Made by a program: the position numbers and the translations under genes. From a virus: a stretch of 27,511 nt of DNA. Each line of letters begins with the position of its first letter. Within the stretch, counting starts at the first letter, position 1. Below the pieces are notes generated by a model, which had not been told where the DNA came from, ran no database searches, and saw only the letters and a list, made by a program, of their open reading frames with translations. The stretch covers positions 1 through 27,511 of the IMG/VR virus record IMGVR_UViG_3300030331_002327. One strand, 5' to 3'. Shown here piece after piece: positions 1 to 27,511 of this stretch.

Positions 1-187
1 GGGCGTGGGTTAAAGGCGGTAGAGTAACTTCCGCTTCCCAACGTGCGCCCTGATGTGCATGGACTTGAGTGTCATAAGTGAAAGGGGATTCGACAACTGC
101 GACTGTTCTACGTAATCGCATAGACATATTTTGAATATTATAAGGACTAGATGTTGTAGGATCGTTTGGAAATGCTATTGCAGTCAT
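1..187 (-). CDS. Distal tail / minor tail protein, N-terminal part only
   Basis: Only the first 62 codons are inside the window; the frame is open to the left edge. It starts with MTAIAFPNDP and contains GARWEAEVTLPP, which resembles the RWE-x-x-VTLPP motif of small tail proteins that follow the tape measure in many siphoviruses and join tail tube to tail tip. Its ATG shares one base with the tape-measure stop (TAATG), so translation is probably coupled. Position (first gene after the tape measure) is the main support. The start is clear; the exact role (Dit-like or lambda gpM-like) is inference. Confidence 0.65.
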   Translation of the reverse strand, partial: MTAIAFPNDPTTSSPYNIQNMSMRLRRTVAVVESPFTYDTQVHAHQGARWEAEVTLPPLTHA

Positions 188-1983
188 TACGCACCCACCA
201 TTGCTTTAGAGAATGATCCACCGCGTAGTCTAGCATCTGCAACACTTGATCTCGTAACTGCTGCGATCTGAGGTAATAATTGCACCAGTTCTGATCTAAC
301 AGTGCTTTGTACGCCTGTAGATATGTTAATTGTTTGATTAATTGTGAAGCCACCACTACCACTTAGTTTATTATTAGGAATAATAGTACCGCTAGAATGA
401 GGAACAAATAACTCAGTTCCCCTTTCACCTACCATGTAAGGTTTGTTTGCTTGAACTTGCCCCCCCAATGCTTTTGGAGTTGCACCATCTGTCGATGATG
501 GATTAAAAAAGTTTGTGATTGCACCAAACGCACGATCAACAATGAATTTTTGTATCAACATCTGAATTAAAGAATCGATGACTGATTTTGCCATTGATCT
601 AATGGCATCTGAGAATTTTTTTGCACCTGTGATTGCATCTGTAAATGCCTTGCCTAAACCATCAATCGCTTTGTTTGCAATCTCAGCTAAACTCTCAGTT
701 ACGTCTTTTGCTTGAGGTCTTAAAGCCTCCATTGTTGATAAAAATTGTTGGAAAGAATTAGGCAAATCTACATCTGTTTTTTTCTCTAATTCATCAAAAG
801 TATTTTGTAAACCCTTTGCCGCCTCCTGTGCTGCTGTTAAGCCCTCAATGACGGCACTAAAATTAACATCATCAATTAATGATGTTCCTTTACCCGCTTC
901 AACTAATTCTTTTTGCGTTGCTAATAATTCATTTTTAAACGCAAGCAATTCTTGATCATTGAAATACTCGACAATTCCTTTATCTCCAAAAAATCTTACG
1001 CGGTCTGGATTGAGTTTTGATGTTCCAATCAGTTCATTTATTTTGTCTATGTCACGTTGAATCGTGTCAAATGTCTCATTTCCTAATAAAGAATCAAAAG
1101 TTGTCTTTGCTTTTGTCATTGCGTTGAATGCGCCAATTACAGCATTTGCAATTGATTCCGCAGCCGAAACGCTTGTTTTTGCGCCTTCAATAAAACTGAC
1201 TGCTAGCGTTTTTCCAAATTCTGTGACGCTTCCACCCGCATCTTGAATTGCTGTTTGCAAATTATTTTTAATAAAATCTACAAATGCAGAAATAGCAGGG
1301 GCTAATGCAGCGACCAACTGATCTCTTACACCTCGAAACAAACTACCTAAACGAGTTAAAGCATCATTAGCGTTTTCAACACCTTTAGCTGCATCACTCG
1401 ACATTACAATTCCTAGTGATCGAGCCTCACCAAAAAGTTTTTCTAGTTCATCACGACCTAAACTAAGAGTATTAACTAAAGCAGCACCCTCTGAATCAAA
1501 CAATTTAAAAGCAAGTCTAAGTTTGTCAGATTCATTTTCTACGTTGCTAAACGCATCTGCTAAAACCAACATTCTTTGATCTAGTGGTAATCTCACTAGT
1601 TCTTGAGCATTTATGCCTAGCTCACGAATTGCATTTTTAGCCTCACCAGTTCCTTTGGCTGCTTCCGCTGCTCTACGTGTAAAACGCTGTAAAGCCATAT
1701 CCATAGTTTGTGTTGCAACACCTGTCAAATCTGCTGCAAATCGTAACTGTGATAAAGCCTCGGTCGTTGTACCGATTTTAGATGCAGTTTTAGCTAGCTG
1801 ATCTGTCGCCTGTAGTGAACTTTTGATAAGCATACCAAAACCCGCAGCTCCAACTGTTCCAAGCAATGCAGTTTTTAAATTAAATACAGCACCAGAAACT
1901 TTTTTTAGTCCTGATGTAACAGAACTAAAACCTCGTCTAGTTTTATCAACTGCACTAATTATAATTTTGGTGTTTTCAGCCAT
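187..1983 (-). CDS. Tail tape measure protein
   Basis: 598-residue protein that would set tail length and travel ahead of the DNA during injection. The N-terminus (about 1-60) is basic and Ala/Gly/Ser-rich with a hydrophobic segment (LLGTVGAAGFGML). The middle is long, helical and rich in Ala, Lys, Glu. The C-terminus has the ALGGQVQANKPYMVGERG and ELFVP stretch typical of lambda gpH-like tape measures. It follows the tail-tube and frameshifted chaperone genes, the invariant order in siphoviruses. With the usual 1.5 angstrom per residue rule a tail near 90 nm is expected (inference). Its ATG lies inside the last codons of the T-like frame (GATGGCTGA). Confidence 0.95.
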   Translation of the reverse strand: MAENTKIIISAVDKTRRGFSSVTSGLKKVSGAVFNLKTALLGTVGAAGFGMLIKSSLQATDQLAKTASKIGTTTEALSQLRFAADLTGVATQTMDMALQRFTRRAAEAAKGTGEAKNAIRELGINAQELVRLPLDQRMLVLADAFSNVENESDKLRLAFKLFDSEGAALVNTLSLGRDELEKLFGEARSLGIVMSSDAAKGVENANDALTRLGSLFRGVRDQLVAALAPAISAFVDFIKNNLQTAIQDAGGSVTEFGKTLAVSFIEGAKTSVSAAESIANAVIGAFNAMTKAKTTFDSLLGNETFDTIQRDIDKINELIGTSKLNPDRVRFFGDKGIVEYFNDQELLAFKNELLATQKELVEAGKGTSLIDDVNFSAVIEGLTAAQEAAKGLQNTFDELEKKTDVDLPNSFQQFLSTMEALRPQAKDVTESLAEIANKAIDGLGKAFTDAITGAKKFSDAIRSMAKSVIDSLIQMLIQKFIVDRAFGAITNFFNPSSTDGATPKALGGQVQANKPYMVGERGTELFVPHSSGTIIPNNKLSGSGGFTINQTINISTGVQSTVRSELVQLLPQIAAVTRSSVADARLRGGSFSKAMVGA

Positions 1984-2466
1984 CTTTTCTACTCATTATC
2001 GTGAAATATGCCAACCATTCATTCATATGATTAACTGGCATTTGTTCAGCATCTTCAATAGATATTTTTAGGCGATCAGCCAACGATAGAAGATTAATCC
2101 TCGATTGATCGCTTTCTAGTTTTTTATTTTTGTCTCTACGGTTTCAATATCTGCAAACATTTGATTGGCGATTTCAGAAATAACCGATGTCTCCTCACCC
2201 ATCAAATCAATACGATCCTCCGAGTTTGTAAATATCCGTTCACCACCCTTATCTGTCGCTTTTAGAATAATTAAATCAACCATCGCGGCAATGGTCGTAT
2301 TTTCTAAAAAATTAGGATGTTTTTTCTGTAATTCATTCAAATCATAACAAGTGATTGCTCGTGTATAGAGTTTGAATGGTTTGCCCTTTTCATCTGCCCA
2401 CGCGGAAACAGAAACTTCTCTGAGAGGAATTGTGCGCCTCTCTCGCAGCTCCCTAGCTAAACCCAT
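1976..2466 (-). CDS. Tail assembly chaperone, long form made by -1 frameshift (gpGT-like)
   Basis: If ribosomes slip back one base at the heptamer just before the TAG of the upstream chaperone frame, reading continues for 47 codons (LESDQSRINL... to ...FTIMSRKDG) and stops at a TGA inside the first codons of the tape measure gene. The extension is open throughout, contains MNEWLAYF, the Trp/aromatic-rich type of segment seen in T-domains, and would give a protein of 163 residues. In lambda, gpG and gpGT bind the tape measure and recruit tail tube subunits. The position between tail tube and tape measure, the slippery site and the open -1 frame all agree. Expression itself is inferred. Confidence 0.8.
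2116..2466 (-). CDS. Tail assembly chaperone, short form (gpG-like)
   Basis: 116-residue product of the zero frame, beginning MGLARELRER and ending in VETKIKN at a TAG. It lies directly after the major tail protein (shared base in TAATG) and before the tape measure. No enzymatic motif is expected in this family. Its last codons are ATA AAA AAC, which form the slip site used for the longer product. It is named from gene order and the frameshift, not from a strong sequence signature. I see no alternative role for a gene in this place. Confidence 0.82.
   Translation of the reverse strand: MGLARELRERRTIPLREVSVSAWADEKGKPFKLYTRAITCYDLNELQKKHPNFLENTTIAAMVDLIILKATDKGGERIFTNSEDRIDLMGEETSVISEIANQMFADIETVETKIKN
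2119..2125 (-). promoter_or_regulatory. Programmed -1 ribosomal frameshift site, A AAA AAC
   Basis: On the minus strand the zero frame reads ATA AAA AAC TAG. A AAA AAC fits the X XXY YYZ rule for tandem -1 slippage and lies immediately before the stop codon. The -1 frame downstream is open for 47 codons. No Shine-Dalgarno-like stimulator or obvious downstream stem was found by eye; the adjacent stop codon may be the stimulator. Confidence 0.82.
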
Positions 2467-2867
2467 TAGTGTGCGCCTTCGGTAACACCACCAGAGACTT
2501 GTAATGCAAACGTAGCTTCAACCAATCCATCTGTCGTGTTATTAAGAGATTTTGATGTAACAATACCCTCACCAGTGTATTTTTTTGAGCCTGTTCCAGT
2601 GCCCGATGGTGATATTTCAAAATCAATTAATGCACCAGAATCTAAAACAAGTTGTTGTGCATCTGTTTGATCCCAGAAACACTCTAAACTTACGGTTGCA
2701 TCCTTCAAACCGCCTTTATAACTTCGAGACGTATTACCCATCACTGTGCTTTCGATAGTGTCAGATGTCTCATCAAACGTAAATGATCTTACCTCTCCAA
2801 CTTGAGCAGTTGTTACACCATCTAATTGCAGTTTTACAACGCCACTTGTACCTGTAACTGTAGCCAT
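2466..2867 (-). CDS. Major tail (tube) protein
   Basis: 133 residues, all-beta composition rich in Thr, Ser, Gly, Val. It begins MATVTGTSGVVKLQLDG and contains VGEVRSFTFDET and SRSYKGGLKDATVSLECFWD, the layout of short tail-tube proteins in siphoviruses (edge strand, G-x-x-D-x-T-x-S-x-x-C/G-x-x-D core). It is the first gene of the tube/chaperone/tape-measure trio. Its stop overlaps the next start by one base. The tube protein forms stacked rings along the tail. A paralogous head decoration role is unlikely because the neighbours are tail genes. Confidence 0.85.
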   Translation of the reverse strand: MATVTGTSGVVKLQLDGVTTAQVGEVRSFTFDETSDTIESTVMGNTSRSYKGGLKDATVSLECFWDQTDAQQLVLDSGALIDFEISPSGTGTGSKKYTGEGIVTSKSLNNTTDGLVEATFALQVSGGVTEGAH

Positions 2868-2883
2868 TTTATTACCTCATTTT

Positions 2884-3318
2884 TTAAGTTATGCCGCGTG
2901 TGTACTCGTAAGTTACTGCGACTGTTAAAATTACACCACCAATCGGGGTGATTTGCCCTTCATCAACCTCAATCGATGTAATTTGCGTATCCTTTGCATT
3001 TCCACCGCGAGTTCTATCCACATCAAGAATCTCCTCTATCGTTTCGATGATTTGATTTCTTGCTGTATCAATTTCTTTACTTTTAACAAAACATACCAAG
3101 TCATATGTTATTGTTGACATTCTTTTTCCAAGCGTACCGCCAAGTGTTGAATCTTCTCTGTTTTCGTCTGCTGTTCTCACTAAAACTGCTGGAAACTGCC
3201 TGTTTGATAATTTATCAAAATCAAAAGTCTGACGAGTTACAAAAGCAAGCCGTATCGGTTGCACTGCTGTTTTGAGCGTATCAACAATGTTCTTTGCAAT
3301 GTTTTCTCTACTACTCAT
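2884..3318 (-). CDS. Tail terminator / tail completion protein
   Basis: 144 residues. The start MSSRENIAKNIVDTLKTAV, then FPAVLVRTADE and TYDLVCFVKSKEIDTARNQI, then a C-terminal strand-rich part ending TVAVTYEYTRGIT, match the alpha/beta pattern of small tail terminators (lambda gpU-like), which cap the tube. Conserved features visible are the R-x-P-x-V-x-V strand after the first helix and the final V-x-V-x-Y-x-Y strand. It overlaps the upstream neck gene by 4 bases (ATGA) and lies just before the tube gene, the usual position. Function is by order and fold pattern rather than catalytic motif. Confidence 0.68.
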   Translation of the reverse strand: MSSRENIAKNIVDTLKTAVQPIRLAFVTRQTFDFDKLSNRQFPAVLVRTADENREDSTLGGTLGKRMSTITYDLVCFVKSKEIDTARNQIIETIEEILDVDRTRGGNAKDTQITSIEVDEGQITPIGGVILTVAVTYEYTRGIT

Positions 3319-3731
3319 GTCAAATGTCTCTCAAATACTTTTGCTAAACGCTTTTCTTCACGTTTATTGAATCCCATAAAAGGTCTATTTTTGTTATTAA
3401 AACTTGCTTTTTTATTTTGTTCTCTACCGACAAAGAATATCTCTGCTTGTTTACGGTTTGCTTTGGTGGTCATCGCACCTAGCATCTGCCCTGTCATCAT
3501 CAAATTGACAATGCCTGTCTTATCTTTTTTAGATTTCTGTATGAGATATTGTTTACTGTAAGGTTTGAACTTACCTTTAAAACCAATGCCTTTTTCAGTG
3601 CGATCAAGAATGATCTCCACACCTTTTTGCGCTGTAATTGATAATGCTTTTTTTGTACTGTTTAATAATTTTCTACCACGCCTTTTAATAATCTTATCAA
3701 GGGTGGGTTCAACTTTAACTGTAAACTGCAT
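3315..3731 (-). CDS. Neck / virion morphogenesis protein (HK97 gp10 or Mu gpG-like)
   Basis: 138-residue basic protein (many Lys and Arg). The C-terminal NRPFMGFNKREEKRLAKVF is the hallmark of this group, R-P-F-x-G-x-[ND]-x-x-[DE], followed by a short helix. The middle has DRTEKGIGFKGKFKPYSK and LMMTGQMLGAM, also seen in virion morphogenesis proteins (L-x-x-T-G-x-M/L-x-x). It completes the head-tail joint before tail docking. The start ATG shares a base with the upstream stop (TAATG). Confidence 0.75.
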   Translation of the reverse strand: MQFTVKVEPTLDKIIKRRGRKLLNSTKKALSITAQKGVEIILDRTEKGIGFKGKFKPYSKQYLIQKSKKDKTGIVNLMMTGQMLGAMTTKANRKQAEIFFVGREQNKKASFNNKNRPFMGFNKREEKRLAKVFERHLT

Positions 3732-4144
3732 TATCTAACTAAACGACCATCATTAATAGGTATTTTTTCATCATCATCAATAACACTGTTTTCATCATCG
3801 TCATATTCAACGCCATCACGAAACACTGCCTCGATTTCCTCACCGTAGCGTGATTTATAAAAATCAATCATTCCTAAGAATCTATCGTTATCAACCCAAT
3901 TAGTAAGTTGCGGTAGTGCATACTTCCAAAGCACCAAATAAACAGCCGATCTCGTCCACTGTGACTCGGTAAGGTACTGAGGCTTAAGTTCACCCGCAAA
4001 ACCTCTCTTATCCCACCAAACAGCCCTTATATGGCGTTCAATGTCTGCTTGCGCCCTTGCGTGTTCGTCTGCAAAACTATCGATACCAAAACTTAAAATA
4101 TCGGGAACAATATCTAATAAATCCGAATCTGTACTCATTGCCAT
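3731..4144 (-). CDS. Head-tail adaptor / connector protein
   Basis: 137 residues. The segment from ARAQADIERHIRAVWWDKRG through YLTESQWTRSAVYLVLWKY and IDFYKSRYGEEIEAVFRDGV is a mainly helical pattern found in neck adaptors of the gp6/Mu gp36-like type, whose subunits sit under the portal. The C-terminus is acidic (DDDENSVIDDDEK). Its position between the capsid block and the gp10-like neck gene supports the call. The upstream start could be either of two ATGs (MAMST); the first is used here. The exact family is not certain. Confidence 0.62.
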   Translation of the reverse strand: MAMSTDSDLLDIVPDILSFGIDSFADEHARAQADIERHIRAVWWDKRGFAGELKPQYLTESQWTRSAVYLVLWKYALPQLTNWVDNDRFLGMIDFYKSRYGEEIEAVFRDGVEYDDDENSVIDDDEKIPINDGRLVR

Positions 4145-4148
4145 ATGA

Positions 4149-4433
4149 TCACCATTTAACTCGATCAGCCCAATATGCTGCCGATGCTGTTTTATCTCTG
4201 CGCCCTCGCGCTATATCTTTTGCGAACCTTGCTTTGAAACTTCGCCTTTTTGCTTTGTCTGCTTCACTCTCACCTTTTCGTGGTGGTTTGTTATCAGCTC
4301 CCTTCATACCAAAACGAATCAATTTTATTTTATCCCCTTCTTTTGCTAATACAGCATGAGATTTTGTCGGATGTTTTGGGGTACGCTTGGGTTTGTTGTA
4401 ACCCTCAAATCGCTCACCTCGATAAACAATCAT
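4149..4433 (-). CDS. Small basic protein with C-terminal AAYWADRVKW
   Basis: 94 residues, strongly basic. Visible blocks: KRTPKHPTKSHAVLAKEG, then DKIKLIRFGMKG, then RRSFKARFAKDIARGRR and the terminal SAAYWADRVKW. I recognise this set (K-x-I-R-F-G, R-R-x-S-F-x-A-R, A-Y-W-A-x-x-V-K-W) from small proteins encoded in the structural region of many environmental phages; their function is not established to my knowledge. The gene overlaps the next upstream gene by 4 bases (ATGA) and lies between capsid and neck genes, so a minor virion, DNA-contact or head-completion role is possible (inference). Confidence 0.75.
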   Translation of the reverse strand: MIVYRGERFEGYNKPKRTPKHPTKSHAVLAKEGDKIKLIRFGMKGADNKPPRKGESEADKAKRRSFKARFAKDIARGRRDKTASAAYWADRVKW

Positions 4434-4750
4434 TTTTTGCGTCTCTTTTTTCTGTACTCTCTAATTTTTGCCCATTGCAATGCGTCAACTTGTCGCGCCT
4501 TTCCACCTGTCAAAACGCTATTAACTCGCGCCATTGCCCAAGCACTTGGCGAAACACCAGGTCTCCGACCCGATGAAACCGCTGCACCTAGTCCTTTTAG
4601 ATAGATCGCTTTTAATGCACTAAAAGGGGCGTTAGCCGCCTTTGCTTTTCTCTGTAGTGCTGTTCTCTGTGCGTTATTTAGTTTTGCCAAATCGTTTCTC
4701 AAATGCGATGGTGTATTTACTTCGTCTGGTTTTTTTCTTTTTAGAATCAC
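4430..4750 (-). CDS. Small basic protein with SAWAMARVNSVLTGGKAR motif
   Basis: Up to 106 residues, very basic, ending REYRKKRRKK. The core has SALKAIYLKGLGAAVSSG and SPSAWAMARVNSVLTGGK; W-A-x-A-R-V-N-S-x-x-x-G-G-K-A-R recurs in small environmental phage proteins of unknown function. The longest reading frame begins with GTG at 4750 and would overlap the upstream gene by 77 bases. A TTG at 4690 (LAKLNNAQ...) would reduce the overlap to 17 bases and may be the true start. No role can be assigned; it is the middle of three basic genes after the capsid. Confidence 0.68.
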   Translation of the reverse strand: MILKRKKPDEVNTPSHLRNDLAKLNNAQRTALQRKAKAANAPFSALKAIYLKGLGAAVSSGRRPGVSPSAWAMARVNSVLTGGKARQVDALQWAKIREYRKKRRKK

Positions 4751-4907
4751 CTGCTAATGATCCCAGTAACTTGCCGCTTTTTTTCATGCGCTCAAGTTGT
4801 CTAATTCTTTTTTTGCGTTCCTCACCTTTCAATCCAGATAGGTATTTTTTTGGAATCCTGACACCAGATTTTGTTGTGATTGATGGTGTACGTCTTAACT
4901 TTGCCAT
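4674..4907 (-). CDS. Small basic protein with IPKKYLSGL and YTIAFEKRFG motifs
   Basis: 77 residues from ATG at 4907 (MAKLRRTPS). An upstream in-frame GTG at 4931 lies inside the capsid terminator hairpin and is a poor start. Blocks seen: SGVRIPKKYLSGLKGEERKK, RIRQLERMKKSGK, and the end RRSKYTIAFEKRFGKTK. A similar K-Y-L-x-G-L-x-x-x-E/D-R plus S-K-Y-T-x-x-F-E-x-R-F-G layout occurs in small phage proteins of unknown function. It is the first gene after the capsid terminator, so its expression depends on read-through or a local promoter. Confidence 0.72.
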   Translation of the reverse strand: MAKLRRTPSITTKSGVRIPKKYLSGLKGEERKKRIRQLERMKKSGKLLGSLAGDSKKKKTRRSKYTIAFEKRFGKTK

Positions 4908-4919
4908 ATCTAGCCCTGT

Positions 4920-4944
4920 AAAAACCCCCACCCGAAAGTGGGGG
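4920..4944 (-). terminator. Intrinsic terminator after the capsid gene
   Basis: On the minus strand a 7-bp GC-rich stem (CCCCCAC / GTGGGGG) with a 6-nt loop is followed directly by five T. It starts 9 bases after the capsid stop. Partial termination here would raise capsid transcript level relative to the neck and tail genes, which otherwise have no visible promoter of their own. Confidence 0.85.
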
Positions 4945-4952
4945 ATTTATCA

Positions 4953-5786
4953 TTATAATGTTGCGTCAAACAACATCTCGACTCCATAAGAGTCATCAAG
5001 CTCTGCAACGCCATATACCGCAGTTGCGTTTAGCTCGTCTGCCCTCAAACTAGCATCCCTTTGTACTTCAATCTCAAAGTCACGCTTCATCGCTATGGCA
5101 AGTGCCTCTGGTACAAATACCGCACCTTTAGCATCCCCAGAACCATCGACTGTAATGTTTGATGATTGATAGATATCAATACCAGCAAGTGAACCGACAA
5201 AACCGTTCATCATTGCCTCGTTCTGAGCTTCTCCACCATTCGGATTTGCAAACGTGTTTGTTAAGTTTGCTTGTAGTTGGAAAGCATGGAAAGGGTGTAA
5301 TACTGCCGCGACTGTTCCAGGAGCATTTGCAGCCCTCAGAGTAGCCGCTGCTTTAAAGATGTCAGCAACCGTTATCTCTTGAGATGCAGCACCGAGTGAT
5401 GTGCTAAATCCATCAAACAATGCAATTAAATCCTGATCCATTTTCTTTGCGATAGAATTACCCAATACAGTTCCCAATTCTACTGCTGGATTACCTGCGC
5501 CCATCCTAGCAACGTCAGTGAGTAATACTTGCGCACCTACCTCTTTGATTGTTGCTGTAACGCTTGAAGTGCTAACCGTAGAACTAGACATATCTGTTCC
5601 TTCGGTCAAATCAGCCGCTGCGACAGCGGGATATTTCGGCACTTGTATCGTCTTGCCAGCCTGTGCGCCAATGTTATAGTTTGTGACCAATCCAAGCATT
5701 ATGGATTGTTCCTCTGCTGTAAAACGAGCCTGTAAGATAATATTCGCAAACAGATCGTCTAAAGTTGTTGAAGTTGTTGCAGCCAT
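4953..5786 (-). CDS. Major capsid protein (HK97 fold)
   Basis: 277 residues, close to the usual size of compact HK97-fold coat proteins. It starts MAATTSTTLDDLFANIILQA and has an N-arm, an E-loop-like stretch AGKTIQVPKYPAVAAADL, the spine helix region VELGTVLGNSIAKKMDQDLI, and the P/A-domain strands around TVAAVLHPFHAFQLQ and IDIYQSSNITV; near the end DASLRADELNATAVYGVAELD. The pattern is of the N4 gp56/P22-like coat group. It follows the scaffold gene and is itself followed by a strong terminator. No protease gene is seen nearby and there is no delta-domain, consistent with a separate scaffold. Confidence 0.88.
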   Translation of the reverse strand: MAATTSTTLDDLFANIILQARFTAEEQSIMLGLVTNYNIGAQAGKTIQVPKYPAVAAADLTEGTDMSSSTVSTSSVTATIKEVGAQVLLTDVARMGAGNPAVELGTVLGNSIAKKMDQDLIALFDGFSTSLGAASQEITVADIFKAAATLRAANAPGTVAAVLHPFHAFQLQANLTNTFANPNGGEAQNEAMMNGFVGSLAGIDIYQSSNITVDGSGDAKGAVFVPEALAIAMKRDFEIEVQRDASLRADELNATAVYGVAELDDSYGVEMLFDATL

Positions 5787-5806
5787 TTTTCTATTCCTTA
5801 GTTATA

Positions 5807-6469
5807 TCAAGTGGCTTTCATTGATTTGACGTAAGCCTCTTTGCCTCCGTTATTCCAATTATCGACCATATCTTGATGCGTCATTTGTTTTTTAACTGAC
5901 CCTCCAGAATTACCTAAAGTGCCAGAGCCACCGCTTTGCGCCCTCACAAAATGAGGATTAGCGTTTAAAAATTCTGAGACTGCTTGATCAACTGTTAATA
6001 ACTCGCCTTTGTCACTATATCTGACAACACCTTTATTATCTGTTACCTCAACTGTCCCATCCTCTGATAAACGAATGTTTCGTTTTAAAAGAGTAGAAAC
6101 TTGATCTGGCGATATTGCATTGTGTTTTGCGCTTGCGTTCATTAGCTCACCATCAACTAACGTGTGTTGCAATCTGCTCTGTAATGCGTTTATCTCCTGA
6201 TCTTTTTTGCTTACCGTAGTCTTTAAGATTTCCTCAAACTCACCGCGTTCTTTTTTAAGATTGAGTTCGGCTTCCTCTCGCTCTTTCAAAACTTGTCGTG
6301 CTTGATCGAGATCAATATCACCAACTTGTTTTTGAAATTTTCGCTCCTGTCTTGCCAACCTATCTGCGACAATCTTGTCTATCTCTGACTGTGTAAACGT
6401 CTTTTCCTGTATTTGTTCTGCCGTTGTTTCAGTTTCAACTTGTGGTTTTTCCATGTTTTCTTCGGACAT
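5807..6469 (-). CDS. Capsid scaffold protein
   Basis: 220 residues from ATG at 6469 (MSEENMEKP), chosen because AGAGGTG lies 6 bases upstream; a GTG at 6478 sits inside that ribosome site. The protein is charged and helical: FTQSEIDKIVADRLARQERK, then a long coiled coil (about 45-105, many E/K/Q), then a Gly/Ser linker (SGGSGTLGNSGGS) and a short basic end. F-T-Q-x-x-[VI]-D-x-I-V-x-x-R-L is the usual start of gp20-type scaffold proteins. It is directly upstream of the capsid gene, which fits. Confidence 0.85.
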   Translation of the reverse strand: MSEENMEKPQVETETTAEQIQEKTFTQSEIDKIVADRLARQERKFQKQVGDIDLDQARQVLKEREEAELNLKKERGEFEEILKTTVSKKDQEINALQSRLQHTLVDGELMNASAKHNAISPDQVSTLLKRNIRLSEDGTVEVTDNKGVVRYSDKGELLTVDQAVSEFLNANPHFVRAQSGGSGTLGNSGGSVKKQMTHQDMVDNWNNGGKEAYVKSMKAT

Positions 6470-6499
6470 GTTCCGCACCTCTTTTGAGTAGTTAATAAT

Positions 6500-6577
6500 T
6501 TATCTCTTTACCATTTTTTTCTTTTTCTTTTTGGGTCTACCAACTTTTGACCCATAAGAACCTTTACCCTTTGGCAT
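6500..6577 (-). CDS. Tiny Lys-rich protein, 25 residues
   Basis: The reading frame starts MPKGKGSYGSKVGRP, continues with six Lys, and ends MVKR with TAA. GAGGA lies upstream at about the right distance from the ATG, and it begins a few bases after the minor head gene stop. Tiny lysine-rich frames of the type MPKGKGxYGSKVGRPxKK recur in marine phages beside head genes, so it looks real despite its size. The role is unknown; binding to packaged DNA or to the scaffold is only a guess. Confidence 0.6.
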   Translation of the reverse strand: MPKGKGSYGSKVGRPKKKKKKMVKR

Positions 6578-6579
6578 AA

Positions 6580-7458
6580 TCAATCCTCGAATATTGGTCT
6601 AAAATGATGGCGGCAGTTATAACCGCCCCGTACGATGAACGGATCACCTGGAGCTTTACCTTTCCAAGTGCCCGACCATTCTTTTTCAATCTCATCTAGC
6701 GTAAATGTTTTACCTGATCGCTTACGACAAAACTCTCTCGTGTCCTCGATATTCGATCCGTAATACTTCCATTTTGTTGCACCACTCTCTTTACCGATTG
6801 CGGTATTAATTGATGCGCTAAATTGCATGAGTGAATCTTGCATCATTTGGGTTGAGTATCTTTTAAGATTACGACCTAAACGATCCCGACCGAATAAAGT
6901 TTGTAATTTTTTGACTGCATCTGCTTTTTGTTTTTCTGTTCCGTTTGCAGCTAACGCGACTAATCTGTTCGCTTCAACGGAATCACTTTGTTTATAAATA
7001 CCGTTGATGCTACCTCGCAGGTTTTCAATCGACTCGCTCAACGCTCTGCCAGTTAAGGTGTTTTGATACACCTCAGTTGCGAGTATATCTAAATATTCGT
7101 TTGCGATAGCCTCAAAACCTTGAAATGACAAACGCTGTAGCTGAGTTACAACGCTTGCATCAACCTGTGTAAAATCACCATATTTTCGTAACATGGTAAG
7201 GGTGCTATTTGCCACTTTACGATAATCTTTGATCGTCTCCTGAACCTCTGCTAAAAACTGCTCATCGAGCAATCTTCTAATATCAGTTCGCGCTGATAAT
7301 GCCCATTCTAAATCAAACAATGCACCATCTCTTAGCGGTGCAGTTGTCATCAAATCTGCAATCTGCTTTTCTAGCTCAATTAAAGCATTTGCAAGCCTTT
7401 GTTGGTGACTTGCTGCAAGTCTATCGAGTAGATCAGCATAATCTGTATCGGCAGCCAT
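6580..7458 (-). CDS. Minor head protein, Mu gpF / SPP1 gp7-like
   Basis: 292 residues. The N-terminal two thirds is helical (LLDRLAASHQQRLANALIEL ... ), and the C-terminal domain carries the family signature: YYGSNIEDTREFCRKRSGKT, then GGYNCRHHFRPIFED, giving the D-T-R-x-x-C and G-G-x-N-C-R-H-x-x-x-P pair. These proteins sit inside the head at the portal and help assembly or DNA ejection. The gene abuts the portal gene (they share position 7458) and precedes the tiny Lys-rich and scaffold genes, the common order. Confidence 0.88.
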   Translation of the reverse strand: MAADTDYADLLDRLAASHQQRLANALIELEKQIADLMTTAPLRDGALFDLEWALSARTDIRRLLDEQFLAEVQETIKDYRKVANSTLTMLRKYGDFTQVDASVVTQLQRLSFQGFEAIANEYLDILATEVYQNTLTGRALSESIENLRGSINGIYKQSDSVEANRLVALAANGTEKQKADAVKKLQTLFGRDRLGRNLKRYSTQMMQDSLMQFSASINTAIGKESGATKWKYYGSNIEDTREFCRKRSGKTFTLDEIEKEWSGTWKGKAPGDPFIVRGGYNCRHHFRPIFED

Positions 7459-8858
7459 TAGACCTCAATCTCTGCCTCTTCGTCATTATCTGTAAAGTCT
7501 CCTGCTACCTCTCCTGGTTGTCCTTCGATTTCTGTATGTACTTGATCTAATATTTGATCATCAAGAACCAAATCAGCAATCTTCTTATCGACCTCATTAG
7601 TGAGAGTATTTGATCTTATGCCCGATGCTTTTAACTGCTGCAAGAAATTTAATTCTTTTTCGTAATCTCGTATGTCAAATGAGTCTGGATAACTTATTTC
7701 AACATCTGGTTTGACACCTTGCCAATCGCAAAAAAACGTCCACATTTGCTCCTCTGCCAGTTCTAATATGTCAGCCTTCTCACTGAGCTTTGCATTGAGT
7801 AATTCAAATTCAGTCTGCATAGCAACTCCAGACTGTGTAATCACCTCAGTTCCGCGAACTGCTCCCATATGAGCCATTCTGTTAATAGCTTCTACTTTAT
7901 CAGAAATTGAATTTCTTACCGCGTCTAAATTAGAGCCACTAGGTTGCATTTGATAGGGTTTTAAACCTTGATCTAAATCATCTGGTAGATTAATGACCGC
8001 ACCAGCTCCAGCACTAGCATCTGTTCCATATGTCTTAACTAATGTGGGATGATTTGAGATTCTTATGAGCTGCTCAATCTCTGAGTATTCTTGATAAATA
8101 CTACGTTGCATATAAGCGACATCTGATAGATCACTAATACCAATACCGCGAACCACTGATCTTTGTGCTGGTACGAAAACAGCGGGTATCTTACCCAATG
8201 CGTTTTCTACCGAATCAATGAGCGTTTCTGTTTCGTGATTGATTACTCGATACGTATCAATTTTTTCTCGTGTAAATACTTTGTAGTAAGTTTCTTTTTC
8301 TGTTTCAGACAGATATTGAATAGATTCACGAACCTTTAGATATGAAAGAACAAACCGACCCGATGCACTGCGTTCATATTTCCAATCAAACACGTTTTCT
8401 GGCGTAAACAATGTTACATAAGGGCGTATATCTTGATCTAACTCCTCGGCTTTTGTCTGTGCGTTAGAACGTGGTTTATCAACAATAATCCATACATTGC
8501 CATACACGCTCGACCAAATTTGTGCAGTTCTCAAAAAAGCATTGAGTGAACGACCATCTAAATCAGCATCATTAATAAACGATTCGAGTGCTCTATCGTT
8601 TGCCAAACTATTGTAATTTCTTGTAGGTGGAACTCTCCAAAGAAAACTGGAGTAAATGTGTACGATATTACGACAATGGTTATCGATTGCTGTTAGGTCG
8701 ATACGTCTAGCGTAAGAATCTTTGTCCTCGTTTACATATCGAGTAAGGTATTGTCCGTCTTTATAATCTTGTCCACCCATGTAAGAGCGCAGAAAAAACT
8801 CCCATGATTCTTTATTATCATCGTAGTCTTTTGATGTGTATTCAATGTCTGTTTGCAT
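7458..8858 (-). CDS. Portal protein
   Basis: 466 residues, typical portal size. It begins MQTDIEYTSKDYDDNKESWE and contains YVNEDKDSYARRIDLTAIDN, SSFLWRVPP, then SVYGNVWIIVDKPRSN and YVTLFTPENVFDWKYERSAS, a layout shared with DUF4055-type portals. A long helical crown/stem part (EYSEIEQLIRISNHPTLVKT, SDKVEAINRMAHMGAVRGTE, ELAEEQMWTFFCDWQ) follows. The end is acidic (DFTDNDEEAEIEV). It lies between the large terminase and the minor head protein. The portal forms the 12-fold DNA entry ring and docks the terminase. Confidence 0.9.
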   Translation of the reverse strand: MQTDIEYTSKDYDDNKESWEFFLRSYMGGQDYKDGQYLTRYVNEDKDSYARRIDLTAIDNHCRNIVHIYSSFLWRVPPTRNYNSLANDRALESFINDADLDGRSLNAFLRTAQIWSSVYGNVWIIVDKPRSNAQTKAEELDQDIRPYVTLFTPENVFDWKYERSASGRFVLSYLKVRESIQYLSETEKETYYKVFTREKIDTYRVINHETETLIDSVENALGKIPAVFVPAQRSVVRGIGISDLSDVAYMQRSIYQEYSEIEQLIRISNHPTLVKTYGTDASAGAGAVINLPDDLDQGLKPYQMQPSGSNLDAVRNSISDKVEAINRMAHMGAVRGTEVITQSGVAMQTEFELLNAKLSEKADILELAEEQMWTFFCDWQGVKPDVEISYPDSFDIRDYEKELNFLQQLKASGIRSNTLTNEVDKKIADLVLDDQILDQVHTEIEGQPGEVAGDFTDNDEEAEIEV

Positions 8859-8859
8859 A

Positions 8860-10092
8860 TTATGTCCAACGCTTTGGTTGCTCTACGTCATAGATTGTCT
8901 GAACTGGGAATAAATAGGAAACTAAATAACCCAGAGCATCATTCATATGATCGTAACCGTCATCTTTATTGGGTATTGAAGTACCCTCTTTGTAAGTCTG
9001 CCTTTCAAGGGATTTAATCACTTGTTTGCAGTTCGCTGTTATAAATAGATGCCTTTCGCCATCTGCCGCTTTTAAACGTGCGTTTACGCTGTTAATCCGA
9101 TCTCTTACGACATCGTGTTTTGATTTTGCTTTAACGTGGAATCCAGCGTTTTGCAAAATGCTCAAATCTGTTCTACCACCCGCACTGGTTTTCCTTTGTC
9201 TTGCAGCGGGGTCTGGAAATATCACTATTTGTCTATGTGGATAGCGATGGTTAATCTCTTTTACCATCTCATCTGTGTTTGATCCATAGATGACAATTTC
9301 ATCAACGCAAGTCAGTGTATTTCCTTTACGTATGGCAACAACCGCACTCATAGGGTCAGTGTTAAAGTCCATCCCAATCAACAAAATTTCGTGTTGATGT
9401 TTCGCAGTTGCGATTACTGTCTCTTCTCTCGCAAAGTTATAATAAATAAGACCACTATAAGTAACAAACGCAGCCTCATATTCTTGCTTAAAGGTGCGCT
9501 CATCTAAATCTGATTTGGCTTGGTCAATCTCATCTGGGAGTACGTTTTCCCCCTCGATGGTCGTATATTGAAACGATGCCCATTCATCTTGTTTATCAAC
9601 ACCTTTTGCCCATAAATCATAGAAATGATTACGCCCTTTCGGTGTACCAATAAATAATGCTCTAGTTGGTGATTCGTTAGAGTGCCTATCTGATAAAGAG
9701 GGTCGTAATACCTCAAACCACGCCTCTGGGCGCATATCTGCAAACTCATCTAATACACAAAAATCTAACGCTCTGCCTCGTAAATTATTAGGTTTTTCTG
9801 CGCCTTTTAAATAGATTATTGATCCATTGATAAGCGTTATGGTCAATGCTGTTTCATTTGTTTTAGCAATGTATTCCTCTGGAATCATATCTAAAAGCAT
9901 CTGCCACTGTATTTCTTTACTCATTCCGTAAGTGGGTGAGCAGTAGAAACAGTTTTTATTGTTTCCAGAAATGGCTGCTCGTAATAATTCAGCAGCGGCT
10001 AGATATGTTTTGCCAAATCGCCTACCCGCAACAACCGTTCTGAATCTTGCGTTGTTTAGAAATATCTCACTTTGTGGGAGCGTTAGCTGCAC
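8860..10092 (-). CDS. terL: Terminase large subunit (ATPase-nuclease)
   Basis: 410 residues. ATPase domain: Walker A VVAGRRFGKTY with K28/T29, a motor region with YCSPTYGMSK, Walker B VLDEFADM with D115 and E116, and coupling motif LFIGTPKG. RNase H-like nuclease domain: acidic residues at D242 (LLIGMDFNTDP), D294 (IFPDP) and the final DHMNDALGYL (D381, D385). All catalytic positions expected of TerL are present. It packages DNA through the portal, encoded directly downstream on the operon. The start overlaps the small subunit by 26 bases. Confidence 0.96.
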   Translation of the reverse strand: MQLTLPQSEIFLNNARFRTVVAGRRFGKTYLAAAELLRAAISGNNKNCFYCSPTYGMSKEIQWQMLLDMIPEEYIAKTNETALTITLINGSIIYLKGAEKPNNLRGRALDFCVLDEFADMRPEAWFEVLRPSLSDRHSNESPTRALFIGTPKGRNHFYDLWAKGVDKQDEWASFQYTTIEGENVLPDEIDQAKSDLDERTFKQEYEAAFVTYSGLIYYNFAREETVIATAKHQHEILLIGMDFNTDPMSAVVAIRKGNTLTCVDEIVIYGSNTDEMVKEINHRYPHRQIVIFPDPAARQRKTSAGGRTDLSILQNAGFHVKAKSKHDVVRDRINSVNARLKAADGERHLFITANCKQVIKSLERQTYKEGTSIPNKDDGYDHMNDALGYLVSYLFPVQTIYDVEQPKRWT

Positions 10093-10447
10093 GACTGTCT
10101 AATGTAATATTGATAGGTGGTATTTCTTTAACTTCGGTTTCTTCTTCTTTCCAGTGCGCTTGGGTTTTTAAATAAAAGATATTAGCTGTGACGTTCCCGT
10201 CCATTGCTAATTTAACTAAATTATTACCCATATTCGCTATTTGTTTTATGCGTCCTTTTTTATATGAGGCGTAAACTTCGGGTTGACGTTTTTCAATTTG
10301 CTTTAGTGTTGTTAATGAAATACCAAAATAATCAGCTATTTGTTGTTTGGTTAATACACTTGCAAGTGCTTCAAGCTCTATTATCTGTATATCGGATAAT
10401 TCTGCTTTTGGTCTGCCCCCACCTTCGCCTTGCTTTCCGCGCTTCAT
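10067..10447 (-). CDS. terS: Terminase small subunit
   Basis: 126 residues. The N-terminal GRPKAELSDIQIIELEALAS followed by LTKQQIADYFGISLTTLKQI is a helix-turn-helix as found in small terminases, which recognise the packaging site. The rest is helical (KGRIKQIANMGNNLVKLAMD) with AHWKEEETEVKE, typical of the W-x-E region near the C-terminus. It lies immediately upstream of and overlaps the large subunit. Confidence 0.85.
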   Translation of the reverse strand: MKRGKQGEGGGRPKAELSDIQIIELEALASVLTKQQIADYFGISLTTLKQIEKRQPEVYASYKKGRIKQIANMGNNLVKLAMDGNVTANIFYLKTQAHWKEEETEVKEIPPINITLDSRAANAPTK

Positions 10448-10605
10448 TTCTTTATTAATTTCTGTACCGTATCTGATTCAAAAATTCTTATACCTAACCA
10501 AACAATCGTAAATAAACTTGCAATCGGTGGTAGCCATTGAGCTAGTGATAATACACCAGTTCCCGCTGCAACGTAATCAATTATGTCTTTTGTCTCACTC
10601 GTCAT
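10444..10605 (-). CDS. Small membrane protein, holin-like candidate
   Basis: 53 residues from ATG at 10605 (MTSETKDIIDYVAAGTGVL), a start that overlaps the endolysin stop by 11 bases. An earlier frame start is less likely because it would overlap more. One clear hydrophobic segment (about residues 22-38, LPPIASLFTIVWLGIRI) follows a short acidic amphipathic N-terminus; the C-terminus is basic. Its position right after an endolysin suggests a holin or holin-related membrane protein. A second holin-like gene exists at 17863, so the division of labour is unknown. Confidence 0.65.
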   Translation of the reverse strand: MTSETKDIIDYVAAGTGVLSLAQWLPPIASLFTIVWLGIRIFESDTVQKLIKK

Positions 10606-11071
10606 CTGATTTCTTCTTTGGTTTGCTATCAAAATAATCTATTTTTCCTGTATCAAATAAATGCGCCTCTGATTTTCTTCTACGCTCTAACCCTTTTGAC
10701 AGCTTACCTTTCACCAGATTCCATCTGACTAATTCTTTTGTAACACCTTCCAAATCGTTGCTATTCATTACTAATAACATGGTTGATCGCCTTAACGCTC
10801 CACAACCTAAATTAAAACACCAGGATACGATAGCATCCCATTGATGCTGTAATAACTCGACCCTTATTAATCTAGTCATATGAGTTTCGATCATTTGTAT
10901 ATCATATAATAAATTTTGATCAGCCTCTTTTTGTGTAACTTTATCGCCTTCTTGTACGTGTTTTGTGTGACCGTATCCATGCGTCCAAACATTTGCTGAA
11001 CACTCATATGCTTCGAGTTTGCATCCTTCAAAATGTTTAATTAAATCAATACCTTGCTGTGATGTTCTCAT
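10595..11071 (-). CDS. Endolysin, GH24 lysozyme with E-C-T triad
   Basis: 158 residues from ATG at 11071, chosen because GGAGGT lies 7 bases upstream. Earlier in-frame starts lack such a site. It begins MRTSQQGIDLIKHFEGCKLE and continues to HGYGHTKHV. The catalytic Glu is E15; 8 residues later is C24 (in AYECSANVW) where the T4 enzyme has Asp, and 5 further is T30, which fits the E-8-[DC]-5-T rule of P22-type phage lysozymes. It cleaves peptidoglycan glycan strands. No signal peptide or signal-anchor is visible, so release needs a holin. First coding gene of the late transcript. Confidence 0.92.
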   Translation of the reverse strand: MRTSQQGIDLIKHFEGCKLEAYECSANVWTHGYGHTKHVQEGDKVTQKEADQNLLYDIQMIETHMTRLIRVELLQHQWDAIVSWCFNLGCGALRRSTMLLVMNSNDLEGVTKELVRWNLVKGKLSKGLERRRKSEAHLFDTGKIDYFDSKPKKKSDDE

Positions 11072-11094
11072 TAATAGAACCTCCATAATATTTA

Positions 11095-11126
11095 GGGCAA
11101 CGGTTCGGGAGCGAGACACGTTACCC
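11095..11126 (-). promoter_or_regulatory. Hairpin in the endolysin leader
   Basis: On the minus strand GGGTAACG can pair with CGTTGCCC (8 bp with one G-U), enclosing a 16-nt loop that contains TCG CTCC CGA, which can form a small inner stem. There is no T-run, so it is not a terminator. It lies just upstream of the endolysin ribosome site and may stabilise the mRNA or tune lysis timing. Only predicted by eye. Confidence 0.45.
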
Positions 11127-11153
11127 AAGGTTTAATAAAAAACCTGAAATCAC

Positions 11154-11177
11154 AAAAAACCGCCCACGAGGGGCGGT
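11154..11177 (-). terminator. Intrinsic terminator in the late leader (tR'-like)
   Basis: On the minus strand ACCGCCC pairs with GGGCGGT (7 bp, 5-nt loop), followed by six T. It stands about 50 nt after the predicted late transcription start and upstream of endolysin. It would stop both read-through from the early operon and transcripts of the late promoter unless an antiterminator acts. Confidence 0.88.
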
Positions 11178-11234
11178 CATATTTGGGGATATACAAATAA
11201 AAATTAAGAACTAAAACTATCGCTAGTTTGGGAC

Positions 11235-11263
11235 TTTATAACAAATTTTGTGAGGGTTGTAAA
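11235..11263 (-). promoter_or_regulatory. Late promoter (pR'-like), sigma70 type
   Basis: On the minus strand TTTACA (11258-11263) and TATAAA (11235-11240) are separated by exactly 17 bases, each one mismatch from consensus. The -35 follows the stop of the 52-residue gene at once. The start is expected near 11228, and the terminator follows about 50 nt later. The next genes in this direction are endolysin, terminase and structure. No other promoter of this quality was seen by eye in the window. Confidence 0.72.
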
Positions 11264-11422
11264 CTATTTACCAACTCGCCTCATTGCTAACTTATGCGCC
11301 TCTGTAAACGTCATTCCAGCAAGCATTTGTTTACGCATAAAATCCATATGTTTTTTTGTATGATGTTGGGAGTGCCTACGCATTGCGCTTTCTTGTCTTT
11401 TTGTCAATTTTTTTATTGCCAT
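11264..11422 (-). CDS. Small basic protein with TFTEAHKLAMRRVG motif
   Basis: 52 residues. It begins MAIKKLTKRQESAMRRHSQH, has the repeated His/Lys stretch HHTKKHMDFMRKQML, and ends MTFTEAHKLAMRRVGK. The pattern L-T-x-R-Q-E-x-A-x-x-R-H-S-x-H-H-T-x-x-H-M-x-x-M-R occurs in small phage proteins of unknown function. Ribosome site AGAGGT lies 7 bases before the ATG. It is the last gene before the late promoter, whose -35 touches its stop codon. No function can be given. Confidence 0.7.
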   Translation of the reverse strand: MAIKKLTKRQESAMRRHSQHHTKKHMDFMRKQMLAGMTFTEAHKLAMRRVGK

Positions 11423-11432
11423 TTTGTAACCT

Positions 11433-12284
11433 CTAATCGTGACATAAACAATCTAAACTTTCTTCATGTTCAAATAAATTAAGTTGATTTTCTTTTAAAG
11501 TTTTCATTTCAGCAAACGAAATATCATATTTAAATGTTTTTTTTGTTTTATTTTCTTGTTTTATCCACCAATCAGCAAGTTTTGGTTGTTTACTCATTAT
11601 GTGCATAAGTTGTTTTTTTCCTTTTAAAAAACATAAATCACAATTACCTAATATTGTATGTCCATTCGATGCAATTAAATTTAAATCAAAGTTATTATTA
11701 TTCCAAAAATTTTGCACATCATGTTTTGTTGTTTTTGCATCGTACAAAGGACATAAAAAATCTTGATTTTCTTTTCTTGCTTTTACCCTATGTACTCGGT
11801 GTGGTTCGTCAAATCGCAAACCTAAAATATGATCTGGATTTTCTAAATTATTAATTTTTTCAAACCATTTAATTGCTCTTTGTTTTAACAAAAAAGTGCA
11901 GAAACGATTTGTCATATTAGGTAATTTTTTATAATAATTAATTAATTTTTCAAAAGGTTCACCATTTCGTGAACATTGATCAAAATTTGTTTCTTTGTAT
12001 TTAAATTTCCATTCTCTGCTTGTTTCGTTTGGTTTATACCCATCAGACTGAATCGAATCAAACTCAATCCAATTAATTTTGACATTCCATTTATTTTGGC
12101 AATCTTCTACAAAATTATACGTTTGATCAATTTCTTTTCCAGTGTTTGCAAAAACAACATGGCAATTTTTTGGCAAAACATTTTCGTGTGCTTCTAAAAT
12201 TTTTTTTAACATAAATCCAGATGTGCGACCCCCACTAAAACTTATGATGGAATCGTTTTTTAAAAAAAATGGGTTTTTAATCAT
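11433..12284 (-). CDS. PP-loop ATPase of the PAPS-reductase family
   Basis: 283 residues, notably AT-rich with many Lys, Asn and Phe. The PP-loop SFSGGRTSG is at residues 15-23. Further family features: VVFANTGKE, an NRFCTFLLKQRAIKW stretch (C129, a C-x-x-x-L-K region that binds substrate in this family), GLRFDEPHRV, and a Cys-rich C-terminal part (C178 in FLCPL, C215-x-x-C218 in GNCDLCFLKG, C279-x-C281 at the end) that may hold an Fe-S cluster or zinc. The family activates sulfate or adenylates tRNA/DNA substrates. In a phage, DNA or tRNA sulfur modification or a nucleotide role are possible; none is shown. It overlaps the Q-like gene by 4 bases. Confidence 0.8.
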   Translation of the reverse strand: MIKNPFFLKNDSIISFSGGRTSGFMLKKILEAHENVLPKNCHVVFANTGKEIDQTYNFVEDCQNKWNVKINWIEFDSIQSDGYKPNETSREWKFKYKETNFDQCSRNGEPFEKLINYYKKLPNMTNRFCTFLLKQRAIKWFEKINNLENPDHILGLRFDEPHRVHRVKARKENQDFLCPLYDAKTTKHDVQNFWNNNNFDLNLIASNGHTILGNCDLCFLKGKKQLMHIMSKQPKLADWWIKQENKTKKTFKYDISFAEMKTLKENQLNLFEHEESLDCLCHD

Positions 12285-12811
12285 CGTAAACCTAATTTAA
12301 TAATTTCTTGAATATCACTCTCTAGCATCGAATAATGAACTAATAACTTTGCTAATCTTGGTTTCCAAATCTTTCGGCTGCGCCATTGCGATACCGATAA
12401 TAATTTTGCTAGTTTTCTAATTGAAATATCTTTTTCTCCCACACCTATACATGATGGACAAACAATCATGGTATTTTTACTTGGTACGTGTCCAGTTCCC
12501 TTGCATTTGTTACATCTTGGGTTTTTGATTGATATCTGTAAAGCAACCAACCCTAAAATATGGGGTGTAAATTCACTTTCCGTTTTGTGTAAATCAAAAT
12601 TTTCTTTTTTAGCCAATTGAATAGCGTAAGTATTTAACTCTGCTTTCACATTTTCATCTAATGCAAACTTTGCTAATCCAAAGAGATAGGTAAATCTATC
12701 GCAATGAGCTAATGCAGCGGCAACATCTGACGGTGTAATCGTTTGAGTTCCTTTGCTTACTTGCTGTAAAGGTGGTGAACCCGCTGCAAGCATCGCCAAT
12801 AACTCACTCAT
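12281..12811 (-). CDS. Q-like late antiterminator candidate (zinc-finger protein)
   Basis: 176 residues. The centre has two Cys pairs in a DnaJ-like setting: RCNKCKGTGHV (C100, C103) and CPSCIGVG (C118, C121), so one zinc is likely bound. A helix-turn-helix-like stretch IRKLAKLLSVSQWRSRKIWK follows. This Cys pairs plus C-terminal DNA-binding helices layout fits phage 82-type Q antiterminators. It sits just upstream of the PP-loop gene, a small basic gene and the late promoter/terminator. The function is inferred from layout and domain pattern, not from close sequence identity. Confidence 0.62.
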   Translation of the reverse strand: MSELLAMLAAGSPPLQQVSKGTQTITPSDVAAALAHCDRFTYLFGLAKFALDENVKAELNTYAIQLAKKENFDLHKTESEFTPHILGLVALQISIKNPRCNKCKGTGHVPSKNTMIVCPSCIGVGEKDISIRKLAKLLSVSQWRSRKIWKPRLAKLLVHYSMLESDIQEIIKLGLR

Positions 12812-12944
12812 CTTTTTTTTCCGCTTTTAATTTTTTAATTCGTTCTAAAAAATCAATCGCTGTTTGCAAATTATCAACGGTATATTCTGACTGTATCTCA
12901 ACTTTTACTTTATGAGCATTGTAAATAATTTCTTTAAAGGACAT
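12804..12944 (-). CDS. Small helical protein, 46 residues, unknown function
   Basis: It reads MSFKEIIYNAHKVKVEIQSE and then YTVDNLQTAIDFLERIKKLK, ending AEKKDE. GAGGTG lies 5 bases upstream of the ATG. Its TGA falls inside the first codons of the Q-like gene (8-base overlap), so the two are probably translated together. The C-terminal half is an amphipathic helix with alternating hydrophobic and basic residues. I do not recognise the family. Confidence 0.65.
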   Translation of the reverse strand: MSFKEIIYNAHKVKVEIQSEYTVDNLQTAIDFLERIKKLKAEKKDE

Positions 12945-12952
12945 ATCGCACC

Positions 12953-13333
12953 TCAATTATATGATATTGGTTGATATAACTCGTCTCGCTCCATCTTTTT
13001 AAATTCTTCTCTGTAATGCTTTGAAATTTCTGCTCTTAACGCCTTATTTGTTTGCATTTTCACATTCCATTTTTCGCGTAAAATATCTAAATGTCCTTTT
13101 CCTAAATATGTCTCTAGCCAATTAGTGAACTCTAATGGGTTTTCTGTATATTTGCGATGACAAGAATGACACATACATACTGCATTATCTAAACTCCATC
13201 GCACTGATTTGGCAGCTCTACCGAAAATATGACAACACTCCATTCTGCCTTTTTGATGACAATTTTCGCACGTATAAGCGGCTTTCGCTCTGACAACATC
13301 GCTAAACCATTTATCAGCTGCATCTCTTTTCAT
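12953..13333 (-). CDS. HNH-type zinc protein, NinG-like
   Basis: 126 residues. The N-terminal half carries two Cys pairs (TCENCHQKG with C22/C25; VCMCHSCHRKY with C55/C58) that would bind zinc, and between them ECCHIFGR with H35, then N50 and H59, the arrangement of an HNH nuclease core. The pattern C-x-x-C ... C-x-H-I-x-G-R ... N-x-x-x-x-C-x-x-C-H resembles lambda NinG/Rap and related HNH proteins. It overlaps the methyltransferase 3-prime end by 20 bases. With NinB-like and Q-like neighbours a recombination role is more likely than a homing nuclease, but this is inference. Confidence 0.72.
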   Translation of the reverse strand: MKRDAADKWFSDVVRAKAAYTCENCHQKGRMECCHIFGRAAKSVRWSLDNAVCMCHSCHRKYTENPLEFTNWLETYLGKGHLDILREKWNVKMQTNKALRAEISKHYREEFKKMERDELYQPISYN

Positions 13334-14141
13334 TTTGCTCTAACAACTTTTGATTTAGTGTCAACCATGCTTTTGCAGCTGTTTGGGGAACGACTCCGTT
13401 GCCCAATAATCTAAGTCTGTCCACTTTGTAGGGATACCCATCATCTGCTCTACCCATTCTGGGTTTAAGTCGTGCATTTTCCCAATTATGGGCTTTACTT
13501 CCTCTTTTTGCGGGAAAATCCTTACTTGAACTGGTAGACCAGGTGAATCTCGATTGTGCGCTGACGCAATATCTCCATCGTCTCTTGAATCTCGCGCCAC
13601 TGGCGTAGCCCAAAATAAAAACTCTTTTTCTGTGGTGACTTGCTCCAACTTCACTCGCTGAGAATATTCCAAACGTGCTTGCATAACCCATTGACTCCAA
13701 ATCTTCGATGACATCTCGCAATCCAAGTGTGATATGTCCTTCAACATTTTCAAAGAAACACCAAATAGGTCTAATTGTTTTGATGTGTTCTCGTATGTAC
13801 TCCCAAAGGTGTCTTGGGTCTTTGTTACCTCTTCTTTTACCACCAGTTGCCAATGAGAATGGTTGACATGGATAGCCTCCAGTAATGACGCTAACTTTGT
13901 CTCGAAAGATGTGCGATGGAAAGGTTTTAATATCCGAGTAAATAGTTGCTGCATCCAACTGATTCGATTCCATCTTAGCAACCAAGTTTGCAATCGCGTA
14001 AGCTTCGATCTCCACATAAGTGATGACTCGATGTTTAAACCCAGCAATGTCAAGTCCTCTTTCGATTCCACCATATCCAGAGCAAAATGAGAGGACAGTG
14101 GGTGCGTTTTTGGTATGATCCACATAACTAGTTTTTTCCAT
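13314..14141 (-). CDS. DNA (cytosine-5) methyltransferase
   Basis: 275 residues with the expected motifs in order: I SFCSGYGGIERGL (about 18-30), IV GGYPCQPFSLATGG with the catalytic C92, VI FFENVEG (129-135), VIII ASHHRKRVFILG (167-178), and X LRLLGNGVVPQTAAKAW (243-259). The target recognition part between VIII and X is short. The motif IX/X block GRADDGYPYKVDRLRLLGNG matches the common phage form. It would methylate C5 of cytosine in a short specific sequence, protecting phage DNA from host restriction. A second long frame overlaps the gene (see 13361-14170). Confidence 0.93.
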   Translation of the reverse strand: MEKTSYVDHTKNAPTVLSFCSGYGGIERGLDIAGFKHRVITYVEIEAYAIANLVAKMESNQLDAATIYSDIKTFPSHIFRDKVSVITGGYPCQPFSLATGGKRRGNKDPRHLWEYIREHIKTIRPIWCFFENVEGHITLGLRDVIEDLESMGYASTFGIFSASEVGASHHRKRVFILGYASGARFKRRWRYCVSAQSRFTWSTSSSKDFPAKRGSKAHNWENARLKPRMGRADDGYPYKVDRLRLLGNGVVPQTAAKAWLTLNQKLLEQNEKRCS

Positions 14142-14170
14142 CTAAAAAATTTTCTCTGTGATTCCTTCAA
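13361..14170 (-). CDS. Overlapping reading frame across the methyltransferase gene with its own methyltransferase-like C-terminus
   Basis: A 269-codon frame, +1 relative to the methyltransferase frame, runs over the gene without a stop, beginning with a TTG codon. Its first two thirds look like a shadow. Its end does not: FWATPVARDSRDDGD (from residue 186) and LNPEWVEQMMGIPTKWTDLD (235-254), then a short FPKQLQKHG tail, fit the W-x-T-P-x-A-x-D and L-N-P-E-W-V-E-x-x-M-G-x-P-x-x-W-T-D-L motifs that end another class of phage C5-methyltransferases. Both C-termini lie on the same DNA. Whether this frame is translated, alone or by a +1 shift from the main frame, is unknown. Confidence 0.35.
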   Translation of the reverse strand: MKESQRKFFRWKKLVMWIIPKTHPLSSHFALDMVESKEDLTLLGLNIESSLMWRSKLTRLQTWLLRWNRISWMQQLFTRILKPFHRTSFETKLASLLEAIHVNHSHWQLVVKEEVTKTQDTFGSTYENTSKQLDLFGVSLKMLKDISHLDCEMSSKIWSQWVMQARLEYSQRVKLEQVTTEKEFLFWATPVARDSRDDGDIASAHNRDSPGLPVQVRIFPQKEEVKPIIGKMHDLNPEWVEQMMGIPTKWTDLDYWATESFPKQLQKHG

Positions 14171-14621
14171 ACCTTGGGTCTGTTAATTGATATTTCTGCC
14201 CCATTACTTTTTTAAAATCAGACATATATTGACTCATTTCAGCGTTTGTCATCAGTGAGGTGACGGGCAGAAAATCCATCGCTGTCATTTTTTCCTCGTA
14301 GGTTACACAAACTTTTTCTAAACGTAACCAATGCTCATTAAATTTGTCATGCTGTCTCATAATTGGGACACCCCATTTATATTTGGCAAGTGCCTTCACC
14401 TCTCCTGGTGTATATTCCCCACCTTGTTTAGAAACATCTGCATACCATCGATGACTCAAATTATTGATTGCTTTTGATCGAGATATTTTTCTATCACTGA
14501 CTTTTACAAAAAGTGGTTTATCTTTTGATAGCTCTAACTTATTGAGTTCATTGACAAAATTTTCTCTTTGCCATTCGTTAGTTAAATAATATGGGAATTG
14601 CATAAGACCTAAACTAGACAA
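14142..14621 (-). CDS. NinB-like recombination protein
   Basis: 159 residues. It begins MSSLGLMQFPYYLTNEWQRE; the core has KPLFVKVSDRKISRSKAINN and LSHRWYADVSKQGGEYTPGE, then VKALAKYKWGVPIM, which corresponds to the NinB family layout (V-x-I-x-x-x-K-x-R-S-x-x-Q/I-N-x-L-x-H-x-W-x-x-x-I/V-x-x-Q). NinB binds single-stranded DNA and works with the Red/ORF pathway in lambda. It overlaps the 87-residue HTH gene by 8 bases and ends next to the methyltransferase start. Confidence 0.65.
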   Translation of the reverse strand: MSSLGLMQFPYYLTNEWQRENFVNELNKLELSKDKPLFVKVSDRKISRSKAINNLSHRWYADVSKQGGEYTPGEVKALAKYKWGVPIMRQHDKFNEHWLRLEKVCVTYEEKMTAMDFLPVTSLMTNAEMSQYMSDFKKVMGQKYQLTDPRFEGITEKIF

Positions 14622-14877
14622 GTGCTTTCCTTAACCAAAGTGCGCTTAATCTTTGTTGTTTGTTTTGGCATCGAGGCGCATTTGATTTGTAGTTTCTTGT
14701 TTCCTCATTTTTTCTTTTAATTAGGTGGTTGTTGTCAAAATAGGCAATGCCAGCAACACGATTTCTCATAGTTTTTTGAGTAATTCCTGAGATATCGCAT
14801 ATTTCTTTAATCGAGTAGCTTTGATATTTGATAAATCTAGAATCATCACCCCTAAATTCTAAATATAATTTAGTCAT
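14614..14877 (-). CDS. Small protein with HTH-like segment, unknown function
   Basis: 87 residues. SYSIKEICDISGITQKTMRN could be a helix-turn-helix (I-K-E-I-x-x-x-S-G-I-T-x-x-T-M-x-N-R), and the C-terminal third is basic (RKNEETRNYKSNAPRCQNKQ). It starts inside the end of the O-like gene (ATG at 14877, upstream stop at 14870-14872) and overlaps NinB-like by 8 bases. In lambda the second replication gene P follows O here, but nothing in this sequence resembles P or a helicase loader. Confidence 0.6.
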   Translation of the reverse strand: MTKLYLEFRGDDSRFIKYQSYSIKEICDISGITQKTMRNRVAGIAYFDNNHLIKRKNEETRNYKSNAPRCQNKQQRLSALWLRKALV

Positions 14878-15361
14878 TCAATGCCCAGCTCCTATCATTC
14901 AATGTTTCAGTAATAGATCGTTTTTTTATTGATTTATTTACTATGTTAATATTCTTGTTAATATTACTGTTATTTGTATTAGGCATATTTTGCCTCATAT
15001 GATGAGGTATATTCTGCCTCATATGTGAGGTATATTTTGCCTCATATGGTGCATTTGAGGCATAATTTGCCTCATATGACGTTAGTAGGCGTTCTGGGAC
15101 ACTAACCATGTAATTATTACGACCTGAAAACCCTATTTTTTTCTTTTTGACCCATCCTTTTTTTGCCAAACTTGTTGTAATTTTTCCAACACGAGCGCGA
15201 TCATTTATATTTGCTCGATCTTGGATCAACTCGACAGATGGACAGCATAGCTCAGTGTTTTTGTTTCTAAAACTGTATAACGCTAATAACACTTTTCGTT
15301 CTGAGTCTGTGATTTCAGAATCCGTTAATACTTCTATCGGACAATAAATGTGATTTGTCAC
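14870..15361 (-). CDS. Replication initiator, O-like, with in-gene iterons
   Basis: 163 residues from a GTG at 15361, coupled to the upstream stop (GTGA). The N-terminal domain is a winged helix: LTDSEITDSERKVLLALYSF, then CCPSVELIQDRANIND, then RVGKITTSLAKKGWVKKKK and GRNNYMVSVPE. This is the DNA-binding part of phage O/replication proteins. The middle is a repetitive linker (two HMRQN copies; YEA-type repeats) that is the translation of four DNA iterons. The C-terminus is short (IKKRSITETLNDRSWALND). It would bind the iterons and open the origin, recruiting host helicase; no helicase loader is recognised nearby. Confidence 0.7.
   Translation of the reverse strand: MTNHIYCPIEVLTDSEITDSERKVLLALYSFRNKNTELCCPSVELIQDRANINDRARVGKITTSLAKKGWVKKKKIGFSGRNNYMVSVPERLLTSYEANYASNAPYEAKYTSHMRQNIPHHMRQNMPNTNNSNINKNINIVNKSIKKRSITETLNDRSWALND
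14986..15078. repeat. Four origin iterons inside the O-like gene
   Basis: Four copies of TATTTTGCCTCATATG (16 bp; copy 2 has TATTC, copy 4 TAATT) at 14986-15001, 15010-15025, 15033-15048 and 15063-15078, with start-to-start spacing 24, 23 and 30. Copies 2, 3 and 4 are preceded by TGAGG or GAGGCA, so each forms an interrupted dyad TGAGG...CCTCA. To the left, 14880-14985 is very AT-rich, a candidate unwinding element. The arrangement is that of the lambda origin inside gene O. Confidence 0.8.
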
Positions 15362-15564
15362 TTGATAAAACCAAGCAACTCAAACAAAAAAACAACACCT
15401 ATTGCGAAAACGCTCACAATGAGCATTAGAAGCATTAAACCGATACGGGTTACTATGACACCATTTTTAACTGTTTTGCTCTTATATGGCTTTATATGGC
15501 GTTTTAGCCATACTTTAAACTTGTTTTCTGGAACTTTTTTTACTGTTTGTTTTTTTGTAGCCAT
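15358..15564 (-). CDS. Small single-pass membrane protein
   Basis: 68 residues. A basic N-terminus (MATKKQTVKKVPENKFKVWL) of about 35 residues precedes one transmembrane segment (RIGLMLLMLIVSVFAIGVVF, about 41-60). AGGG lies upstream of the ATG. It is the first gene of the minus-strand early operon and its stop overlaps the O-like GTG start. A role in superinfection exclusion or membrane association of replication is conceivable. I do not recognise the family. Confidence 0.65.
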   Translation of the reverse strand: MATKKQTVKKVPENKFKVWLKRHIKPYKSKTVKNGVIVTRIGLMLLMLIVSVFAIGVVFLFELLGFIK

Positions 15565-15696
15565 TTTTACGCCCTTTTTTGATTTTTATGTAGATTAAAT
15601 CATTAAAATAATAAAATCAATTATATGAGTACAATTAAACTTGTTATTCGATTTGAAATGAATTACGATTATATAACAAATTGGGAGTACAAAGTG
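15565..15696. promoter_or_regulatory. Divergent control region between early operons
   Basis: About 130 very AT-rich bases between the small membrane gene (minus) and the XRE gene (plus). Candidate minus-strand -10: TATAAT at 15620-15625, with no good -35. A plus-strand candidate TTGTTA (15642) / TACGAT (15664), 16-bp spacer, is weak. TTGTTAT (15641-15647) and ATAACAA (15673-15679) form a 7-bp inverted repeat whose half-sites are 32 bp apart, a possible operator for the XRE protein. Promoter calls here are weak. Confidence 0.4.
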
Positions 15697-15891
15697 ATGA
15701 TTGGTAATAAATTTATAAACAAATTAATACAAGAAAACGGATTAACTCAAGAAAAAATATCTGAGAAATCTGGTGTGAAGCAACAAACAATTAGTCGTTT
15801 AAAAATTGGTCAATCAAAGTCTCCCTCATTTGAAACAGCAAGAAAATTATCGATAGCATTTGATGTCGATATTGCAGAGATTTACAAATAA
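15697..15891 (+). CDS. XRE-family transcriptional regulator (Cro/CI type)
   Basis: 64 residues from ATG at 15697 (MIGNKFINKLIQENGLTQEK), preceded by GGGAG at 9 bases. In-frame starts upstream (15625, 15658) lie in the control region and lack ribosome sites. The whole protein is a helix-turn-helix domain: LTQEKISEKSGVKQQTISRL then PSFETARKLSIAFDVDIAEI. No multimerisation or peptidase domain follows, so it is Cro-like in size. First gene of the plus-strand operon, next to the divergent region it probably controls. Confidence 0.85.
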   Translation: MIGNKFINKLIQENGLTQEKISEKSGVKQQTISRLKIGQSKSPSFETARKLSIAFDVDIAEIYK

Positions 15892-15904
15892 AAGGAACTA
15901 TACA

Positions 15905-16243
15905 ATGAAATTTAATAAATTTGATCAAAAACAATCTTGGGTTGATAAAGATAGAGCAACAATCTACCAGTTGCATAAAACACAAAAACAAATAGACGAG
16001 CAAGAATCGTTAGACAAAGCCACTGATTTATTAATGAGTAACGAACCTATTTATATTGAGTCGATAACTGAGGGATTCTGGAGTGATGACACATTAGGTT
16101 CTTTATGCGAAAAAGATCAAAAAATACGTATGCAGTTATGCAATGCTGTTAATCTAAAAGATTATGAAACCATTGGTCGTTTGTTTCATAGTGCAATTTT
16201 TCAATATGCAAAAGATGCAGTTGAAAGAGCAGAGGAGTATTAA
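15905..16243 (+). CDS. Hypothetical protein, 112 residues
   Basis: The start ATG at 15905 has AAAGGAAC upstream. The sequence MKFNKFDQKQSWVDKDRATI continues with QLHKTQKQIDEQESLDKATD, acidic and mostly helical, then ESITEGFWSDDTLGSLCEKD and ends FQYAKDAVERAEEY. No cysteine cluster or nucleotide motif is visible. It sits between XRE and the ERF gene. I do not recognise it. Confidence 0.62.
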   Translation: MKFNKFDQKQSWVDKDRATIYQLHKTQKQIDEQESLDKATDLLMSNEPIYIESITEGFWSDDTLGSLCEKDQKIRMQLCNAVNLKDYETIGRLFHSAIFQYAKDAVERAEEY

Positions 16244-16244
16244 T

Positions 16245-17033
16245 ATGCAAACCTCTGAAAATATTAATGAGCTAGCAAGTGCTCTTTGTAATGCACAGCA
16301 TGAAATGGGCGGTGCAATTAAAGATTCTCAAAATCCGTTTTTTAAATCTAAATATGCTGATTTAACAAGTGTGATTAAAGCAATAAAAGAACCTTTCACG
16401 AGATTTGGCTTGTCATATACGCAATTTCCAATATCAAATTTGGATGGAATAGGGGTTGTAACGACATTGATGCACCGATCTGGTCAATGGATGCGAGAAG
16501 AGTTTGTCATTCCATTGACTAAACGCGATCCCCAAGCAGCTGCAAGTTTAATCACTTATGCTCGCAGGTATGCTTTGCAATCAATGGCGGGGATACCAAC
16601 GGCAGATGATGACGCAGAATCGGCAATGATGGTGATAGGTGAACGCCATACACCAGAACAACAAAAAGATTTCGTTGATTTATTAGAGAGTGGTAGTCCT
16701 ACCGAATTTGTATCATTTTATAGACCGTTAGCAGAATCAATTAAAATAGACCTTTTTAATTCTTTTGACAAAGGCAAAAAAACAGAAATGAAAAAAAAGG
16801 TTAGAGATTTAGAAACAAAAGGTCTAAAGATTTTTGCAACAATGAAATCAGATGTAGAAGTTGCCATGTCAGATGAAGATATGAGAGCTGATATATGTGA
16901 TGACATTGAGCATTTAAGTGATTCGGAGAAAAAGTTTTTTGCAAAATATATTGGTGATGATCTTAAAAATGATTTGCGGAAACTATTAGCAGATCAAAGA
17001 GGTGAAACAGCAATAGAAATGGGGACAGATTAA
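16245..17033 (+). CDS. ERF-family single-strand annealing protein
   Basis: 262 residues from ATG at 16245, with GAGGAG upstream. The N-terminal two thirds is the ERF domain: LASALCNAQHEMGGAIKDSQ then NPFFKSKYADLTSVIKAIKE, FGLSYTQFPI, HRSGQWMREEFVIPL, and the block DPQAAASLITYARRYALQSM followed by GIPTADDDAES. The aromatic and S-x-I-T-Y-x-R-R-Y core is diagnostic. It anneals complementary single strands in phage recombination. The C-terminal part is helical and charged, less typical. The next gene begins at its stop (TAATG). Confidence 0.92.
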   Translation: MQTSENINELASALCNAQHEMGGAIKDSQNPFFKSKYADLTSVIKAIKEPFTRFGLSYTQFPISNLDGIGVVTTLMHRSGQWMREEFVIPLTKRDPQAAASLITYARRYALQSMAGIPTADDDAESAMMVIGERHTPEQQKDFVDLLESGSPTEFVSFYRPLAESIKIDLFNSFDKGKKTEMKKKVRDLETKGLKIFATMKSDVEVAMSDEDMRADICDDIEHLSDSEKKFFAKYIGDDLKNDLRKLLADQRGETAIEMGTD

Positions 17034-17365
17034 TGAGTGATTATGAGTTGAGAGATAGATCTTTTAATGTTTTTAAAAACAAGTTTGCAAAATCAGAAAA
17101 TGATTATGATTTTACGGGTGATGCGTTAATTGATGATCAAGAACATTTTGCAAATGTTTGGGTAAAAACAACTAAAAACGGTGATCAATATCTATCTATA
17201 ACATTAAAACCAAAGAAACCGATAATCGATAAACACATCAAAGAAATGAAAGATGATCTCGATTACAAAAAATCCGTTGAATATGCGAAAGAACAAAACG
17301 CAGATCATTTAATTCAAAGGCAACAATCAGAATTAGATGCGTTTGATGACGATATACCATTTTAA
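17033..17365 (+). CDS. SSB-like protein with acidic C-terminal tip
   Basis: 110 residues. The N-terminal part (FNVFKNKFAKSENDYDFTGD, then HFANVWVKTTKNGDQYLSIT and LKPKK) resembles an OB-like strand pattern seen in DUF736-type phage proteins. The end FDDDIPF matches the acidic D-D-D-I-P-F tip of single-stranded DNA-binding proteins that recruits partners. It directly follows ERF, a common pairing (annealing protein plus SSB). Known SSB families are longer and more typical; the match is by tip and context. Confidence 0.68.
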   Translation: MSDYELRDRSFNVFKNKFAKSENDYDFTGDALIDDQEHFANVWVKTTKNGDQYLSITLKPKKPIIDKHIKEMKDDLDYKKSVEYAKEQNADHLIQRQQSELDAFDDDIPF

Positions 17366-17382
17366 ATTTAAGGGGATTTACA

Positions 17383-17610
17383 ATGACTCAAGCTCAAGCA
17401 GTTTTAAGTTACATAAAGAAACATGGTTTTATTTCGAGAAGTGAAGCTTGGAACGATTTACATATTGCAAATTTAACCGCAGTGATTGATGTAATTAGAC
17501 AAGGGAAAGGAAACCTAGAAGAACCTGTCGAAATCATTACAGAAAAAAAAGATTGTCTGTCTGATTTTTGGGGTAAAACGGATTATGCTATTTACAAATT
17601 AGCAAAATAG
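17383..17610 (+). CDS. Small HTH protein
   Basis: 75 residues. The start MTQAQAVLSYIKKHGFISRS and AWNDLHIANLTAVIDVIRQG form a winged helix-turn-helix of the small phage HTH type (Q-x-x-V-L-x-Y-I-K-x-H-G-x-I-x-x-x-E-A). A ribosome site AGGGG precedes the ATG. The rest, ending DYAIYKLAK, corresponds to the wing. Last gene of the plus operon. Could be a regulator of the operon or a DNA-binding accessory. Confidence 0.7.
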   Translation: MTQAQAVLSYIKKHGFISRSEAWNDLHIANLTAVIDVIRQGKGNLEEPVEIITEKKDCLSDFWGKTDYAIYKLAK

Positions 17611-17623
17611 ATGTCTGGATAGT

Positions 17624-17654
17624 CTTTGGAAAGCTGTTTTTTGGCTTTCCAGAG
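17624..17654. terminator. Strong hairpin between convergent operons
   Basis: CTTTGGAAAGC pairs with GCTTTCCAGAG (11 bp, one G-U on the plus strand), loop TGTTTTTTG. It starts 14 bases after the last plus-strand gene. Neither strand has a T-run after the stem, so termination by this hairpin alone is uncertain; it could be a bidirectional weak terminator or an mRNA end barrier. The rest of 17655-17735 holds nothing I can recognise. Confidence 0.4.
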
Positions 17655-17735
17655 CTATTTAAGAGCGATTAAAAGATTATTAGTGCAAACAGTAAGGGTA
17701 ACAAATAAAAATCAAATTAGAGCTTTAAAACGCGT

Positions 17736-17861
17736 TTATTGGACACTTTTTTCTGGTGCGAAAAAAAACATAAAAGCCAAAAGAATACCAAGGAGTACAA
17801 ATAATCCAACAACGTGGAACCATCTGGTCTCTGCACCATTATAATCTTGCAGCCATCCCAT
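17736..17861 (-). CDS. Small membrane protein, 41 residues
   Basis: MGWLQDYNGAETRWFHVVGL then FVLLGILLAFMFFF, ending APEKSVQ. One transmembrane segment (about 17-34). It begins just after the holin-like gene stop (TGATATGG) and is the last gene of the fiber-side operon. A lysis accessory (second holin, pinholin or spanin-like) is possible from position; I do not recognise a family. Confidence 0.55.
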   Translation of the reverse strand: MGWLQDYNGAETRWFHVVGLFVLLGILLAFMFFFAPEKSVQ

Positions 17862-17862
17862 A

Positions 17863-18240
17863 TCATTTTCTCAAGTTCATTAACTTACTCATTCCCCTAA
17901 TCCCAAAGCTAGAACTAATAGCAATGAACAAAAGATACTGATACCACTCTGGTAATTTTGTCAGAGCTTCAAACCCTAAATGCACACGATCAATAATTTC
18001 AGTGTCTCCAAATGCTATGGCGTAGCCAATCATAAATATGGGTATGCTTAAAATAATAGTCCAAAATTCGTCTTTCCAGCTATCCTTGGACGACTCTGCC
18101 ATGATCTGTTCCCAGTTGGCATCATTCTGTATGACGTTCATTTTGGCTTGATGCTTGGCTTGCTTTTCTTCTTTCTTGTTATTGAGCCATGTACCTACAA
18201 GATTAGATACTGGGCCTATAAAATTATTCAGCATCTTCAT
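17863..18240 (-). CDS. Holin-like membrane protein
   Basis: 125 residues from ATG at 18240 (another ATG at 18234 is better spaced from AGAGG and may be the true start). The N-terminus is basic and helical (NKKEEKQAKHQAKMNVIQND); KDSWKDEFWTIILSIPIFMI (about 55-74) and WYQYLLFIAISSSFGIRG are two hydrophobic segments separated by an acidic loop. KDE-F/W-x-x-x-x-S-I-P and L-P-E-W-Y-x-x-x-x-x-x-x-S-x-S-F-G-I-R occur in phage holin-type proteins. It would form pores at lysis onset. Its gene overlaps the upstream gene by 17 bases. Confidence 0.7.
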   Translation of the reverse strand: MKMLNNFIGPVSNLVGTWLNNKKEEKQAKHQAKMNVIQNDANWEQIMAESSKDSWKDEFWTIILSIPIFMIGYAIAFGDTEIIDRVHLGFEALTKLPEWYQYLLFIAISSSFGIRGMSKLMNLRK

Positions 18241-18478
18241 CAACCTCTGGCATAGGTATCACATTGAGTCGCGTAATTTTTACAGAATCAGCATCAACCC
18301 ATTCTGGTCTACAAAATATTTTATCTTTTTCCAGTCCTTGAAAATATTTTTTTTCACGAACCATCTCTTGGACTACCCAGCGACAATGATCTGGGTTAAT
18401 AAAATACGATTTACGATCTGGGTCGATTTCTCCTGTCTCTGTAATAACGACAAGCGCGATGACCAACTGTAAATTCAT
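18224..18478 (-). CDS. Hypothetical protein, 84 residues
   Basis: Starts MNLQLVIALVVITETGEIDP and ends PEVDEDAE. The middle has SYFINPDHCRWVVQEMVREK and WVDADSVKITRL. The first 12 residues are hydrophobic but too short for a clear membrane anchor; a beta strand is as likely. It overlaps the spanin-like gene by 4 bases (ATGA) and the holin-like gene by 17. I do not recognise it. Confidence 0.6.
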   Translation of the reverse strand: MNLQLVIALVVITETGEIDPDRKSYFINPDHCRWVVQEMVREKKYFQGLEKDKIFCRPEWVDADSVKITRLNVIPMPEVDEDAE

Positions 18479-18777
18479 CGCCTTTCTTTTAACATGATCT
18501 CAATTAGCGTTCCTAACTTTTCGTCAGTTGCTTTACTGATCTCTGTTTGTGCAGCCAAACCATCTGCAATAGTTTGAATTGCTTGCTCATTTAATTTTGT
18601 ACGAACTGCGTTATCAGTAGTTGTGGTTTCAAGTTTTTCAACAACCTTACTTACTTTTGCAACCTCCTCATCTGTAGCCTGTGCTTGAGCTTGCATAGTA
18701 CCCCAGGCTATCGCAGCGGGAATAACCGCTGCAACCAAAGGAACTGCCCACGATGGTACTTTAATCGACTCACTCAT
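18475..18777 (-). CDS. Membrane-anchored coiled-coil protein, inner spanin-like candidate
   Basis: 100 residues from ATG at 18777, chosen because GGAGGT lies 5 bases upstream. MSESIKVPSWAVPLVAAVIP then AAIAWGTMQAQAQA gives one N-terminal transmembrane segment, followed by a long helical, coiled-coil-like region (EEVAKVSKVVEKLETTTTDN, then KLNEQAIQTIADGLAAQTEI). This is the design of inner-membrane spanins (Rz-type), which work with an outer-membrane partner to fuse membranes. No lipoprotein partner is recognised, so the function is inference. Confidence 0.55.
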   Translation of the reverse strand: MSESIKVPSWAVPLVAAVIPAAIAWGTMQAQAQATDEEVAKVSKVVEKLETTTTDNAVRTKLNEQAIQTIADGLAAQTEISKATDEKLGTLIEIMLKERR

Positions 18778-18982
18778 TGACAACCTCCGCGTCAGTCTCT
18801 TCGACCTCTTTAACAGATTCTTTGATTGCATTTGCGTATGCAGATATCAAGACGTTTTTCTCTTCCAACATCATTTGTAAATTAACGACCTCAGTTCTCA
18901 AATCATTAATCCTTTTTACATGAATTTTAGAAATTTCTGAAAGGTCATCTTCTTTGTATTCAACATCATCTATAGTAATCAT
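18770..18982 (-). CDS. Small acidic coiled-coil protein
   Basis: 70 residues from ATG at 18982, with GGAG upstream. It reads MITIDDVEYKEDDLSEISKI, then helical NDLRTEVVNLQMMLEEKNVL and ends acidic (KESVKEVEETDAEVVNE). M-I-T-I-D-[DG]-x-E-Y-x-x-D-x-L-S is a typical opening of small phage proteins next to tail-fiber genes; their function is unknown to me. It overlaps the spanin-like gene by 8 bases and starts at the stop of the preceding gene. Confidence 0.65.
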   Translation of the reverse strand: MITIDDVEYKEDDLSEISKIHVKRINDLRTEVVNLQMMLEEKNVLISAYANAIKESVKEVEETDAEVVNE

Positions 18983-19323
18983 TATGAACTCCAAGGTAAT
19001 CCAGTTGAGATTGCAGGTGCTTTGCTATCAGCTATTTGTGCAGCTATGCTGGCTTCAATGTCATCTTTACTGATACTTTCAGAGGCTTGTACCCATCCTA
19101 TGACATCAGCCTCTGTAACGTCAGCATATTTGATATAGCCTTCTTTTGATGAGTCGGGTGTCCAACTACAAGTGCCGTAGCTGCTGCCGTAATGTGTTAC
19201 CTCAGACTCCCCAGAGCCTACTGTTTCGGAATCCTCGCAACGCCAATGCGCTACGATAATCCCATCTTTGTTTGGAGCCTTATTGTTACGCTCAAGCTCC
19301 ACTATCTTCCAGGTTGCGCTCAT
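18982..19323 (-). CDS. Fiber-adjacent small protein, W-K-I...V-I-G-W-V type
   Basis: 113 residues. Starts MSATWKIVELERN; the middle is strand-rich (GIIVAHWRCEDSETVGSGES, then THYGSSYGTCSW), and the end ADVTEADVIGWVQASESISK then DDIEASIAAQIADSKAP matches the T-E-A-x-V-I-G-W-V-x-x-x-x-x-x-x-x-I-E-A-S/A-x-A-x-Q-I pattern of small proteins found downstream of phage fiber genes. Likely a fiber accessory. It follows the S74 fiber by 3 bases. Confidence 0.7.
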   Translation of the reverse strand: MSATWKIVELERNNKAPNKDGIIVAHWRCEDSETVGSGESEVTHYGSSYGTCSWTPDSSKEGYIKYADVTEADVIGWVQASESISKDDIEASIAAQIADSKAPAISTGLPWSS

Positions 19324-19326
19324 GAT

Positions 19327-22300
19327 TTATTCCTCCAGTTTTTTAACACGTTTTCTAAGTTCCTGTATCTCCTTAAGAAGCAGAGGAACCATCTTCGAGT
19401 AATCAATACCCATCATCTCTCCATCTTCTTGAGGAACGCTTACAGCGTTTGGACAAGTATGTATTACCTCCTGTGCGATCATACCATAATCTTCATGTTT
19501 GCCATTACTTTTCCAATCAAATTGTCTTACTTGCAATGAATCTATCGCTGTACCGCTATCATCTGCATCTTCTATATTATCTTTTAACCTTGCATCTGAG
19601 GATGTGTTATATGCGGTAGCATTTGATGACATGGTAATACTTCCAACCTCATCTTCATCTGCATTTTCAAATGTTATTGCATTACCGTTATGATTCACTC
19701 GTCTTAATAATAAACATTGACCGCCTGTGCTTGATGCATTTAAGTTAATTTGTCCTGCGCCAGTTGAGCTAAAACTTGTCGTTCCAGATGCGCTTGCGCT
19801 TGTACCTCCAATTAAAAGGCGGCCTGATGAGTCGATGCGTACTTTTTCAGTATTATTGACCTGAAATCTCATATAGTTGTCAGTATGGTCATAACCTATC
19901 TGACCAATATTTGAATCGTCAGTATCACCAAAGTTGATATATCCAAACCCAGTCGTTGTTTGATTACTTTGAAAACCTGCCGCATTTGCAACACCATTTA
20001 AATGTAAGTCTTTAAATTTATTAGTCGTTGAACCTAAATCAACATGATTATTTGTTGGTGTTCCTGATTGGTTTGTTGGTATTAAACCGTTTGTTGTACC
20101 ACTGATTCCTGAACCATTTGAACGTGGATCAAAAATCATCGTGGTGACGGCTCCAGAACGAGACTGAATACTGCCCACTTGTGATCCGTCTTTACGAAAC
20201 TGTAAAAGTTCACCGTCAGAACTAAGCCTGTTTAATCTTAAACACGATGCTCCTGATTGCGTAGCTGATGCCTGTCCAGTTTGTGCTACTTCAAAACCTG
20301 CATTTGATAAACCTTGAGTTGTTTTACCAACCATAAAGTTTCCACTGCTATCGATTACTGCTCTGGTAGATGTACCTGAGTTTTTAAATACAAAATTAGA
20401 TGCAACAAACCTTGCTTCTTCAAATGCTCCAAAACCTGTCGTAATGTATTCAGTAGTTACAGAGGATGTGTCTGCTTTTAGGTGGATACCACCATTTACA
20501 CCATCATCAAATAAAGCATAACCAGTTTGTGCCGCACCTTTAAATAGAGCTTTTCCAGCAGAAGTTATTTGAAGCCTCTCAACACCCCCCGTTACTAAAC
20601 CAATATGGTTAAAGTCTGGAAAATATATACCTGTATCTGTATCTGCTAAAACGTGCAAAGCGGGTGTTCCAACTGTACCTAACGATCCAACACCAAACCT
20701 TGAATTTGTTTTTATATCATTATCAACAATTAAACCACCCGCGCCTGTAGTTGTGGTTGTACCAATGCTTACTCCACCATTATGTGCTAGAAAAAGTCCC
20801 TCCGTTAAATTAGTGCCACCATCGCTTGTGGTATAAAAACCAAGACGACAATCATTTGCGCTTGGTCCCCCTGACGCTCTAATTGCGGCATGAGGTCCAT
20901 TGCCACCAATTCCAAGTTCCCATGCGATCCCCAAGTAATCATTGACATTATCTGCACCTGATTTTAAATAAACGATGTCTTCACTATTAATTGTTGAACT
21001 CGTAACAGAGAGCTTGGAATCAGGTGATGTTTGTCCCGTACCAATTCCAATATTTCCACCATGAGGATTGAGATGTATATTTTTAGCTGTGGCTGTTCCT
21101 GCTCCATCTGTAGCTTGAATATCTGTTCTTGCAGAATTTCCACTAAACATTAAGTATGAGCCACTTGTTCTATTTAAAATTGCAAGTGCATGATGACTAC
21201 TAAACTCATTCAGATTTGCCGCGTTACTTGCAGAAGCTCTTTCAATAGTTACTGTTTTTGCAGTTGTGCCTTTAACATGAAGTGTTGTTGCAGGCGATGT
21301 GGTTCCCAGACCAAGTCGCGATGTTGAACTATCAAAAAATAACCCTTGATTTCCTGCATCATTAAAAAAGCCAATATCACCTGTAGAGTGAGAAATCTTA
21401 AATCTTTCTGTAAATACAGATTTTGCGTCATTTACTGTTTTTATTGAAAAAGCACTTTGATTGCCTTGTAAAAGCGTATTAACATCTGTTGTATCGCTTT
21501 CCATTAAATATATGAAAGTGTTTGCAGATGATATGTCAATACCACTGCTTACAGTAAGCCCTGTGCTTGTAACGCTACCTGAGAATGTAGTTGCCCCTGC
21601 GCTAGTCATTGACATTATCGTTGCTTTGGAAGTGCCGTCGTCGTTAACGCTTCTAAATTCCATCAAACCATCATTGACAATGCTCAAAAATACTCTTGAA
21701 TTTGCAGTTGCAGAATTATCAGACATTGCAATAAGAGAAAGAGTGTCGCCCTCAATGATCATTTGACCTCTATCCGTTTTACCATCTATATGCAGTTGCG
21801 TTGTGCCATAACTTACTCCATGCAATGTTCCTACGGTAGTTGTGCCTATTCCTAAATGTCCTGAAGATGTTAACCTAGCGACCTCAGAATTATTTGTTCC
21901 AAATCTTATTGGGTTTGCATCTGTCGTATTGATAGCAAGACCATTACCATCATGAAAACCATAAGACCTGTTCGCTATCCATGCCTTTGCACTTGAAGAT
22001 TTTTGAAAAGCAATTACTGCTCCCGCACTATCATTAAAATTACTTTGTGCGGCATTTACAGTAAGCCCTGTGCTTGTAACACTGCCTGTAACACTCAATC
22101 CAGAGGAATTGAATCTTCCACGCTCTGTCCCTGCTGTTTTAAAGGCTAGAATTCCAAAGTCTTGCATTGAATCTAAGTTTACAACTTGGTTAGTAGCTCC
22201 CTCGCCAGAAAGTGATATTTTTAGACCTCTAGCATTGCCACCTGTAGTTCCATGAAACACTGCAACGTCTGAAGAGTCAGAACCTTGCACTTGAAACTTT

Positions 22301-24204
22301 GCACTTGGAGCAGTAGTCGCTCCAATCATCATTGATCCAGTCATGTTAAAATTCATGCCAGACTCTACAACTAAACCACCCGCTGTTGTTTTTACTACTG
22401 GTGTATCAGCATGATAAAGTTTTACTGAATCATTTGCTGTAGCACTTATATACTTTGCACCGTTTGCTTGCTCTAGCGAAAGATTATTACTTTGAGTTCT
22501 TATATTATCAGCCGTTCCGTTTGTTGCTGTAATCATCAAAGCGTTTGTTGATGTATCAAATTTTAATCTCGCATCATTGCCTGTTCCTAACATTAATAAC
22601 TTATCGTCTGGTAAACTCACGCTACCTGAGAATGTGGCGTTACCTCCGTCAGCAAGAGTTAACAAAGTATCGCCATCTGTTTGTGGAGCGACAGTGGATG
22701 TTACATTGTTTTTAAATATAATTGATCCAACACTTGAGGTAGACGCAATAAAAACATTGTTAGAGTCGTAACCAATTTTTCCTCTGTTACCAACATTATT
22801 TAAATCAATATAATCATTAGCTGTAACTACTCCGCTACTGGTAATAGCACCACTAGATATTGTTGATGAGAATTCTGCCGCACCTACATGATCTAAGGTA
22901 AATGCTTTACTTGTGTCATTCCGAGGTACTAAATGAAATTTATCTGTATTGTTATTTTCACCATACATCAATACTCCTGCGCCATTGCCACCTCGTAGGC
23001 GAATACCCGCACTTCCAGATGCGTTTGTATTTTCAAGCAATAAAACAGCGTTTGAATCTGTAGCAATTTGAGCAACGGATGCTGTATTGTTTACTGTGCT
23101 TGTTATACCACCACTAGAGATTGTAGAATTAAACGTAGCGGCTCCTGCGTTTGACATATCTAAAGTGAGCGCAGTGATGCTTGCACCTTCATCAACGCCT
23201 TGAAATAAAATATCTTTATTTGACGTTGGATTTTTAATAAAAAAGTTTTGTTGAGAATTAAAAAATTGTCCCCAATTTGACCCACCATCAGCTAATGTAA
23301 TAAACGTGCCATCAACATCAATGGTTAGGTTTCCTGCAATATCAAGTATTAAAGAACTACTTGAATCAATCTCAAACCCGTCAATAGTTATATTATCAAC
23401 CACAACACCTGCGTTGGCTGTCACGCTACCTGAGAAGACTGAATTTGTTCCTGTTATTGCTAATGCAACAGTTCCCGATCCAGAGCCAGTACGAAAATTA
23501 ATTGTTTCACCATCACCATGACCCCATATATCTAACTCACCCTCAGATAATAAAGAAATAACACCAAGCTCTGATCCATTGTTTAGTCTTATGTGTTGAT
23601 TAGTGGTGGTAATGTTTAGCGCGGCTGTAGCGTGAGGAGCAACACCAAGACCTAATCGTGTCCCTTGTAAAGTTCCTGTAAGAGTACCGCCAGATATAGC
23701 TAAAAAATCACCAGTTGCGGATGTTGCTGCTGTGCCTAACCCTAAAGTCGTTCTTGCGGCTGCCGCATCTGCATCATCAATAAGAGTGCCGCCAAATGTG
23801 CTAACTGAACTGGATGGTAAAAAAGTACCGTTAGAATCTTGTATCGTCCCTGTCACTTCAAGATTTTTATTTAGTGTCCACTTATCACCAGTTGATACAT
23901 ATTTTAATTCAGCGTTAGAACCCGCAATCGTTATACCGGCTCCGTTTGCTTGAGTAGCATTTGAGGCATCTTTAGCGAGAGTAATATTGAGATCAGTAAT
24001 TTCTACTGTCGTAGAATCAATGCTAGTCGTAGTACCTTGAACTTCTAAATCGCCAGTAACAATTAAATTTCCATTAAGTGTGTTATTACCACTTGACGAG
24101 ATCGCAGCATCTGCCGTTGCTTTTAGATTACTAAAATTCGCATCTAATTCTGTATTGGTAAGTGGGCTACCTTTTCCCGATCTTGTTACGATTGTTGTCG
24201 TCAT
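19327..24204 (-). CDS. Long tail fiber with C-terminal peptidase S74 chaperone
   Basis: 1625 residues. The start GKGSPLTNTELDANFSNLKA is the usual opening of this fiber class. A long body follows of Gly/Ser/Thr/Asn-rich beta repeats (units such as GSVTSTGLTV, ATFSGSV, RIDSSGRLLIG), then S74: from S1536 (SSDARLKDNIEDA), with FDWK, YGMIAQEVI and GIDYSKMVPLLLKEIQELR ending in a coiled coil. The S74 domain trimerises the fiber and cuts itself off before the catalytic Ser of S-D-A-R-L-K. It recognises the host receptor. Internal duplications are also seen in the DNA (25-bp direct repeat). Confidence 0.92.
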   Translation of the reverse strand: MTTTIVTRSGKGSPLTNTELDANFSNLKATADAAISSSGNNTLNGNLIVTGDLEVQGTTTSIDSTTVEITDLNITLAKDASNATQANGAGITIAGSNAELKYVSTGDKWTLNKNLEVTGTIQDSNGTFLPSSSVSTFGGTLIDDADAAAARTTLGLGTAATSATGDFLAISGGTLTGTLQGTRLGLGVAPHATAALNITTTNQHIRLNNGSELGVISLLSEGELDIWGHGDGETINFRTGSGSGTVALAITGTNSVFSGSVTANAGVVVDNITIDGFEIDSSSSLILDIAGNLTIDVDGTFITLADGGSNWGQFFNSQQNFFIKNPTSNKDILFQGVDEGASITALTLDMSNAGAATFNSTISSGGITSTVNNTASVAQIATDSNAVLLLENTNASGSAGIRLRGGNGAGVLMYGENNNTDKFHLVPRNDTSKAFTLDHVGAAEFSSTISSGAITSSGVVTANDYIDLNNVGNRGKIGYDSNNVFIASTSSVGSIIFKNNVTSTVAPQTDGDTLLTLADGGNATFSGSVSLPDDKLLMLGTGNDARLKFDTSTNALMITATNGTADNIRTQSNNLSLEQANGAKYISATANDSVKLYHADTPVVKTTAGGLVVESGMNFNMTGSMMIGATTAPSAKFQVQGSDSSDVAVFHGTTGGNARGLKISLSGEGATNQVVNLDSMQDFGILAFKTAGTERGRFNSSGLSVTGSVTSTGLTVNAAQSNFNDSAGAVIAFQKSSSAKAWIANRSYGFHDGNGLAINTTDANPIRFGTNNSEVARLTSSGHLGIGTTTVGTLHGVSYGTTQLHIDGKTDRGQMIIEGDTLSLIAMSDNSATANSRVFLSIVNDGLMEFRSVNDDGTSKATIMSMTSAGATTFSGSVTSTGLTVSSGIDISSANTFIYLMESDTTDVNTLLQGNQSAFSIKTVNDAKSVFTERFKISHSTGDIGFFNDAGNQGLFFDSSTSRLGLGTTSPATTLHVKGTTAKTVTIERASASNAANLNEFSSHHALAILNRTSGSYLMFSGNSARTDIQATDGAGTATAKNIHLNPHGGNIGIGTGQTSPDSKLSVTSSTINSEDIVYLKSGADNVNDYLGIAWELGIGGNGPHAAIRASGGPSANDCRLGFYTTSDGGTNLTEGLFLAHNGGVSIGTTTTTGAGGLIVDNDIKTNSRFGVGSLGTVGTPALHVLADTDTGIYFPDFNHIGLVTGGVERLQITSAGKALFKGAAQTGYALFDDGVNGGIHLKADTSSVTTEYITTGFGAFEEARFVASNFVFKNSGTSTRAVIDSSGNFMVGKTTQGLSNAGFEVAQTGQASATQSGASCLRLNRLSSDGELLQFRKDGSQVGSIQSRSGAVTTMIFDPRSNGSGISGTTNGLIPTNQSGTPTNNHVDLGSTTNKFKDLHLNGVANAAGFQSNQTTTGFGYINFGDTDDSNIGQIGYDHTDNYMRFQVNNTEKVRIDSSGRLLIGGTSASASGTTSFSSTGAGQINLNASSTGGQCLLLRRVNHNGNAITFENADEDEVGSITMSSNATAYNTSSDARLKDNIEDADDSGTAIDSLQVRQFDWKSNGKHEDYGMIAQEVIHTCPNAVSVPQEDGEMMGIDYSKMVPLLLKEIQELRKRVKKLEE
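21549..21573. repeat. 25-bp direct repeat inside the fiber gene, copy 1
   Basis: The 25 bases starting TTACAGTAAGCCCTGTGC are identical at 22056-22080, about 507 bp away. The copies encode the same fiber segment (GSVTSTGLTV-type) and indicate internal duplication or slippage, a route by which fiber length and specificity can change. Confidence 0.75.
22056..22080. repeat. 25-bp direct repeat inside the fiber gene, copy 2
   Basis: Second copy of the repeat at 21549-21573; see that entry. Confidence 0.75.
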
Positions 24205-24206
24205 AT

Positions 24207-24656
24207 TTAACTAGCCTGTAATGTAATTACCCATGTGATGTTCAAAATATCTTGCGCTCCCTTGTTTACAACTGAAAAAACTGTACGACAAAGCATTGTT
24301 CCACCCGATGAGGCATTAAATAGACCCGCCTCTGTAACAGCTCCAGTTGCGTCTCCTGCCTCAAAACTTGCAACATAAGTAATGGTATTACTTGATGCAG
24401 AAGTGCTGTCTAACGCCTCCCTAGAGCCTAGAATCGACACTAAATCAGTTTGGTTTGCCGCTGCCGCTGTCGTACCCGACCCTAATGCCATATGTGACAT
24501 AACATTTGATGATGTATCAGCCATTCTTGAGCAAATAAAAGTCAATCCAGTTGCAACAACTAAATTTTTTATTTCTCTAGTTTCTTTGATATGTCCGTTT
24601 TGGTCTATCAATTCAATTTTTACATCACCCGAAAGTTTTAATTTATCTTTTATCAT
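24207..24656 (-). CDS. Tail/baseplate protein with TEAGLFNASSGGTMLCRTVF
   Basis: 149 residues. Strand-rich opening (VKIELIDQNGHIKETREIKN) then ATGLTFICSRMAD, MALGSGTTAAAANQTDL, and TEAGLFNASSGGTMLCRTVF, ending DILNITWVITLQAS. The T-E-A-G-[LI]-F-N-A-x-x-G-G-x-M-L-x-R-x-x-F block is common in small phage tail/baseplate proteins upstream of fibers. No enzymatic motif. Likely joins tail tip and fiber. It abuts the repeat protein at 24657. Confidence 0.72.
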   Translation of the reverse strand: MIKDKLKLSGDVKIELIDQNGHIKETREIKNLVVATGLTFICSRMADTSSNVMSHMALGSGTTAAAANQTDLVSILGSREALDSTSASSNTITYVASFEAGDATGAVTEAGLFNASSGGTMLCRTVFSVVNKGAQDILNITWVITLQAS

Positions 24657-25490
24657 TTAGAAAATCCTCTTTGAACCCACAAAGTCATCGTTAAAATAGT
24701 CCATATTATCGCAATAACCCTGGGCTAGTAACACACCTGAATCAGTTGCAGTCGATATATTATTAAATAAACGACCACGATTGATAAATATTTGATCCGT
24801 AAAACTTGCGGCATCACTCAATGGTCGTGTCAATATCTTTGATATTTGCTCACTTACAAAAAAACTATCATCTAAAAATTTAGAAACATTAAAAATTAAT
24901 TGATCTGCAAAATTACCAATATCATTTATTGCTTTTGTAAATATTGTTCGGAGCTGATCAGTAAAACTTGCCAATTCACTTGCGTTTTTCGTGAAATCTC
25001 TTGTCTCCAAATCACTGACGTTAGCTGAATCACTTACATTTTTTGTTAATTGTTTTGTAATATTTTCAGTTGCACTAAATAAATCATTGATAGATTTATT
25101 CAATGTCAACCTAATTTGCTCTGATACGTTTCCAATATCATCTAAAAATTTAAACAATATCGGAAATTTACCAATCTCCACCTTTGCAATCGCCCTTGCA
25201 AAACTAACCTCTGCAACTGCTTTAGCAAAATTTATTTTTGATACGCTTTTTCTAAAAGCAATTACGCTTTTTGCTTTACTAAAATTAATTACACTTACTG
25301 ATTTTTGAAATGCAATTTTTGCTAGTGATTCTTCGACAACTATTTTTGCAACTGCTTTTTTAAATGCAATATCCGCTAACGATTTTTTATAGGAAATATT
25401 GGCAGTTGCTTTTTTAAAATTTATTGAGGCTTTTTTAGTTTGATTTTGTAATGTTGCTACCGCCTTTTTAAACGATATTTTTACATTCAT
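24657..25490 (-). CDS. Repeat-built tail fiber shaft protein (9- and 18-residue repeats)
   Basis: 277 residues in three parts. Residues 5-103 are 11 tandem units of exactly 9 residues, consensus I-x-F-x-K-[AS]-x-[AS]-x (for example IAFKKAVAK, IAFQKSVSV, INFAKAVAE). Residues 114-257 are 8 tandem units of exactly 18 residues, consensus K-x-[LIV]-[SND]-[DE]-x-x-x-x-[ST]-[DE]-Q-[IL]-x-x-x-[LFV]-[TS] (for example KFLDDSFFVSEQISKILT). A 20-residue tail (YCDNMDYFNDDF ...) ends it. The gene lies between a BppU-like and a tail gene, so a fibrous part of the baseplate or side fiber is likely. No homologue is recognised. Confidence 0.82.
   Translation of the reverse strand: MNVKISFKKAVATLQNQTKKASINFKKATANISYKKSLADIAFKKAVAKIVVEESLAKIAFQKSVSVINFSKAKSVIAFRKSVSKINFAKAVAEVSFARAIAKVEIGKFPILFKFLDDIGNVSEQIRLTLNKSINDLFSATENITKQLTKNVSDSANVSDLETRDFTKNASELASFTDQLRTIFTKAINDIGNFADQLIFNVSKFLDDSFFVSEQISKILTRPLSDAASFTDQIFINRGRLFNNISTATDSGVLLAQGYCDNMDYFNDDFVGSKRIF
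24720..25151. repeat. Eight 54-bp units (18-residue protein repeat)
   Basis: Degenerate tandem repeats encoding residues 114-257 of the same protein. Register is exact through all eight units; the last unit is the most diverged. Confidence 0.8.
25182..25478. repeat. Eleven 27-bp units (9-residue protein repeat)
   Basis: Degenerate tandem repeats encoding residues 5-103 of the fiber-like protein. The DNA copies vary while the Ile/Phe/Lys/small pattern is kept; copy 2 is poor. Confidence 0.8.
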
Positions 25491-25825
25491 TAATTAAAAT
25501 CTGATCTTACAACAAAGTTTAATATTTCAAAGATGGTCTCCTTCTTGCCATCACTATGTGTAATCTCAATCTCTCCTTCGTAGTTTCCCGCTGCCCTATT
25601 TTGCAGATCAGTGCTATTAAAACTAAAAACCGCAATACCATTAGCGAGATCAGCGGTAGCTGCTGCTGTAAGGGTAAATAAAACGCTTGTAGTGCCTTTT
25701 TTGCGAAAATAAAGCCTTACCGTTGCCCCAGACATATTGACAACCGAACCATCGTCAAATCTAGTTATCGTGGCTTTGATTTGGGGTGCAGTATCACCAC
25801 TTACTAATTCATATATATCACTCAT
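25490..25825 (-). CDS. Baseplate protein with BppU-like N-terminal domain
   Basis: 111 residues from ATG at 25825 (MSDIYELVSGDTAPQIKATI). The pattern G-D-T-A-P-x-I-x-A-T-I-x-x-x-D-G-S-V-V-N-[ML]-[ST]-G-A-T-V-R-x-x-[FY]-x-x-K, followed by AGNYEGEIEITHSDGKKETI, is the small beta-sandwich of phage baseplate upper/tail proteins. Structural, likely linking tip to fibers. The gene start overlaps the preceding gene stop by 8 bases. Confidence 0.75.
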   Translation of the reverse strand: MSDIYELVSGDTAPQIKATITRFDDGSVVNMSGATVRLYFRKKGTTSVLFTLTAAATADLANGIAVFSFNSTDLQNRAAGNYEGEIEITHSDGKKETIFEILNFVVRSDFN

Positions 25826-26009
25826 TATCAATAAATCCTATTTTTGCCCATTTATCGTCTGTTATTTGTTTTGATAAAAAAAATTCTTTAATGCTTGAAT
25901 CGTTTAAATTATTTTTTACTTCAATTACTTTTTGATTTGCAATAAATAATGACTCTACCGATTCAACAATCGTGTCCTCGTCATTCTTTGTGTAACCAAT
26001 TTTTATCAA
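25818..26009 (-). CDS. Hypothetical small protein, 63 residues
   Basis: TTG start at 26009 overlapping the stop of the J-like gene (TTGA), with GGAGA upstream. The sequence MIKIGYTKNDEDTIVESVES then LFIANQKVIEVKNNLNDSSI ends KIGFIDNE. Strand/helix mix, acidic. Likely a tail-tip accessory by context; I do not recognise the family. Confidence 0.58.
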   Translation of the reverse strand: MIKIGYTKNDEDTIVESVESLFIANQKVIEVKNNLNDSSIKEFFLSKQITDDKWAKIGFIDNE

Positions 26010-27511
26010 GAAATATTCTCCATTGTTCCGCGCATGTGTGATATTTGATAAGTCACATTAGTCTGTGGATTATTCACCCTCGATCTTATTCTGTAATCTG
26101 TCGCGGTATCTGTTTGACCATAACTTAAACTAAAGGGTATTAAAATGTCATCTACTCCGTTATTGCTCCCAGAAACAGTCTGATTTGAGACATATTCAGA
26201 ATCAGCATCAATCGGGGTTCTAACCTTAACTTCAGAATAAAATTCTACTTGCGGATCAAAAAACGTACCGCTAGATAAAAATTTTGAATCACTAAAAAAC
26301 AAAGTGTCATTATTAGAAAAAATATTAGCAACAGCATTTACTAATAAATATGTTTTATTGGCTGTTTGATCAAAAAAAAGTGATCGGATAAATGCAGGTT
26401 CATTACTTGCACTTGCGTTGTTTGTCGATGCAACACCACCAGAAATATCTAATTTGTCTAATTGATTACCACTGACAGAAATTAATTGATTGAATGGTAC
26501 ATTATCAGTTTCTACTGTCACTGTTCCAATATTAACTGGATTTGCTCCTTTGGATTTTTTTTGTATGTTTAAAAAAATACTTGAATTATCGACTGGCGAT
26601 TGATTTGCGTTCTGTATTCTGAAAGAAAAATTCAAATCTAATCTTTGTCTTTTCTGTATAGATAAAGTTGGAGCTGGTAATGTAAAAGTTCCATACGTTA
26701 CATCTGAGGTCGTTAGAAAAGCACCACCACCATCACTTGAACTAAAAAATGCTATTGCTATGGGATATACCTCTGTCACGTCACCAGTTAATTTTTGCAC
26801 TGATAAACTTGTGATCTCATCGCTTGCAATTCGAGCCGCAGAACTCGCAAGATTGCTACCACCGTCTGTTTGAGAAACAAAATTTGAAAGATTACCAGAA
26901 AAATCAACTGCTCTAACTTTATAATTAAATGTCGTACCAAAAGATAAATTAGTATCTACAAACAAAGTTCCTGGTGATTCTCCTATTTTTGTATAGGTTC
27001 CAGGAATCAAACCCGCAGCTCTATGTATTTCGACATGGCTAAAATCAGCATCCGTTGGATTTGTCCAAGTGATATTTACAGATTTGAAAGTACCACTTAC
27101 TTGCAAATTTGTTGGTGCAGCGGGTGGAGTTGTATCTGCTATTGTTGTGTGAGTTGTTTCAGCAAACGCACTTGATACATTTAACTCATTAACTGCTTTG
27201 ACACGTATATCATAAGTTGTTGAATTTCTTACATTATTTATTATAAACGGTGAGGCGTTTGTTTGTTGCTCAAAATAAGGGGCTGAATCGTCACCGTCTA
27301 CTCTATACTGCAAAACATAATGATCGATAAAGGCACTCGCAGATGTTGAAAAATTTACAACAATGTTTTCGTCAAAAGTACCATCACTTGCGATAAAGGT
27401 GTCATTAGTTACACTCGTAATTGTTGGAGCTGCTACTGTTTGACCGTCATTTATTAAAACAGTGCTTGCACCTAAAAATGCAATTTCACTTTGATTCCAT
27501 GTGTAAATATT
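26006..27511 (-). CDS. Tail tip / host-specificity protein with FNIII domains (gpJ-like), C-terminal part
   Basis: The frame is open to the right edge, so the N-terminal part is missing. About 501 residues are visible. They contain at least two fibronectin type III-like units, seen as TTYDIRVKAVNELNVSS and PPAAPTNLQVSGTFKSVNIT followed by HVEIHRAAGLIPGTYTKIGE and TFNYKVRAVDFSGNLSNF (Y-x-Y-x-V-R-A-V-D-x-x-G-N-x-S). After these is a strand-rich C-terminal domain (ITSLSVQKLTGDVTEVYPIA ...). J-like proteins form the tail tip and bind the host receptor. Fiber and baseplate genes follow, as expected. Confidence 0.85.
   Translation of the reverse strand, partial: NIYTWNQSEIAFLGASTVLINDGQTVAAPTITSVTNDTFIASDGTFDENIVVNFSTSASAFIDHYVLQYRVDGDDSAPYFEQQTNASPFIINNVRNSTTYDIRVKAVNELNVSSAFAETTHTTIADTTPPAAPTNLQVSGTFKSVNITWTNPTDADFSHVEIHRAAGLIPGTYTKIGESPGTLFVDTNLSFGTTFNYKVRAVDFSGNLSNFVSQTDGGSNLASSAARIASDEITSLSVQKLTGDVTEVYPIAIAFFSSSDGGGAFLTTSDVTYGTFTLPAPTLSIQKRQRLDLNFSFRIQNANQSPVDNSSIFLNIQKKSKGANPVNIGTVTVETDNVPFNQLISVSGNQLDKLDISGGVASTNNASASNEPAFIRSLFFDQTANKTYLLVNAVANIFSNNDTLFFSDSKFLSSGTFFDPQVEFYSEVKVRTPIDADSEYVSNQTVSGSNNGVDDILIPFSLSYGQTDTATDYRIRSRVNNPQTNVTYQISHMRGTMENIS

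Follow-up and report, generated by a model that had tools for sequence, protein, structure and literature searches.

The late-gene switch of bacteriophage lambda combines the antiterminator Q, a zinc-ribbon and HTH protein, with the promoter pR' and the terminator tR', which delimit the 6S RNA, in the gene order nin, Q, pR', tR', lysis and terminase. The lambda leader is roughly 194 nt long and is terminated before the lysis genes, the promoter has a conserved spacer, and a -10-like element is found in the initial transcribed region. Lambda Q also requires a -35-like element before the pause, which is absent in other lambdoid phages. Q proteins have been split into three families, named after 21Q, lambda Q and 82Q, and a zinc finger, present as an insertion in lambda Q, separates the latter from both AlpA and 82Q (PMC9371919). 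The Q families of phages 82 and 21 follow the same working principle, and 21Q resembles lambda Q only in having an HTH. The AlpA/PalpB/tB system of Pseudomonas aeruginosa likewise has a terminator before the lysis genes and belongs to an SOS-linked circuit, in which the gene of the antiterminator is the target of AlpR, a DNA-damage repressor. The known binding elements of Q and AlpA (QBE and ABE, respectively) are located between the -35 and -10 elements of the target promoters. Direct action of LexA on phage promoters has been described in other settings, namely the antirepressors of 186 (tum), N15 (antC) and the Gifsy phages, and the P1 promoter of GIL01.

The locus described here is part of the window, i.e., the whole 27,511-nt stretch of viral DNA that was analysed. 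On its minus strand, a -35 element TTTACA (11258-11263), a 17-bp spacer (11241-11257) harboring a candidate Q-binding element, and a -10 element TATAAA (11235-11240) extended by a TG at 11243-11242 make up a pR'-like promoter with a predicted +1 at position 11228. A short, 6S-like leader RNA of about 75 nt, both ends of which are predicted, would run from there to 11153 and include a tR'-like intrinsic terminator, the hairpin GACCGCCC-CTCGT-GGGCGGTT at 11178-11158, followed by six T. The hairpin lies 30 bp before the gene of a lysozyme (endolysin; minus strand, 10595-11128; PF00959, E 2.3e-41), and the leader RNA folds better than its shuffled versions (z = -2.28). The preliminary description had proposed, for this place, a sigma70 promoter TTTACA-17 bp-TATAAA, a leader of about 75 nt ending at a GC hairpin with six T, and a position before the lysis and head operon; the promoter is indeed present at 11263-11235, the leader and hairpin are predicted as described, and lysozyme is the first gene downstream.

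Scanning the 4 kb around the cassette for consensus promoters yielded 10 where 15.6 were expected, and the corresponding terminator scan found 2 for an expectation of 2.5, neither being above chance. Under a stricter definition, by which terminators had to have five or more G-C pairs in addition to a T tract, the minus strand of the window (27.5 kb) contained two, compared with 0.05 in block shuffles. The second of these, at 4944-4925, lies within the late operon directly 3' of the gene at 4953-5786, and it is likely to be a further target of antitermination or to serve dosage control. The chance-level scans are in line with a reading of the cassette as an ordinary constitutive promoter followed by an attenuating leader or a small RNA before the lysis operon, in which case the zinc-HTH protein encoded upstream would be an unrelated DNA-binding regulator. 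The cassette was judged to be real because of comparative evidence, not because of the consensus scans.

Relatives were gathered by searches with Q, lysozyme and terminase. In 35 of 35 distinct Q-bearing contigs, the interval that separates Q from the lysis or terminase genes contains a promoter whose spacer is 17 bp long and whose -10 element is TG-extended, its -35 element, TTGACA or similar, being conserved in all of them, and a hairpin terminator follows 35-59 nt after the -10 element, again without exception. The stems of these terminators vary while their pairing is kept, as in CCGCCC..GGGCGG, CCGCT..AGCGG and AGCCTAGA..TCTGGGCT. In contrast, none of 28 Q-less relatives with the same terminase and at least 3 kb of sequence upstream of it carries the cassette at nine or more of twelve promoter matches, a slightly different criterion in that the TG was not demanded of them; the 28 include the cultured pelagiphages HTVC111P and HTVC202P, which were chosen as having the closest terminase among phage records. 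The Fisher P value of 1.6e-18 for 35/35 versus 0/28 is not to be taken literally, as the contigs are related and the scan criteria differ. Conservation of the cassette among Q-bearing contigs partly reflects shared descent, and in many members other genes are inserted between Q and the promoter. When the promoter pattern of the relatives that carry a LexA-type box (see below) was run blind against 2.9 million viral contigs, 25 matched, 23 of them in this phage group, and every one of these 23 with enough upstream sequence has a Q gene; the other two (L187 and L194) represent one shared chance match in coding sequence and were discarded. This strict co-occurrence with Q is not what an ordinary promoter with an attenuated leader would lead one to expect, and that reading is thus considered unlikely.

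A different cassette was seen in one relative (L076, from the same contig as L018), about 1057 bp before the terminase, with TTGACA-17-TATTTT, a CACTGTTTATATTGACAGTG box and another hairpin. No Q was recognisable in its 7.6-kb contig, and this cassette may use another antiterminator.

An alignment of 14 representatives revealed two conserved sets of spacer columns, at index 14-16 and 20-21. The first is an AAA, at 11249-11247 in the window, the outer two A being present in 14/14 representatives and the middle one in 13/14; the second is the TG at -15/-14, which is invariant, and the neighboring spacer positions vary. From its conservation and its place between the -35 and -10 elements, the AAA is a candidate Q-binding element. 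Three to four bases past the -10 element, all 14 representatives share a hexamer whose second base is A and whose sixth is T (YANNNT), for which no other offset comes near 14/14 and none of 2000 shuffles reaches 14. In the window this is CAAACT (11225-11230, minus strand; about -2 to +4), a candidate -10-like sigma-pause element, and other representatives have TACAGT, TAGAGT, TAGCAT, TAAGAT or TATTGT. In AlpA-dependent antitermination, a -10-like CACGAT that similarly straddles the start site, at -1 to +5, needs the same two bases, positions 2 and 6. An earlier proposal that AGCGAT, near +6, might be the pause motif was not borne out, as the three closest relatives have AGCAAT in place of this hexamer (11224-11219) and more distant ones do not keep it, CAAACT being the conserved candidate. 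The sequence TATAAA-GTCC-CAAACT leaves no TTGAC-like hexamer before the putative pause, nor is any -35-like element conserved there in the relatives. The locus differs from lambda in having a leader of about 75 instead of roughly 194 nt, a TG-extended -10 in all members, and no evident -35-like element before the pause. Conserved positions in the spacer and in the pause-like hexamer, exactly as in Q systems, also argue against an ordinary constitutive promoter.

The protein encoded upstream (minus strand, 12281-12811) has 176 residues, with predicted N-terminal helices, a zinc ribbon (CNKCKGTG..CPSCIGVG, residues 100-125) and a C-terminal HTH; the four zinc cysteines are invariant among 12 relatives. 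Its C-terminal half matches PHROG 127, 'anti-termination protein Q-like' (E 2.8e-6), as does that of nine of the 12 family members (best E 3.6e-8, C-terminal half only), whereas PF03589 was matched weakly by four of the 12 (best E 0.005), below its gathering score; lambda Q itself is a member of both. Direct comparison of the family profile with lambda Q gave an E value of 5.4e-5, a probability of 66.6% and 25% identity over the aligned part. No match to Q homologues in phage GenBank records was obtained at a cut-off of E 1e-5, a PDB sequence search with the single protein returned only DnaJ zinc-domain noise, and with the profile lambda Q came up at a non-significant E of 0.98-1.5. This modest sequence similarity is in line with the reading of the protein as an unrelated regulator.

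An AlphaFold model, computed from 12 sequences from the window and the related loci, reached a pLDDT of 78.8. The value falls below 50 for residues 1-22, which lie in the segment that should build the antitermination ring at the RNA exit channel. Compared with the PDB, the model has lambda Q as its top match (7ubn, Foldseek E 1.1e-3, prob 1.00; 7ubm, VIA Z 10.5 over 137 residues at 3.4 A), AlpA as its second (Z 8.0), and unrelated proteins thereafter (Z 3.6). According to this model, the protein belongs to the lambda-Q fold group, with a zinc ribbon inserted before the HTH, and its lambda-Q fold speaks against an unrelated DNA-binding regulator. The protein had been described as having a zinc finger, an HTH and a layout like that of phage 82 Q. 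The zinc finger and the HTH are retained, but the 82-like assignment is not, as lambda Q is the best match and PHROG 127 the family; the structure search has nothing but lambda Q and AlpA at its top, and 82Q was judged by its description alone. A lambda-like label was preferred because the inserted zinc finger is placed in lambda Q (PMC9371919), while AlpA is devoid of one.

An HTH protein might also regulate such a promoter in the classical way, by activating or repressing it, instead of by processive antitermination, and the position of the conserved AAA and TG inside the promoter spacer would suit this role. Such a protein would have no need of a terminator, yet one is found 35-59 nt downstream in every member despite the changing stems, and the fold relatives lambda Q and AlpA are antiterminators, so that this possibility appears very improbable. 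The best-supported reading, from the co-occurrence of cassette and Q and from the lambda-Q fold, is the lambdoid pR'/tR' late control proposed at the outset: the window very probably contains a Q-dependent late-gene switch of the lambda-Q type.

The surrounding genes read as lambdoid in their order, which is O-like replication protein, NinB/Orf, cytosine methylase, NinG/Rap, Q, lysozyme, terminase small subunit (10067-10447; phrog_309, E 5.7e-17), terminase large subunit (8860-10092; phrog_2, E 1.9e-52) and portal, both terminase genes being on the minus strand. The phage had been said to show otherwise little similarity to lambda, an impression that needs correcting, since O-like, NinB/Orf, NinG/Rap, Q, lysozyme and terminase genes occur in the lambda order. 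Its large terminase subunit is 53% identical to that of Pelagibacter phage HTVC111P. As in many members, and in contrast to lambda, genes are inserted between Q and the promoter. One is a PAPS-reductase-like gene (minus strand, 11433-12284; PF01507, E 1.2e-9; phrog_424, E 8e-47), which occupies this interval in the window and in L002 and is missing there in L003 and L004; its distribution suggests a recent insertion or loss. The other is a 52-aa basic open reading frame (minus strand, 11264-11422; phrog_31838, E 1.2e-14), conserved in L002-L004, whose stop codon abuts the -35 element. Homologues of its product that are 48-57% identical are found in cyanophages MED4-117/184 and P-HS2 and in pelagiphages HTVC111P and EXVC031P. 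A small Cro/CI-like HTH regulator is encoded in a divergent region at 15625-15891. No integrase was named among the window proteins scanned against PHROGs, and an Rfam search gave no match. The minus-strand late genes extend leftward to the edge of the record, with the tape measure at 1983-187, and resume at the right end with tail genes from 27313 onwards, a layout that would fit a genome that circularises, with a single late transcript across the junction.

According to the proposed mechanism, host RNA polymerase with its housekeeping sigma factor would initiate near position 11228 at an extended -10 promoter that is constitutively active, and sigma region 2 would then re-bind the -10-like element at about -2 to +4, causing the polymerase to pause about ten bases downstream. 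If Q is missing, transcription would stop at the hairpin at 11178-11158 and give an RNA of about 75 nt. The Q-like protein, made late in the early leftward operon, would bind the spacer between the -35 and -10 elements and load on the paused polymerase at the RNA exit channel. The Q-loaded polymerase would then read through the tR'-like terminator and later ones, e.g., that at 4944-4925, into the lysis, head and tail genes.

The relatives add a feature to this scheme. In 26 of the 35 Q-bearing contigs (L012, L016, L055, L061, L065 and L166 among them), a LexA-type box CTGT-N8-ACAG (e.g., CACTGTATATATTGACAGTC) overlaps the -35 element, and a second, degenerate box lies exactly 15 bp upstream of the first. 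The box is absent from the window, L002-L004, L162 and L173-L176; no CTGT-N8-ACAG occurs anywhere in the window, where the best site near pR' scores -6.9. With a matrix made from 13 E. coli LexA sites, the boxes score 12.8-18.0, compared with 15.5-23.4 for the E. coli sites themselves, and the next best sites in the searched records reach at most 11.0. These boxes may be bound by LexA of the host, which would make the relatives' promoter one under SOS repression. The sequences could instead be a phage repressor site or an extra Q-binding site, a somewhat less likely interpretation of the ACTGTAT tandem and of CTGT-N8-ACAG. The LexA of the host may have another specificity, and the -35 element covers half of the ACAG arm, which would be conserved anyway. 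Box and -35 element vary separately, however, since L061 and L068 have the box with a weaker TAGACA, and L162 and L173 have TTGAC without a box. Moreover, none of the box-bearing records of the group that were searched whole contains a second CTGT-N8-ACAG, and the ACTGTAT tandem is confined to the late promoter. Finally, a blind BLAST search of phage records with a 201-bp promoter query from L012 gave a match of 89% over 37 bp (E 4e-4) to Felsduovirus RE2010, in the region upstream of an 'SOS induction modulator' gene, where the same 15-bp tandem spacing is found.

The Q tree places the window and the boxless L002-L004 in one fully supported clade with the box-bearing L148-L151, which is why the box was probably lost in the window's clade. 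In the window, the 52-aa reading frame extends to the -35 element, where the relatives have the box. On balance, we favor the idea that the late promoter of the relatives is a LexA-repressed SOS promoter that needs two keys, DNA damage and Q, and that in the window's clade the LexA key is lost, a small marine-phage gene having taken its place up to the -35 element, and Q alone is kept. In the two-key variant, tandem LexA boxes would cover the -35 element, DNA damage in the host would free the promoter, and Q would carry the polymerase past the terminator. This arrangement would differ from the AlpA circuit in that the LexA-type box lies on the target promoter of the antiterminator, and from the known LexA-controlled phage promoters, which are antirepressor or early promoters, in that it concerns a Q-type late promoter. 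A limited literature search found no report of LexA acting on such a promoter, which is weak evidence of absence.

Bacterial genomes also contain matches to Q. Weak matches were obtained in 4 of 369 gammaproteobacterial genomes, two of which (L180 and L182) are doubtful as the extracted stretch translates with stops, and the sole relative that is close enough comes from Shewanella, where the gene precedes a type VI secretion operon. In this locus (L147), a distant Q-like protein (7989-8543; phrog_127, E 1.3e-13) is encoded upstream of type VI secretion genes of the VipA, VipB and VasE families (9273-13797), which a Q-type antiterminator possibly controls.

The window adds a member to the lambda-Q type of late switch, which was itself already known, and carries the lambda Q paradigm into uncultured marine phages that have their closest terminase relatives in pelagiphages. 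Dozens of natural variants show which promoter bases matter, namely the spacer AAA, the TG of the extended -10 and the YANNNT pause element. The LexA-type box of the relatives, together with Q, suggests a two-key variant of the switch that combines SOS and Q. If the LexA reading is true, SOS control would act directly at the late promoter and not at an antirepressor or early promoter, and the window's clade would provide a natural loss-of-operator comparison.

Follow-up and report, generated by a model that had tools for sequence, protein, structure and literature searches.

Why should one viral methyltransferase gene carry methyltransferase signatures in two overlapping reading frames? The locus that raises this question lies in a stretch of viral DNA of 27,511 nucleotides (IMG/VR record IMGVR_UViG_3300030331_002327), which was analysed at its full length and is called the window here. 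A preliminary description of the sequence had reported two overlapping ORFs, the second of them open for 269 codons, and had offered three explanations: an old split of the family with both frames still constrained, a +1 shift that makes a second isoform, and an independent overprinted protein. The coordinates and the frames of the signatures were confirmed. Both ORFs are on the minus strand, the main frame at 13314-14141 (275 aa) and the +1 frame at 13361-14170 (269 aa). GRADDGYPYKVDRLRLLGNGVVP sits in the main frame, and FWATPVARDSRDDGD and LNPEWVEQMMGIPTKWTDLD sit in the +1 frame. The DNA had also been described as AT-rich; the window has 42% G+C, so it is mildly AT-rich only.

Motifs in the two overlapping frames

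The features of the locus are listed below, with alpha for the product of the main frame and beta for that of the +1 frame.

13314..14141, minus strand: putative alpha subunit, a C5-cytosine methyltransferase with motifs I-VIII and X and without IX (PF00145; phrog_363; AF2)
14141 and 14123, minus strand: predicted alpha starts, ATG at 14141 (275 aa) and an alternative GTG at 14123
13361..14125, minus strand: putative beta subunit, +1 frame, within alpha, 254 aa from ATG 14125 (frame constraint in relatives; phrog_1008)
13361..14170, minus strand: entire +1 open frame, first possible start TTG 14170 (ORF listing)
14120..14125, minus strand: candidate double start ATGTGG, with the beta ATG (14125) and an in-frame alpha GTG (14123) (start-site comparison)
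14067..14087, minus strand: alpha motif I, FCSGYGG (alignments A1/A5)
13863..13871, minus strand: alpha motif IV, catalytic PCQ (invariant in A1 and A5)
13743..13751, minus strand: alpha motif VI, ENV (E and N invariant in A5)
13611..13637, minus strand: alpha motif VIII, HHRKRVFIL (R171 and R173 invariant in A5)
13386..13403, minus strand: alpha motif X, GNGVVP (alignments A1/A5)
13580..13615, minus strand: beta FWATPVARDSRD, W-x-T-P module (W172 and T174 nearly invariant in A3)
13409..13468, minus strand: beta motif IX, LNPEWVEQMMGIPTKWTDLD (aligns to the in-frame motif IX of single-frame relatives)
14142..14621, minus strand: NinB/Orf-like gene upstream (phrog_72, 6.5e-14)

The PF00145 match covers alpha residues 16-202, and the comparison of alpha with phrog_363 gave 5.9e-54. 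No motif IX-like sequence was found between alpha motifs VIII and X in the main frame of the window. In profile comparisons, alpha aligned to motifs I-VIII of single-frame enzymes and the C-terminus of beta aligned to their motif IX (prob 78%, E 1.8e-5). The +1 signature had initially been taken for the C-terminus of another methyltransferase. We replaced this reading with one enzyme whose motif IX would be in beta and whose motif X would be in alpha. The +1 signature is a true methyltransferase element, and the most fitting role for LNPEWVEQMMGIPTKWTDL is that of motif IX in this one enzyme rather than the end of another. The W-x-T-P module of beta is often repeated in longer relatives.

Comparison with synonymous shuffles

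One explanation of the overlap is that it is a fossil or a product of chance: an old frameshift split the family, and nothing but base composition or the constraint on alpha keeps the +1 frame open. The conserved residues of alpha do partly force residues in the +1 frame, for example W from ATGG. When the window sequence was shuffled with the alpha protein preserved, however, about 7 stops arose in the +1 frame, whereas the real beta is uninterrupted (0), and the frame was open across codons 6-259 in 1 of 20,000 such shuffles. A motif IX-like match in +1 was obtained in 4 of the 20,000 shuffles and WxTP in 303, and the two together in none. For 28 of the first 31 loci, the longest +1 run beat the locus's own synonymous shuffles at p < 0.01. 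Given the main protein, the motif and the openness of the +1 frame both exceed chance. We give the excess of beta-frame identity over shuffles no leading role among the evidence, since shuffling removes common ancestry as well.

Division of the motifs in relatives

Viral contigs were searched for relatives with both alpha and beta; further relatives came from annotated phage records and from bacterial genomes, the latter with beta alone as the query. Motif X was present and motif IX absent in the alpha frame of 220 of 260 distinct alpha genes, in homologue sets that were chosen by similarity and are partly redundant, with motifs called by patterns and start codons predicted. The state of the +1 frame in homologues had been set as a refuting test in the preliminary description, and the frame was not riddled with stops: from motif IV to X it was stop-free in 190 of these 220 relatives, with a mean of about 0.2 stops in +1 versus about 12 in +2. 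About 14% of the relatives have at least one +1 stop, and some of these cases are perhaps assembly errors or decayed copies. The single-frame controls L034, L346, L347 and L348 carry motif IX in the alpha frame and do have stops in +1 (3-8), which argues against the fossil or chance explanation.

The bacterial-genome loci found with beta come from many bacterial phyla. An alpha ORF was present in 80 of the 80 loci fetched by this beta-only search, and 60 of 65 distinct ones had motif IX in +1 with motif X in the alpha frame. Every one of the 63 betas in the alignment matches phrog_1008, which is labelled 'DNA methyltransferase'. No DNA-level relatives were found in plasmids and phages by blastn. 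The tblastn search of the full +1 ORF against phages yielded 4 records only, and beta is therefore too divergent for a single-sequence search. Among the deposited records, SOVA965 and Ssp-JY39 have only the beta frame annotated, and others have alpha only.

Selection on both frames

The second codon position of beta is the third codon position of alpha. The main frame does not vary normally at synonymous sites over the overlap, a point on which the preliminary description had rested its other test. In relatives whose beta starts inside alpha (the short-beta group, on which this test rests, the alpha N-terminal region of the long-beta group being unusable as a non-overlap control), the divergence of alpha four-fold sites was 0.51 before beta and 0.30 in the overlap over motifs IV-VIII. 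The contrast holds (paired Wilcoxon p 8e-6) with protein identity at 0.76 in both regions. For the same group, the recognition/IX stretch gave a divergence of 0.23. The d3/d1 ratio was 2.17 outside the overlap versus 0.94 in the recognition/IX stretch, where third-position changes fell below first-position changes. Around motif IV the alpha frame is better conserved than the beta frame (0.90 vs 0.50), and around motif IX the beta frame is better conserved than alpha (0.77 vs 0.60).

These patterns indicate that both frames are coding and under selection. The depressed synonymous sites of alpha and the higher conservation of beta around motif IX also speak against a fossil or chance origin of the open frame, which we consider extremely unlikely. 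The constraint on both frames was retained from the earlier idea of an old split, and a recent frameshift is not favoured.

Start of beta and overlapping start codons

The relatives fall into two classes by the start of beta. In those of the Lactobacillus/Paenibacillus type, 80 stops versus 69 expected fall in the +1 frame before motif IV; this is the expected level and places the start of beta within alpha. For the window's group, this region is open in 69 of 73 versus 26.7 expected, with 16 stops versus 80, and therefore beta runs from about the alpha start (long-beta). In the window, the coding part of the +1 frame probably begins at ATG 14125 rather than at TTG 14170.

The reach of this constraint bears on a programmed +1 frameshift after motif VIII, by which a second isoform with the N-terminus of alpha and the C-terminus of beta would be made. 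Such a shift would join the frames in the right order, and the T-rich GTTTTTATTTTG, which had been put forward as its site, occurs in the window and in L002. However, the site is not conserved, being absent from L005, L006, L044, L049 and L010, and the product would be without motif X. Moreover, beta has conserved start codons and Shine-Dalgarno sequences of its own. Constraint on the +1 frame also begins well before the proposed shift point, and in the window's group it reaches back as far as the alpha start; a shift further downstream therefore cannot explain it. The second isoform was abandoned as very unlikely.

With beta read from its own start, the leaders of the long-beta class show a recurrent arrangement. 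The sequence RTGTGG offers RTG to beta and, two bases on, GTG to alpha, and the beginning of beta (M/V-W-I/L) is conserved. Among 94 loci with a single possible alpha start, this start is GTG in 49; AT, GT or TT precedes 43 of the 49 (about 9 expected, 3 in 16), and 41 of those 43 loci are long-beta with the beta start at -2. RTGTG was found in 77 of 145 long-beta loci, and 27 others have starts 5 nt apart. A Shine-Dalgarno sequence precedes 61 of 89 sites; at a control position placed 60 nt further upstream, the count was 6 of 89.

Kohl et al. (PMC9841429) showed that both frames can be initiated at AUGUG or GUGUG behind one Shine-Dalgarno sequence. The aligned spacing for dual initiation was 12/14 with AUGUG and, with GUGUG, 12/14 or above; the single earlier example of two bacterial proteins known to these authors was Thermus rnpA-rpmH. 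In our leaders, made non-redundant at 70% alpha identity, the spacing peaked at 12 for ATGTG sites (10 of 23 with a strong Shine-Dalgarno) and at 13 for GTGTG sites, 14 of 15 of which lie within 12-16. Shuffled leaders gave a flat distribution of about 7% per position. The observed peaks match the spacings published for dual initiation. In many long-beta relatives, a single ribosome-binding site seems to be shared by two start codons that overlap. It is likely that in many phages and prophages the two subunits are co-initiated at ATGTG or GTGTG behind a single Shine-Dalgarno sequence, which would be a widespread natural case of ambiguous initiation that yields two full-length proteins, with overlaps of up to 1,456 nt (L069, with a beta of 486 aa and an alpha of 491 aa; median 912 nt).

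Leader and neighbourhood in the window

The leader in the window reads TTTTTTAG ATGGAAAAAACTAGTT ATGTGGATC. ATGTGG is at 14125-14120, with the frames open from both start codons, and the Shine-Dalgarno sequence before it is weak in the window and its clade. The TAG stop of the NinB/Orf-like gene abuts the alpha ATG at 14141. In this clade alpha may use that upstream ATG, and both proteins of the window are perhaps served by coupling to the NinB-like gene. The nearby genes include PAPS reductase, NinG, NinB, an O-like replication protein, terminase, portal, tape measure and Erf, which suggests a lambda-like phage. The phosphoadenosine phosphosulfate reductase-like gene (11433-12284, minus strand) adjoins the late-regulator and NinG genes and is possibly a DNA-modification or defence-related moron.

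A putative two-subunit methyltransferase

Beta might also be an independent overprinted protein, for example with a role in anti-restriction or regulation, and no methyltransferase subunit. Its N-terminal half is without methyltransferase similarity. No Pfam family or solved homologue was found for beta, PDB sequence searches gave nothing convincing, and AF2 of beta alone was poor (pLDDT 59). The poor model of the lone protein might fit an obligate subunit, although it proves nothing. On the other hand, the single conserved motif missing from alpha is present in beta and is homologous to the one that single-frame enzymes have in frame, and alpha accompanies beta at every locus of the bacterial beta search. 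An independent function for beta, the closest of the three options in the preliminary description, is thus improbable, and beta is better read as a subunit of the same enzyme.

The AF2 model of alpha, built from an alignment without rows from the phage record collection, had a pLDDT of 80 and was confident over the catalytic core and motif X. The value was below 50 over most of residues 202-241; the +1 frame of the same stretch leads up to and includes motif IX. Foldseek of the alpha model returned DNMT2, M.HaeIII, M.HhaI and DNMT1.

On these sequence comparisons, the locus very probably encodes one two-subunit C5-cytosine DNA methyltransferase of the M.EcoHK31I type in overlapping frames. Alpha would be the large catalytic domain, which binds SAM and contains motifs I-VIII and X; beta would add motif IX and perhaps some of the target-recognition region. 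By analogy with what was reported for M.EcoHK31I, the two would assemble into the active enzyme. The enzyme would methylate the phage DNA, most likely against host restriction, a role that we infer because of the general role of phage methyltransferases. As for its history, an ancestral single-frame enzyme may have undergone frame changes that put motifs IX and X in different frames. The front part of beta would then have been overprinted on motifs I-VIII, and the alpha linker between VIII and X on the recognition region and motif IX.

Unusual relatives

Several relatives depart from this layout. In six related loci (L290:2692, L326:1651, L339:2691, L291:2721, L314 and L316:2690), a simple repeat occupies one and the same position, after the motif VIII region and before X. 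The repeats are G8, G9, G9, an AG repeat and, twice, an AC repeat. Past the repeat, alpha and beta both continue in the next frame, with motif X found in +2 and another motif IX in frame 0. The repeat has the appearance of a phase-variation tract, by which the two overlapping proteins would be switched together.

In L008, L073 and L091, motifs IX and X are both in the +1 or beta frame and alpha has motifs I-VIII only, an M.AquI-like order in overlapping frames, which would be another outcome of the frame changes. In L202:1353-2276, the alpha frame has motif IX and the +2 frame has X, and the frames appear to be swapped after motif VIII. Very long, fully overlapping pairs were observed in L069, L072, L079, L096 and L208, with betas of 434-486 aa. 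The number of W-x-T-P modules tends to rise with the length of beta (r 0.49), and in the longest ones several recognition modules were perhaps duplicated in both frames at once. In phage Llama (L039:1498-2257), comparison with phage Spikelee (L038) shows that an indel splits alpha, which is annotated as two DNA methylases.

Significance and comparison with known systems

Long same-strand overlaps of two functional proteins are, to our knowledge, considered rare in prokaryotes. The relatives point to a large and diverse family in which one gene would give two subunits, a layout that is common in phages and has mostly been missed or mislabelled by annotation. The long-beta class provides natural material on how ribosomes choose between overlapping start codons. 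Such methyltransferases, when cloned with an altered leader or with one-frame codon optimisation, could seem dead or mis-specific.

M.EcoHK31I recognises YGGCCR, and its beta, of about 176 aa, has its start inside alpha. This beta is said, after work by Lee, Kam and Shaw in 1995, to be encoded within alpha in another frame. The large subunit of M.EcoHK31I contains motifs I-VIII and X and the small subunit motif IX, and the predicted recognition domain was placed in the large subunit (PMC3404938). The window resembles this enzyme in having an alpha with motifs I-VIII and X, a +1 beta with motif IX, and a beta gene nested in alpha. It differs in that the beta of the window, at 254 aa, extends from close to where alpha begins, with start codons that overlap or lie nearby. 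The division of subunits is thus already known from M.EcoHK31I, whereas the long-beta variant that spans the whole of alpha was unexpected.

Bacteriophage Lily (NC_028841) is alike in that gp62 is a C5-methyltransferase and gp63, deposited as 'g62 internal gene', is an annotated internal +1 gene with motif IX. Its beta is short, however, with 163 aa, and starts shortly before motif IV rather than at the alpha start. M.AquI is likewise a C5-methyltransferase of two polypeptides (PMC3404938), but its small subunit has motifs IX and X, whereas the window keeps X in alpha. With E. coli pqiA and tamA and with Thermus rnpA-rpmH (PMC9841429), many long-beta relatives share two overlapping or adjacent starts near one Shine-Dalgarno sequence, at a spacing that would permit initiation in both frames; in the window this Shine-Dalgarno sequence is weak. 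The second products of E. coli pqiA and tamA are peptides of 10-15 aa, whereas here two full-length proteins would be made, with a median overlap of about 900 nt.
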